Part shown: piece by piece, positions 1 through 45,835 of the stretch
Numbering within the stretch: the first letter of the stretch is position 1
Layout of the letters: the number at the start of each line of letters is the position of its first letter
NCBI GenBank assembly: GCA_020053305.1
Contig: JAGVNJ010000028.1
Span: forward strand, 1 to 45,835
Direction of reading: 5' to 3'
Length of the DNA stretch: 45,835 bases
Source of the DNA: Candidatus Edwardsiibacteriota bacterium
GTDB taxonomy: Bacteria > Edwardsbacteria > AC1 > EtOH8
Translations under genes and position numbers: made by a program
Notes under the pieces: model-generated
Told to the model about the DNA's origin: nothing
What the model saw: the letters and a program-made list of their open reading frames with translations, nothing else
Database searches by the model: none

Positions 1-219
1 CACCGTTTCGTACTCGGCATGGTGGACGTTGATGGTCACTCCGCGGGCCTTTTCCTCAGGGGCGTTGTCGATCTCCTCGTAGCTCTTGGCCTTGGCCAGT
101 CCCTTCTCCGCCAGATATTTGGTGATGGCGCTGGTCAACGTAGTCTTGCCGTGGTCAACGTGACCGATCGTCCCGATATTTACGTGCGGCTTGGTTCGCT
201 CGAATTTTGCTTTGGCCAT
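1..219 (-). CDS. tuf: Elongation factor Tu, N-terminal fragment cut by the window edge
   Basis: The 73 visible codons translate to the start of EF-Tu, the GTPase that carries aminoacyl-tRNA to the ribosomal A site. Residues 1-25 hold the family N-terminus and the P-loop G-H-V-D-H-G-K-T, followed by the switch I region with A-R-G-V-T-I-N. The ATG at 219 is preceded by a good ribosome binding site (AAGGAGATT on the minus strand, around 227-235). It is the last visible gene of the str operon, 65 bases after fusA. The remaining roughly 320 residues lie outside the window, so intactness cannot be judged. Confidence 0.97.
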
Positions 220-284
220 ACCTGGAATCTCCTTATATTCTGGTAAATTTTTTCGCTTGATATTTTATTTGTCAACTGACGTGA

Positions 285-2363
285 TTAGTACCGGCTTCCG
301 CTTTTCTCCATTATCTCCTCGGATACTGACCGGGGAACCTCCTCATAATGGTGGAACTGCATGGTGTAGATGGCTCTTCCCTGGGTGAGGGATCTCAATC
401 TGGTGGCGTAGCCGAACATCTCGGAAAGGGGGACCATCGAGGCTATCACCTGGGCGTCCTTGCGTTTCACCAGTCCCAGGATCTTGCCCCGCCGGGCGCT
501 GAGGTCTCCGATCACGTCGCCCATATACACTTCGGGGACCACCACTTCCACGTCCATGATCGGTTCCAAAAGAACCGACGATGCTTTCTGCAGGGCGTCC
601 CGGGCCGCCATAGAAGAGGCTATCCTGAAAGCCATGTCCGAAGAATCCACCTCGTGATAGGAGCCGTCGGTCAGCTCAATTTTAACATCCACCACCGGAT
701 ATCCCGCCAGCACCCCGGATTCCAGGCCGTCCTTAACGCCCTTTTCCACCGAGGGGATAAACTCCTTGGGTATGTTGCCCCCGATGATGGAGTTTACGAA
801 CTCAAATCCGGTCCCGGCCTCTTTGGGCTCGGCCTGTATCACCACATGGGCGAATTGCCCGTGGCCGCCGGTCTGCTTGGCGAATTTGATGTTGCTGGTG
901 ACCGATTTACGGATGGTTTCGCGGTAGGACACCTGTGGTTTCCCCACGTTGGCCTGCACCGAGAACTCCCGCAGCATACGGTCCACGATTATCTCCAGAT
1001 GAAGCTCGCCCATGCCGGAGATGATGGTCTGGCCGGTCTCCTCATCGGTCTTCACCCTGAAAGTGGGATCCTCCTCCAGCAGTTTTGCCAGGGCCAACCC
1101 CATCCTGTCCTGATCGGCCTTGGATTTGGCCTCCAGGGCCACCGCTATGACCGGATCCGGGAATTTCATGGCTTCCAGCACCAGGGGATGCGCCTTGTCG
1201 CAGATGGTATGCCCGGTGCGGCTTTCCTTTAATCCCACCAATGCGGCGATGTCTCCGGCCGATATTTGATCCACATCCTCGCGTTTGTTGGCATGCATCA
1301 TCAGTATCCGGCTTACCCGTTCCCGCTTATCAAGGTTGCTGTTATAGACCGTTTCGCCGGCCTTGAGGACTCCGGAGTATACTCTGACGAACGAGATCTT
1401 GCCCACATAAGGATCGGTGGCTATCTTGAACACCAGCCCGGCCAGGGGCTCCTCGGGGCTGTCGTGCCGCTCCTCCTTGTGGCTGGTATAGGGGTTGATC
1501 CCGGTGATGGGGGGAAGATCGGTGGGGGCCGGCAGATAATCCACTACGGCATCCAGCAGAAGTTGGACCCCCTTATTCTTGAACGAGGCCCCGCACAGCA
1601 CCGGAAAGATCTTGATATCCAAAGTGCCTTTTCTGATGGAGCGTTTCAGCATCTCCGGGGTTATTTCCTGGCCATCCAGATAGGCATGCATGGCCTCCTC
1701 GTCGAACTCGGCCACCTGCTCCACCAGGTTATCCCGGTATCTCTGGGCGGCCTCCGCCAGGTCGGCCGGAATGGATCCGGCCTCGGGGGCCCTCTCGCCT
1801 TTGTCGTCAAAGGTCATGGCCTTCATGGTCACCAGATCCACCACCCCGCTGAAAGCGTCCTCCCGGCCGATGGGCATCTGGATGGGCACCGCCTTGGCGG
1901 CCAGCCTCTCCCGCATCATCGAGACCGCATCGTCGAAGTCGGCCCCCACCCGGTCCATCTTGTTGATGAAAGCTATCCGGGGGATGTGATAGCGGTCGGC
2001 CTGGCGCCACACCGTTTCGCTCTGCGGCTCCACTCCGCCCACCGCGCAGAACAGCGCCACGGCGCTGTCTAATATTCTCAAAGAACGTTCCACCTCGACC
2101 GTAAAGTCTACGTGGCCCGGGGTGTCTATAATGTTGATCCGGTGGTCTTTCCAAAAACAGGTGGTGGCGGCCGAGGTGATGGTGATGCCGCGTTCCTTCT
2201 CCTGCTCCATCCAGTCCATGGTGGCGGCCCCGTCGTGGACCTCGCCGATCCGGTGGAGCCTGCCGGTAAAATAAAGTATCCGCTCGGTGGTGGTGGTCTT
2301 GCCGGCATCGATATGGGCCATGATGCCGATATTCCTGGTCTTATTTAATGATTCCTGAGCCAA
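285..2363 (-). CDS. fusA: Elongation factor G
   Basis: This 692-residue protein is the translocation GTPase EF-G, which moves tRNA and mRNA through the ribosome and assists ribosome recycling. The P-loop A-H-I-D-A-G-K-T lies near residues 17-24. G2 (R-G-I-T-I), G3 (D-T-P-G-H) and G4 (N-K-M-D) are all present, and the length is normal for the family. The start is TTG at 2363, with an AGGA element six bases upstream on the minus strand; the N-terminus [17 protein letters not shown] matches the family. It sits between rpsG and tuf in the standard str order. There is one copy here and no sign of damage. Confidence 0.98.
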
Positions 2364-2507
2364 TTCGTTTCCTATCTCCCGCCGCCTGTATGCTTTTACC
2401 TATCAGGCAGTCGGAATATCGATCTGCCGATCAGATGTGGTATGCGATGTAAAATGGCGACAGGTTGTTCATTAGTCTATTGAATTCACCTGATATTAAA
2501 GCTGATT

Positions 2508-2978
2508 TTAGAACCGGTAGTGGGCAAAGGCCTTGTTGGCCTCGGCCATCTTGTGGGCGTCCTCTTTCTTCTTGATGGCGCCGCCCTCGTTCTTGATGGC
2601 TGACAGGATCTCTCCGGCCAGGCGTTCCCGCATGGTCTGCTCGGAGCGGGACTTGGCCGCTGCGATCATCCAGCGGATGGCCAGTGCGGTCCGGCGCTCC
2701 GGCTTTACCTCCACCGGCACCTGATAGGTGGCGCCCCCCACCCGGCGGGGCTTGACCTCCAGCACCGGCTTGATGTTGTTCAGGGCTTGCTTGAAGCCGT
2801 CGATCCCCGAGGCCTTGGTCTTCTTCTCCACGATCTCCACCGCGTTGTAGAAAATCCTCTCGGCTATGCTCTTCTTGCCCCTCTCCATCAGGTTGTTGAT
2901 GAAGATGGTGACCATGGTGTCGTGGTACTTGGGATCGGGCAGCAGTTCCCGCTTTATGACTCTTTTTCTTCTCGGCAT
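2508..2978 (-). CDS. rpsG: 30S ribosomal protein S7
   Basis: This 156-residue protein is S7, which nucleates assembly of the 30S head on 16S rRNA and contacts the E-site tRNA. The N-terminus M-P-R-R-K and the conserved stretches around [10 protein letters not shown] and [11 protein letters not shown] are typical, and the length equals that of most bacterial S7 proteins. It lies 40 bases after rpsL and 144 bases before fusA. The ribosome binding site ahead of its ATG is weak, consistent with translational coupling to rpsL. In other bacteria S7 represses its own operon through the rpsL-rpsG spacer; I see no clear structure here that proves the same. Confidence 0.98.
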
Positions 2979-3018
2979 TTTTTACCAGTCTCGGTGTTAT
3001 ATTTTTATTTTGGAAATA

Positions 3019-3393
3019 TTATTTCTTGGCGCGCTTGGTGCCGTACAGCGAGCGGCTTCTCTTGCGGCCGTCCACCCCGGAGGTGTCCAGGGTCCCGCGG
3101 ACGATGTGGTAGCGCACGCCGGGCAGATCCTTGACCCGTCCGCCCCGCACCATCACGATGGAATGCTCCTGCAGGTTGTGGCCCTCGCCGGGGATGTAGG
3201 ACAATACTTCGATACCGTTGGACAGCCGGACCTTGGCCACCTTGCGCAGGGCCGAGTTGGGCTTCTTGGGGGTGGTGGTGTAGACCCGGGTGCAAACGCC
3301 GCGCTTCTGGGGACAATTCTTCAGGGCCGGGGCCTTGGTCTTTTTTGATTTGGTTTTTCTTCCGTGTCGGATCAGTTGGTTGATGGTCGGCAT
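3019..3393 (-). CDS. rpsL: 30S ribosomal protein S12
   Basis: This 124-residue protein is S12, part of the decoding centre that checks codon-anticodon pairing. The [11 protein letters not shown] loop, site of streptomycin-resistance substitutions, carries the sensitive-type lysines. The [13 protein letters not shown] segment contains the aspartate that is methylthiolated in many bacteria. An AAGGAG ribosome binding site lies just upstream of the ATG at 3393. It is the first gene of the str operon, about 130 bases downstream of a consensus promoter. Confidence 0.98.
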
Positions 3394-3428
3394 GGGATCT
3401 CCTTAACCGATTTTCCGTTGATGCTGCC

Positions 3429-3453
3429 GGGGGATTAAAAACAAAAATCCCCA
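3429..3453 (-). promoter_or_regulatory. Hairpin in the str-operon leader
   Basis: On the minus strand GGGGATT and AATCCCC face each other across an A/T loop, 36 bases upstream of the rpsL start. No run of T follows, so it is not an intrinsic terminator. It could tune rpsL translation or mRNA stability. Function is inferred only from position. Confidence 0.35.
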
Positions 3454-3521
3454 TGTCCCGTCCTACTTTCTTTGATAAGGCAGGAAGATGGCATACATAA
3501 AAGTTTTCCTAAAGAATTGAT

Positions 3522-3550
3522 ATTATATAAGATTTCATACAAAATGTCAA
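3522..3550 (-). promoter_or_regulatory. Consensus sigma-70 promoter of the str operon
   Basis: On the minus strand a perfect -35 (TTGACA, 3545-3550) and a perfect -10 (TATAAT, 3522-3527) are separated by exactly 17 bases. The roughly 50 bases upstream (3551-3600) are almost pure A/T and could act as an UP element. This is the strongest promoter-like sequence in the window and fits a translation-machinery operon. It accounts for most of the 362-base gene-free stretch 3394-3755. Confidence 0.88.
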
Positions 3551-3712
3551 TCCCTAAAATAAAAAAAATTAATATTTTTAAATATTTTTTTACATAGACT
3601 TAAAAACCGGCTAATGAGAAAGTTTCATACAAGATGTTGAATTGTTGTTTCTACCTGTTGGGGATGGTTACTGTTCGTCCGCTTTGGGTTTCTAACACCA
3701 TCATATAATAGA

Positions 3713-3738
3713 AAAGGCCGCCCCTTAGGACGGCCTTT
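3713..3738 (-). terminator. Intrinsic terminator after the RAM-domain gene
   Basis: The minus strand shows AAAGGCCG and CGGCCTTT arms around a short loop, followed by TTTTC. It lies 18 bases beyond the stop of the gene at 3756-3992 and separates that gene from the str promoter. Confidence 0.8.
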
Positions 3739-3755
3739 AAATTCTGTCAATCGTT

Positions 3756-3992
3756 TTAGTTGCCGTTGACCACGATACAGGTAACTGTCCGTCCGACGCC
3801 CTTGGTCCCCTGGATCTGGGAAATGATCAGTTTGGTCAGATCCTTCATAGAGGGAGCCTCCACGTAGGCGATGATGTCATGAAGCCCGGTCACCACGTGA
3901 GCCTGCTTTAAACCTTTGATCTTGCGCAGGGCCCTGACCACCAGTTCGGCTTTGCCGGCATCGCAATTGATGAACTCATAAGCTGCTACCAT
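3756..3992 (-). CDS. Stand-alone Lrp/AsnC ligand-binding (RAM) domain protein
   Basis: This 78-residue protein corresponds to the C-terminal effector-binding domain of Lrp/AsnC regulators without the helix-turn-helix. The order A-Y-E-F-I-N-C, L-R-K-I-K-G-L-K-Q-A-H-V-V-T-G-L-H-D-I-I-A-Y and the C-terminal strand T-V-T-C-I-V-V match the alpha-beta fold. Family members of this size form oligomeric rings and may bind amino acids or pair with full-length Lrp proteins. No DNA-binding part is encoded upstream, so it is not a truncated gene with a nearby missing half. The start has an excellent ribosome binding site (AAGGAGGTG). It is monocistronic, with its own terminator. The ligand is unknown. Confidence 0.85.
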   Translation of the reverse strand: MVAAYEFINCDAGKAELVVRALRKIKGLKQAHVVTGLHDIIAYVEAPSMKDLTKLIISQIQGTKGVGRTVTCIVVNGN

Positions 3993-4039
3993 TCAATACA
4001 CCTCCTTCCATTATTTTGATTTTGGGTCTTCTATAAGTC

Positions 4040-4061
4040 TAAAGTTGAAAGTTCAAAGCTT
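4040..4061. repeat. A/T-patterned repeat (AAAGTTGAAAGTTCAAAG type)
   Basis: A short run built from alternating GTTGAA and GTTCAA words lies upstream of the RAM-domain gene. The same pattern is present inside the coding sequence of ppdK at 38234-38261, so it is a dispersed repeat rather than a local accident. Confidence 0.5.
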
Positions 4062-4088
4062 AAATGCTAACTTTGCAATAAAAGCGTA

Positions 4089-4280
4089 CACCCCTGAGTG
4101 ATATTTTAAGTACTGTAGTCGAAAGTGGGTGTTATCCAGGTTGTTTAACGTAGAAAAAGAAATGGGTGGCGGCAACAAATTAGACGACAACATTATAGAT
4201 TTCTAAGCAAATCAACTATAGCAGACCCACTTTCGATTACAGCACCTATGTTCACCCTCAATACTTAACATAGGGGGGTG
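4089..4280. mobile_element. MITE-like element with terminal inverted repeats and TA flanks
   Basis: The 192-bp element starts with CACCCC and ends with GGGGTG, and is flanked on both sides by TA (4087-4088 and 4281-4282). An 18-base inner inverted repeat (4113-4130 against 4225-4242, one mismatch, core TCGAAAGTGGGT) reinforces the symmetry. There is no coding capacity inside. TA target duplication with short inverted ends is what IS630/Tc1-mariner elements leave, so this is probably a non-autonomous derivative. It fills most of the gene-free stretch 3993-4364. Confidence 0.6.
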
Positions 4281-4318
4281 TACGGTTTCATACCAAAGCC
4301 AGCCCTTAAAGAATAAAA

Positions 4319-4353
4319 GCCTTTGCGTCTCTGTGCCTTTTGTGGTTCAAAAA
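4319..4353. repeat. Dispersed repeat, CTTTGCGTCT...GTGGTT family
   Basis: This copy reads CTTTGCGTCTCTGTGCC then TTTTGTGGTTC. Related copies are at 27518-27541, 36611-36661 (interrupted, inverted) and 42613-42634, all outside genes. Confidence 0.55.
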
Positions 4354-4364
4354 AACCTATCTGG

Positions 4365-5493
4365 TCAGAGGTCATCCCCGGATTCCATCTTGTCGAACTT
4401 GCCGCCCTTCTTGAGATAGGCGTTTATGAACCGATCTATCTCCCCGTCCATTACTGCTCTTACATCTCCAGTCTGCTCCAGGGTCCGGTGATCCTTGACC
4501 ATGCTGTAGGGGTGGAAGACATAGGAGCGGATCTGGTTGCCCCAGGCGATGTCGGTCTTGGCGGCCTCCAGGGACTGACGCTTTTTGTCCTCCTCGGCCT
4601 TGTAATGCTGATACAGACGGGAGCGCAGCACCTTCATGGCGTTGATCCGGTTCTGGTGCTGGGAGCGTTCGTTCTGGCTGCAGACCACTATCCCGGTGGG
4701 GATGTGAACCATCCGGATGGCGGTCTCCACTTTGTTGACGTTCTGACCGCCGGCTGAGCCGGCCCGGTAGACATCTATTCTGATATCTGATTCAGGAATG
4801 TCTACTTTAATGTTGTCGTCAATTTCCGGATAAACGAAGGCGGAGGCAAACGAAGTATGGCGACGCTTGTTGGAGTCGAAAGGAGATATCCTTACCAAAC
4901 GATGAACGCCGATTTCGGCCTTGAGATAGCCGAAGGCGTACTTTCCTGCCACTTCCACGGTTACGCTCTTGATGCCGGCTTCGTCGCCCGGCTGCAGGTC
5001 GATCACCTTATATTGATAGCCATTGCGCTCCATCCAGCGGGTGTACATCCGCAGCAGCATCTCGGCCCAATCCTGGGATTCGGTCCCCCCGGCCCCGGGG
5101 TGGATGGTTAAAATAGCGCTTCTTTCGTCATCCTCGCCCCGCAGCATATGGCGGAACTCCAGACTCTCTAACCCTTTTTCCAGGGCGGCCAGATCGTCCT
5201 GGATTTCTTTCAGGGATTCGCCGTCCGATTCCTCCACCAGCTCCAGCAGAGTGGCTACATCATCGCACTTTTTCCTCAGCTCCTTCCAGGGATCTATCCA
5301 TTCCCGACGTCGGTTGGCCTCTGCTATGACCTCCTTGGCTTTGATATTGTCGTTCCAAAAATCCGGGGACGACATCCTGGCCTCATATTCTGCCAGCTCA
5401 TTCTCCAACCGGTCCAGGTCAAAGATACCTCCGCAGGTTCTTTATATTCTCATCAGCAATCTGGCCGTTATTTTTTAATTCCTCTATTGCCAA
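4365..5493 (-). CDS. prfB: Peptide chain release factor 2, with programmed +1 frameshift
   Basis: RF2 recognises UGA and UAA and triggers peptide release. The joined product is about 375 residues. The frame-zero part runs from a TTG at 5493 (AAGGA nine bases upstream) for 24 codons to an in-frame UGA at 5421-5419, in the context CTT TGA C. An internal Shine-Dalgarno-like CGGAGG lies just before TAT CTT. A +1 shift on CTT continues as D-L-D-R-L-E-N-E into the main frame. The RF2 specificity tripeptide S-P-F lies at 203-205 and the catalytic G-G-Q at 248-250 of the joined protein, almost the E. coli positions. The TTG start is inferred: no ATG or GTG occurs in frame after the upstream TAA. Without the shift only a 24-residue peptide is made. 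Confidence 0.95.
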
Positions 5494-5667
5494 AGCGATA
5501 TCATCCTTAATTGGTTTATATTTTTAAAGTAGCTGATCAAATCCATACCCAGTTGAGAACCAAGACGGGAGGTCAACCTTTTCAGCCAATCCCTTTTGTT
5601 TAAACACCATTTTCCTGTTTGCAAATTGGCTGGCAAACCTTATTGTATGACAAAAGAGCCCGTCAAT

Positions 5668-6312
5668 TCAACCATTTTTTACCGCTGGCTGAATATTTTC
5701 TCCGGCTATCTGACCCCAGACAAGTATGGCCTTTTTTTCAAGTTCGCCGATTGTACCATCGTTATTGATGATGATCCCGGTCTTTTGTTTGATTTCAGAA
5801 ACCGGCAATTGCGAAGCCATTATTTTCAGAGACTTGCTTCTTGATATCCCCCGGGCCTGCAATCTGGCCAGGCGCAGCTTTTTTTGCGAGTCCACCAGTA
5901 TCAATATATCCAGCTTTTTCTCCAGACCCCATTGCACGATTAGCGCGGCGTCAATTACTATCGGCCTGGTGGAATATTTTTTTCCGCAGAGATGGATATT
6001 TTTATTGATCTCCCTCAAAAGATAGGGCTGCACGATACGATTCAGAAGGCGTAGTTTTACCGGATCGGAGAAGACCAACTCACCCAGCCGACCTCGGTCG
6101 ATACTGCGTTTGCCCAACAAAATGCCGGGGCCGAAAGCTTTTATAACTTTGGCAAAGCAGGGTGATTTTTTATCCAGCATTTGATGTCCCAGCTTATCGG
6201 CATCAATGATACAGGCTCCGTGCCTTTGAAACACTTGGGCCACGGTGCTTTTGCCCGAACCGGCTCCGCCGGTCAGGCCGACCAGTTTGCCTTTATGTTT
6301 TAAACCGGACAT
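5668..6312 (-). CDS. coaE: Dephospho-CoA kinase
   Basis: This 214-residue protein matches dephospho-CoA kinase, which phosphorylates the ribose 3'-OH of dephospho-CoA in the last step of coenzyme A synthesis. The Walker A motif G-G-A-G-S-G-K-S is at residues 15-22 and is followed by I-I-D-A-D-K-L-G-H, the substrate-binding D-A-D segment. The length is normal. A strong ribosome binding site (GGAGGAA) precedes the ATG. The gene lies 175 bases upstream of prfB with no terminator seen between them. Base composition is more A/T-rich than in neighbouring prfB. Confidence 0.93.
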   Translation of the reverse strand: MSGLKHKGKLVGLTGGAGSGKSTVAQVFQRHGACIIDADKLGHQMLDKKSPCFAKVIKAFGPGILLGKRSIDRGRLGELVFSDPVKLRLLNRIVQPYLLREINKNIHLCGKKYSTRPIVIDAALIVQWGLEKKLDILILVDSQKKLRLARLQARGISRSKSLKIMASQLPVSEIKQKTGIIINNDGTIGELEKKAILVWGQIAGENIQPAVKNG

Positions 6313-6334
6313 ATTTCCTCCGCTGCTTCATAAG

Positions 6335-6580
6335 ACACAGATCATGAGGCTTCTGAAAAGTGTTTCCTTTCGGGCGACAAGCGTTACTGCATTACTCAGG
6401 ACAAGCTTTATCACGGAAGCACTGAATTTTCGGAACAATAATCATGGGAAAGAACCATTTTAGTCCCTTTCCTTGGTGTTTTCAGTGTTTTCGCTTACGC
6501 TGCTTGCAGGTTTTCTTCAAGTGCCGTAGCTTTAGCGAAGGCACTCAGTGGTTGATTTCACAGAGGCCTCATCATGTAAA
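6335..6580. repeat. Composite intergenic repeat region
   Basis: This 277-base gap holds pieces of several repeat types and no convincing gene. ATGAGGCTTCTGAAAA near 6344 is mirrored imperfectly by the complement of CAGAGGCCTCATCATG near 6562. Between them are a GTGCCGTAGC...GCGAAGGCAC palindrome near 6521-6543 and an AAGCTTGTCCTGAGT-type segment (minus strand, near 6395-6410). The outer pair could be degraded ends of an old insertion. Confidence 0.4.
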
Positions 6581-6589
6581 TAGGCATGC

Positions 6590-6940
6590 TCATTCCTCCC
6601 TGGCATCCCGCTCCTGGCTGTCCCGGCTGTCGCTATCCCGCTCCCGGGAATCGCCCTCCTGGTCGGGATAGATGTCCCAGGGATCGTAAATATCGTAAAG
6701 CCCCCGGTAATCGGGTCCGTAATAATACAATTCCAGATAATTATATTCATCGCTGGAATCGATCGCAGCCGGAGGAGCGGCGGCCGGGCTGGATTTTTTT
6801 GTAGCAGCGGAATCTGTTTTTGCCTGAATGATAGGTTTCTTTGCCGTGGTCGAGTCCTGCTGGGCCATAAGCCAAAACGGCATCAGGACCAATGCCAAAT
6901 TAAGAATTACTAAAATAATTATTCGTTTCATTTTGTTCAC
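6590..6940 (-). CDS. Small secreted protein with acidic, Arg/Asp/Ser-rich tail, function unknown
   Basis: This 116-residue protein starts with a clear signal peptide (M-N-K-M-K-R then a hydrophobic run to about residue 27, L-M-A-Q). A Lys/Ala/Thr/Ser-rich linker follows, then a Tyr-rich segment (Y-N-Y-L-E-L-Y-Y-Y-G-P-D-Y), and a tail made of R/D/S/E repeats. I do not recognise a family. The composition suggests an exported, largely disordered protein, perhaps periplasmic or surface-bound. The start is GTG at 6940 or the in-frame ATG at 6931; both follow AGGGA. A promoter-like sequence lies just upstream, so it may be transcribed alone. Confidence 0.65.
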   Translation of the reverse strand: MNKMKRIIILVILNLALVLMPFWLMAQQDSTTAKKPIIQAKTDSAATKKSSPAAAPPAAIDSSDEYNYLELYYYGPDYRGLYDIYDPWDIYPDQEGDSRERDSDSRDSQERDAREE

Positions 6941-6968
6941 GTTTTTTGCATTCCCTGGTTGCAGTTAG

Positions 6969-6996
6969 TGTATATCTATTCCTTGAACATTGTCAA
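6969..6996 (-). promoter_or_regulatory. Probable sigma-70 promoter for the small secreted protein
   Basis: On the minus strand TTGACA (6991-6996) is followed after 16 bases by TATACA (6969-6974). The -35 is perfect and the -10 matches at four of six positions. It lies about 30 bases ahead of the GTG start at 6940. Confidence 0.55.
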
Positions 6997-7039
6997 GGCC
7001 ATTGTTTGCGAAACCAAGCCGCATACTGCGGAAAACCGG

Positions 7040-7082
7040 TTTAAACCTCTTAAACTATTTGAACCTTTTCAAACTATTTAAT
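7040..7082. repeat. TTAAAC/TTTGAAC patterned repeat
   Basis: A run of short related words (TTAAACC, TTAAACTATTTGAACC, TTTTCAAACTATTT) overlaps the last codons of the Asp-box protein gene (stop at 7074). The ACTATTT word occurs twice. It resembles the GTTTAAAG-type repeats common between genes in many phyla. Confidence 0.45.
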
Positions 7083-7718
7083 TGCGACTTTGCCAGTATC
7101 GCCCACTACCCGAATCCTGGCCGAATTCACAGGGTCGGTATAAATGCTGTTAAACCAGCCGGAAACATCAGAAGGTTCTGTAATGGGAGTTTTTGCGGTT
7201 TTAGTCCATGATGCACCAGCATCATTAGTTTTAAGTATGATTCCATTACCGCAGGCAATATATCCATATCGAACATCGTTGGCAAAGGAAACATCCTTGA
7301 AGGCCGTGCCGATGGGCAAATTCAAAGATTTTAAAGAAATTATATTCCAGGAAGTCCCGCCATCCGTGGTTCTTGTTAAAACGCCATTGTATTTATTGGG
7401 TTCATTTATCTTCTCGCCTACAATCCAGCCGTATTGGCCTTTCATCTCAATGGCGTTAAGATTGTATTCGGCAAGCCCGGTTATGGTTATTTTCCCCCAA
7501 ACGCTATTAATCTGCCGCAACAACAAGCCCTCATTGCCCACCGCCCAGGCATTCTTGTCGTCAATCATCTGGATGTCTTTGATGGCGTTGGAAGCTACAT
7601 AATCCGGAACCCAAGCATTAACCGGCAATACCGGCTTTTTAGGATCATCCGCTGCCAGGCACAGTGTGAATGCCAGCATCAATAGCGCTGGCGTAATGAT
7701 CATTCCCCGCTTTTTCAT
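7074..7718 (-). CDS. Secreted Asp-box (BNR/Ycf48-like) repeat protein
   Basis: This 214-residue protein has a signal peptide (M-K-K-R-G-M-I-I then hydrophobic, ending near A-A-D at about 22-24). Repeats of the sialidase/Ycf48 type follow: A-W-A-V-G-N-E-G, Y-G-W-I-V-G-E, T-T-D-G-G-T-S-W, Y-G-Y-I-A-C-G-N-G, T-N-D-A-G-A-S-W. Asp-box motifs (S/T-x-D-x-G-x-x-W) sit on the turns of beta-propeller blades. The protein is short for a full propeller (about three visible blades) and lacks the C-terminal sorting domain of its upstream neighbour. It follows the FG-GAP gene by 44 bases and probably shares its transcript. The ligand is unknown. Confidence 0.75.
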   Translation of the reverse strand: MKKRGMIITPALLMLAFTLCLAADDPKKPVLPVNAWVPDYVASNAIKDIQMIDDKNAWAVGNEGLLLRQINSVWGKITITGLAEYNLNAIEMKGQYGWIVGEKINEPNKYNGVLTRTTDGGTSWNIISLKSLNLPIGTAFKDVSFANDVRYGYIACGNGIILKTNDAGASWTKTAKTPITEPSDVSGWFNSIYTDPVNSARIRVVGDTGKVAIK

Positions 7719-7762
7719 TGGAATTCCTTCCTTTGGGTTTTGGTTTTATGTTATCCATTAAA

Positions 7763-9466
7763 TTAACGTATCAGTATCATCTTTTTCGCCATGTTCTTCC
7801 CTCCTGTGTTAAGTTTATAAATATACACCCCGTTGGAAACCGCCCGACCGTTATTGTCCCGGCCGTCCCAGGTTACGGACCCCTCCGACCTCACCCTGCC
7901 CTCTCCTAAGGCATTAGGAGAGGTATTATTTATGAGCGTTTTTACCAATTGCCCGGCAATGTTATAAACTGACAAATTTACCGGCCCATCAACCGGCAAC
8001 TGAAAACTTATCACTGTAGACTTGTTAAAGGGATTGGGATAATTCTGCCCCAGTCTAAACGCTGGTCGCTGTCCGCTGCCCGCTGGTCGTCCCTCCACTC
8101 CGTCCGGCCCGGTATACTTGCACAGCCAGATCATATTGCTATTATCAGCATAATAATTGCTAACCAAAAATTCATCCCTGCCACAACTATCCACATCCCC
8201 GGCAGGGGCTACCCTTGCCCCCAGTTCATCCCCCAAACCAACACCACCAGAATATCTGCCCAAAATATAAGCATCATATTCTGTTTTCATTATTGGTCGC
8301 CTAAGCCACAAGTATGCCTTCCCTTTCCCATTAAATGCGGGTGATGCTCCGGTTAATAAATCACCTAATTTATCATTGTCGGCATAGCCGGCAGAGGATG
8401 ACCAATAACCCAATGCAGTATCCTCGCCGGTTATTGTCCATAAAGGTGGTATTTCGCCTATAGTATTGCCCGGTAATAAGTAACACTTGCCTTTGCCAGA
8501 AGTTCCGGTAGTGGTAGGCCAGAACGGTGTACCGAACCAACCCAAAGTGGAAAACCCTGTTGTATCTACGGGGGTACTACTTACATTAAATGCCCCAAGC
8601 CATTGCCATGACGCTTCGCCATAAATCCAGCCCTTCGCTGTGGTATCCACAGGACTGCCGCCATAATAAATATACACTTTCCCCGCGTTAGAGCCGGCTG
8701 CACCATTCCCGTAAGCGCCTACTATCAAATCATTATAACCATCTCCATTATAATCTTCCTTGGCATCAATATTATATCCAAAAAATTCGCCAACACCAAC
8801 TTCTATATGTCCATTTATGATTATATCCGGCCAGGTGTGCAAGCCAAGCGTATCACCGTAATATATATATACCCTGCCACGTTCATAGTCCTCGCCGTAA
8901 TACGGCGCACCAACCACCAAATCGTCAATTCCATCTACGTTTATATCCCCGGCGGAAATAGAACTACCAAACCCTGTGCTTGGAATACCATTGTAACCGC
9001 CAATTACCAAATCAGGTTTTGGGTTAAGATCAACACCGGTCCCATAATGTATGTTCACGCACCCTTTTGTTTCATTTACCCCCGTGCCATAGGCATCCCC
9101 CAATGCCAAATCTCCGTAACCATCATTGTTAAAATCGGCAATGCACATTTGCTGGTGGGCGCCGGTAGTATCGTAGGTTATTACCTGGCTTGGCACGGCG
9201 CTTAATGCGGAGCCTCCCAGGAATATATATACCCGGGACTTGATCCACCCGGAAGCATCAATTACCGTATCGGTAGAACTGACAAAATCGGAATACCCAT
9301 CGCCGTTCAGATCACCTGCGGCCATTCTGTAACCCCAATAGCGGCACCCGCCGCCGGTATCAGGCGAGGCCTTCTGCCAGATAATTTGCAGATTGTAAAG
9401 GGCCTGGGCCTGGCTTAGGCTATAGGCCATAGCTATCAGGCACGAGGTTAAAAGCAATTTTCTCAC
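7763..9466 (-). CDS. Secreted FG-GAP repeat protein with C-terminal sorting domain
   Basis: This 567-residue protein has a signal peptide (to about residue 20, S-Q-A-Q-A). Integrin-alpha-type FG-GAP repeats follow, with calcium-binding D-x-N-x-D-G-x-x-D motifs (D-L-N-G-D-G-Y-S-D, D-F-N-N-D-G-Y-G-D, D-I-N-V-D-G-I-D-D, D-Y-N-G-D-G-Y-N-D), which should fold as a beta-propeller. Residues about 475-567 form a FlgD-like/type IX-like sorting domain (Y-P-N-P-F-N, V-Y-N-I-A-G-Q-L-V, G-V-Y-I-Y-K-L, ending K-M-I-L-I-R). The GTG start overlaps the stop of the K+ channel gene (GTGA). A palindromic repeat is embedded in frame inside the sorting domain (7887-7923). The protein is likely surface-exposed or secreted; its partner is unknown. 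Confidence 0.85.
   Translation of the reverse strand: MRKLLLTSCLIAMAYSLSQAQALYNLQIIWQKASPDTGGGCRYWGYRMAAGDLNGDGYSDFVSSTDTVIDASGWIKSRVYIFLGGSALSAVPSQVITYDTTGAHQQMCIADFNNDGYGDLALGDAYGTGVNETKGCVNIHYGTGVDLNPKPDLVIGGYNGIPSTGFGSSISAGDINVDGIDDLVVGAPYYGEDYERGRVYIYYGDTLGLHTWPDIIINGHIEVGVGEFFGYNIDAKEDYNGDGYNDLIVGAYGNGAAGSNAGKVYIYYGGSPVDTTAKGWIYGEASWQWLGAFNVSSTPVDTTGFSTLGWFGTPFWPTTTGTSGKGKCYLLPGNTIGEIPPLWTITGEDTALGYWSSSAGYADNDKLGDLLTGASPAFNGKGKAYLWLRRPIMKTEYDAYILGRYSGGVGLGDELGARVAPAGDVDSCGRDEFLVSNYYADNSNMIWLCKYTGPDGVEGRPAGSGQRPAFRLGQNYPNPFNKSTVISFQLPVDGPVNLSVYNIAGQLVKTLINNTSPNALGEGRVRSEGSVTWDGRDNNGRAVSNGVYIYKLNTGGKNMAKKMILIR
7887..7923. repeat. Palindromic repeat embedded in the FG-GAP coding sequence
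   Basis: This 37-base element (GACCTCACCCTGCCCTCTCC, then the mirrored GGAGAGG end) matches the intergenic copy at 41106-41142 at about 33 of 37 positions. Here it is translated in frame as part of S-P-N-A-L-G-E-G-R-V-R-S-E-G. Confidence 0.75.
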
Positions 9467-10491
9467 TTGGACAGTTTCTCCTCCAACACGATCCTTTTAT
9501 CCGGGGTGGCAATGAAGATCAAAACAACATCGGCCGCCAGTTTCATCATGGGATCGGGGTTGTAATCATAATCTTCGCTGTCCGGACGCTTGGCCGAGAT
9601 CGCCAGCACCCCGGTCTCCTTGTGCACATCCAGCAGGGTCCGCCCGATGAAGCCGGAATTCTTGGGCACCTGGAACTCCTCGACCCTCATGGCATCGTGC
9701 TTCTTGCTCCTCAGCATGGTGTCCAAGAATGAGACCGTCGCCGGCCGCACCAGTTCCGAGGCGATCCGCATTCCGCCGATCATGTTGGGGGAGACCAAGG
9801 ACAAGGCCCCGGCGTTGACGAATTTATGCCGGGTGGAAGGATTGTTGAAACGAGAGGCGATCTTGATGTCGTTGTTGAGGTCCTTGGCCGCCACCACCAG
9901 ATAGAGATTCTCCTTGTCGCTCTCTAAGGCTGCGATCAGGGCCTGGGCCTTTTTGATCCCGGCCTCCAGCAGGACATTATCGTCGGTGGGGTCGCCCTCC
10001 ACCGCCACCACATCCGGGATCTCCTTGCGGATGGCGTCCAGCACGTGGGGATTCTCGTCGATCACTATGAAGGGTCGCTTGGTCTCCTTCAGTTCGCGGG
10101 CCACATAGATCCCGATATCCTTGGCTCCGCAGATTATGTAATGCTTGTCCATTCTTTTTATCCTCTTATGTAATTTTCTCAGCTGGAAGAATTTATTCAG
10201 CCGGCCCTCGATCAGAAAGGCGGTGAAGTTGGAGACCGCATAGGCCACCCCGATCATGTAGATGAAGATCAGGGCGATGTTGACCACGGTCAGCAGTCGG
10301 CTGCCCTGGGTGCCGATCATATCCTCGTAGCCGATGGTGGAGATGGTGATGGCCACCATGTACAGGCTCTTTAAGAGGGTGATATCCTTGCCCTCCATCC
10401 GGGCCAGCCCGTAAAGCAGGAACGATGACAATATCACCAATAAAGCAATGAAGGCTATCGGCCAGATTATCTTTTTGAATTCCTTGTTCAT
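9463..10491 (-). CDS. Two-TM potassium channel with RCK (TrkA) domains
   Basis: This 342-residue protein has TM1 (about 9-30), a pore loop with T-I-G-Y-E-D at 52-57, TM2 (about 66-95), a Rossmann-type TrkA-N domain from about 117 (Y-I-I-C-G-A-K-D-I-G) and a TrkA-C domain to the end. Such channels gate K+ flux in response to nucleotides or ions bound by the RCK ring. The filter has E where canonical channels have the second G of G-Y-G, which may alter conductance or reflect a subfamily. The stop overlaps the GTG start of the FG-GAP gene, so the two may be co-translated although their functions appear unrelated. Confidence 0.88.
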   Translation of the reverse strand: MNKEFKKIIWPIAFIALLVILSSFLLYGLARMEGKDITLLKSLYMVAITISTIGYEDMIGTQGSRLLTVVNIALIFIYMIGVAYAVSNFTAFLIEGRLNKFFQLRKLHKRIKRMDKHYIICGAKDIGIYVARELKETKRPFIVIDENPHVLDAIRKEIPDVVAVEGDPTDDNVLLEAGIKKAQALIAALESDKENLYLVVAAKDLNNDIKIASRFNNPSTRHKFVNAGALSLVSPNMIGGMRIASELVRPATVSFLDTMLRSKKHDAMRVEEFQVPKNSGFIGRTLLDVHKETGVLAISAKRPDSEDYDYNPDPMMKLAADVVLIFIATPDKRIVLEEKLSK

Positions 10492-10547
10492 ATACGCTTC
10501 ACAATTTATTTCTGATTATCTTACTTGGAATGTGTTTGGCGTCATTC

Positions 10548-10588
10548 TGAGCCAGGCAGCCGTGCCCTACTATCCGAAGAATCCCTAA
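10548..10588. repeat. Intergenic GTCATTCTGAGC...GAAGAATCCC repeat
   Basis: The ends match the widespread GTCATTCTGAGC / GAAGAATCC repeat type. The middle is a GGCAGCCGTGCC mini-palindrome. It lies in the 121-base gap between the DUF5683 and K+ channel genes and has no coding potential. Confidence 0.45.
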
Positions 10589-10612
10589 TAGATTTATGAT
10601 TATTATTGATAT

Positions 10613-11053
10613 TCAAAATCTTTTGACCAGGGCCACCGACCCTGGTGCCACCTGTAGCGACAGGTCCGGCTCACCGTGCTCGTCGAACTTGAACATGTGG
10701 GCGTCCACATAGGCGTCGGCCAGCGACAGGGTCCAGATGCCGATGAACCACCATTTGTATTTTCGGCGTCGTTGGTCATGGTAATTGTAATCGTCCTGAA
10801 CAAGGTTTCCGATGGCCGCCTGATCCTCCCGGTTGTAGCAATAGCCCAGATATCCCAGGCCTCCGGCAAAGACCGCCGCTTTAAGATACTGCTGAGTGTA
10901 AAGCTGCCCGCCGCCGGGGAGGGCCGCCGAGAAGCACACCGACAACAGCGGCGAGCGGTGAGGCTTCTTTTCCTCCTTGACCAGCTGGGCGGATATCACG
11001 CCGGGAAAAACCGTAACGGCGATAACCCATAATAATACTTTTTTGGATTTCAT
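10613..11053 (-). CDS. DUF5683-type membrane protein
   Basis: This protein of about 146 residues has an N-terminal hydrophobic signal/anchor (about 5-23), then the family hallmark A-A-L-P-G-G-G-Q-L-Y with a nearby Y-L-K-A, and two further hydrophobic segments (A-V-F-A-G-G-L-G-Y-L-G-Y; W-W-F-I-G-I-W-T-L-S-L-A-D-A-Y-V-D-A-H). DUF5683 proteins are known only as conserved envelope proteins, frequent in Bacteroidetes and relatives; no activity is established. The start chosen is ATG at 11053, which overlaps the upstream stop as ATGA; a GTG at 11062 is also possible. It is probably co-translated with the PP-loop enzyme gene. Confidence 0.75.
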   Translation of the reverse strand: MKSKKVLLWVIAVTVFPGVISAQLVKEEKKPHRSPLLSVCFSAALPGGGQLYTQQYLKAAVFAGGLGYLGYCYNREDQAAIGNLVQDDYNYHDQRRRKYKWWFIGIWTLSLADAYVDAHMFKFDEHGEPDLSLQVAPGSVALVKRF

Positions 11054-12021
11054 ATTTGCCACTTTAAAACAAATTGCTCCTGAGGTTTCATCACCGAAAA
11101 ACTATCCTTTTTGTCATTGCGATAGATATTTATCCCCACCGCCTGATCCTCCTGACGGTCGCAGTATCTGGCCAGGATCTTTCCGGCGGTCTGTAAGATA
11201 TCATCCGGAATCTCCCCACGGATGATGCCCACCGGGCCCTTGATATTCTCGGCCGGGCGGATGACGGTATCATCCCTTCCCGCCAGATCCAATAAACGCT
11301 GGTTCTCCGAGCGGTTGCGGCCCACTATCATTTTGGCTTTTTCATCCAGCCGGAAATGACGGCCGATGCTTAAAAGTTCCGTATCACGACGATTTAACCC
11401 CTCGTGAGCGATGAGTTCCTTCAATCGCTGGGAATATTTTTCCTCGGTCAGCAGACACCCTCCGGCCGGCTGGGGATAATCTTTTATGCCGAAGCTTTTG
11501 GCCAGCTCCTCCTGCCGTTTGCGGCCCCGGCCGGAATAATCGTAAAGTTTTTCCCGGTCCACCCAGCCCTCCCGTTCCGGCTTGGTGGGCTCCAGCAGTT
11601 TGGCCGACAGCGGGCGCAGCACCAGGTCCCGATCGGCCGATAATTTGAGGACGGCATTGAGGCCGCCGCGGGTCTGGGACATGGGCCTCTCGCCCAGCAC
11701 CTCCCCGGTGATCAGGAATGATGCCTCAAACCTTTCCAAAAGACTGTGGGCCGTTTTCAGCATCAGGCCATGGCAATCTATACAGGGGTTCATGTTGCCC
11801 CCGAAACCGTAGCGGGGGTTTTTCATCATGGCGAAATATTCCTCGGTGAAATCGTGTTCAATGAGTTTGATGCCCAGTGCCTTGGCGGCAGCCCGGGCAT
11901 TCTCCGGTCCGAAGAACGGCGCGACGAAGCAGACCCCGATCACCTCGATGCCCTGCTCCATGATCACCCTGGCCGCCAGAATGCTGTCCAGCCCGCCGGA
12001 GAGAAGTGTTAATGCTTTCAT
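11050..12021 (-). CDS. PP-loop ATPase of the ThiI/MnmA-like family with a C-terminal NFACT-R-type (DUF814) domain
   Basis: This 323-residue protein starts with the PP-loop L-L-S-G-G-L-D-S (about 6-13), which adenylates tRNA or small substrates in thiolation enzymes. A C-I-D-C motif (about 79-82) and G-G-C-L-L-T (about 187-192) supply cysteines that could carry sulfur. The last third resembles the RNA-binding domain shared with NFACT proteins (V-G-R-N-R-S-E-N, I-K-G-P-V-G-I-I-R-G). Related proteins are annotated as tRNA thiolases or methyltransferase-like, but their substrate is not firmly established. The order PP-loop then RNA-binding domain argues for a role in RNA sulfur modification. Length and start are normal. 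Confidence 0.8.
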   Translation of the reverse strand: MKALTLLSGGLDSILAARVIMEQGIEVIGVCFVAPFFGPENARAAAKALGIKLIEHDFTEEYFAMMKNPRYGFGGNMNPCIDCHGLMLKTAHSLLERFEASFLITGEVLGERPMSQTRGGLNAVLKLSADRDLVLRPLSAKLLEPTKPEREGWVDREKLYDYSGRGRKRQEELAKSFGIKDYPQPAGGCLLTEEKYSQRLKELIAHEGLNRRDTELLSIGRHFRLDEKAKMIVGRNRSENQRLLDLAGRDDTVIRPAENIKGPVGIIRGEIPDDILQTAGKILARYCDRQEDQAVGINIYRNDKKDSFSVMKPQEQFVLKWQI

Positions 12022-12076
12022 AAGCCGCTAACCTGGCCGTTTGTGGTATCTATCAGACTATCCAGCGCTGTTACCA

Positions 12077-12973
12077 TTACCATTTATGATCACCCACTAT
12101 GGCCTCCACCGCCTTGGGCAGTACGGATATCTCGTACCGCTTCTCCCTTTTGGCCCACAGTTCGCCGTCCACCTGGGCGGCCATGGGATGCTCCGATTCC
12201 ACTGTCACCTTTTGCGTCCGGCCCATCACGATCTGCTTGAGATGGGTATGTTTACCCTTGAAGGTCTTGGGCACGTGCCGGAAGAACTCCAGCCAGGTCA
12301 GTTTGTGGATGATGCACAAATCCAGCCAGCCGTCGTCTATCTCGGCATCCGGCGTCAGCAGGTAGCCGCCGCCCACACTCCGCCCGTTCATGATCTCCAC
12401 CAGCAGGGCCTCCACCCAAACCTTGCCTGATCCGAAATCCAGGCTAATCCGCTGGCCCTTGTAGCGCATCAGGGCCTTGACAGTCGCCAGCAGGTAAAGC
12501 TTCAGGTCCCGCAGACCCTTGATCTTCTGCTTTTCTATGATCACCTCGCCGTCCAGCCCGATGCCCAGCGAGTTGAAATAGTACCAGCCGTTGACCACCC
12601 CGGCGTCCATCATCCTGGTGCGGTGCTGTTTGATGTGGTTGACGGCGTGGGATATGTTGCGGCCGATGTTCAGGGATTTGGCCAGATCATCGCCCGAACC
12701 CAGGGGAATCATCCCGAACACCGCCTTGGTGCCCACCAGCGCCCCGGCCACCTCGCCGGCCACCCCGTCCCCGCCGCAGGCCACCATGACCTTGAAGCCG
12801 CGCTCCACCGCCTCCTTGGCCTGTTGCCGGGCGTCGCCCTCTTTGTCGGTCAGGGATATCTCAAAGTTGATGCCGGCGGCCTTCATCAGGGCCTTGACCT
12901 GCTCCAGATGTCCGGCCGCCTCGCCCCCGTGGGCCTTGGGATTGAAGATCACTTTGGTGCGTAGCATAATCAA
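12077..12973 (-). CDS. Diacylglycerol/lipid kinase family protein (YegS/DagK fold)
   Basis: This 298-residue protein belongs to the diacylglycerol kinase catalytic family, which phosphorylates lipid hydroxyls with ATP. The nucleotide-binding loop is G-G-D-G-V at 67-71 (usually G-G-D-G-T), followed by P-L-G-S-G-D-D-L-A where P-L-G-T-G-N-D is common. The C-terminal beta-sandwich with D-G-E-V-I-I-E and D-G-W-L-D-L is present. It may recycle diacylglycerol or act on another lipid. The Thr-to-Val change in the loop is worth noting but occurs at a position that tolerates variation. It is preceded directly by the inserted four-helix-bundle cassette, which probably separates it from its original promoter. 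Confidence 0.85.
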   Translation of the reverse strand: MIMLRTKVIFNPKAHGGEAAGHLEQVKALMKAAGINFEISLTDKEGDARQQAKEAVERGFKVMVACGGDGVAGEVAGALVGTKAVFGMIPLGSGDDLAKSLNIGRNISHAVNHIKQHRTRMMDAGVVNGWYYFNSLGIGLDGEVIIEKQKIKGLRDLKLYLLATVKALMRYKGQRISLDFGSGKVWVEALLVEIMNGRSVGGGYLLTPDAEIDDGWLDLCIIHKLTWLEFFRHVPKTFKGKHTHLKQIVMGRTQKVTVESEHPMAAQVDGELWAKREKRYEISVLPKAVEAIVGDHKW

Positions 12974-12980
12974 GACTATT

Positions 12981-13422
12981 GAATTTAGAATTTGGAATAT
13001 TGAATTATAAAGTCACATGCTTTTCCGAATAGTCGTCATATAGCCTTCCAATAACTTGCTTACAACATCAAGCTCCGATATCAATTCATCACTTCTTCCA
13101 TAGCCCAGATCAGCCGCCAGGATCAGGTAATACCTGACCTCTTCCAGCGATCCCTGAGCGATATTCAAATAACGAACTTTGTCCGGTTTCCCCTTTTTCT
13201 TAAAACCTTCGGCAATATTAGCCGGGACGGAAATGACCGCCCGCCGTAATTGCGGAACCAGGCAATAAATTTCCTTGCCGGGGAAATTGTCAGCATATTT
13301 GTAAATCTTTAAAACAAGCTGATGGCCCTTCTGCCAAACGATCAGATCACTAAAGCTTTTCGCAGGTTCTCTATTCATATTCACTCAACTATTCGGTATT
13401 CAAAATTCAATATTCTATATTC
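12981..13422. mobile_element. Four-helix-bundle cassette with imperfect terminal inverted repeats
   Basis: A 27-base sequence at 12981-13007 (GAATTTAGAATTTGGAATA...) faces an inverted counterpart at 13396-13422 (minus strand GAATATAGAATATTGAATT...), about 21 of 27 matching, both built on a GAAT rhythm. Between them sits only the four-helix-bundle gene. The right end begins eight bases beyond the ridA stop, and the left end sits eight bases before the lipid-kinase start. This looks like a 442-bp inserted unit. Mobility is inferred; no transposase is present. Confidence 0.5.
13013..13384 (-). CDS. Four-helix-bundle protein (23S rRNA IVS family)
   Basis: This 123-residue protein matches the four-helix-bundle family first found in intervening sequences of 23S rRNA genes. 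Hallmarks are F-S-D-L-I-V-W-Q-K-G-H-Q-L-V near the start, the central R-R-A-V-I-S-V-P-A-N-I-A-E-G-F and the final helix E-L-D-V-V-S-K-L-L-E-G-Y. Members form pentameric helical bundles; their biological role is not known. The start is GTG at 13384 or ATG at 13378, neither with a strong ribosome binding site. The gene is intact and flanked by inverted repeats that suggest it arrived as a unit. Confidence 0.88.
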   Translation of the reverse strand: MNMNREPAKSFSDLIVWQKGHQLVLKIYKYADNFPGKEIYCLVPQLRRAVISVPANIAEGFKKKGKPDKVRYLNIAQGSLEEVRYYLILAADLGYGRSDELISELDVVSKLLEGYMTTIRKSM

Positions 13423-13429
13423 TTTTTTA

Positions 13430-13810
13430 TCAGATCTCCCCAATCGCCTCTATCTCGATCCTGGCATCCTTGGGCAGCCGGGCCACCTGAAAGGCCGAGC
13501 GGGCCGGCGGGGCCTGGTTGAAATACTCGCCGTAAACCTCGTTCATGGCGGCAAAGTCGTTCATGTCGGCCAGGAACACCGTGCACTTGATGACCTTCTT
13601 GAGGTTTGAGCCGCCGGCCTCCAGCACCGCTTTGAGGTTCTCCAGCACCTGCTTGGTCTGGACCTTGATGTCGCCCTCCACCATCTGCCCGGTCTTGGGG
13701 TCCAGCGGTATCTGCCCGGAGGTAAAGACTAATTTGCTGTCGAACTCGATGCCCTGGGAATAGGGCCCTATGGCACCCGGGGCCTTGTCGGTCTTGATTA
13801 TCTGACGCAT
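13430..13810 (-). CDS. ridA: RidA family enamine/imine deaminase
   Basis: This 126-residue protein is a RidA (YjgF) homologue, which hydrolyses reactive enamines and imines released by PLP enzymes such as threonine dehydratase. G-P-Y-S-Q-G (15-20), the strand F-T-S-G-Q-I-P and P-P-A-R-S-A-F at 101-107 are present; R104 is the substrate-carboxylate arginine of active members. The length is standard. The gene starts 11 bases after the stop of the restriction-modification gene and may ride on its transcript. Confidence 0.93.
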
Positions 13811-13821
13811 TATGAAAATCC

Positions 13822-16800
13822 TTATATCGTTTTAATTTCTATTTTGTCGTAAAGTTTATCTATTTCTTTTTGGGTGGCAATGGTTTCGTGCAATGCGGTG
13901 GTGATTTTACAATATGTTTGGATTTCCTCCAACGAAAGTATCCTGCCCTTCCTGTCCTTTAGCCACTTATGGCAGACCTGATAACCGCCTATTTGGTATT
14001 CGTAAATATTTTGTGAAAGGCCGGAGAAATATTGGGTTTCGTTAATATATAACTTTGATTTTTCATAGGTCAATTTGCCAACCCGGTTGTCGCCTTTCCC
14101 CTCAAATTTCGCAATAGGCTTATTGAGAGTTTTGGATTTAAGCAAATGTAGTTCCGTTAACTGTTCTCCAAGCTCGGAAAGTTTTACAAACAGCTTAGAA
14201 TCTGCCGTAACCGGCACCCGGGGAAAATCGCTTTTTAGGAATTCGGCATATTTAGTCCGATAAGTATTGGAATAAAGCACGGCATAAATATAATTGAATA
14301 TCTGTTCCGGTTTGAGTGCTTTTCCGTAGGTTTTGGCAAGTTTTGCCACAAACTCCGGCGCTAAATTGGGCTTTTTTGTATTGTATTCAGCGCTGGGTTC
14401 GAAAAGCATCATAACGCCGGGAGTATAACTATTTTGTTTATTATTTTTTGGGTAAACATACAAGGGAAATATATACGCACTTGCATGTGCTGTCTCTAAA
14501 ATATGTAAATCCGTTAAATTATTTGTTACAAAATTATGACAAATATTTTCTGTGTGTACTTGCCTATTAGCTATTAAGGCAAGATTTTTACCATCTATCA
14601 TATTTTGCATCACTTCTGGCCTTGCTCTTTCAATTACTTCATCGTGGTAGCAAATCCAGCGAATATCAAATGGCCGGTATAATAAAGGGACTATCTTGTC
14701 TTTCCAGTTATTATCCCTCTTTAAATTTTCACGTGCTTTAGATAATTCCCACCCAGGCTTGCTTTTCAATCCATAACTTTGGGTAATTAACTCATCCGGC
14801 ATTTTTTTGTCAACAAATGATTCTATCCGCCGGATTAACTTGCTTTTATCCATATCGGTAACAAACTCATCCCTTGCGGTAACGATCCCAACACTATTTA
14901 CAGGGAAAATATCCGTTATTTTATAAAAATCATCATATACTTTCAGCAACTCTTCATCTCTTGGTATAAAGAAATAAAACTCACTTTTGGGAATAAGTTT
15001 TTCCCACTTTGTGGTTCCATGTTGTTTTTTCACCAACCAATTATATTTTTCTTCCCGCAGGCCATATTTTCCAGCATACAATACCTTGCTTTTTTTAGTT
15101 TGTGTTTTATGCTTAATCATAAGAACTATTGCCACGCCTTGCATGATATCAAAAACATTCTCATCCTTTGACCCGTCAGGACACTTTTCTTTTTTAAGTG
15201 CACTGCCATGCAGGTCAAGTACCCGTATTTCATCAAAAGTGTCCATTAACGATTGGCGCATACCCCTGAATGTAGGATTGTCCAAATAGCTATGATTTGT
15301 AATCATGCCGACCACGCCCTTCCCGGCTTGGTCAATTTTCCACTGGGCAAAACGAATGAATTTTACATAGTCATCTTGTAGCCACTTTGGGTTTTTCTCA
15401 CCCAAAGGCTTTCCGTCAACTTGAAAATATTCCTTAATTTCCTTGCTTATCCAATCGCCTTTATTGGTGGAATGGCCGGAATATGGCGGGTTACCCACTA
15501 TTACCAAAATCTTTTCCTGCCGTTTAACATGGTTGGCTTCCTTGGACTCTTTGGACAATTCGGCCATAAATGGGATATTGGTCTGCTTGAATTCATCCAT
15601 TTCAAGGGTATTGGTCAAATACAACTTAAAGCGGTCGTCATCTCGCAGTTTATAGCCCAACTCCTCCAACAGAAAACCCATTTTTAAATGCCCCACCGCA
15701 TAAGGGGCCATCATCAGTTCAAAGGCGTAAAAGTTTTTCAGGATATGTTCTTTGATGAATTTATCCTTGCTTCCCTTACCATATTTGCCCACAAATTCAC
15801 TGACCGCCAATTTTGCGGCTTCGGCTAAAAAGGTAAGCGTTCCGGCGGCCGGGTCAAGCACTGTTACATCGGGAGAGGCCAAGCCATCGGCCTTGTTAAA
15901 TTCATCTTTCAGTATCTGGTGCAAAGAACGGACGATATAGCCTACCACCGGCTCAGGCGTATAGTAAACGCCGCGCTTTTCACGCAAGGAGGGATCGTAT
16001 TCGCTTAGAAATGTTTCGTAAAAGTGAACTATTGGGTCTTTACCCTTGCCCTGTTCATAGTACTCATGCAAAAGTTTATTGACATCGGCGGCGTTTAAAA
16101 CTGCTGCGATGTCGTCCACCGCCCATTCCAAGGGCTTTGGTATATCGCTTGAAGAAATGAACTGAAACACCGAACGCAAAATGCCGATGGTTCGGGGAAT
16201 ATATTTAAAAGCCAGCTCGCGGTTGAATTGCCCCGGGCATCTGGTCCGGGCGGCAAACAGGCCGTAGGTCAGGGTTTGCGAATACAGGTCGGCAAACTCT
16301 TCCTTGGTCAGACCGGCTATCAAAGCCTGCTTAAATGCTTCGTAAAAACCCAATATATTTCCGGCTTTGGCGCTGTCCTCTTCTTTTAACTCTTCGGTGA
16401 TTACTTCGTCGCGTAAAAATCTTGTTCGCTTGGCTAATTCCAAAGCCAGTGTTTTTGCGGTAAACGTTTTTGGCAGGCTAAAAGCAAAGAATTTTTCCAG
16501 CAATTTATAAAAGGCGTCTTCATGTTCTACCGGCGGAGCGGCTTTAAGTTTATTGAGTATAAAAGGCCGCCCGATCTTCACGGTATCTATACATTCGCCA
16601 TTGCGATAAAGCCTGAATTCAAGAAAGTTGGTTAAGATTAAATTGGGGAAGGTATGAAGATAGCGTTTGAGTTGTTCGGATGTTTCAATGGTATCTAAAT
16701 TGTCCTTAGTAGGTTCCTTGGCCTCTATATAGCCTATGATATCGTGCTGGCCGTCCCAGATCCGGAAATCAGGGTTTCCGGCATCGGTCTTTTTGGGCAA

Positions 16801-16941
16801 GGTAGTAACGTGAATGTTTTTTAGTTTTTGGTTTTCGGCATAGGCAATAAATAGGCGTTCCAGCGAAGAATAGTAACTTTCCTCGCGGGCATCGCCTGCC
16901 TGTGCAGTATCAACAAGCGATTTTATGTATTCTTGCAACAT
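13822..16941 (-). CDS. Helicase-less ISP-like/type IIG restriction-modification enzyme
   Basis: This 1039-residue single-chain enzyme combines nuclease, adenine methyltransferase and target recognition. The N-terminus holds a PD-(D/E)XK-type site (P-D at 57-58, E-A-K at 73-75). A helical connector leads to R-G-V-Y-Y-T-P-E (323-330), SAM-binding D-P-A-A-G-T (363-368) and the N6-adenine motif N-P-P-Y (484-487). The last 350 residues resemble the type ISP C-terminal specificity region ([17 protein letters not shown]). No helicase motifs occur between nuclease and methylase, unlike the roughly 1600-residue LlaGI-type ISP enzymes. It has more A/T than its neighbours and sits beside xerD, which suggests horizontal gain. 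It appears intact; the target is unknown. Confidence 0.88.
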
Positions 16942-16978
16942 ATAAATTCACTAACATTAATTCATTTGTAAAAAACAA

Positions 16979-17875
16979 TTATCCTCTGGGATGAAATTGT
17001 CTATGAACCTCTTTCAAATACTCCCGGTCCACATGGGTGTATATCTGGGTGGTGGAGATATCTGCATGGCCCAACATCTCCTGCACCGAGCGCAGGTCGG
17101 CTCCACCCTCTAAAAGATGAGTGGCGAACGAATGCCTTAAAATATGCGGGTGCACCCGTTTCTTGATCCCCGCCTTTTGGGCGTAGGCTTTCAACAGTTT
17201 CCAGAAACCCATCCGGGACATCGGCCGGCCCCGGTTGTTCAGGAACAGCACATCGGTGGCGAACTTCTTGGTCAATACCGGGCGGGAGCCATCCAGATAT
17301 TTTTCCGTCCAGTGGCGGGCGGTCTTGCCGATGGGCACCACCCGTTCCTTGGATCCCTTGCCGAAACATCGGATGTATCCCTGGTCGAAGGCCAGATCGG
17401 ATCTTTTTAAACCCAGTAGTTCCGAGATCCGCAGGCCGCAAGCGTAGATCACCTCCAGCATGGCCCGATCCCTTAAGCCCAGCAATGATGCAGTGTCGGG
17501 CTGGGCCATCAGGGCCTCGATCTCGTTTGTATCCAGAACGTCGGGCAGTTTCTTGGCCAGCTTCGGCGAATCCAGATTCTCGGTGGGGTCGGTTTTGCAG
17601 AGGCCCTCTCCAACCAAAAAGCGGTGAAACCCCCTCACCGCTGAAATATTCTGCGACAGACTGCCGGGAGAGAGCCCGTATCCCGCCAACTGGGAAAGGA
17701 ACTGGGATATATGGCTGCGTAGTATTTTCGAGGGATCGGTTATCCCCTGGATTTCCAAAGAATCCAAATACCGACGCAGGTCGCGGGAGTAGGCCTCGAT
17801 GCTGTTTCCGGCCAGCCCCCGCTCCACGGTCAAATGTCCCAGAAACCTGTCCAGTATCTCGGGATTGTTGTTCAA
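16979..17875 (-). CDS. xerD: Tyrosine recombinase XerD
   Basis: This 298-residue integrase-family recombinase has the full catalytic set: R149, H244, R247, H270 and nucleophile Y279, almost the E. coli XerD numbering. The N-terminal SAM-like DNA-binding domain (about 1-90) is present. With XerC it resolves chromosome dimers at dif during division. A xerC-like gene lies at 41613-42485. No dif site was recognised in the window. The start ATG at 17875 gives the usual N-terminus. It lies 84 bases after the coiled-coil gene and 37 bases before the restriction-modification gene. Confidence 0.9.
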   Translation of the reverse strand: MNNNPEILDRFLGHLTVERGLAGNSIEAYSRDLRRYLDSLEIQGITDPSKILRSHISQFLSQLAGYGLSPGSLSQNISAVRGFHRFLVGEGLCKTDPTENLDSPKLAKKLPDVLDTNEIEALMAQPDTASLLGLRDRAMLEVIYACGLRISELLGLKRSDLAFDQGYIRCFGKGSKERVVPIGKTARHWTEKYLDGSRPVLTKKFATDVLFLNNRGRPMSRMGFWKLLKAYAQKAGIKKRVHPHILRHSFATHLLEGGADLRSVQEMLGHADISTTQIYTHVDREYLKEVHRQFHPRG

Positions 17876-17959
17876 AGGAATTCCTTAAATAATTAATCCG
17901 TCTGAATCCGTAATTATCCGTTCAATCCGCGTTCTATTGAACCCCTCTCGTGGCAACCA

Positions 17960-20719
17960 TTATCCGAAAGTGATTTCCTTGGCCGGTTTATCCTTGTCGG
18001 CCGCCGGCTTGAGCAGCGACTTGTGGGCCGGCGGTTTTAATAAAGAATGTTCGGGCTGGGAGATCTCCTTTTTCAATAATGGGGCCGGAGCCGGCCTGGG
18101 GGTCAGGGCCGGTTTTGCAAAGGGGTTGACCGCCTGCTTGAGGGCCAGGGCCGCCTTGGGAATCGGCTTTTCCTCATGCCTGGGAGACAGCAACGGCTGC
18201 CTGGGCTGCAGGGGTTTTTCCTTAGTCGGCAGTAATGAGGGCTGATGAGCCTCCTCGGCGGTTTTGATGGGAGCCAGTTTGGGTTTGGCCATCAGCGGTG
18301 TCGGCTGCCTGGCCGGAATCGGGGCGGTCGGTTCCTGGGCTTCCGGCTCCTCGCTCCGGTCCTGGACTGCCTCCGGTTTTGGAGCCGGAGCGGATTGCGA
18401 CAACCCGGTCACCGGGCGGCCCTTGGCCTTTATCCGGAGGAAGGCGGCCCTCTCCTCTTCCTTGCGCCGGGCCTCCAGCTTCTCCCTCTCATCGCGCTCC
18501 CTAAGCAGCCTGGCCTCCTCCTGCTGCAGCAGGGCCACCTGCTGTTCCAGCTCGCCCATCTGCTGTTTCTTGTCGTCTATCTGGTTTATCAGGTTCATGA
18601 TCTCCTGGTTGGCCTTCTCGGCGTTGGCGATCCTCTGGGTTATCTCCTCCTCCTCGGATCTTCTCTTCTCCAGGATTTTTTCCAGGCTGCGCAGGTTGGA
18701 TTGGTTCTCCTGAACGCTGGCCGACAGCTGCTGCTCCGATTCCCGCAGCTCCTGCACCTTCTGTTGAGATGCCTCCAGCTCGGCCCTTAAGGCTTCAATG
18801 TTGCCCTTGATCTCCTCGGCCTCCCGGCTTAAATCCTGCTTCTGGGACAGGAACTCCTGCAGTTCATTTTTCTGTTGTTCCATCTGGGATATATCCTGCT
18901 TCAACTGGCCGTGGCTGTTCTCCAATTCCGTCTTTTGGTCATCCAGTGCTTTGACCTCATTATGGAAATTGTCCAGCTGCTGTTGTTTCTGGGCGTATTC
19001 GCCGGCCACCTGTTCCTTCTGCTCCTGAAGCCGGGCCAGCTCCTGTCCGGCGCTCTCCTTTTGGCCGTTCAGTTCGTCAACCTGTTTCCGGATATCGTCC
19101 AGCTGGCGGCTTTGCTCCTCCAGCTGTTTCAACGAAGTCTCCATATCCTTCCTCTGCCCGGCCAGTTCGTCGTTCTGCTCCTTAAGCTGATTCCGTTTCC
19201 CTTCCAGTTCCTCCACCTTCTGGCCCAGCTTCTCCTCCTTTTTGCTCAGCTTTTCAACTTGGGCCTCAAGCTCTTTCTGGTTCTGCAAAAGCTCCGGAAC
19301 TTTTTCCTCGGAGGTCAGGATCTGGGTGTTGATCTCATCCCGCCTGGCCTCGGCCTGGGATATCTGTTGTTTAAGATTAGCCAGGCTGGTCTCCAGCTCG
19401 CGTATGGCCTCCACCTCGTGCTGTTTCTGGGCCTCCTCCTTCTCCAGCTCGGCCACCCGTTTCTCCTTTTCCTCCATGATCCGGGTCAATTCCTTAATTT
19501 TCTGATCGAAATCCCCCTGCCTGGTCTCGGCTCCCATGACGCTGGCCTGGGCCTCCTCCAGCGATTTGGCGGCATTAGCCTGCTCCTCGGTCTTAAGGTC
19601 TATATCCAGCTCGATCCCCTCCAGCCGCCCCTGTTTCTCTGCCAGATCCTTTTCTTTGGTCTCCAATTCCTGGGAGATCTTATCCAATTGTTGTTTCCGC
19701 TCGTGCTGTTCCTTGACCACGGCCTGCAGTTTCTCCTCGGCCTCCTTGATGCCGCCGTTCAGCGCCTCCATTTTGGTGGAAACTTTGGCCTCCTGGCCGG
19801 TCAGCTCCTCGATCCGCCCCTTGATGGCGTTCTCCTCCTTCTTCAGGGTCTCATGCCGCTCCACCACCTGGGCCTCGGAGCTCCTGATCTCGGCGATCCC
19901 CTTCTCCAGCTCGTCCTTCTGTTTCCTCAGCTCACCTACCGCATCTTCCAGCTGTTTGGTTTCCAATCTGTAGGTTTCTCTCTGCGAGGCCAGATCGTTC
20001 TTCTCCTGCTCGGCGGCGCTTAGGTCCGATAATATCTGGGCCTGCTTGCCCTGGGCCTGGTCTATTTTGGCCTGCAGATCTTTCAGCTGATCGTTCAGGC
20101 TTCCCACCGATTCACCCAGTTTCTTCTCCTCGTCCTGCAGGGCCTGCCGGGTCTGTTGGAACTCGGCCAGGGTCTTTTCCTTCTCGGCGAACTGGGAGAC
20201 CACGGTCTCCTGTTCCCGGCGCTTCTGCTCGATCTGCTTCCCCAAGTCATCCAGTTCCTTCTTCCATTTATCCGCCTGGCTCTGGCCTTCGGCCGCCTGC
20301 TGTTCCAGCAGCATGATGTCCGCCTGGAGCGATTGGCTCTGCTGGACGGCGGCATCGGTCGTCTTTTTGGCCTCGTCCATCTGCTGGTTGACGTTCAGCA
20401 GTTCGGCCCGCTTCTCCCATATCTTGGTGGCCAGGTTGGAGTCCTCCTTGGACCTCTCATCCAGCTTCTTGTTGACCTCGTCCAGCTTTTCCTTGGCCTC
20501 GTCCATCCGCTGGGACATGGACATCTCCTCGCCCAGCGATTCGGCCAAGCGGGAGTTTATCTCGTCCATGGTTTTCTTTCGCTCGGCTATCAGCTGGTCT
20601 AAGGAGGTATAGCTGCGGCGGCCCTGCTCCACCTGGGCGATCACCTCGGCCTCCTCCTTTTTCATCTGCTCCAGGGGATTGGCCGGAGCCTTGTCTTCCT
20701 TCTTTTTGGAGAACAACAT
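17960..20719 (-). CDS. Giant coiled-coil protein with Pro/Lys-rich tail, function unknown
   Basis: This 919-residue protein is almost entirely coiled coil from about residue 15 to 745, rich in Q, E, K and L heptads with no break long enough for a globular domain. No Walker A or other ATPase motif is visible, so it is not an SMC or Rad50 protein. The last 170 residues are Pro/Ala/Lys-rich with recurrent L-L-K-P, L-L-P-T-K and P-L-L-S-P words. There is no signal peptide or TM segment, so it is probably cytoplasmic. It could be a filament or scaffold, for example for shape or segregation. Its position ahead of xerD is suggestive only. The start MLFSKKKE at 20719 is the first plausible one. Confidence 0.8.
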   Translation of the reverse strand: MLFSKKKEDKAPANPLEQMKKEEAEVIAQVEQGRRSYTSLDQLIAERKKTMDEINSRLAESLGEEMSMSQRMDEAKEKLDEVNKKLDERSKEDSNLATKIWEKRAELLNVNQQMDEAKKTTDAAVQQSQSLQADIMLLEQQAAEGQSQADKWKKELDDLGKQIEQKRREQETVVSQFAEKEKTLAEFQQTRQALQDEEKKLGESVGSLNDQLKDLQAKIDQAQGKQAQILSDLSAAEQEKNDLASQRETYRLETKQLEDAVGELRKQKDELEKGIAEIRSSEAQVVERHETLKKEENAIKGRIEELTGQEAKVSTKMEALNGGIKEAEEKLQAVVKEQHERKQQLDKISQELETKEKDLAEKQGRLEGIELDIDLKTEEQANAAKSLEEAQASVMGAETRQGDFDQKIKELTRIMEEKEKRVAELEKEEAQKQHEVEAIRELETSLANLKQQISQAEARRDEINTQILTSEEKVPELLQNQKELEAQVEKLSKKEEKLGQKVEELEGKRNQLKEQNDELAGQRKDMETSLKQLEEQSRQLDDIRKQVDELNGQKESAGQELARLQEQKEQVAGEYAQKQQQLDNFHNEVKALDDQKTELENSHGQLKQDISQMEQQKNELQEFLSQKQDLSREAEEIKGNIEALRAELEASQQKVQELRESEQQLSASVQENQSNLRSLEKILEKRRSEEEEITQRIANAEKANQEIMNLINQIDDKKQQMGELEQQVALLQQEEARLLRERDEREKLEARRKEEERAAFLRIKAKGRPVTGLSQSAPAPKPEAVQDRSEEPEAQEPTAPIPARQPTPLMAKPKLAPIKTAEEAHQPSLLPTKEKPLQPRQPLLSPRHEEKPIPKAALALKQAVNPFAKPALTPRPAPAPLLKKEISQPEHSLLKPPAHKSLLKPAADKDKPAKEITFG

Positions 20720-20772
20720 ATTATTCTGCCTCCGATATTTGGGAGATTTGTTTTATCTGATTTGAAAATTGA

Positions 20773-22488
20773 TTATACATTGACCTTCTTGCCCACGAAC
20801 AGGTAGCGTTTGATCTTGCGGGTGGTGGTCTTGGGGAACTCCTCCTCCCGGACGGAGAAGTGCTTGACCCGCTTGTAATCGGCCAGGTGGCCGCACTGGT
20901 GGCGGACCTCGTCCTTGAGGATCTTCTCGATCTGGGCCGTATCCATGGTCATCTTGTGCTTGAGGGCATATTCGTCAAAAGCCTCGTAACTGGGATAGAT
21001 CATGGCATGAACCTCCTCCCGGTCGGTCTGGGGATTTTTCTCGCCGATCACCAGGACTTCGGAGATATAAGGGCTGTTCAACAGCTGGGCCTCGATCTCC
21101 TCGGGATAGATGTTTTTGCCGGCCGCCGAAACGATCAGATTCTTGGCCCGGCCGGTGATGAACAGGCAGCCCCTTTTGTCGATGTATCCCAGATCCCCGG
21201 TCAACAGCCAGCCGTCCTTGATGACCGCCTCGGTGGCCTTGGGGTTTTTGTAATAGCCCAGCATCACGTTGGGACCCTTGGCCGCTATCTCTCCGATGCC
21301 GTTGGCGTCGGGGTCCAGTATCTTCAGCTCCACGCAGGTGATGGGTGGACCCACCGAGGCATGATCGGGGTTTTTGATGGTATTGATGCTCAGCACCGGG
21401 GCCGATTCGGTCAGCCCGTACCCTTGGATGATCTCGAAACCCAGGGTCTCAAACCCCTTGCCCACTTCCACGTTCAGGGCCGCCCCCCCGGAGACGAACA
21501 GCCTGAGGCTGGACAGTCCGGCCTTCTCCCGCAGGGACTGGAAAAGCTTGCCCCCGGCCCTCTTCCCGGTGATGGACTTGATTGACTTGACTATCCCGTT
21601 GGAGGTGGAGAAGGCCATCCGGGTCAGCATGGGCTTCTCCTTGACCGCCCGCATTATCCCCTGGTATATCTTCTCGAATAACAGGGGGACCCCCACCATC
21701 ATGGTGGCCTGGCTGTCCCGGATGTCGTTGATGATGTCGCGCGATTTTAAAGACTGGGCGTAGGTGATGGTGGCCCCCACGTACAGCGGCACCAGCATCC
21801 CGCAGGTGGCCTCGAAGGTGTGATGCAGTGGCAGCACCGAGATGAAGATGTCGTGATGGTCGTAATGGAATATCTGGTAGCTTCCATCCACATCGGACAT
21901 GATGTTCCGGTTGGAGAGCATCACCCCCTTGGACTGCCCGGTAGTTCCCGAGGTGTAGATAATGGCCGCCAGATCGTCCAGCTGCACCTGCCGTTTGAGG
22001 GTCTTGGGCTCGGGCGGCTCGTAAAGGCTTGATAGGTTGTTCATGGAGAAGACATGCTTCAGGCCGGGCAGCTTGCCGGTGGCCTCGTCGGCCACCTCCT
22101 TGAAATTGTTGGAGACGATCAGGGCCACCGCCTCGGAGTCGATCAGAATGTGCCGGATTTCCTGACTTTTTAGCTGGGTGTCCAAAGGTACCAGTATCGC
22201 CCCGGTGCTGGCCACCGCAATGTAGCTCTCCACCCACTCCGGGCAGTTCTCTCCGATGATGGCCACCTTGTCGCCGTGTTTGATGCCCTTTTTGGAAAGC
22301 CCCGAAGCCAGTTGTTCGGTCCTTTCTTTCAGGTCCTTGTAGGTGACCTTGTAAAAGTCCGATCCCCGCCTGATCTGTAATGCCGTCTTGTGGGGATACA
22401 GCCCGGCCGAGCGGGCCAGCATCCCCTTGATGGTGATCAGGCCCAGCCCCTCCCTTACCGGATAATGCTTATTGCTGTAGGTTTCCAT
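20773..22488 (-). CDS. Long-chain acyl-CoA synthetase (AMP-forming)
   Basis: This 571-residue adenylate-forming enzyme activates fatty acids to acyl-AMP and then acyl-CoA. The AMP-binding signature Y-T-S-G-T-T-G-Q-S-K-G lies at 178-188. Q-G-Y-G-L-T-E-S-A-P, the W-L-L-T-G-D-L-G-Y hinge region and T-R-K-I-K-R near the C-terminus (catalytic lysine) are present. No TM or signal segment is seen. It lies directly after a site-2 protease and dxr in a same-strand run, so it may belong to a lipid/envelope operon. Substrate chain length is inferred from family resemblance only. Confidence 0.9.
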   Translation of the reverse strand: METYSNKHYPVREGLGLITIKGMLARSAGLYPHKTALQIRRGSDFYKVTYKDLKERTEQLASGLSKKGIKHGDKVAIIGENCPEWVESYIAVASTGAILVPLDTQLKSQEIRHILIDSEAVALIVSNNFKEVADEATGKLPGLKHVFSMNNLSSLYEPPEPKTLKRQVQLDDLAAIIYTSGTTGQSKGVMLSNRNIMSDVDGSYQIFHYDHHDIFISVLPLHHTFEATCGMLVPLYVGATITYAQSLKSRDIINDIRDSQATMMVGVPLLFEKIYQGIMRAVKEKPMLTRMAFSTSNGIVKSIKSITGKRAGGKLFQSLREKAGLSSLRLFVSGGAALNVEVGKGFETLGFEIIQGYGLTESAPVLSINTIKNPDHASVGPPITCVELKILDPDANGIGEIAAKGPNVMLGYYKNPKATEAVIKDGWLLTGDLGYIDKRGCLFITGRAKNLIVSAAGKNIYPEEIEAQLLNSPYISEVLVIGEKNPQTDREEVHAMIYPSYEAFDEYALKHKMTMDTAQIEKILKDEVRHQCGHLADYKRVKHFSVREEEFPKTTTRKIKRYLFVGKKVNV

Positions 22489-22511
22489 ATCATTCTCCGA
22501 AGGTTTTTATT

Positions 22512-23183
22512 TTATAGGAAACTGAATATCTCCGGACCGGCAAAGAACCTGGCCACGAAGGATGCCGGCAGCAGCAGATATGACAAAATATTTATCCGGG
22601 TCACCTGCATCAGTATGATCAGCCCGATAAAGATGAACATGCCGTATTTTTCCAGGCTCAGGTATCTCAGAGACAGCTTCCCCGGCAGCAGCCCGGCCAA
22701 CACCTTGGAGCCGTCCAGCGGGGGAATGGGTATCAGATTGAAAACCGCCAGCACCGAATCGGCCAGCACCAGGTAGAACAGTATCATCATCACCGGATAC
22801 AGCAGGGTGCCCGGACCCTCATAAAAAGGATACAGCAGGCGGAACAAAAGCCCGCTGGCGGCGGCCAGGATCAGGTTGCTGACCGGACCGGCCAGCGACA
22901 CCCAGATCATGTCCTTCTTGGGGTCCTTCAAGGCCATAAAATTGACCGGCACCGGCTTGGCCCAGCCGAACACGAACGGCGCCTTGAGCAGGATCAGCAT
23001 CCCGGGGAAAATAAAACTGCCGAAGATGTCCAGATGCTTCAGGGGATTGAGGGTCAGGCGGCCCATCAAGTATGCGGTGGGGTCGCCCCTCTTGAAGGCC
23101 ACCCAGCCGTGCGATACTTCATGCACGGTGATGGCGAACAGTATCGGTGGAACGGCCAACAATAATGTCAATAATATATCCAT
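22512..23183 (-). CDS. Site-2 protease family membrane metalloprotease (M50)
   Basis: This 223-residue membrane protein has the zinc motif H-E-V-S-H at 21-25 inside the first TM segment and the third ligand region N-L-I-P-I-P-P-L-D-G at 149-158, with about six hydrophobic segments overall. It belongs to the short, PDZ-less group of M50 proteases and so is not a classical RseP. Such enzymes cut substrates within the membrane; the substrate here is unknown. It starts two bases after the dxr stop, recalling the dxr-rseP neighbourhood of many bacteria. Confidence 0.9.
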   Translation of the reverse strand: MDILLTLLLAVPPILFAITVHEVSHGWVAFKRGDPTAYLMGRLTLNPLKHLDIFGSFIFPGMLILLKAPFVFGWAKPVPVNFMALKDPKKDMIWVSLAGPVSNLILAAASGLLFRLLYPFYEGPGTLLYPVMMILFYLVLADSVLAVFNLIPIPPLDGSKVLAGLLPGKLSLRYLSLEKYGMFIFIGLIILMQVTRINILSYLLLPASFVARFFAGPEIFSFL

Positions 23184-23185
23184 GT

Positions 23186-24367
23186 TTAGCGCCTATCCTT
23201 CATTTTAATGATGGCATTGATTATCTCCCGTGCCGTATCCCTGGCCCGACTGTCGGCAGCCAGTATTTTATCTAAGCTGATCTTCCCTCCGGCCGCAAAT
23301 TTGCCCATTGTCTTTTGGATGACGGCAGGGATATCTAGGAATCCTATTCTGCCATTCAGAAAAGATTCCACCGCGATCTCATTAGCGGCGTTCATCACCG
23401 CCGGCATGATGCCGTTACTCTCGATAGCCCTATAGGCCAGATCCAAGCACCGAAAGGTCATCTTGTCGGGCTTATGAAAAGTAAGCTGGCCCAGTTCATC
23501 CAAACGACAATCTTTGACTAGGGATGGCAACCTGGACGGGTAGGTCAGGGCATACTGGATGGGCAGGCGCATATCCGGCGTCGAAAGCTGGGCGATGATG
23601 GAACCGTCGTTGAACTCCACCATGGAGTGGATTATTGACTCGGGATGGATTACCACTTTTATTCGTTCCGGCGGGATGCCGAACAGGTAGTGGGCCTCGA
23701 TCATCTCCAGCCCCTTGTTCATCAAAGTGGCCGAGTCTATGCTTACCTTCCGCCCCATGGACCAGGTGGGATGATTGAGGGCATGTTGCGCCTGAACCGA
23801 GTGCAGCTGCTTTGCGGAATGCGAGCGGAACGGCCCCCCCGAGGCCGTCAGGATCAGGTTCTTGACGGTTGACGGGTCCCGCCCCTCTAAGCATTGGTGC
23901 AGGGCCGCATGTTCGCTGTCTATGGGCAGCAGCCGGACCTTCTTTCTTTTCACCGCCCGCATCACCAATTGCCCGCCGGCCACCAGGGTCTCCTTGTTGG
24001 CCAGGGCCACGTCATGCCCGGCATTGATGGCCGCCAGGGTGGGGTCCAGTCCGGCCGAACCAACCAGGGCATTGACCACCATGTCGGCTCCTGCCAATGA
24101 TGCCAGTTGTTTCAATCCCCGCGGCCCTCTTACTAATTTGAAAGGTGCTTTGAGTTCATCAATAGCTGGATGCCCGGATGCCCCTTGGCCGATGCAGACC
24201 ATTTTGGGCTGGAACTTTTTTATCTGCTGCAAAAGCAGGTCGAACCGGGAATTGGCCGCCAGTCCCACCACTTGGAAAAGTTTGGGGTGTTTATTGATGA
24301 CCTCCACTGTCTGGGTGCCGATGGACCCGGTGGAGCCCATGATTATTATTTTCTTTTGTTTGATCAA
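23186..24367 (-). CDS. dxr: 1-deoxy-D-xylulose-5-phosphate reductoisomerase
   Basis: DXR converts DXP to MEP in the non-mevalonate isoprenoid pathway using NADPH. The N-terminal G-S-T-G-S-I-G-T-Q-T Rossmann motif, the metal-site region L-P-I-D-S-E-H, S-I-D-S-A-T-L-M-N-K-G-L-E and H-P-E-S-I-I-H-S-M-V-E are all present; length is about 393 residues. I choose TTG at 24367 because AAGG lies nine bases upstream. An in-frame ATG at 24397 falls inside an intergenic palindrome (24394-24421) and would add ten residues not typical of the family. It heads the run dxr, site-2 protease, acyl-CoA synthetase. Confidence 0.93.
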   Translation of the reverse strand: MIKQKKIIIMGSTGSIGTQTVEVINKHPKLFQVVGLAANSRFDLLLQQIKKFQPKMVCIGQGASGHPAIDELKAPFKLVRGPRGLKQLASLAGADMVVNALVGSAGLDPTLAAINAGHDVALANKETLVAGGQLVMRAVKRKKVRLLPIDSEHAALHQCLEGRDPSTVKNLILTASGGPFRSHSAKQLHSVQAQHALNHPTWSMGRKVSIDSATLMNKGLEMIEAHYLFGIPPERIKVVIHPESIIHSMVEFNDGSIIAQLSTPDMRLPIQYALTYPSRLPSLVKDCRLDELGQLTFHKPDKMTFRCLDLAYRAIESNGIMPAVMNAANEIAVESFLNGRIGFLDIPAVIQKTMGKFAAGGKISLDKILAADSRARDTAREIINAIIKMKDRR

Positions 24368-24393
24368 ATGTAAAAGCCTTATAACAATTAGCG

Positions 24394-24421
24394 TCATCCC
24401 TGCGTAGGCAGGGATCCAGGG
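24394..24421. repeat. GTCATCCCTGCG...GCAGGGATCCAG palindromic repeat
   Basis: ATCCCTGC and GCAGGGAT are exact inverted arms around a short centre. It is the same type as the GTCATTCC...GGAATCCAG copies at 45770-45833. It lies immediately upstream of the dxr start. Confidence 0.6.
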
Positions 24422-24473
24422 TTAGATGCTCGTTTCCACGGGCACGATAGATTATCTTATATGGTTAAACACT

Positions 24474-25403
24474 TTAATATTTCTTATATACCGGAATATC
24501 TTTTCCCTGCTCCTGGAACAGCCGGAACTGCATCTCGGCCAGCAGCCCGGTGAAGATGAACTGCACGCTGATGATTATCAGCACCAGCCCCAGCAGCAGC
24601 AGGGCCTGATGCCCCACTTTGCCAATTATCAGGCCTTCGATCACGATCACCAGGTCTATCAGGAATCCTATGCTGCCGAATATCAGCCCGGCCAGCCCGA
24701 AGAAATGCAGGGGCCGCTTGATGTACTGGGTCAGGAAGGCCACCGTCATCAGGTCGAAGAATCCGCTCAGGGCCCGTGAGGCCCCGTATTTGGTGACCCC
24801 GTGCTGGCGGGGATAATTCTCCACCTTGATCTCGGCGATCCGGTAGCCCTTCCAGTAGGCCAGGGCCGGAATGAAGCGGTAAAGGTCCCCGTAGACCTTC
24901 AGGTTCTTGACCACCTCGGAGCGATAGGCCTTGAACGGGCAGTTGGAATCATGGATGGAAAGCTTGGTCAGCTTTCCCGCCACATGATTGAATAATTTTG
25001 ATGATAGCGACCGCTTGCCCTTGCCGGTGTATTTCCAGCCGGTCACCAGGTCGTAGCCCTCCTCCATCTTCTTGAGGAAGTTCGGGATCTCCTCCGGGGC
25101 GTCCTGCAGGTCGCCGTCCATGGTGATGACGATCTGGCCCTGGGCCTCGGCGAAGCCGGCGGTGTAGGCCTGGGCCTTGCCGGAATTCTTGGCCAGGTCT
25201 ATGGCCGATATGTTGGGATCCTTTTGCTTGGCCTTGCGGATGGCATCCAGGGTTCCGTCGGTACTGCCGTCGTTTACGAACAGGATCTCGTATGATGTCT
25301 TCTGTGAGCTGCAGACCTGGGTCAGCCGGCTGGACAGCTCGGGGATGTTCTCCTGTTCGTTGTAGACCGGAACGACGATTGAAAGTTTTATTGGCTGTGA
25401 CAT
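24474..25403 (-). CDS. Family 2 glycosyltransferase with two C-terminal TM segments (GtrB/DPM1-like)
   Basis: This 309-residue protein has an N-terminal GT-A domain (S-I-V-V-P-V-Y-N-E-Q-E-N, F-V-N-D-G-S-T-D-G-T, and M-D-G-D-L-Q as the DxD metal site) and two hydrophobic segments (about 231-255 and 265-292). Such enzymes attach a sugar to undecaprenyl or polyprenyl phosphate, giving donors for GT39-type transferases, two of which occur at 27570-31417. It starts 17 bases after the secreted propeller gene and may be part of that transcript. The sugar is unknown. Confidence 0.9.
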   Translation of the reverse strand: MSQPIKLSIVVPVYNEQENIPELSSRLTQVCSSQKTSYEILFVNDGSTDGTLDAIRKAKQKDPNISAIDLAKNSGKAQAYTAGFAEAQGQIVITMDGDLQDAPEEIPNFLKKMEEGYDLVTGWKYTGKGKRSLSSKLFNHVAGKLTKLSIHDSNCPFKAYRSEVVKNLKVYGDLYRFIPALAYWKGYRIAEIKVENYPRQHGVTKYGASRALSGFFDLMTVAFLTQYIKRPLHFFGLAGLIFGSIGFLIDLVIVIEGLIIGKVGHQALLLLGLVLIIISVQFIFTGLLAEMQFRLFQEQGKDIPVYKKY

Positions 25404-25420
25404 ATTTTTCTCTGTAATAA

Positions 25421-26902
25421 TTATCGTATTAAAATGATCTTTCCGAAAGCCGATTTGTCTCCCAGCGATATTTTGTAGAAATAGACGCCTTGCGAAACAT
25501 TTTTCCCGTCAGCATTTCTTCCGTTCCAGATAAAATTATTTTGTCCATTTGATGAAACCTTGACGGTTTTGGTTTTAACTATCTGGCCGCAGTTGTTGTA
25601 TATGGATAATTTAATATTCCCTTTAAGTATATTGGTCGTGCACTTTATATTGAACTTCCCGCCACCGGGGTTGGGCCAGCATTTGGCTGTCAATCTATCC
25701 GCCAGGATGTTATTTATACCCCCCGGCAAAGCAGCAACGCCCAAAGCATCATAATCAATGCTTCTCTGGTAAATATCCCAGCTCATGGAAGTATCTCGCA
25801 GGTCCATCCAGGCGCCGATAATGTTGTTTCCGTTGGATGACAGCACCAGGCTTTGCCGGTATCTCTCTCCGGAGGCAGTGGCGCTGCTGATCCTGACATT
25901 ATTGCCCTCCGGCTGGTTGCAGTTACTAAAGCGTTGGCAATAATTGTCCACCCAATCCCTCTCGTCGGTCCAGCCTACAACAAAACGATTATCAGCAACC
26001 GGAACCACCGTGGGGTGCCCGCCCCATATCAACGTATCCTGATTGACCACAATATTGGCGCCGATAGCCGCACCAGACGAATCACAGAACTGGGCCATAA
26101 TAGCCGCACCGCTGCTGGTGGTCCTGGCCCAGGCCATACAGTAATTGCCGGAATCGTTCACCGCAATGGCCGGTTGGGCATAGTCCAGGTTGATATTGCG
26201 CGCGTTTATCCGCAAGGAATTGCTTACAGGATTGCCTGCCGCGTCAAATCTGCGCCATAAAATATTGTCAGTTTCCGCCTGCCATGTTATGGCAAAATTG
26301 CCATCAGGCTTCATACATATCTTGGGGTCGCTCCCCGCCGAATCGCCCAGCATTATGTTGCCGCCAACCGGAGTGCCCAAAGCAGAATATCTTTGTCCGT
26401 ATATTTTCCATTGATTGCGGGAATCCATCCAAACCAGGGTAAAATTTCCCTGGCTGTCGGAGGCTATATCCGGGCAATATCTTTCGGCTATACTGTCGTC
26501 ATTTACTTTAAAGGCCGGGGCGATGGAATCCCCGTTAACATCGAACAGTTGGCCATATACATCCCAGCCGTTGGAAGAATCGCCAATCTCCATCCAAACT
26601 GTGGCGTATCCCAAACTCGCTCTTGTGCAAATTGCCGGCAGCATCCGGTATTTTGGGGAACCCAGTTTTAAATTGCCGTTTATTGGCGCTCCGGCGGTAT
26701 CCAGACCCTGCAAATACAAAAAAGAACTGTCCGCTGAGATATCTTCCTGCCACACCAAAGCCGCTCCTTGTTCTCCGGAGGCAATGGACGACCATCCCTG
26801 CCAGGTTTTACCGGTGTCGCTGTTGACCTTGATATCATTCCCGCCCCAGGCCGTCAAAGCCGAAATAGCGACAAGCGTTGAAAAACATAATAATTTCTTC
26901 AT
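25421..26902 (-). CDS. Secreted seven-repeat propeller-like protein with C-terminal sorting domain
   Basis: This 493-residue protein has a signal peptide (to about residue 20, L-T-A-W-G). About seven repeats of 45-55 residues follow, with the pattern (G/N)-(N/F)-x-x-x-x-W-x-D or W-x-E, then a (Y/W)-x-Q-(R/L)-(F/Y) strand and G-(A/T)-P-(I/V)-x-x-N (for example F-T-L-V-W-M-D-S-R and F-V-V-G-W-T-D-E-R). That count suggests a seven-bladed beta-propeller. Residues about 405-493 form the same FlgD-like sorting domain as the FG-GAP protein, ending K-I-I-L-I-R. The ATG overlaps the pilin-like gene stop (ATGA), so the two proteins are translationally coupled. The ligand is unknown. Confidence 0.8.
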   Translation of the reverse strand: MKKLLCFSTLVAISALTAWGGNDIKVNSDTGKTWQGWSSIASGEQGAALVWQEDISADSSFLYLQGLDTAGAPINGNLKLGSPKYRMLPAICTRASLGYATVWMEIGDSSNGWDVYGQLFDVNGDSIAPAFKVNDDSIAERYCPDIASDSQGNFTLVWMDSRNQWKIYGQRYSALGTPVGGNIMLGDSAGSDPKICMKPDGNFAITWQAETDNILWRRFDAAGNPVSNSLRINARNINLDYAQPAIAVNDSGNYCMAWARTTSSGAAIMAQFCDSSGAAIGANIVVNQDTLIWGGHPTVVPVADNRFVVGWTDERDWVDNYCQRFSNCNQPEGNNVRISSATASGERYRQSLVLSSNGNNIIGAWMDLRDTSMSWDIYQRSIDYDALGVAALPGGINNILADRLTAKCWPNPGGGKFNIKCTTNILKGNIKLSIYNNCGQIVKTKTVKVSSNGQNNFIWNGRNADGKNVSQGVYFYKISLGDKSAFGKIILIR

Positions 26903-27417
26903 TGTTTTGTCTCCTTTTTAGCGGAGGAAAGCATAAAAGAAATGGGGCGATACGCGCCCATCGCAGTTATTTTATATGAAAAAGCGGCCTGCCCGTCTTT
27001 CACTTTATTTCCTGCCACATCATAGGCCATGTAATATACGCACCCGAATGGTTTTTTTGCGGGACCATTTTTTATGGAAGCATGGGTGCTGTCCACTGGA
27101 TTGGTAAAATTGGCCGGGATTAATGCATTGGCCGGAAACGGTTTTTTATTTGCACCGGCTATTACACGGTCATTACCTACAGCCAACGGATTCACTTGCT
27201 CAACCGTTGTATTTATACCACCCGCATAAACACCATCGGCCTGGGTGGAAAAATCCTCAGCACATAGTTGTATTGTATGCATGTTAGCTTTTATGGCACT
27301 TTGTCTGGCATTCTCCCAAGAAGAGACATATTGGGAATACCCGATAGTACCCAACAAGGAAACAATGAACAACGACATCAGGAATTCCAATAACGATAAA
27401 CCTTTTTGGTTTTTCAT
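26899..27417 (-). CDS. Type IV pilin-like/pseudopilin protein
   Basis: This 172-residue protein carries a prepilin cleavage and methylation motif: a short basic leader M-K-N-Q-K-G, then L-S-L-L-E with glutamate at +5, and a hydrophobic helix to about residue 29. The rest is a soluble domain with conserved Cys residues (C52, C125 approximately) and Gly/Asn-rich loops. This is the layout of major pilins or type II secretion pseudopilins. No pilus assembly genes are visible nearby. Its stop overlaps the start of the secreted propeller gene. An AAGGAA ribosome binding site precedes the ATG. Confidence 0.85.
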   Translation of the reverse strand: MKNQKGLSLLEFLMSLFIVSLLGTIGYSQYVSSWENARQSAIKANMHTIQLCAEDFSTQADGVYAGGINTTVEQVNPLAVGNDRVIAGANKKPFPANALIPANFTNPVDSTHASIKNGPAKKPFGCVYYMAYDVAGNKVKDGQAAFSYKITAMGAYRPISFMLSSAKKETKQ

Positions 27418-27517
27418 ACCAATTCCTTTCGCGTTTTTAACTACGAATGATTATATTGCAATCATGATTTATGGTTGATCGAAAGTTGAGGATAAAACCC
27501 CAGTAATTCACTTGGCG

Positions 27518-27541
27518 TTCTTTGCGTCTTTGCGGTTAAAA
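27518..27541. repeat. Dispersed repeat, TTCTTTGCGTCTTTGCGGTT copy
   Basis: This copy of the CTTTGCGTCT family lies in the 150-base gap between the polysaccharide operon end and the pilin-like gene. No terminator was recognised in this gap. Confidence 0.55.
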
Positions 27542-27569
27542 AGACAGCTTTTAACTTCTCAGTTTAAAA

Positions 27570-29153
27570 TCACTTAATAACCTGCAGCACATAGGTCGGC
27601 GGGTTGCCATTGGCATAAATTATTTTAAATTTCTTGTCCAAAAGAGGCTGGACTACCGGGATCAAATATCTCTGCCCGGTCCCGCTGACCGGCTCCACCA
27701 TCACAAAATCCGCCCTTTCTATCGCTTTCAGCAAAGAGTCCTGCTGGGTGGTGAACGGATAGCAATAGGCCTTTCGTTCAGCGCCAAGATAAAACAGCGT
27801 CGGCTTGCGGGAGACCACGATGCTGTTCTCCGGGGTATTATTTTTGACCCATTCCGCCGCCGTGAAAAAACTGCGCCAGGCCGAGTCATAGCCGGAATAT
27901 TTATCCTGTGAGTGGTATTTTCTTGCTTCCAGGTTACTGCCGATTCTGTTCCAGCCTGTTGAAACATTTGCGGCAGCTATAAGGAATAACAGCATCACCC
28001 CGGGCCATAATGCCTTTCTTTTAAAAATAAAAGAAAGAACGTATTGATAGGCCTGCGCCAGATAGAACAACAAAAACGGCAACAGCGGTAGTAAGAATCT
28101 GATATCCGACCAGGCCTCCGGCCACAACAAGGACATCCCCAGATATATAAGAACGAACCAATCGTAGCCCTTGGGATTTTTGATGATCCTGGCTATCAAA
28201 GCAGTTACAGCCGGAATCACGGTCAGCAGCATTATTATTATCAAGCCGCCGGAAAGCCCCCATTTATCAGCCGCCGGGAAAAGCATCCGGGGCAGGGCAC
28301 TGGTGAAATATATTTCTATATTGGCAAAAAATCTCTGGAACAACCCGCCGATCCCCAATAAGCCCAGTTCCGGTTGGTAGGGGTCCCGCATCAGGAACTG
28401 TTCCAGGTATCCGCCCGATGTTCCGTAATGGCTGTTGCGCATGGCCCAGGGCAGGGTCAGCGCGATGCAGCCGGCTATGAATACCGCCGATGCTTTGAAC
28501 TTTCTCTTAAAAAGCAGGTATATGAAGATCCCCAGGTAAAGGGCGATCCCGGCGCTACGTATATGATTGGCAAAGACCGCCGATAAAATGACCCGCGAAA
28601 GCCACAGATATCCGCCCTTTTCTTCCCAGCGTTGCAGGAACAGAAATGTCAGCAAAACAAAAATGGTGAACGGCAGTTCGGACAATACCCAGTGGGTGTA
28701 TTCCAGAAAATATGGATTTATCGCCAGCAAAAATAGCGGCAGGATGTAAAGAATTTTTTTATCATCTTTTATCAAAAGCCCGAAAGCCAGAAGGGACAGG
28801 AAGCCCGACAGCCAGGGTATCAGCTTGTACCAGACATACGGCATTTTCAGTAATGATATCGGCGCCAGCAGCAGCGGGAACCCGAAGGGATATTGGGTAT
28901 GGGCTTTCCCTTCCGGGGTCCATATCTCGCTCAAGCCCTTTCCCTGGACCAGCGACTTGGACAATGACACATAGGCCGCATTATCCCCCCCCACGAAAGG
29001 CTTGGGATCGAACATCAGCAGGGAGATCAAAATGAACAGCGCCAGAATTGAGATCAGCAGCCACCGGGAATGCTTTGCCGCCCATCCCGTAAAATCAAAA
29101 CCGCCTTCGGTCGTGGCTTTGTTTTGAGTCGGTATTTTTTTCTTTCGACCCAT
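27570..29153 (-). CDS. GT39-type (ArnT/PMT-like) membrane glycosyltransferase
   Basis: This 527-residue multi-spanning protein has about ten hydrophobic segments and a periplasmic first loop with the acidic motif F-V-G-G-D-N-A-A-Y, typical of polyprenyl-phosphate-sugar-dependent transferases. A soluble C-terminal domain of about 120 residues follows. Such enzymes move a sugar from a lipid carrier to a surface acceptor on the outer face of the inner membrane. The ATG at 29153 shares a base with the stop of the upstream GT2 gene (TGATG). It is the last gene of the polysaccharide run. Donor and acceptor are unknown. Confidence 0.8.
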   Translation of the reverse strand: MGRKKKIPTQNKATTEGGFDFTGWAAKHSRWLLISILALFILISLLMFDPKPFVGGDNAAYVSLSKSLVQGKGLSEIWTPEGKAHTQYPFGFPLLLAPISLLKMPYVWYKLIPWLSGFLSLLAFGLLIKDDKKILYILPLFLLAINPYFLEYTHWVLSELPFTIFVLLTFLFLQRWEEKGGYLWLSRVILSAVFANHIRSAGIALYLGIFIYLLFKRKFKASAVFIAGCIALTLPWAMRNSHYGTSGGYLEQFLMRDPYQPELGLLGIGGLFQRFFANIEIYFTSALPRMLFPAADKWGLSGGLIIIMLLTVIPAVTALIARIIKNPKGYDWFVLIYLGMSLLWPEAWSDIRFLLPLLPFLLFYLAQAYQYVLSFIFKRKALWPGVMLLFLIAAANVSTGWNRIGSNLEARKYHSQDKYSGYDSAWRSFFTAAEWVKNNTPENSIVVSRKPTLFYLGAERKAYCYPFTTQQDSLLKAIERADFVMVEPVSGTGQRYLIPVVQPLLDKKFKIIYANGNPPTYVLQVIK

Positions 29154-29836
29154 CAATTAACAAATCGGTATTTGATCAGGGTCCAGATGGCCGGCAGGGC
29201 GTCGTACCAGTGGATCTTCTTGCCCTCGTGGTAATCCCTGCCATCGTAGGTGATGGGCATCTCGTAAACCCTCAAGCGGCGGTTCTTGAATATCTTGGCG
29301 GTGATCTCCGGCTCGATATCAAACCGGAATGATTTAAGATTAAGATCCTTGATCACCTCCGACCGGAACACCTTGTAGCAGGTCTCCATGTCGGTCAGCA
29401 TGGTATTATACAGAACGTTGGTCAGAGCGGTCAGGAATTTATTGCCCAGATAATGCCATACCATGAACACCCGGTGGGTGCCGTAGAACCTGGAGCCGTA
29501 GACCACATCGGCCGCGCCCCGCACGATGGGCTCCACCAGGCGGGGATATTCCTCCGGCGAGTACTCCAGGTCGGCGTCTTGGATGATGATTATATCCCCG
29601 GTGCATTCCCGGATGCCGGTCCGGATCCCGGCCCCCTTTCCCAGGTTGTAGGGATGATATGATATCTTTATGCCCGGCCGTCCTTCGTAAGTTTTCAGGA
29701 TGTCCCTGGTTCCGTCGGTGGAATAATCGTCAACGATCACCAGTTCCTTTTCCACCGGCACCGCCAGCACCCGGGCGATTATCTTATCGATGGTGGCCTT
29801 TTCGTTGTAGACCGGCATGATCACGGAAAGTTTCAT
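29153..29836 (-). CDS. Family 2 glycosyltransferase without TM segments (DPM1-like)
   Basis: This 227-residue GT-A protein contains S-V-I-M-P-V-Y-N-E-K-A-T, I-V-D-D-Y-S-T-D-G-T and the metal-binding Q-D-A-D-L-E. It resembles dolichol/polyprenyl-phosphate mannose synthases of the short, soluble kind. It probably makes the lipid-linked sugar used by the two flanking GT39 proteins. The ATG follows the stop of the upstream GT39 gene with no gap, and its own stop overlaps the downstream start, so all three are likely co-translated. Confidence 0.9.
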   Translation of the reverse strand: MKLSVIMPVYNEKATIDKIIARVLAVPVEKELVIVDDYSTDGTRDILKTYEGRPGIKISYHPYNLGKGAGIRTGIRECTGDIIIIQDADLEYSPEEYPRLVEPIVRGAADVVYGSRFYGTHRVFMVWHYLGNKFLTALTNVLYNTMLTDMETCYKVFRSEVIKDLNLKSFRFDIEPEITAKIFKNRRLRVYEMPITYDGRDYHEGKKIHWYDALPAIWTLIKYRFVN

Positions 29837-31417
29837 TTAAAGGGACCTTTCATAAATGGTTATCTCGGGATAGAAATAATTCCAATCGGCCAGAGGGTAT
29901 CCTTCGAATTTTATTCCCCAGTACTGCGGGATCCTTTTGAACACCCGGCTGGCCCGGTAATCTTCTTTGAGATCTTTGAAGAATTCATCCCGCACCTCGG
30001 GGGCCACCCGGCAGAAGGCATACTGTTTGGATTCGTATTCGCTGACGATGATCAGGGGCGGATGGAAATATTCCAGTTTGGCCGGATCGTAATCCAGCCG
30101 CAACAGGTGATATTGGCTCTCATCCAGGGGCGGGGTATAGAACCACAGCCGGCCGGCCAAACCGATGACCGAGTCCAGGGGCACGCCCTGCTTGATGTAT
30201 TCCACCGCTTCCTCACGGGGGTCCTGGCCGGACATCACCTTTACCCAGGCCAGGCTGTTGGCCAGGGCATAGCTGGAGGCCATAAGGACCAGTACGACGG
30301 TTATCAATGAAAAACTGCGGTGTTTAAAATATCTCCCGGCCTTTTCCGCCGCATATATGATCACCAGTACCATCAGGGGGACCAACAGCACCATGTGCCG
30401 CATAAAGGGCGAAGCCTTGTAGCCGTAGATCAGGAGATACGGGATGATGCCGGCCGCCAGTATCAGGCCGTTTTTATCGGGCTTTATAACCAGCGCTGGC
30501 AATGATGCCAGGAACAATATCCATCCGGGCCAGCCCAGGGAATGGCGGCTGGTGTAGAGCCAGGGATACAGCCAGTCGGTGGCAAAATCGTTGTAAGTAA
30601 GCAGGCTGTTTATCCCGCCCCTCCACTCGCTGAATGACAGCACCGAATACGGGCACCCCAGCAGGAAGCCTGCGATCAGGCAGCCGGCAAAAAGGGGAAC
30701 TTTGATCGGTGCCTTTTCAATCCGATCTTCGCGGTTCATTTTCTGTCGTATCAAAAGAACGCTGAAAACGGATACTACGCCCACCAGGGCGTTGTATTTG
30801 GTGGCCATTGCTAATCCCGATACCAGCCCGGCGACCGCCCACACCCAAAGCCTTTTATCCTTGAAAGCCTTGATGATCAACCACAGCGCCGCCAGGAACC
30901 AGAACCCCACCGGACCGTCCACCGTCAGATAGTGCGATTGTATCACCATGGTCGGCATTACGGCCGCCAGCCAGGCCCCGGTCAGGGCATAGGCTTCGTT
31001 TTTAAAGAACTCCCTGCCCAGCAAGTAGGTCAGCCAGATGGTCAGCACCCCCAGAACCACGCTGAGGGAACGGGCCAGCAGCCAGATCCTGTGCACATGA
31101 TCCAGGGTCACCGTGGGGGCTTCGTCCATTATCTCCCTGGCCGACGGGACGAAATCTATCGTTTGGGCCGCCCACCACAACATGCCTATCAGGTAGTAGT
31201 GCAGGGTGGGATTGACGAAATAATGCGGATTGAGGCCATCCTCCGAAGCGGACATCTTTATCAGGGTGGTGAAGGCCACGCTTTCATCGGGGTGATAGGC
31301 TTTCCAGTAGGGGGCCCGGGGGATGCCCCAGTTCAGGCCGCCCACCCTCAGCAGCAGCCCGTTCAGCAGTATCAACCCCAGCAGTAAATATGAAAGGACC
31401 TTTTTATTTATCCGCAT
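29837..31417 (-). CDS. GT39-type membrane glycosyltransferase (ArnT/PMT-like)
   Basis: This 526-residue protein has roughly ten TM segments after an N-terminal anchor. The first outer loop includes Y-H-P-D-E-S, carrying the acidic residues expected for the catalytic site of this fold. The C-terminal 110 residues are soluble. It is related in layout, though not closely in sequence, to the GT39 protein at 27570-29153. It starts 15 bases after the UDP-xylose synthase gene. It probably decorates a surface glycan or protein from a polyprenyl donor made by the adjacent GT2 enzyme. Confidence 0.82.
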   Translation of the reverse strand: MRINKKVLSYLLLGLILLNGLLLRVGGLNWGIPRAPYWKAYHPDESVAFTTLIKMSASEDGLNPHYFVNPTLHYYLIGMLWWAAQTIDFVPSAREIMDEAPTVTLDHVHRIWLLARSLSVVLGVLTIWLTYLLGREFFKNEAYALTGAWLAAVMPTMVIQSHYLTVDGPVGFWFLAALWLIIKAFKDKRLWVWAVAGLVSGLAMATKYNALVGVVSVFSVLLIRQKMNREDRIEKAPIKVPLFAGCLIAGFLLGCPYSVLSFSEWRGGINSLLTYNDFATDWLYPWLYTSRHSLGWPGWILFLASLPALVIKPDKNGLILAAGIIPYLLIYGYKASPFMRHMVLLVPLMVLVIIYAAEKAGRYFKHRSFSLITVVLVLMASSYALANSLAWVKVMSGQDPREEAVEYIKQGVPLDSVIGLAGRLWFYTPPLDESQYHLLRLDYDPAKLEYFHPPLIIVSEYESKQYAFCRVAPEVRDEFFKDLKEDYRASRVFKRIPQYWGIKFEGYPLADWNYFYPEITIYERSL

Positions 31418-31432
31418 CCCGCCTGCTGTTGT

Positions 31433-32362
31433 TTATTTTTTTGCAGCGAACCAGTCAATGGTCTTTTTGATGCCTTCTTCGAAGCCAATCACCGGCTCCC
31501 AGTTCAGTATCTTCTTGGCCCGGCTGATATCGGGCCGCCGCACCTTGGGATCGTCGGCCGGCAATGGCTGGTGCTCGATGGCCGATGAAGTGCCGGTGAA
31601 TTTCTTAATGGCTTGGGCGAATTCCAGAATGGACATCTCATGGGGATTGCCCAGATTTATGGGCTGATGTTCCGACGATCTCATGGCCAGATAGATGCCC
31701 TCTATCAGGTCCGAGGCATAGCAGAAACTGCGGGTCTGACTGCCGTCCCCGAAGACCGTCAGGGGACGGTTATTCAAGGCCTGGTCGATCAGGGTGGGGA
31801 CCACCCGCCCGTCGTCTAAGCGCATCCGCGGCCCGTAGGTGTTGAATATCCGCACGATACGGGTGTTGATGCCGCGATAACGGTGGTAGGCCATGGTCAG
31901 GGCTTCGGCGTAGCGCTTGGATTCATCGTAGACGCTGCGCGGGCCGATGGGGTTGACATTGCCCCAGTAGTCCTCGCTCTGGGGATGCACCAGCGGATCG
32001 CCGTACACTTCGGAGGTGGAGGTCAGCAGAAACCCGGCCTGCTTCTCCCTGGCCAGTTCTAAAAGATTATGAACGCCGTACGACCCCACCAGCAGGATCT
32101 CCATGGGGATCTTTACAAAGTCTATGGGGCTGGCCGGCGAGGCCAGATCGAAGATGAAATCTATCTTGCCCTCTATCTTGAAAGGCTGAGTGACATCCTG
32201 TTCGATGAAGCTGAAATCTTCCCTTCCCTTCAGGTGGCGTACGTTATCCAGGCTCCCGGTGATCAGATTGTCCAGGGCAATGACCTGATGCCCGTCGGCC
32301 AGCAGCCGGTCGCACAGGTGGGAGCCCAAAAAGCCGGCTCCCCCGGCCACCAGCATTTTCAT
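31433..32362 (-). CDS. UDP-glucuronate decarboxylase (UDP-xylose synthase)
   Basis: This 309-residue short-chain dehydrogenase/reductase converts UDP-glucuronate to UDP-xylose with bound NAD. G-G-A-G-F-L-G (7-13), D-L-A-S-P-A-S-P and catalytic Y145-x-x-x-K149 are present; S-P-A-S-P and the closing R-P-D-I-S-R-A-K are typical of UXS enzymes. I place the start at 32362 (MKMLVAGG), overlapping the ugd stop as ATGA. A longer frame exists upstream but only translates ugd out of frame. Its substrate is the product of the adjacent ugd, giving a two-step route from UDP-glucose to UDP-xylose. Confidence 0.93.
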
Positions 32363-33642
32363 CGGCCGATGCCCCGGTAGATGAATCCCAGCTCTTTCAT
32401 TTTTTCCGGATCGAAGATATTCCGGCCGTCGGCGATGGCCGGCACCTTCAGCAGCGATTTGATCCTGGCCAGGTCCAGTTTTTTGAACTCCTCCCACTCG
32501 GTGACGATCACCAGACAGTCGGCGTCCTTGGCCACATCGTAGGGATTGTCACAGTATTGGACGTCCTTCAGCACCTGCCGGGCCCGGTCCATGGACACCG
32601 GATCGTAGGCCTTGACCTTTGCCCCGTCCTTCTGCAGGGCTTCGATGATGTCGATGGAGGGTGCGAATCGCATATCGTCGGTGTTAGGCTTGAAGGCCAG
32701 CCCCAATATTCCGATGGTCTTGCCGGAGATGTTCCATACCAGCTCCTCGATCTTTTTGACGAACATTTTTTTCTGATCCTCGTTGATCTCCTCCACCGCC
32801 TTGAGCAGCTGGAAGTCATAGCCCAGTTTTTCCGAGATCCGGATGAAGGCCTGGAGATCCTTGGGGAAACAGAAGCCTCCGAAACCTATCCCGGCGTTTA
32901 AAAAGCTCCGTCCGATCCGGCGGTCCAGACCCATGCCCTCGGCCACCTGCTCCACGTTGGCCCCGGATTTCTCGCAGACGTTGGCCACCGCATTGATGAA
33001 GGAGATCTTCATGGCCAGAAAGGAATTGGAGGCGTGCTTGATCAACTCCGAGCTCTGGATATCGGTGGCCACGATGGGGCAGCCTAACGGCGAATAGAGA
33101 TCCAGCAGCATTTTTCTGGCCCGTTCGGAATCGGTGCCGAATACCACCCGGTCGGGCTTCAGGGAATCTTCGATGGCGGTTCCCTCCCTTAAAAATTCCG
33201 GATTGGAGGCTACATCGAACTCCACTTTGTTGAGGTTGTTGACCGCCATGGTCTGCTTGACCCTGTCTCCGGTCTGCACCGGCACGGTGGATTTCTCCAC
33301 CACCAGCTTGTAAGACTTCATCCTTCGGGCCACGGTGGCGGCCACGGTCTCCACCGCCGACAGGTCGGCCTCGCCATTGGGCCGGGGCGGGGTGCCCACC
33401 GCTATGAAGATGATGTCCGCCCTGTCGGTGGCCTCCTCGATGGAGGTGGTGAACTCCAGACGCCCGATGTTCTTGTCCATCAGCTCCTTCAGGCCCGGCT
33501 CGTAAATCGGGATCTGGCCTTTCTTCAGCATATCGATCTTCGAGGCGTCGTTGTCGACGCATATCACCTGATGCCCCCACTCGGCAAAACAGACCCCCGA
33601 CACCAGGCCCACGTAGCCGGTGCCCACCACTGCCAGCTTCAT
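32359..33642 (-). CDS. ugd: UDP-glucose 6-dehydrogenase
   Basis: This 427-residue NAD-dependent enzyme oxidises UDP-glucose to UDP-glucuronate. The N-terminal G-T-G-Y-V-G-L motif (7-13), the substrate region S-N-P-E-F-L-R-E-G and the catalytic cysteine C258 in [10 protein letters not shown] are present; Phe replaces the usual Ser just before Cys. The ATG overlaps the stop of the diguanylate cyclase gene (ATGA), and its stop overlaps the UDP-xylose synthase start. It probably supplies UDP-glucuronate and UDP-xylose for the glycan built by the downstream transferases. Confidence 0.95.
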
Positions 33643-35261
33643 TCCTTCCTCCTGTTGATGGTTATATTATCGTCCTGCCAGAAAGCCACCTGGTTCTTTC
33701 CCCTCTCCTTGGCGTGATACATGGCCTGGTCGGCCTTCTCTATCAGCGCCCGGTACTCCTGCCCGTCAACGGGACAGCTCACCACCCCGATGCTGGCGGA
33801 AAGCTGCTTGCCCCCAGGTTTCCTTGCGGCAAATTCTGTATGATATATGCTGTGCCTGATGCTCTCGGCCTTCTCCACCGCCTGATCGTTTGCGATGCCG
33901 GGCAGAATCACGGCGAATTCATCCCCGCCGTAGCGGAAATAGACCGCTTCATCCATCCCCACCGCTGTTTTCAGAATATCACCCAGGCGTTTCAATATCT
34001 CGCTGCCCTTGAGATGGCCGAAATTATCATTGTAGTCCTTGAAGAAGTCCAGGTCCAGCCAGATCAGCGACACTATGTCTTTCTTCTTTTGCCATTGCTC
34101 CAGACGGCGGTCGAATTCCTCGATGAAGTAGCGGTAGTTATGAAGTCCGGTCAGTCCGTCGGTGGTGGCCTCCTTCTCCTTTTCCTCCATGATCCCGGCG
34201 TTCTCCAGGGCCACTGCGGTATAACTGGCCACCAGCATCATGGCCGACATTTCGCTCTCGCTGAACTTGCGGTTGGTTTTAACCTCGGAGATGTTGATCA
34301 CCCCGATCCGTCTCTCGCGGATGATCAGCGGCACCACCAGCATGGAGCGTATTCTGTTGCTGTAGCTCTTGGGCGACGGCACGAACCGGGAGTCCTTTTC
34401 AGTGTCGGGCACGCTCAGGGGCAGTCCGGTCCTTAAAACCTCTCCGGCAAGACCCTGGTCGCTTTTCAATCTGAGTTTGCCCACCGCCCCGGCCCGGATG
34501 CCCCGCGAGGCCCTCAGGACCAGTTCGTTGGAATCATGGTCCAGCAGCAGTATGGAACAGCGGTCGGCCTGCAGCAAGTCCTGAACCGCATCCAGCGTCA
34601 GGTTCAGGGTCTCCTCTATATTGCGGGACGACGACAGCAGGGCTCCCATCCCGAACAGGGCGGCCGACTGGATGTCGGATGCCGTCTTGGTCCACTCGTC
34701 GGCGATCTGGCTGAGTTCCTGATTTCGCAGGCGCCATTTTTTCTGCTGGTCGGAGAGCAGTCCGGCCCAGAAAGCGGTCAGCGATAGCAGCCCGATCTTG
34801 AACAACAGGTCGTATAAAAAGTACTGGTCCCAGCTCAGTTCGCCTCTCCATATCAGGGCCAGAAAATACATACCCGATGCCAGCAGGGTAACCTTCAGGG
34901 CCGCCTGCCGGTTGCCGGAGACCGCCGCCAGAAATATCGTCAGGTAATAGAGATAGAAGAACTGGCTTTGGGCCCCCAGGGTAAAGGCGATCAACAGACT
35001 GGCGAAGACCAAATCGAACACCAGGCTCAGCCAGAAGGCCCTCAGGAATTTGAGCATCCTTCTTCCGGCAAAGAACACCAGCAGGTTGTACAGGGCCGCC
35101 AGGCCCAGGGTCAGGTACAGGCCCAGGTAATGCCCGGCCAGATCCTGGGGTCGGAGGGCCACCAGCAGCAGGGCCAGGAACAGCACCGCCCACCTGACCC
35201 AGCCGGTTATCCGCTCCTCAAAGGAGATGATGTGTATGGCTCTTTTCGCTCGGTTCGGCAT
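33639..35261 (-). CDS. Membrane GAF-GGDEF diguanylate cyclase
   Basis: This 540-residue protein has about six N-terminal TM segments (20-170), a GAF domain (about 210-355) and a GGDEF domain (about 365-530) with an intact R-Y-G-G-D-E-F at 443-449. It should make cyclic di-GMP from GTP. No RxxD inhibitory site precedes the GGDEF motif, so product inhibition of the usual kind is not expected. The ATG directly follows the TAG of the flavoprotein gene, and its stop overlaps the ugd start. Direct coupling to ugd suggests that c-di-GMP and surface polysaccharide are made together. The GAF ligand is unknown. Confidence 0.9.
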   Translation of the reverse strand: MPNRAKRAIHIISFEERITGWVRWAVLFLALLLVALRPQDLAGHYLGLYLTLGLAALYNLLVFFAGRRMLKFLRAFWLSLVFDLVFASLLIAFTLGAQSQFFYLYYLTIFLAAVSGNRQAALKVTLLASGMYFLALIWRGELSWDQYFLYDLLFKIGLLSLTAFWAGLLSDQQKKWRLRNQELSQIADEWTKTASDIQSAALFGMGALLSSSRNIEETLNLTLDAVQDLLQADRCSILLLDHDSNELVLRASRGIRAGAVGKLRLKSDQGLAGEVLRTGLPLSVPDTEKDSRFVPSPKSYSNRIRSMLVVPLIIRERRIGVINISEVKTNRKFSESEMSAMMLVASYTAVALENAGIMEEKEKEATTDGLTGLHNYRYFIEEFDRRLEQWQKKKDIVSLIWLDLDFFKDYNDNFGHLKGSEILKRLGDILKTAVGMDEAVYFRYGGDEFAVILPGIANDQAVEKAESIRHSIYHTEFAARKPGGKQLSASIGVVSCPVDGQEYRALIEKADQAMYHAKERGKNQVAFWQDDNITINRRKE

Positions 35262-36509
35262 CTATTTTTCCCCTGAACTTTTGCCTGCCAGAAACCCGGT
35301 GGACCAGGCTATCTGCAGGTTATACCCACCGCAGGGCCCATCCAGGTCCAGCATCTCTCCGCAGAAATATAATCCCTTGATCTTTTTAGATCCCATAGTG
35401 GCCTGGTCTATCCCATCCGGATCCACTCCGCCGGCCGTCACCACCGCTTCGTCGAAGCCGCGCAGTCCCGTTATAGTAAAGCGGATATCTTTTAAAAGTT
35501 CGATGACTTTTTTGCGCTGCCCGGCATTCAGCTGGTTGACCCTCAGGTCTTCGCTTATCCCGCACAGTGCTATGAACACCGGGATCAGCTTGGCCGGCAG
35601 ATATTCCTTGATGAAAATCTTGAAGGTCTTTTTGCCGGAGGCCGGTATCTCGCGCTGCAGTCGTTTGGCGATGGTCTCCTCATCCAGGGCCGGCTTCAGG
35701 TCCAGCCGGCAGTCCACCGGGCCGTCATCCAGCCAGGGGCCGACCGCCCGACTGGCATCCAGCACTATAGGGCCGGAGATGCCGTAATGGGTGAAAAGCA
35801 TCTCCCCGAAGAATTTTATTTTTTTGGAGCCCTGGGCAAACGTCAGCTCCGCATTTTTGAGGCTTAAACCCTGCAGTTCCTTTACGAAATCCTCTTTGAC
35901 ATTGAGCGGCACATCCGAAGGCTTCAAGGGAGTGACCGTATGGCCCAGGGCGATAGCCCAGGAATACCCATCGCCGGTGGAGCCGGTGCCGGGATAGGAC
36001 TTGCCTCCGGCGGCGATTATCAATCTGGCTGATTTGTAAACTTCGGTCCCGGCCGTGATGCTGAATCCTTCCCGCTCTTTGATGATGCCCGAGACCCGGG
36101 CATTGGTAATCACTTTGACCTTTCCGGCCGAAAGATATCTCTCCAGGGCCTCCAGCACATCGCGGGAGTTGTCGCTCTCCGGGAAGTAGCGCCCACCACG
36201 TTCCAGCTTGGTCTTAAGGCCCAGCTCCTCGAAGAATTTTAGCGTGGCCTCAAAGCCGAAACGGGTCAGCGGGCCGAACAGGAAACGGGCCCTGGGGCCG
36301 CAATCGGCGATGAATTTCTTTACCTCCAGGTTATTGGTGATATTGCATCGGCCCTGGCCGGTGATCAGCAGTTTCCGGCCCAAAGATGACATTTTTTCCA
36401 ATAATACAACAGACGATCCGCTTTTGGCTGCCGTTCCGGCCGCCATCATGCCTGCAGGACCACCGCCGATGACTATTACATCTATTTTTGATTTTTCCGA
36501 AGTAGCGAT
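35262..36509 (-). CDS. BaiN/HI0933-family FAD-dependent oxidoreductase with probable AUC start
   Basis: This flavoprotein carries an N-terminal FAD motif (D-V-I-V-I-G-G-G-P-A-G), a Q-G-R-C-N-I-T-N segment typical of the family, and a C-terminal G-G-V-D-P-D-G-I...C-G-E-M-L-D-L-D-G-P-C-G-G-Y-N-L-Q-I-A. The first standard start is ATG at 36449, which would delete the G-G-G-P-A-G loop. In frame upstream, ATC at 36509 lies eight bases after AAGG and gives a full 415-residue protein; no ATG, GTG or TTG occurs between it and the promoter. An unseen base error is the alternative. Reaction unknown; relatives are called aminoacetone oxidase or BaiN. It heads the polysaccharide run. Confidence 0.8.
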   Translation of the reverse strand: MATSEKSKIDVIVIGGGPAGMMAAGTAAKSGSSVVLLEKMSSLGRKLLITGQGRCNITNNLEVKKFIADCGPRARFLFGPLTRFGFEATLKFFEELGLKTKLERGGRYFPESDNSRDVLEALERYLSAGKVKVITNARVSGIIKEREGFSITAGTEVYKSARLIIAAGGKSYPGTGSTGDGYSWAIALGHTVTPLKPSDVPLNVKEDFVKELQGLSLKNAELTFAQGSKKIKFFGEMLFTHYGISGPIVLDASRAVGPWLDDGPVDCRLDLKPALDEETIAKRLQREIPASGKKTFKIFIKEYLPAKLIPVFIALCGISEDLRVNQLNAGQRKKVIELLKDIRFTITGLRGFDEAVVTAGGVDPDGIDQATMGSKKIKGLYFCGEMLDLDGPCGGYNLQIAWSTGFLAGKSSGEK

Positions 36510-36545
36510 AAAAATGACCTTATTTGTGTATCTACAATAACTTAC

Positions 36546-36575
36546 ATAATACCAAATTTTATGTCAACTTTGCAA
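36546..36575 (-). promoter_or_regulatory. Probable promoter of the flavoprotein-polysaccharide operon
   Basis: On the minus strand TTGCAA (36570-36575) and TATTAT (36546-36551) are 18 bases apart. A perfect TTGACA (36563-36568) lies within the same stretch and could serve a weaker -10 (TAAGTT) 17 bases downstream. Transcription would start near 36539, leaving a leader of about 30 bases. Confidence 0.55.
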
Positions 36576-36610
36576 TATATTTGTGAAAAATATTTAATTT
36601 TTATTCTTTT

Positions 36611-36661
36611 ACCGCTAAGACGCTAAGCCTGCCCTGAGTGAAATCGAAGGGGACGCAAAGG
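36611..36661. repeat. Inverted CTTTGCGTCT-family repeat interrupted by a CCCTGAGTGAAATCGAAGGG unit
   Basis: ACCGCTAAGACGCTAAG (36611-36627) and ACGCAAAGG (36653-36661) belong together. The 25 bases between them are a TCGAAGGG-type repeat of another family. This is one repeat nested in another, and part of the 547-base gene-free stretch 36510-37056. Confidence 0.5.
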
Positions 36662-36677
36662 TTTTTAGGTTAGCCCG

Positions 36678-36965
36678 TCATTGCGAAATGACTTCCCCGC
36701 TTCCCTTATGAAGCAATCCACAATTGTCCTTCCCGAGCAATCGGGAATCCACGGTACCAGCTTCCCCTCTAAAAAGAGGGGATCGAGAGGGGTGAGCCAT
36801 AAACCGACCTCTCCCCTACCCACTTCGATAGAAAAACAATGGGGCATCCTCAGTGCAGGCTTTCCCCGATGCGGGGAGGGATATAAAAGCCCCCTCCATA
36901 TTGGAGGGGGTTGGCCTGTCCGCCTATATGGACTACCGGCTAATGGCGGAGGGCGGTCATTGCGA
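36678..36965. repeat. Dense block of palindromic intergenic repeats
   Basis: At least four units can be told apart: GTCATTGCG...GAAGCAATCC (36678-36719), CCTTCCCGAGCAATCGGGAA (36728-36747), CCCCTCTAAAAAGAGGGG (36765-36782), and CCCCCTCCATATTGGAGGGGG (36891-36911). A second GTCATTGCGAAATGCC begins near 36957. Open frames across the block only translate repeats. I see no gene here. Confidence 0.55.
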
Positions 36966-36991
36966 AATGCCTACAAAACCGCACTTCGGGC

Positions 36992-37019
36992 AAAAAAACA
37001 GGCCTCATATTGAGGCCTG
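36992..37019 (-). terminator. Intrinsic terminator after the HEAT-repeat gene
   Basis: On the minus strand CAGGCCTCA and TGAGGCCTG form a perfect 9-bp stem with a 3-base loop, followed by seven T. It lies 38 bases beyond the stop at 37057. Confidence 0.88.
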
Positions 37020-37056
37020 GATGATTTTGGGCGATGCCATTCATGTCGTGGTATAA

Positions 37057-37977
37057 TTAATTGTTCAATAATCCTTCATCGTTTAAATTTATTTTTTCAA
37101 ATTCAGAAATGGCTGCATCTTTAATATCTTTATCAGAATCATTACTTATTAAATATTCCAAGATTGGTATTACAGATTTATCTTTCAACAAGCCCAAGTA
37201 TCCTATTTGCTTAACAACTGCTATCCTTACATCTTTGTTAGGGTCGTACATCATTGGTAATAAATACGGTATGGCATTATGAAATCCCACCGAAGTTAAC
37301 ACTTTTACCGCAAGGATCCGTGTTTCAGTATCTTGGTTTGTTAAGGCAATATTATATACAATTGGCAGCACTTTGGCCGGGTCATATCTTTGCTCATTTA
37401 GAAGTTCTGATTCAATTCTATAAGTGTTGTTTAACTCAACTTTAATCCTCTCGCCTTTTGCATTTTTTAACTTCTTTATAATATTGTTGGTTTTTCTTGT
37501 TCTAGTTCTCTGTAAAATGATTTTAATAAGTTCATCAATATCATTTCTTTCTAACCTGCTTTGTATATTATTTTTACTTTTTTTAATCTCAGCAAGATTA
37601 GATTCATCAGCAATGTTCGTTAATATACGTTTTATACTTTGCTTAATTCCCCAAATTGGGTCGATGCCTGTAGCAAGCGTGCCCGGCAATATTTTTATCG
37701 GTTCTTTTCTTTCAACTATTTTTAAAAGCACCGTCAAACACCTTTTATCTTTCAAATAATTTAATATTTTTAAAGCTTCATGTATTTTAGCAATGTCAAC
37801 TTCTATTTCTGAATCCAATAATTTGCTTACCTCTGACAAGGAATTAGCATACATTTGCGCCCTTGTTGCATTAAATAAAGTCAGCAAGGTATCCTTTTGA
37901 TCTATTGCCAAAACATTGTTTGGAAATAATGCTATAATTAGTAATGTTACAAACGTTGTTACTTTAATCGTTTTCAT
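37057..37977 (-). CDS. Secreted HEAT-repeat protein, AT-rich
   Basis: This 306-residue protein has a signal peptide (hydrophobic to about residue 24, N-N-V-L-A). The C-terminal half holds HEAT/PBS-type helical repeats (E-T-R-I-L-A-V-K-V-L-T-S-V-G, D-V-R-I-A-V-V-K-Q-I-G-Y-L-G, D-I-K-D-A-A-I-S-E-F-E-K-I). Such repeats form protein-binding superhelices. The middle is Lys/Arg-rich. Its base composition is much more A/T-rich than surrounding genes, and it has its own promoter and terminator, so it is probably an acquired single-gene unit. Partner and role are unknown. Confidence 0.75.
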   Translation of the reverse strand: MKTIKVTTFVTLLIIALFPNNVLAIDQKDTLLTLFNATRAQMYANSLSEVSKLLDSEIEVDIAKIHEALKILNYLKDKRCLTVLLKIVERKEPIKILPGTLATGIDPIWGIKQSIKRILTNIADESNLAEIKKSKNNIQSRLERNDIDELIKIILQRTRTRKTNNIIKKLKNAKGERIKVELNNTYRIESELLNEQRYDPAKVLPIVYNIALTNQDTETRILAVKVLTSVGFHNAIPYLLPMMYDPNKDVRIAVVKQIGYLGLLKDKSVIPILEYLISNDSDKDIKDAAISEFEKINLNDEGLLNN

Positions 37978-38029
37978 TTATATTATCCTCTCTATAAACC
38001 ATAATTAATTCTTTTTATAATCGCATATG

Positions 38030-38058
38030 AATATACAATTTAATCCTTATATTTTCAA
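38030..38058 (-). promoter_or_regulatory. Sigma-70 promoter of the HEAT-repeat gene
   Basis: On the minus strand TTGAAA (38053-38058) and TATATT (38030-38035) are exactly 17 bases apart, about 50 bases ahead of the ATG. An AGAGAGGA ribosome binding site follows. Confidence 0.6.
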
Positions 38059-38073
38059 GATAATTCTACAGAC

Positions 38074-38105
38074 AAAAAGCCCCTTCATTGCTGAAGGGGC
38101 TTTTT
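38074..38105 (-). terminator. Intrinsic terminator of ppdK
   Basis: CCCCTTC and GAAGGGG arms form a stem extended by flanking A/T pairs, with five T after it on the minus strand. It starts 13 bases beyond the ppdK stop. The symmetric A and T runs could let it work in both directions, but no plus-strand gene ends here. Confidence 0.9.
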
Positions 38106-38117
38106 ATATGATTCTGG

Positions 38118-40994
38118 TTACTTCTTGCCTTTTTTCAATGCGGACACCGAGCCTCGTCGAGGTGTGCCTTTTTTCTTGACTGCTTTTTTCACAGCCTTCT
38201 TGGTTGTGGACACCGAGCCGCGTCGAGGTGTCGCTTTCAACTTTGAACTTTTAACTTTTAAACCTTTTTTATCCGCTTTCATGTCTTTTATCGCCGCCTG
38301 GGCCAGCGCCAGCCTGGCGATCGGCACCCGGAACGGCGAGCAGGAAACGTAGTTCATTCCGGCCCGGTGGCAGAACTCAACCGAGGATGGCTCCCCGCCA
38401 TGCTCCCCGCAGATGCCCACCTTCAGGTTGGGCCTGGCGGCCCGGCCCCGCTTGATGCCGATCTCGATCAACTCGCCCACGCCCTCCTGGTCCAGCATCT
38501 GGAAGGGATCGGCCGGCAGGATCTTCTTTTCCACGTAATCCGGCACGAAGCCTCCGATGTCGTCGCGGGAGAAACCGAAGGTCATCTGGGTCAGGTCGTT
38601 GGTGCCGTAGCTGAAGAACTCGGCGGTCTCGGCGATCCGGCCGGCGGTCAGCGCCGCCCGCGGGATCTCGATCATGGTGCCGTACATGTAATCTATCTTC
38701 TTGACGCCGTACTTGGCGCATACCTCGGCGTAGATCCTGTCCACTATGGCCTTCTGGTCCACCAGCTCGTTCTTCATCCCCACCACCGGGACCATGATCT
38801 CAGGCATGATATTCTTGCCTTCCTTGACCAGCTCCACGGCGGATTCCAGCACGGCCCGCACCTGCATCTCGGTTATCTCGGGATAGGTGACGCCTAATCT
38901 GACACCGCGGTGGCCCATCATGGGGTTGGACTCGTGCAGATCGTCGGCCCGTTTATCGAGCGCTTCGGCGGTGATGCCCAGAGCCTGGGCCAGCTTGTTG
39001 CGCTCGTCCTGGCGGGTGGGCACGAACTCGTGCAGCGGCGGATCCAGCAGCCGGATGGTGACCGGGAATCCGTCCATCACCTCCAAAGTGGCCTTGATGT
39101 CCTTCTTGACGAAGGGATACAGCTCGGCCAGGGCCGCCCGGCGCTCCTCGACGCTCTGGGAGATAATCATCTTGCGCAGGCAGAACAGCGGGGCCTCCGA
39201 ATTCTTGCCATAGAACATGTGCTCGGTGCGGAACAGCCCGATGCCCTCCGCCCCGAAACCGCGCGCTTTGGCGGCATCCTCCGGGGTGTCGGCGTTGGTG
39301 CGGACGTTCAGCTTGCGGAAAGAGTCGACGTATTTCATGAATTCGACGAAATATTCGTTCTCTAATGGCCGTGCTGGCATGGTTTGAATCATGCCTTCAT
39401 AAACATGTCCCTTAGTTCCGTTTAATGAAATCCAATCACCCTCTTTTATAACAATGTCTCCTGCTTGAAAGATTTTACGTTCAATATCAACATGGATGCC
39501 ACCAGCACCGACTATACAACACTTTCCCCAACCGCGGGCTACAAGCGCCGCATGTGAGGTCATCCCCCCACGAGCAGTTAAAATAGCCTGTGCTGCTCTC
39601 ATCCCCTCGACATCTTCGGGGTTTGTTTCTTCGCGCACCAATACTATCCTTTTACTATCTTTAGCCCACTTTACTGCTTCAGATGCAGTAAATACAACCT
39701 GTCCCGACGCACCACCTGGGCCAGCAGGAAGACCCTTAGCAAAGGGTTTTTTCTGCAACTCCGACATGGGATCAAGAATAGGAAGTAACAGTTCATTCAA
39801 CTGATCCGGTGTTGGGCGGGTCACAGCGATCTTGGTGTCAATCAGTTTTTCTCGTTTCATTTCAACAGCCATGCGGACTGCCGCAGTGCCGGTACGTTTG
39901 CCAATCCGGCACTGCAACATCCACAGCTGGCCTTCCTGGATGGTGAATTCTATATCCTGCATGTCGCGGTAGTGCTTCTCCAGACGGTTCCTAAAGCCAT
40001 TCAGTTCCTTGTAGACCTCCGGCATGGCGGTCTGCAGGGAGGGCATATGCTTGTTCTGCTCGTTCTTGGTGTCCTCGTTCAGTGGATTGGGGGTGCGGAT
40101 GCCGGCCACCACGTCCTCGCCCTGAGCGTTGACCAGCCATTCCCCGTAGAAGTGGTTGTCACCGTTGGCCGGGTTGCGGGAGAAAGCCACCCCGGTGGCG
40201 GAGGATTCGCCCATGTTGCCGAACACCATGGCCTGCACGTTGACCGCGGTTCCCCACTCGTCGGGGATGCCCTCTATCCGGCGGTAGGAGATGGCCCGCT
40301 TGCCGTTCCAGGAGGAGAACACCGCCCCGATGCCGCCCCACAGCTGGTCCCTGGCGTTATCCGGGAAATCTTTTCCGATGACCTCTTTGACTTTGGCTTT
40401 GAAGCGGTCGCATAATTCGATCAGATCTTTCTCGGTCAGGTCGGCGTCGGTCTTGTACCCCTTGTTCTTCTTGACCTCGCCCAACATATCGTCCAGCTGC
40501 CGGCGAATACCCTGGCCCTCTTTGGGCTCCAACCCGGCGGCCTTTTCCATCACCACGTCGGAATACATCATGATCAGCCGGCGGTAGGCGTCGTAGACAA
40601 AGCGGGGGTTGTTGGCCTTCTTAATCATACCGGGGATGGTGGTCGAACACAGGCCGACGTTCAGCACGGTCTCCATCATGCCGGGCATGGAGCTGCGGGC
40701 CCCGGAACGCACCGAAAGCAGCAGCGGATCATTTTTATCGCCGAACTTCATGCCCATCACCTTTTCCACCTTGGCCAGGGCGGTCTCCACCTGTTTTTTA
40801 AGCTCCGGCGGATATTTTTTGTTGTTCTTGTAGAAGACGGTGCACATCTCGGTGGAGATGGTGAATCCGGCCGGAACCGGGATCCCCAGGTGGCACATTT
40901 CGGCCAGGTTGGCGCCCTTGCCGCCTAAAAGATTCTTGTCGCTGGCGTTTCCTTCGGCCGATTTTCCGCCGAAGAAATAGACATACTTGGACAT
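38118..40994 (-). CDS. ppdK: Pyruvate, phosphate dikinase with a repeat-derived C-terminal tail
   Basis: PPDK interconverts pyruvate, ATP and Pi with PEP, AMP and PPi. The start at 40994 (MSKYVYFFGG) has a GGAGG site seven bases upstream; a longer frame exists but lacks one. Domains in order are the ATP-grasp part (about 1-370), the swivelling phosphohistidine domain with G-G-M-T-S-H at 476-481 (H481), and the PEP-binding barrel with catalytic C-S-P-F-R-V-P-I-A-R-L-A. The first about 910 residues match the family. The last about 50 are basic, with T-P-R-R-G-S-V-S twice, translated from dispersed repeats. The stretch around 39365-39915 differs from its flanks in codon use. The gene is probably monocistronic. 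Confidence 0.95.
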   Translation of the reverse strand: MSKYVYFFGGKSAEGNASDKNLLGGKGANLAEMCHLGIPVPAGFTISTEMCTVFYKNNKKYPPELKKQVETALAKVEKVMGMKFGDKNDPLLLSVRSGARSSMPGMMETVLNVGLCSTTIPGMIKKANNPRFVYDAYRRLIMMYSDVVMEKAAGLEPKEGQGIRRQLDDMLGEVKKNKGYKTDADLTEKDLIELCDRFKAKVKEVIGKDFPDNARDQLWGGIGAVFSSWNGKRAISYRRIEGIPDEWGTAVNVQAMVFGNMGESSATGVAFSRNPANGDNHFYGEWLVNAQGEDVVAGIRTPNPLNEDTKNEQNKHMPSLQTAMPEVYKELNGFRNRLEKHYRDMQDIEFTIQEGQLWMLQCRIGKRTGTAAVRMAVEMKREKLIDTKIAVTRPTPDQLNELLLPILDPMSELQKKPFAKGLPAGPGGASGQVVFTASEAVKWAKDSKRIVLVREETNPEDVEGMRAAQAILTARGGMTSHAALVARGWGKCCIVGAGGIHVDIERKIFQAGDIVIKEGDWISLNGTKGHVYEGMIQTMPARPLENEYFVEFMKYVDSFRKLNVRTNADTPEDAAKARGFGAEGIGLFRTEHMFYGKNSEAPLFCLRKMIISQSVEERRAALAELYPFVKKDIKATLEVMDGFPVTIRLLDPPLHEFVPTRQDERNKLAQALGITAEALDKRADDLHESNPMMGHRGVRLGVTYPEITEMQVRAVLESAVELVKEGKNIMPEIMVPVVGMKNELVDQKAIVDRIYAEVCAKYGVKKIDYMYGTMIEIPRAALTAGRIAETAEFFSYGTNDLTQMTFGFSRDDIGGFVPDYVEKKILPADPFQMLDQEGVGELIEIGIKRGRAARPNLKVGICGEHGGEPSSVEFCHRAGMNYVSCSPFRVPIARLALAQAAIKDMKADKKGLKVKSSKLKATPRRGSVSTTKKAVKKAVKKKGTPRRGSVSALKKGKK
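38143..38166. repeat. GACACCGAG...GAGGTGT repeat inside ppdK, copy A
   Basis: This 24-base near-palindrome is translated as T-P-R-R-G-S-V-S. It matches copy B at 38209-38232 at 22 of 24 positions, in the same orientation. Confidence 0.75.
38209..38232. repeat. GACACCGAG...GAGGTGT repeat inside ppdK, copy B
   Basis: This is the second in-frame copy, 66 bases from copy A. Its arms GACACC and GGTGTC are exact. It is translated as T-P-R-R-G-S-V-S. Confidence 0.75.
38234..38261. repeat. A/T-patterned repeat inside ppdK
   Basis: The plus strand reads CTTTCAACTTTGAACTTTTA and on in the same rhythm; it is the same type as the intergenic copy at 4040-4061. It is translated as part of L-K-V-K-S-S-K-L-K-A. 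Confidence 0.55.
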
Positions 40995-41030
40995 TTGAAC
41001 TCCTCCTGCCGTGATCACACGGCAATATAT

Positions 41031-41092
41031 ATTATAGATTGTTAGTTTTCAAAACAAAGGATAATTTTAGCACAAATGAATTTGATTTGCAA
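41031..41092 (-). promoter_or_regulatory. Promoter region of ppdK
   Basis: On the minus strand TTGCAA (41087-41092) and TAAAAT (41064-41069) are 17 bases apart, with TG one base ahead of the -10 (extended type). A second -10-like TATAAT at 41031-41036 lacks a clear -35. A GCCGTG/CACGGC inverted repeat (41009-41024) sits between these and the ribosome binding site and may be an operator or leader hairpin. Confidence 0.6.
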
Positions 41093-41105
41093 CGGGATGT
41101 TTTTT

Positions 41106-41216
41106 GACCTCACCCCGCCCTCTCCAAAAGCATTTGGAGAGGGAAAACAACAAACCCCCTCCGCATCGGAGGGGGCCAAGGGGGCGGTCATAAGGGCGGG
41201 TTTAAAACCCGCCCCT
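41106..41216. repeat. Three palindromic repeats in series
   Basis: The units are 41106-41143 (CCTCACCCCGCCCTCTCC then GGAGAGGG, same family as the copy inside the FG-GAP gene), 41154-41176 (CCCCCTCCGCATCGGAGGGGG) and 41194-41216 (GGGCGGGTTT/AAACCCGCCC). Each is a strong hairpin. Together they fill the gap between the ASCH gene and the ppdK promoter and may also stop read-through. Confidence 0.65.
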
Positions 41217-41231
41217 ATGGTATAACAATAT

Positions 41232-41603
41232 TTATTGAAATATCATTTTTCCGTCATCAAATTCCATTTCATATATTTTCCTTTTCGCCGGAACAGCATA
41301 CGGATAATCAATCTTTCTTATATTTGACAAGATCCATGCATGCCAGCCATTTTCGTATGTTGCTGCGCATGATGCCTTAAGATCATTTTCTTCCCATGGC
41401 CTGACTGCAATCACATCGACCATTGCCACAACCATGCCATTTTCTTCCGGGTATTGCTTCGAAAGATAATTGTCGTTTTCCACTATGATCAGATTCTTCA
41501 AAGGTAAAGACGGCAGTTCCCACCTTCTGACCTCAATGGTTTTAATTCCTCTGGCTATATTTACGCCGTTGGGTATAACGATTGATAGGCATTTATATAT
41601 CAT
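41232..41603 (-). CDS. ASCH-domain protein
   Basis: This 123-residue protein resembles the ASCH fold, a PUA-related beta-barrel thought to bind RNA or nucleotides. The N-terminus C-L-S-I-V-I-P-N-G-V-N-I-A-R-G-I-K-T-I-E-V-R-R-W fits the family pattern (L-S-I-x-x-P...G-x-K-T-x-E-x-R), and G-M-V-V-A-M-V-D-V matches the core strand. The C-terminus contains a W-H-A-W-I-L segment. Base composition is A/T-rich. It begins nine bases after the xerC stop and is probably co-transcribed. No partner is known; toxin-like or RNA-processing roles proposed for ASCH proteins cannot be chosen between here. Confidence 0.65.
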   Translation of the reverse strand: MIYKCLSIVIPNGVNIARGIKTIEVRRWELPSLPLKNLIIVENDNYLSKQYPEENGMVVAMVDVIAVRPWEENDLKASCAATYENGWHAWILSNIRKIDYPYAVPAKRKIYEMEFDDGKMIFQ

Positions 41604-41612
41604 AGAAATATT

Positions 41613-42485
41613 CTATTCCTGCTCATCATCATCATCCGCTCGGGGATGGGCTTGCTGGTAGACCTTTTTCAGCCGGTCGGTGGTGATATGGGTGTATATC
41701 TGGGTGGTGGACAGGTTGGCATGGCCCAATAATTCCTTGACCGCCTTAAGATCAGCGCCTCTATCCAATAGATGAGTGGCAAAAGAATGGCGCAGGACGT
41801 GGGGGCTGGCCTTGCCGCCGTAATGGGCTGAGCGGATACGGGCCTGAACGATCCTCTGCAGTTGCCTTCGGTTGAGGGCCTTCCCTCGCGCCCCCAGGAA
41901 AACTATTTCCTGATTCTCCCGCCCGGCAATATATTTTTTCAAAGCGCTGATGGATTCGCGGGTTAAAGGCGCAATCCTTTGTTTGCTGCCCTTGCCCATG
42001 ACCTTTACCTGCCCGCCGGAAAGGTCCAGATCCCCGACCTTCAGGCCCAGCAATTCCGACGACCGCAATCCGCTGCCGTATAACAGCTCCATTAGGGCAT
42101 TGTTTCGGGTGGTTTCCTCCGGCTTTTCCTGTCCGGGTTGGACGGCATTCTCCGCCTGTTTCTCGGAAAGAAATGAAGGTAGCTTCTTGTCCAATTTGGG
42201 GGATCTCAAGCCCAAGGCGGGATTGGAGGGAATGATGTTCTCCCGGGCGCAGTATTTAAAGAAGGCTTTGATGGCCGAAAGCTTCCTGGCCGCAGAGCGT
42301 TTGTCCAGTCCCTGCCTCTGTAGTATACCCAGGTAATTACGGATGGTATTACGGTCGATCTTATTCAGATCTTCTTGTTTGAAGTGATCGAAGAATTGCC
42401 GCAGGTCCCGCTGATAGGCCTGGCAGGTGTTGTCTGCCAGATTGCGCTGGACTTTGATATATGTTATGAATTTATTAATGGGCAT
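41613..42485 (-). CDS. xerC: Tyrosine recombinase XerC
   Basis: This 290-residue recombinase has the complete active site: R141, H229, R232, H255 and Y264, with the N-terminal DNA-binding domain at about 1-85. It is clearly distinct from the XerD at 16979-17875 and carries an acidic tail (D-D-D-D-E-Q-E). XerC and XerD would act together on dif in dimer resolution. Which of the two is C or D is assigned by general resemblance only. It is followed by the ASCH gene nine bases away. Confidence 0.85.
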   Translation of the reverse strand: MPINKFITYIKVQRNLADNTCQAYQRDLRQFFDHFKQEDLNKIDRNTIRNYLGILQRQGLDKRSAARKLSAIKAFFKYCARENIIPSNPALGLRSPKLDKKLPSFLSEKQAENAVQPGQEKPEETTRNNALMELLYGSGLRSSELLGLKVGDLDLSGGQVKVMGKGSKQRIAPLTRESISALKKYIAGRENQEIVFLGARGKALNRRQLQRIVQARIRSAHYGGKASPHVLRHSFATHLLDRGADLKAVKELLGHANLSTTQIYTHITTDRLKKVYQQAHPRADDDDEQE

Positions 42486-42612
42486 TTATTTTAAAAATAT
42501 CAATTCATTCTGTCACCATGAGACTTGCCTAATATCTTACTAGCCGAACGGGTGACGGTTCCTTATCCCTCAACTTGTGTTACCTCGAAGTCCCCTCGGG
42601 ATGACATCAGTT

Positions 42613-42634
42613 CCTTTGCGTCTCAGCGGTTCAA
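42613..42634. repeat. Dispersed repeat, CCTTTGCGTCTCAGCGGTTC copy
   Basis: This copy of the CTTTGCGTCT family ends three bases past the diguanylate cyclase stop codon (42631), so it overlaps the last codon. A CCTCGAAGTCCCCTCGGGATGACA-like fragment lies just before it. Confidence 0.5.
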
Positions 42635-44658
42635 TTCTCAACTTTCTCCATCGCGGCGAAGCGCACCACTTTGTTCCTTCCGCCCTTCTTGGCCGCATAC
42701 AACGCCTCGTCGGCCGCCTTGATCAGCTCGGCCTTCTTCTTGGCGTCTTGGGGATAGGAGGCCACACCCAGGCTGACGGTAACCGGCAGGTCCCCGGCGG
42801 TGGTCTTGAACTTATCGCCTTCTATGACCAGACGCACCTGCTCGGCCAGCTGGGCGGCCTCCTTGTCGTTCCGCCCCGGCCACACCGCTATGAACTCCTC
42901 GCCCCCGTAGCGGGCCACGAAGTCGAACGATGAGATACTTTTCTTCAGTCTGACAGCCACTTCTTTTAGCACCGCATCGCCTATGGGATGCCCGTAATTA
43001 TCGTTTAGTTTCTTAAAATGATCGATGTCGAACAGGGCTATCCCCACCGGGTGACTGCCGGCCCTGGCAATGGCCTCCTCGAGATATTCCTGGAACCGGC
43101 GATGGTTGGCCAGGCCGGTCAGGCCGTCCCGAATGGCCAGGTTCTCCTTCTCCTCGTACATGGCGGCGCTCTTCAGGGCCAGCGAGAACTGACCGGCGAT
43201 GATGTGGATGGTGTCGCGGTCGGCCTCGAAGGCCTGTGGGTGGCGGCTCTCCAGCACCAGCACATAATGGCAGACATCCTCGTACAACAACGGCGCCGCC
43301 AGCACCGAGCGAAACCCGTGGTCCGGCCGCTCCTCACCGGAGTACCGGTGAATGCCGATGGCCCGGCGGTAAAAATCGTCCACCGAGCGCCATTCCTTTA
43401 GGTTGACCGCCTGCTCGGAAAGGGATCCGGTTATGTTTATTTCGGTTCCCGGTGCGGGATAGCCGGCACTGGCCGGGTCGGACAGCAGCACCCTAGCCTT
43501 TCCCGGCTCCGGCAATATCTCCAGCAGGACTATATGGTCGCAGGGCACCAGCCGGGGTATCAGCTCCTGGATTATCTTGGTGACATCGTTGATCTTCAGC
43601 CGGGAGGCCATCAGCTCCAGACGGCTGTTCCACTGCTGCAGCCGGTCCTTCTCCAGCCCCAGGGCCGAGTGGCTCTGGTGGAAATGCACCAGCTTGGCCG
43701 CCTCCTCGGCGAACCCCGATAGAAGAATCTTGTCGGTCTCGTCGAATTCTCCGGTCTGCTCGCTGTCAACCGCCAGCACCCCGATCACCTCGCTCTCCTG
43801 AAGCACCGGCACCGCCAGCACCGAGCGGACCTCCTCGGATTTCCGGTAATATCCCAGGTCCCGGGCATCCCGCTCGAAGCTGGCATACAAAAGCCCCTGG
43901 CGCTCCCGGGCCGCCCAGCCTAAAAGACTGCTGCGTATCTCCAGGGAGGCGTCCTTGATGACCTCGGCGCTGTAGCTTTTGAAAGCCGCCATATTCAGAG
44001 TGCCGGTTAGATGGTCGGCCCGGAAAATGGCGCTGGTCCTGGTTCTCATGGCCGCCTGCACCAGCCCGCACAGCGAGGCCAGGTCCTCTTTGAGGGCTCT
44101 ATGGGCGGTGACCGGTTCGTCGAATGACACCGCCGGCAGGCTGCCGGCCACGGAACTGCGCCCCCGCCTGACGATTACCAAGCTGATGACGTAGAGCAGT
44201 ATCAACCCGGCGGTGATCGTCATGCCTGGCAGCAATTCCTGGCGCCAGCGCCCGGTCAGAAAGCTGGAGCCCAGCTCCATCAGCAGGATTGATGCCACAG
44301 GCACTGTTTTCCACCTTTCGCTGCGGAAGACCGAAAGAACTATCAGCAGGCCGTATAAAAGGATCAGCGGTGAGGCCAGGCCTCCGCTAAGCTGAACTGC
44401 CAGACCGGTGGCGGCGGTGAGGGTCAGTACCTGGAACAGCTGCCAGCCCCCCCGTTTTACCACCCGCCAGTATTTGATCACCAGAATGGCATAGATCGCC
44501 AGCAGGGCAACTCCGAAGCCCAGGATCGCCAGGCTGGCGGTCTGCTGCAGGGAGAACGGCAACGGACGATAAAAATACCCGGCGGTCAGGCCTACGATTG
44601 TTGCCGTTGCCAGAAGGATCAAAAATATCTTGATGGGATTTATCTTGGTTTTGGACAT
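42631..44658 (-). CDS. Membrane diguanylate cyclase with two GAF domains
   Basis: This 675-residue protein has about five TM segments (10-165), two GAF-like domains (about 190-325 and 345-490) and a C-terminal GGDEF domain with R-Y-G-G-E-E-F (583-589). It should synthesise cyclic di-GMP; the usual RxxD inhibitory site is absent (S-S-F-D in its place). It follows uppP by 14 bases. With the cyclase at 33639-35261 this makes two differently wired c-di-GMP sources beside envelope genes. GAF ligands are unknown. Confidence 0.9.
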   Translation of the reverse strand: MSKTKINPIKIFLILLATATIVGLTAGYFYRPLPFSLQQTASLAILGFGVALLAIYAILVIKYWRVVKRGGWQLFQVLTLTAATGLAVQLSGGLASPLILLYGLLIVLSVFRSERWKTVPVASILLMELGSSFLTGRWRQELLPGMTITAGLILLYVISLVIVRRGRSSVAGSLPAVSFDEPVTAHRALKEDLASLCGLVQAAMRTRTSAIFRADHLTGTLNMAAFKSYSAEVIKDASLEIRSSLLGWAARERQGLLYASFERDARDLGYYRKSEEVRSVLAVPVLQESEVIGVLAVDSEQTGEFDETDKILLSGFAEEAAKLVHFHQSHSALGLEKDRLQQWNSRLELMASRLKINDVTKIIQELIPRLVPCDHIVLLEILPEPGKARVLLSDPASAGYPAPGTEINITGSLSEQAVNLKEWRSVDDFYRRAIGIHRYSGEERPDHGFRSVLAAPLLYEDVCHYVLVLESRHPQAFEADRDTIHIIAGQFSLALKSAAMYEEKENLAIRDGLTGLANHRRFQEYLEEAIARAGSHPVGIALFDIDHFKKLNDNYGHPIGDAVLKEVAVRLKKSISSFDFVARYGGEEFIAVWPGRNDKEAAQLAEQVRLVIEGDKFKTTAGDLPVTVSLGVASYPQDAKKKAELIKAADEALYAAKKGGRNKVVRFAAMEKVEN

Positions 44659-44672
44659 ATCTTTACCTTAAG

Positions 44673-45488
44673 TTATTTTAACAACAGCCAAGCCAGCGAG
44701 ACCAGACCCGCCGCCCAGCAGTAATAGGCAAAATACTGCAGCTTGGAATTTCGGATTATCTTCAGCAGAATGTTTATCGCCAGATAGCCCGACAAGGCCG
44801 CCGCCAGGCCGCCCAATATGATCGCCGCCAGCTCGCCCGGCGGCAGGCCGGTCTTCAGCACATCCTTGAATTCCAAAAGGCCGGCCCCCAGTATCACCGG
44901 GATGGACAAAAGAAATGAGAATTCAGCCGACTTCTCCTGATCGGCCCCGGAATAGATCCCGGCCGAGATGGTGGTCCCGGAGCGGGAGATGCCGGGTAAT
45001 ATGGCCAGGGCTTGGGAGAGACCTATGATCAGCGAATGTTTCCAGCTGATCTTCTCCTGCCGCTTGGCCACCCTCCCGGTCCCGAAAAGAATGGCCCCGG
45101 TAACCAGCAGAGCCAGAGATACCGCGATCGGGTTATTGAAAGCCTGTTCTATAAGATCGTCAAATAAGATGCCTATCACCGCCGCCGGGATGGTGGCCAG
45201 GATCAGCAGCAGGGCCAGCCGGAGGTTATCATCGTTGAACTGCCATTTTCCTTTGACCCGCCTTATCCGGCCGGTAAAAACAGCCTTTATCAGTTTGCCT
45301 ATCCTCCGCCGGAAGGCATAGCACACCGCCAGCAGGGTGGCCAGATGCACGGCCACCTCAAAGCGGAGGTTGCTGGCGCCCAGCCCCAGAAATTTCTCGA
45401 CCAGCACCAGATGCCCGGAACTGGAGACAGGCAGGAATTCTGTCAATCCCTGCACCAGACCTAAGATGATCGCCTGAATAAGATTCAT
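44673..45488 (-). CDS. uppP: Undecaprenyl-diphosphatase
   Basis: This 271-residue membrane protein is UppP/BacA, which hydrolyses undecaprenyl pyrophosphate to the monophosphate carrier used for peptidoglycan and surface glycans. The signature E-F-L-P-V-S-S-S-G-H (17-26) and P-G-I-S-R-S-G-T-T (about 164-172) are intact, with about eight TM segments. Family members are also linked to bacitracin tolerance. It recycles the lipid carrier that the polyprenyl-dependent transferases at 24474-31417 would need. The diguanylate cyclase gene follows 14 bases later. Confidence 0.95.
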   Translation of the reverse strand: MNLIQAIILGLVQGLTEFLPVSSSGHLVLVEKFLGLGASNLRFEVAVHLATLLAVCYAFRRRIGKLIKAVFTGRIRRVKGKWQFNDDNLRLALLLILATIPAAVIGILFDDLIEQAFNNPIAVSLALLVTGAILFGTGRVAKRQEKISWKHSLIIGLSQALAILPGISRSGTTISAGIYSGADQEKSAEFSFLLSIPVILGAGLLEFKDVLKTGLPPGELAAIILGGLAAALSGYLAINILLKIIRNSKLQYFAYYCWAAGLVSLAWLLLK

Positions 45489-45509
45489 AGCTTCCTTAAC
45501 GTCATGTAA

Positions 45510-45764
45510 TTATATCTTTTTAAAATATTTCCTATGATCTTTGGGGTCATACCCTATCCCAAAACACTGGACGGCTTTCCATTGGTTACCAAATAATTCA
45601 AGATCAAGAGACTCAATATGGATTTGTTTTACTTTTAGCTTATTTGCCATATTTTTATTTCGTCCCGGTATATTAATTTCAAACCATAAAATGCATTTGG
45701 CGGAACCGTTGGGCATTATGCCGGCAGTGGCGTCTTTTATTACTTCGGCAAATAAATAGCGCAA
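45510..45764 (-). CDS. Small protein of unknown function
   Basis: This 84-residue protein is mixed alpha/beta in appearance, with no signal peptide and several aromatic residues (C-I-L-W-F-E-I-N-I, L-F-G-N-Q-W-K-A-V-Q-C-F-G-I-G-Y). I do not recognise a family. The assumed start is TTG at 45764, with AGGA about eight bases upstream that belongs to an intergenic repeat. The frame stays open through the repeat to the window edge, so the true start may be elsewhere. Composition is A/T-rich, as in the ASCH gene. It lies 21 bases before uppP. Confidence 0.45.
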   Translation of the reverse strand: MRYLFAEVIKDATAGIMPNGSAKCILWFEINIPGRNKNMANKLKVKQIHIESLDLELFGNQWKAVQCFGIGYDPKDHRKYFKKI

Positions 45765-45769
45765 TGTGT

Positions 45770-45833
45770 CATTCCTGCCCCTGTCATTCCAGCGCAGGCT
45801 GGAATCCAGGGATAAACTCCAGCAGGAATCCAG
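45770..45833. repeat. GTCATTCC...GGAATCCAG repeats at the window edge
   Basis: Two or three overlapping units: GTCATTCCTGCC (45770-45781), a full ATTCCAGCG/CGCTGGAAT palindrome centred near 45797, and GGAATCCAGG close to the edge. This is the same type as 24394-24421. Confidence 0.55.
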
Positions 45834-45835
45834 GC

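Follow-up and report, generated by a model that had tools for sequence, protein, structure and literature searches.

Copies of a dispersed palindromic repeat occupy, in frame, one and the same loop in the secretion-sorting domains of unrelated proteins of Candidatus Edwardsbacteria, and both the presence of the repeat and its variant differ between orthologues. One such copy lies in the window, by which the whole 45,835-nucleotide stretch of DNA analysed here is meant, within a gene for an FG-GAP protein. The original prediction had been confined to the window; the repeated use of one loop and the swapping of variants between orthologues are the more unusual part, and go beyond what had been foreseen there.

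The window repeat and its dispersed family

The features of the window are collected in Table 1. The protein encoded at 7763-9466 matches Pfam FG-GAP (E 7.8e-31) and Por_Secre_tail (E 7.6e-6) and scores above the cut-off of TIGR04183, and orthologues of its gene are present in four further genomes (G001, G003, G008 and G009; the genome of the window is G000). TIGR04183 was matched in 30/30 aligned sorting-domain members (alignment A1). On the strength of the C-terminal TIGR04183 and Por_Secre_tail matches, the host domain is classified as a putative T9SS type A sorting domain. The contig contains only two sorting domains, and the second, in the gene at 25421, lacks the repeat, as had been predicted.

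Table 1. Coordinates of the repeat, its host domain and related features in the window
Feature	Position	Strand	Basis or remark
FG-GAP protein gene, 567 residues, C-terminal type IX-like sorting domain	7763..9466	-	Pfam and TIGR04183 matches, orthologues
Sorting domain, 101 residues	7766..8068	-	68 relatives in genome, alignment A1
Loop, TL to codon before W, 23 codons (canonical 15), repeat inside	7871..7939	-	Loop count and alignment
In-frame palindromic repeat, hairpin 7900-7923 and one arm 7887-7899; codes SPNALGEGRVRS	7887..7923	-	Sequence, BLAST
Heptamer array CAGCGGG-CAGCGGA-CAGCGAC-CAG, linker before sorting domain	8062..8085	-	Pattern search
Second sorting-domain gene of the window, without repeat	25421..26902	-	Sequence, domain search
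Intergenic copy of the 37-bp repeat	41106..41142	+	Different variant, other orientation, at same site in genus-mate G002

The repeat in the gene (GACCTCACCCTGCCCTCTCCTAAGGCATTAGGAGAGG) and the intergenic copy (GACCTCACCCCGCCCTCTCCAAAAGCATTTGGAGAGG) are identical at 33/37 positions, which confirms the predicted figure from both sequences, and the RNA hairpin of the former has 10 base pairs. The minus strand of the gene reads ...VYNIAGQLVKTLINNTSPNALGEGRVRSEGSVTWDGRD..., a single open frame across the repeat, which codes part of the loop between VKTL and VTWDGRD; the claim of an in-frame palindromic 37-mer in the sorting-domain loop therefore stands. The repeat had also been said to add roughly 12-15 residues. 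Its in-frame placement in the loop holds, but it is not a pure addition: some of the usual 15-residue loop gives way to the repeat, so that the net gain is only 8 residues (23 vs 15). In the orthologues without the repeat, two paralogues in G009 that are 57-61% identical upstream, the loop is empty and ordinary (LVNDDKKAGSYEVKW), without the residues SPNALGEGRVR. Conservation of these residues in orthologues lacking the repeat had been named as the finding that would overturn the original prediction; this check was made, and the prediction withstood it.

A second class of repeat DNA sits in or at the boundary of the same sorting domain, where the heptamer array (CAGNNNN, four units) gave 1 match vs 0.00 expected in shuffles. 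Other domains with the repeat have similar heptamer runs in their STVISYQ strand. An Rfam search of the window returned zero matches.

The genome of the window (2.59 Mb in 77 contigs) contains about 35-50 copies of the repeat, nearly all of them intergenic. A BLAST search with the repeat region found 49 places in this genome at E<=0.001, and the exact core CTCTCCTAANGCNTTAGGAGAG (type A) occurs 21 times there, 8-28 times in three genus-mates and 0-9 times in six other family members, against 0 matches for a reversed control of the core; the repeat at 7887-7923 is therefore not a product of chance. An ordinary loop whose coding DNA only looks palindromic would be the simplest alternative, and G-rich, charged loops do yield some GGGGAGGG-like DNA, such as GGGAGAGAGGGAAG in the empty C33 loop of G000. 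However, this reading is refuted by the exact repeats, that is, by the match to the intergenic copy and the exact cores, and is also at odds with the unrelated loops found in orthologues (vide infra), so that its probability is close to nil.

The element occurs in a one-armed (~37 bp) and a two-armed (~48-52 bp) form. Its hairpin, CC[TC]C[TC]CC-tip-GG[AG]GAGG, lies between the inverted ends GACC[TC]C and G[AG]GGTC. The tip is TAANGCNTTA in type A, TCGA in types B and D and GCATC-like in type C; types B and D have this tip in common but differ in their arms and reading frame. Terminal inverted repeats are present in full copies (e.g. C30:29189, C9:21387 and C24:15598). Turnover in place also affects intergenic repeats, since the site of the intergenic copy at 41106-41142 holds a different core and the opposite arm in G002 (L159).

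A scan of a collection of 84,980 species for the exact type A core gave matches in Candidatus Edwardsbacteria/UBP2 records and one MAG that matches the genus-mate G002, and nowhere else. The arm motif CCTCACCC-N2-5-CCCTCTCC has a much wider range, with matches in 84/290 sampled genomes, up to 152 in one of them, and almost none for the reversed control. It reaches high copy number in many distant bacterial families (G130, 152; G146, 93; G038, 91), and we know of no name for the superfamily of this motif.

One loop in the sorting domains of unrelated proteins

Sorting domains were collected from six genomes of the family and a few others, mainly by similarity to the window domain, and loop length was counted from TL up to the last residue ahead of W. 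In 89 of the 106 domains this length is 14-16 residues, in the other 17 it is 20-35, and no loop has 17-19; the sample favours repeat-bearing domains, and 106 is the number of loops found, not a rate. A palindromic repeat of the superfamily, in at least four variants, is present in 17/17 long loops. The cargo of the repeat-bearing domains is unrelated, and includes FG-GAP, GH18, metallo-beta-lactamase, beta-propeller and transglutaminase-like proteins. The window gene is thus not alone, and even within its own genome this loop is filled by the repeat in two more sorting domains (C7:14036-14109 and C48:53900-53943, the latter in the opposite orientation and in a decayed host gene), which makes 3/68 sorting domains in G000. 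Among known structures, the domain matches FlgD and PorU, in which the loop region aligns between two strands, ungapped there in the FlgD matches.

A simple codon score was used to classify 130 copies in the fetched loci, found mainly via type A; among these, every interior copy in frame belongs either to the sorting-domain loop or to cysS. A further two classified copies form C-terminal tails (the peptidase gene at C65:13872 and one gene in G006), and the other reported matches among the 130 lie just upstream of start codons. One 25-residue loop from another lineage (L367, G015:C144:24628) was rejected as an instance of this repeat, and contains a different imperfect palindrome (CCCATCC...GGATGGG). 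Separately, the sorting domain L302 (G000:C11:6489-6758) is intact except that a stop codon takes the place of the invariant W ahead of the WDGRD-type strand.

Comparison of orthologues shows that a single gene lineage can change both in loop occupancy and in repeat variant. The window gene itself (G000) has type A, and its orthologues, with an upstream identity of 57-79%, have type B in G001, type C in G003, type D in G008 and an empty loop in the two G009 paralogues. In a metallo-beta-lactamase group with an upstream identity of 88-89%, the loop is filled in G001 (C19) and empty in G000 and G003, and the DNA alignment shows a loop that is exchanged within a domain that is alike on both sides. 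The members of a GH18 group are 89% identical, with type B in G001 (C62) vs type C in G002. Finally, in an FG-GAP group, G001 C66 (L178) and G000 C33 (L049) are 89% identical upstream but differ in the whole sorting domain, with the repeat in G001 only; the two sorting domains are alike at the family level only, so that a domain has been swapped close to the end of the gene.

Orphan right halves of the sorting domain, which start at GGGTC-AATAACTTGG, were also observed in two loci (L284, G001:C75:36611 and L285, G003:C4:253780). A different palindrome (CTTTCTCTTCAAAGAGAAAG) lies next to them, an arrangement suggestive of an element at a recombination breakpoint.

The 17 filled loops are open by way of their finding, and a separate search was made for broken ones. 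One frame-broken filled loop was detected, in a GH18 gene (G003 C4:755701) in which the conserved WDGRD end continues in another frame, in addition to the decayed gene with the reversed element (G000 C48:53900). These two share a locus, with the same downstream gene, and may represent one event. The half-domain matches that were checked for missed frame-breaking insertions proved to be contig ends, ordinary loops and decayed or fused genes, with no further copies. The one-armed form of type A has one readable frame in each orientation, and type B can be read in all six. Overall, 17/18 are in frame vs one third expected (binomial 1e-7), as are 11 of 12 roughly independent states (binomial 5e-5), although descent makes both values rough.

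Probable origin and exchange of the filled loops

We regard it as probable, taking the explanation as a whole, that a dispersed element entered the loop in frame and spread by recombination, with its cores exchanged and its frame kept by selection. The 37-mer would be a copy of a non-autonomous REP/MITE-like palindromic element found mostly between genes. Such an element may have entered the loop between the VYNIAGQLVKTL and WDGRD strands, a place in which additional residues would be tolerated. The filled loop would then have passed between paralogous sorting domains of unrelated cargo proteins via recombination at the conserved flanks, carrying along a few neighbouring codons (usually V/I-T-W). 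Recombination with dispersed copies would have swapped the core for other variants, and purifying selection would keep the frame open. We infer the order of these events, gene conversion as the vehicle and the neutrality of the added residues, along with whatever enzyme first moved the elements.

The flanks of the loop bear on this question. V/I-T precedes W in 14/17 filled vs 11/89 empty loops (Fisher 2e-8, for rows that are not independent), and the repeat-bearing domains are more alike in the region adjoining the loop, with a likeness near background 50-75 bases away. Both the V/I-T-W excess and the near-loop likeness fit a transfer between paralogous domains in which the element takes its flank along. 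A tree of the domains requires 8 label changes, but a single clade of repeat-bearing domains (p-AU 0.08) is neither supported nor firmly rejected; therefore one filled lineage that spread, repeated insertion, or both are possible. Where filled and empty orthologues were compared, the loop is replaced, and no clear target-site duplication was seen. One or a few original insertions followed by recombination, with selection only keeping the frame, is in our judgement most likely.

The single-copy housekeeping gene cysS is a second host, with an in-frame element at the same linker in G000, G001, G002, G003 and G006 and with cores that differ between them; cysS of G004, G005 and G007 is without the element, and the linker in G008 (L275) and G009 (L280) contains another, unrelated repeat-like insert, GTTCCGAAGGT.AGAAGATCGGAAC. 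Core exchange is thus seen at fixed places, in cysS of five genomes and at the intergenic 41106 site as compared with G002. Since cysS has no paralogous loop donor, at least one insertion must have come about in another way.

This fixed position in cysS, the loops that are filled by unlike variants in orthologues, the opposite orientation of the C48 copy and the presence of five Y1 transposase (Y1_Tnp) genes in G000 could also speak for repeated independent transposition, in which a transposase-mobilised element lands in this loop again and again, either with the loop DNA as a preferred target or with insertions elsewhere in genes being lost. We consider such a history, in either variant, unlikely, though worth serious attention. 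The repeat is absent from the 2.0-3.3 kb loci of all five Y1 genes, inspection by eye of the right flanks of the intergenic copies showed no shared target, the shared V/I-T-W flank points to co-transfer, and chance landings repeated at one cysS position are improbable in themselves.

The concentration of the repeat in a single loop of the secretion signals of unrelated proteins, and the keeping of the frame in 17/18 otherwise readable cases, might also be taken as signs that the loop has been domesticated, with the repeat residues selected for altered sorting-signal recognition or processing and the element acting as a loop diversifier. However, the repeat is carried by just 3/68 sorting domains in G000, its peptides vary in sequence and reading frame, its occupancy turns over between close species, and the same elements are found in cysS, which is not secreted; moreover, the frame is expected to be kept even without a gain of function. 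Domestication thus appears quite improbable. We have similarly strong doubts that the elements are an exchangeable loop cassette, whereby recombination rewrites one secretion-signal loop and selection makes use of the variants.

One bacterial family here provides a free comparative system, in which many paralogous sorting domains have loops that are filled, empty or swapped. It lends itself to counting how non-coding repeats turn into protein sequence and how they are swapped, and to asking if this gain is neutral. The process may extend further, since the arm motif occurs in many other bacterial lineages (84/290 genomes).

Comparison with known palindromic elements

Accounts of coding palindromes usually centre on Rickettsia, and the REP cases from elsewhere are scattered. 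The coding palindromic elements of Wolbachia are in-frame palindromes outside Rickettsia; they belong to another lineage than the Edwardsbacteria repeat.

The RPEs of Rickettsia (Ogata et al. 2000, 2002) are palindromic repeats found in frame in unrelated genes as well as between genes, and the proteins remain plausible (PMC10969869, PMC3733652). They are described as about 150 bp long, in families across many unrelated genes, with RPE-4/6 ending in CGTC (PMC10969869, PMC3733652). The Edwardsbacteria palindromes likewise occur both intergenically and in frame within protein genes, and their hosts (FG-GAP, GH18, metallo-beta-lactamase, beta-propeller and cysS) are unrelated to each other. However, the element measures 37-52 bp, ends in GACC/GGTC and belongs to another lineage, and its interior copies concentrate in one domain loop and cysS. 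The Rickettsia likeness that had been predicted for another lineage is therefore upheld as regards the working of the element but not its identity: it works like an RPE but is not one, because length, termini and lineage differ.

GTAG/CGTC REPs are short hairpins that are mostly intergenic, and some are found within ORFs; in X. oryzae and others these ORFs include genes for tRNA synthetases (Di Nocera et al. 2013; PMC3733652). The recB genes of X. campestris and X. oryzae have different REPs at about the same site (PMC3733652). The Edwardsbacteria element is also a short, mostly intergenic hairpin with some copies in ORFs. It differs in that the GTAG or CGTC tag is absent, by inspection, from the hairpin foot, where the ends are GACC[TC]C and G[AG]GGTC, and in that the same loop is used in many non-orthologous proteins. 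Unlike the GTAG REP/RAYT system (REPtron), it shows no link to a RAYT, the five Y1_Tnp genes being without an adjoining repeat. The full form, with its terminal inverted repeats around a hairpin and its moderate copy number, also resembles MITEs and the TIRs that flank TIRYT genes (PMC3733652, PMC10969869), but no flanking transposase was found in G000, in the Y1 loci, and no clear target duplication in the filled and empty orthologues compared.

A search of the open-access literature found nothing on palindromic repeats in Edwardsbacteria, on gene conversion of sorting domains or on the arm sequence. Nor was a case found described there in which unrelated proteins have repeats in the same loop of the same domain and variants are exchanged, an absence that argues weakly for novelty. 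Intragenic REPs outside Rickettsia have already been published (PMC3733652); it is the concentration in a single loop that looks new.

Follow-up and report, generated by a model that had tools for sequence, protein, structure and literature searches.

IVP (S23p) four-helix-bundle genes lie, in most of the cases we examined in bacteria and archaea, between two arms built from tandem copies of one short word, the second arm being inverted. The gene found between ridA and a lipid kinase gene in the window (the whole stretch of 45,835 nt analyzed here) has this layout. We consider it a mobile fold-back cassette of the 23S rRNA IVS kind, placed between operon genes instead of within rRNA, and put the probability of this reading at about 0.6. 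The anatomy and, at other loci, the joint movement of gene and arms were observed; processing and the mode of movement we infer.

The IVP gene of the window and its arms

The product of the window gene matched Pfam 23S_rRNA_IVP (PF05635) with an E value of 1.5e-32 (112.4 bits, curated cut-off of 33.8) and the TIGR02436 four helix bundle family with an E value of 3.8e-31 (107.5 bits, curated cut-off of 24), which confirms the IVS-type four-helix-bundle identity proposed in a first-pass annotation of the sequence. A PDB relative is 2GSC XCC0516 (E value of 5.7e-21). Pfam/TIGR-type profile searches revealed no catalytic domain in the protein, and no recombinase family was matched. The gene and both its neighbors, ridA and the kinase gene, are encoded on one strand (Table 1).

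Table 1. The IVP cassette of the window and the adjoining genes.
Feature	Coordinates	Strand	Remarks
IVP / S23p four-helix-bundle gene	13013..13384	-	123 aa; start GTG, or ATG two codons in
Upstream arm (coding strand)	13391..13430	-	core 13398-13422; words GAATATA GAATATT GAATTTT GAATACC GAATAGT
Downstream arm (coding strand)	12966..13005	-	core 12981-13005; inverted GAATnnn word, ATTCAATATTCCAAATTCTAAATTCAATAGTC
ridA, Rid family deaminase, upstream neighbor	13430..13810	-	profile searches
YegS/BmrU-like lipid kinase, downstream neighbor	12077..12973	-	profile searches

The same annotation had described a cassette at 12981–13422 with a GAAT rhythm, fitting tightly between two genes. These bounds coincide with the ends of the core arms, GAAT recurs in the arms every 7 nt, and the core arms stop 7 to 8 nt from both neighboring ORFs. 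The core arms are 25 nt long, with 84% complementarity, and are enclosed by a longer pair of 40 nt with 78% complementarity, of which the outer upstream end abuts the ridA stop codon and the downstream end reaches as far as the kinase start. The inverted repeats are therefore real, but their length is 25 or 40 nt, depending on scoring, rather than the 27 bases given previously. In a scan of the whole window for inverted repeats with arms at most 1 kb apart, this pair was the top one (score of 35, the next being 33). When arms were exchanged with those from elsewhere, 99.5% of the pairings scored lower than the locus' own arms (p = 0.005), and the arm pair is not due to chance.

Two other features of the window can be recorded here. 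Overlapping inverted repeats occupy positions 4060–4825 (4060–4094/4275–4309, 4107–4130/4225–4248, and 4177–4198/4805–4825), and a type IIG restriction-modification gene (13822–16941; PADLOC REase_MTase_IIG) adjoins ridA.

Inverted word arms flank most IVP genes

The genome to which the window belongs contains 15 IVP genes by protein search and 17 by profile. Most of the 15, when their flanks were placed side by side, had arms of their own, each based on another word; GGGTTTA, GTAAAGT, GTGATAC, and TGACATTG are among them. Two IVP genes with tRNA genes of the same strand on either side (L011 and L012) have weak arms or none.

An arm score was calculated by aligning the upstream flank with the reverse complement of the downstream flank, with flanks swapped between loci as a control. 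The analysis included 186 IVP genes: 100 from the genome of the window and its relatives and 86 from named genomes of many phyla. The relatives set was what remained of 125 unique IVP ORFs after removal of those with a profile coverage below 95 positions, short flanks, or Ns; since it contains orthologs, its 100 rows are not independent. The 86 ORFs of the named set, from which one (L235) was dropped for a short flank, come from 80 loci found by scanning a genome collection and represent Bacteroidota, Atribacterota, Omnitrophota, Clostridia, Proteobacteria, candidate phyla, Methanophagales archaea, and others.

In the relatives set, the median score of matched arms was 25 compared to 14 for swapped arms (p ≤ 0.05 in 70 and p ≤ 0.01 in 41 of 100 genes). 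In the named set, the medians were 33 and 15 (p ≤ 0.05 in 75 and p ≤ 0.011 in 52 of 86). As a further control, ordinary genes of the same loci were scored (186 of 631 control genes); their median was 15 for both matched and mismatched flanks, and p ≤ 0.05 was reached by 5 of 186. A score of at least 24 was observed for 131 of 186 IVP genes and for 3 of 186 ordinary genes (Mann-Whitney, 2e-47); the other 55 IVP genes scored below 24.

In loci scoring at least 24, the upstream arm usually fitted a period of 7 best (39 of 61 loci in one set and 52 of 70 in the other), and the autocorrelation of both flanks had maxima at lags of 7 and 14 nt and a smaller increase at 8 nt. C is scarce in the upstream arm (12%), and the downstream arm is therefore poor in G. 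In RNA folds predicted for 110 IVP loci drawn at random, at least 10 arm-arm pairs formed in 90 with their own arms compared to 42 with a foreign downstream arm. Among 162 IVP genes with both neighbors known (taken as the longest ORFs, uncurated), the neighbors agreed in orientation in 125, and 115 of these genes were sense and 10 antisense (binomial, 9e-24); adjacent gene pairs of the same loci agree in 75%. The order of words inside the arms mattered in 34 of 104 loci (p ≤ 0.05, with a selection bias in favor), and nested complementarity was rejected as the whole of the arm signal, being only a partial one.

In Anabaena sp. 90 plasmid pANA02 (L365), a ~360-nt spacer between cas6 and the IVP gene consists largely of AGGTGAC/AGGGAAC heptamers and is an expanded arm. 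On the reverse complement of L076, a palindromic TTACC...GTAA array with ~24-nt spacing follows a lone GTTTGAA arm at ~11840–12060. A distant genome, G017, contains short PF05635-like matches in divergent close pairs (C7:104028–104554, C2:122174–122711, and C3:436717–437275), unlike all other copies seen.

Arm words change faster than the protein

We compared word sharing with protein identity for the 131 of 186 IVP genes with an arm score of at least 24. At 70% identity or more, the word was common to two of three nonsyntenic pairs and to 70% of 20 syntenic pairs. At 60 to 70% identity, the word was common in 11% of nonsyntenic and 18% of syntenic pairs, and below 60%, in 0 to 3% (6.7% in one syntenic bin of 15 pairs), near the reversed-word control. 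For pairs with 50 to 60% identity, the fraction reaching 24 was 0.021 (nonsyntenic) and 0.030 (syntenic), compared to 0.007 and 0.030 for the reversed control. The six IVP genes of one Adhaeribacter genome, inspected by eye, each have a different word. Each arm word is thus confined to one locus or lineage and diverges more quickly than the IVP protein. One copy from Atribacterota and one from Omnitrophota, 74% identical and nonsyntenic, have the same word, AATAGTG; this looks like a transfer of gene and arms together.

Since most loci have arms unlike those of the others in sequence, sequence-conserved terminal repeats were rejected as a description of the element. The first-pass annotation had spoken of terminal inverted repeats and had proposed aligning the flanks of other copies, with a lack of similarity counting against a cassette. 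No common end sequence was found, yet the architecture, a tandem ~7-nt word that is inverted on the other side, is common; a decision by sequence would have wrongly dismissed the cassette.

Gene and arms move together

Filled and empty sites were found on related plasmids. In two empty records of Nostocales plasmids, a trb-operon spacer consists of AAAAAGTAA followed by TTAACAAATAAAT and the ATG. In Trichormus, 428 nt are inserted in this spacer after AAAAAGTAA, between the stop codon and the next start. Scytonema has a 414-nt insert with an upstream arm two words shorter. The 400-nt flanks of filled and empty plasmids are identical at 0.995 and 0.978. A third state of the site, an arm with a gene fragment, is present in Nostoc (C052). 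In another Nostoc operon, the junction between genes A and B was filled in three and empty in five of the records examined, and one of these five has a different IVP gene with another word at the B-C junction. The cas10-cmr3 junction holds a cassette in Picosynechococcus PCC 7003 and consists of 12 nt in PCC 7002. In the genus of the window itself, clean empty sites exist at iorA-iorB (G001, G002, and G003) and hypF-hypC (G001 and G002). Since the iorA-iorB copy of G000 and the adjacent iorB start resemble those of G006, which belongs to another genus, transfer with flanks is possible at this site.

Copies of one cassette were also found at unrelated sites. Three cassettes (L361, L362, and L363), gene and arms included, are 77 to 82% identical, while their 400-nt flanks are at the unrelated background (0.57 to 0.61), and blastn similarity starts and stops at the arms. 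Filled and empty alleles and the presence of the same cassette at unrelated sites show, at loci other than that of the window, that the gene moves as a unit with its arms, though the ends lack a fixed sequence. The earlier suggestion that inverted ends point to movement is thus borne out in substance, with filled and empty states resolved to single bases on the plasmids. Direct repeats of 4 to 5 nt, GTAA and TTCTA, were seen at two sites only and may be target duplications.

A phage as the vehicle was rejected, as no match was found in 50,697 phage records. IVP relatives are carried by 15 IMG/VR contigs; the arm score was at least 30 in 9 of 14 examined, several of which are near-identical. 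In Nostoc N6 plasmid pNPM1 (L377), the IVP gene is broken by a further insert bearing the same heptamer word.

The ridA-kinase site in the family of the window

Each of the 10 family genomes examined has ridA and the kinase gene side by side. The IVP gene is present between them in six (G000, G002, G004, G006, G007, and G009), absent in three (G001, G003, and G008), and unreadable because of Ns in one (G005). The copy in G009 (L020) is split by a ~240-nt insert holding a ~100-nt tandem duplication. The arms are GAATATT-like in G000, G002, and G009 and consist of other words in G004, G006, and G007. The gene is thus not universal at this locus, a condition that the first-pass annotation had set for a cassette. 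Empty sites, for which it had suggested a search, exist in the sense that the gene is absent; they are not clean, and all three hold a gene-less hairpin of a different, longer word, CCACAAAGACACAAAGGCACAAA, which looks like the GxxExxY type described below. The cassette at the site of the window is old and not a fresh arrival. In a hydrogenase-like operon of the same genomes, the whole cycle can be seen: cassettes that are orthologous, arms standing alone, hairpins of other kinds, and losses. Broken genes, lone arms, and gene-less hairpins form a decay series.

A second cargo and gene-less copies

The genome of the window also has 12 matches to PF13366 (GxxExxY, PD-(D/E)XK), most of which likewise lie between inverted word arms. 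Among 34 GxxExxY genes with at least 90 profile positions and full flanks, the median score was 29.5 for matched and 16 for swapped arms (p ≤ 0.05 in 18 of 34); the swapped-arm control is weaker here because words are alike between loci. The best period was 8 to 10 in 20 of 22 cases. Where the neighbors agree in orientation, GxxExxY genes with inverted arms of ~8- to 10-nt words (L136–L147 and L148–L175) are in the sense orientation in 23 cases and against it in one. GxxExxY is a second, unrelated cargo of the same arm architecture. IVP genes were found in 18 of 20 genomes with GxxExxY compared to 10 of 41 without (Fisher, 1e-6; 0.002 when the family of the window is excluded).

The pattern GGGRNYCGGGRNYCGGG has 159 matches in Pseudoxanthomonas and 127 in Phormidium, compared to 0 and 4 for the reversed pattern, and there are only three IVP genes per genome. 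Twenty stretches from these two genomes contain nine gene-less convergent word pairs with gaps of 29 to 88 nt, one convergent pair with an IVP gene (gap of 394), and many single arrays; no divergent pairs were found in these stretches.

A broader proposal, which we advance tentatively, is that the architecture defines the element class: any tandem short word mirrored around one small gene would serve as ends, and the word would be rewritten as lineages diverge. Two unrelated proteins would use it, IVP with ~7-nt words and GxxExxY PD-(D/E)XK with ~8- to 10-nt words; gene-less hairpins would be nonautonomous copies, and the heptamers of Xanthomonas and Nostoc would be debris.

Possible mechanism and alternative explanations

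According to the cassette reading, the element consists of a single IVP gene flanked by short arrays of one ~7-nt word, which is inverted in the second array. The arms may pair in the transcript, and an RNase III-type cut, by analogy with that published for the Coxiella 23S IVS, would detach the IVP message, so that the host operon would tolerate the insert. If it is the folded or arrayed structure and not the sequence that is recognized, any word would serve. Words may change by slippage and spread between arms by hairpin-templated repair, and an IVP pentamer might aid movement via a putative partner or a host enzyme.

The arms could instead act at the DNA level only, as cruciforms or single-strand hairpins during movement, with the sense bias arising because antisense copies hurt the operon. 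We consider this unlikely. attC sites and IS200/605 ends act as such single-strand hairpins or cruciforms in movement. Mismatches of the G·U type showed no sense-strand excess in the arms (44 sense and 33 antisense; in the named set, 56 sense and 92 antisense), so nothing indicates selection for a sense-RNA stem, and the gene-less convergent pairs of Pseudoxanthomonas and Phormidium resemble nonautonomous copies. However, the predominance of the sense orientation, in 115 of the 125 genes whose neighbors agree, argues otherwise. The IVP lacks a recombinase domain, and the available account of the 23S IVS describes the same anatomy being cut as RNA (PMC4990558). As there is no sense G·U bias and word order matters only partly, the model of a transcribed, structure-recognized, IVS-like element combines what was observed with what is conjectured.

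It is rather improbable that the IVP binds its own word arrays sequence specifically as an autoregulator or operon regulator, with the arms as operators. At some loci (L103 and the J2 junction), the cores of the words are conserved and the spacers variable, and tandem arrays might suit a pentameric ring; yet proteins with 50 to 60% identity mostly have unrelated words, as do the six Adhaeribacter genes. We regard as very improbable an RNA module between cistrons that serves the host by processing or attenuation, passes on mainly by inheritance, and is frequently lost. Different genera do retain orthologous IVP genes at matching junctions of the hydrogenase operon, and where the IVP is absent at ridA-kinase and at one operon junction, some relatives have another hairpin. 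Clean empty sites within one genus and on near-identical plasmids, the same cassette at unrelated operons, and decayed remnants count against it. A chance likeness between the AT-rich spacers on both sides of an ordinary gene of scattered distribution, which the AT-rich and imperfect arms of the window might suggest, is refuted by the swapped-arm and ordinary-gene controls and does not fit GC-rich arms such as GGGGACC and GGGAGTC in the named set.

Comparison with known systems

The sequence-conserved terminal repeats of IS and MITE elements have no counterpart here, as words are mostly unrelated below ~60% protein identity. Filled and empty alleles and the same element at several sites, as for IS and MITEs, were observed at other loci and not at the window's own. 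In place of an encoded transposase or recombinase, only the IVP and weak profile matches to the DGR accessory protein Avd/bAvd were found (for the window protein, PF22296 with an E value of 8.8e-5 and NF033474 with 1.7e-5, below both curated cut-offs); a likeness of IVP to Avd has been noted in the accessible part of PMC10053308. A need for a resident RVT_1 reverse transcriptase was rejected: among eight IVP-bearing genomes, two (G000 and G002) have a match and six have none.

In the part of PMC4692102 available, GGGAATC of Xanthomonas and GGGGA(C/T)T of Nostoc are described as heptameric G-quadruplex repeats, with 70 to 75 convergent inverted pairs of GGGAATC arrays. Like the arms, these are 7-nt tandem words, and Pseudoxanthomonas and Phormidium contain words of the same kind, some with an IVP gene and some without one. 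Tandem TAACTGA heptamers of Beggiatoaceae lie upstream of start codons (PMC4679880); unlike the arms, they are direct repeats of one word. The terms "23S" and "S23" are absent from both texts. IVP genes next to cas4, cas6, and cmr have been listed among CRISPR-Cas–associated functions (PMC3936711, as far as its available text goes); they are of the same family, and two plasmid cassettes described here are of the same kind, while "inverted" is absent from that text. The presence of IVP in or near CRISPR loci was also noted in the accessible part of PMC10910872. In the open-access literature, a scope that leaves out most subscription journals and all bioRxiv preprints, we found no paper that connects arms of inverted heptamers with IVP genes located elsewhere than in rRNA.

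The closest likeness is to the 23S IVS of Coxiella burnetii. In the available portion of its description (PMC4990558), that element contains an S23p ORF of the same family, measures ~430 nt, has the ORF in sense orientation in the transcript, and is closed by a terminal stem of 28 bp, in which RNase III cuts; tandem GACAGAT heptamers, whose number varies between strains, lie just upstream of the start. The cassettes likewise have an S23p-type ORF within complementary ends and tandem heptamers beside it, as the lag-7 peak indicates. In contrast to the Coxiella element, they lie between tRNA genes or in the spacers of operons (for proteins, cas, and conjugation), with many per genome and a different word for each, and the RNase III cut is known, from the same portion, for Coxiella only. 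The window copy lies between ridA and the lipid kinase gene and not inside 23S rRNA; four exact 23S motifs were absent from those IVP loci in which they were sought, and the assembly of the window itself is without an LSU rRNA match, so that a 23S IVS may yet exist in that genome. Given the anatomy shared with what is available of the Coxiella description, we take the cassettes as IVS elements outside rRNA. PF05635 proteins, abundant, scattered, and without a known role, thereby obtain a consistent and testable genetic context, that of an IVS-like mobile cassette, which poses a sharp question of how an element moves and keeps its ends matched without a fixed end sequence. Three separate puzzles, the 23S IVS, IVP genes in cas and other operons, and the heptamer repeats of Xanthomonas and Nostoc, are joined in this way.
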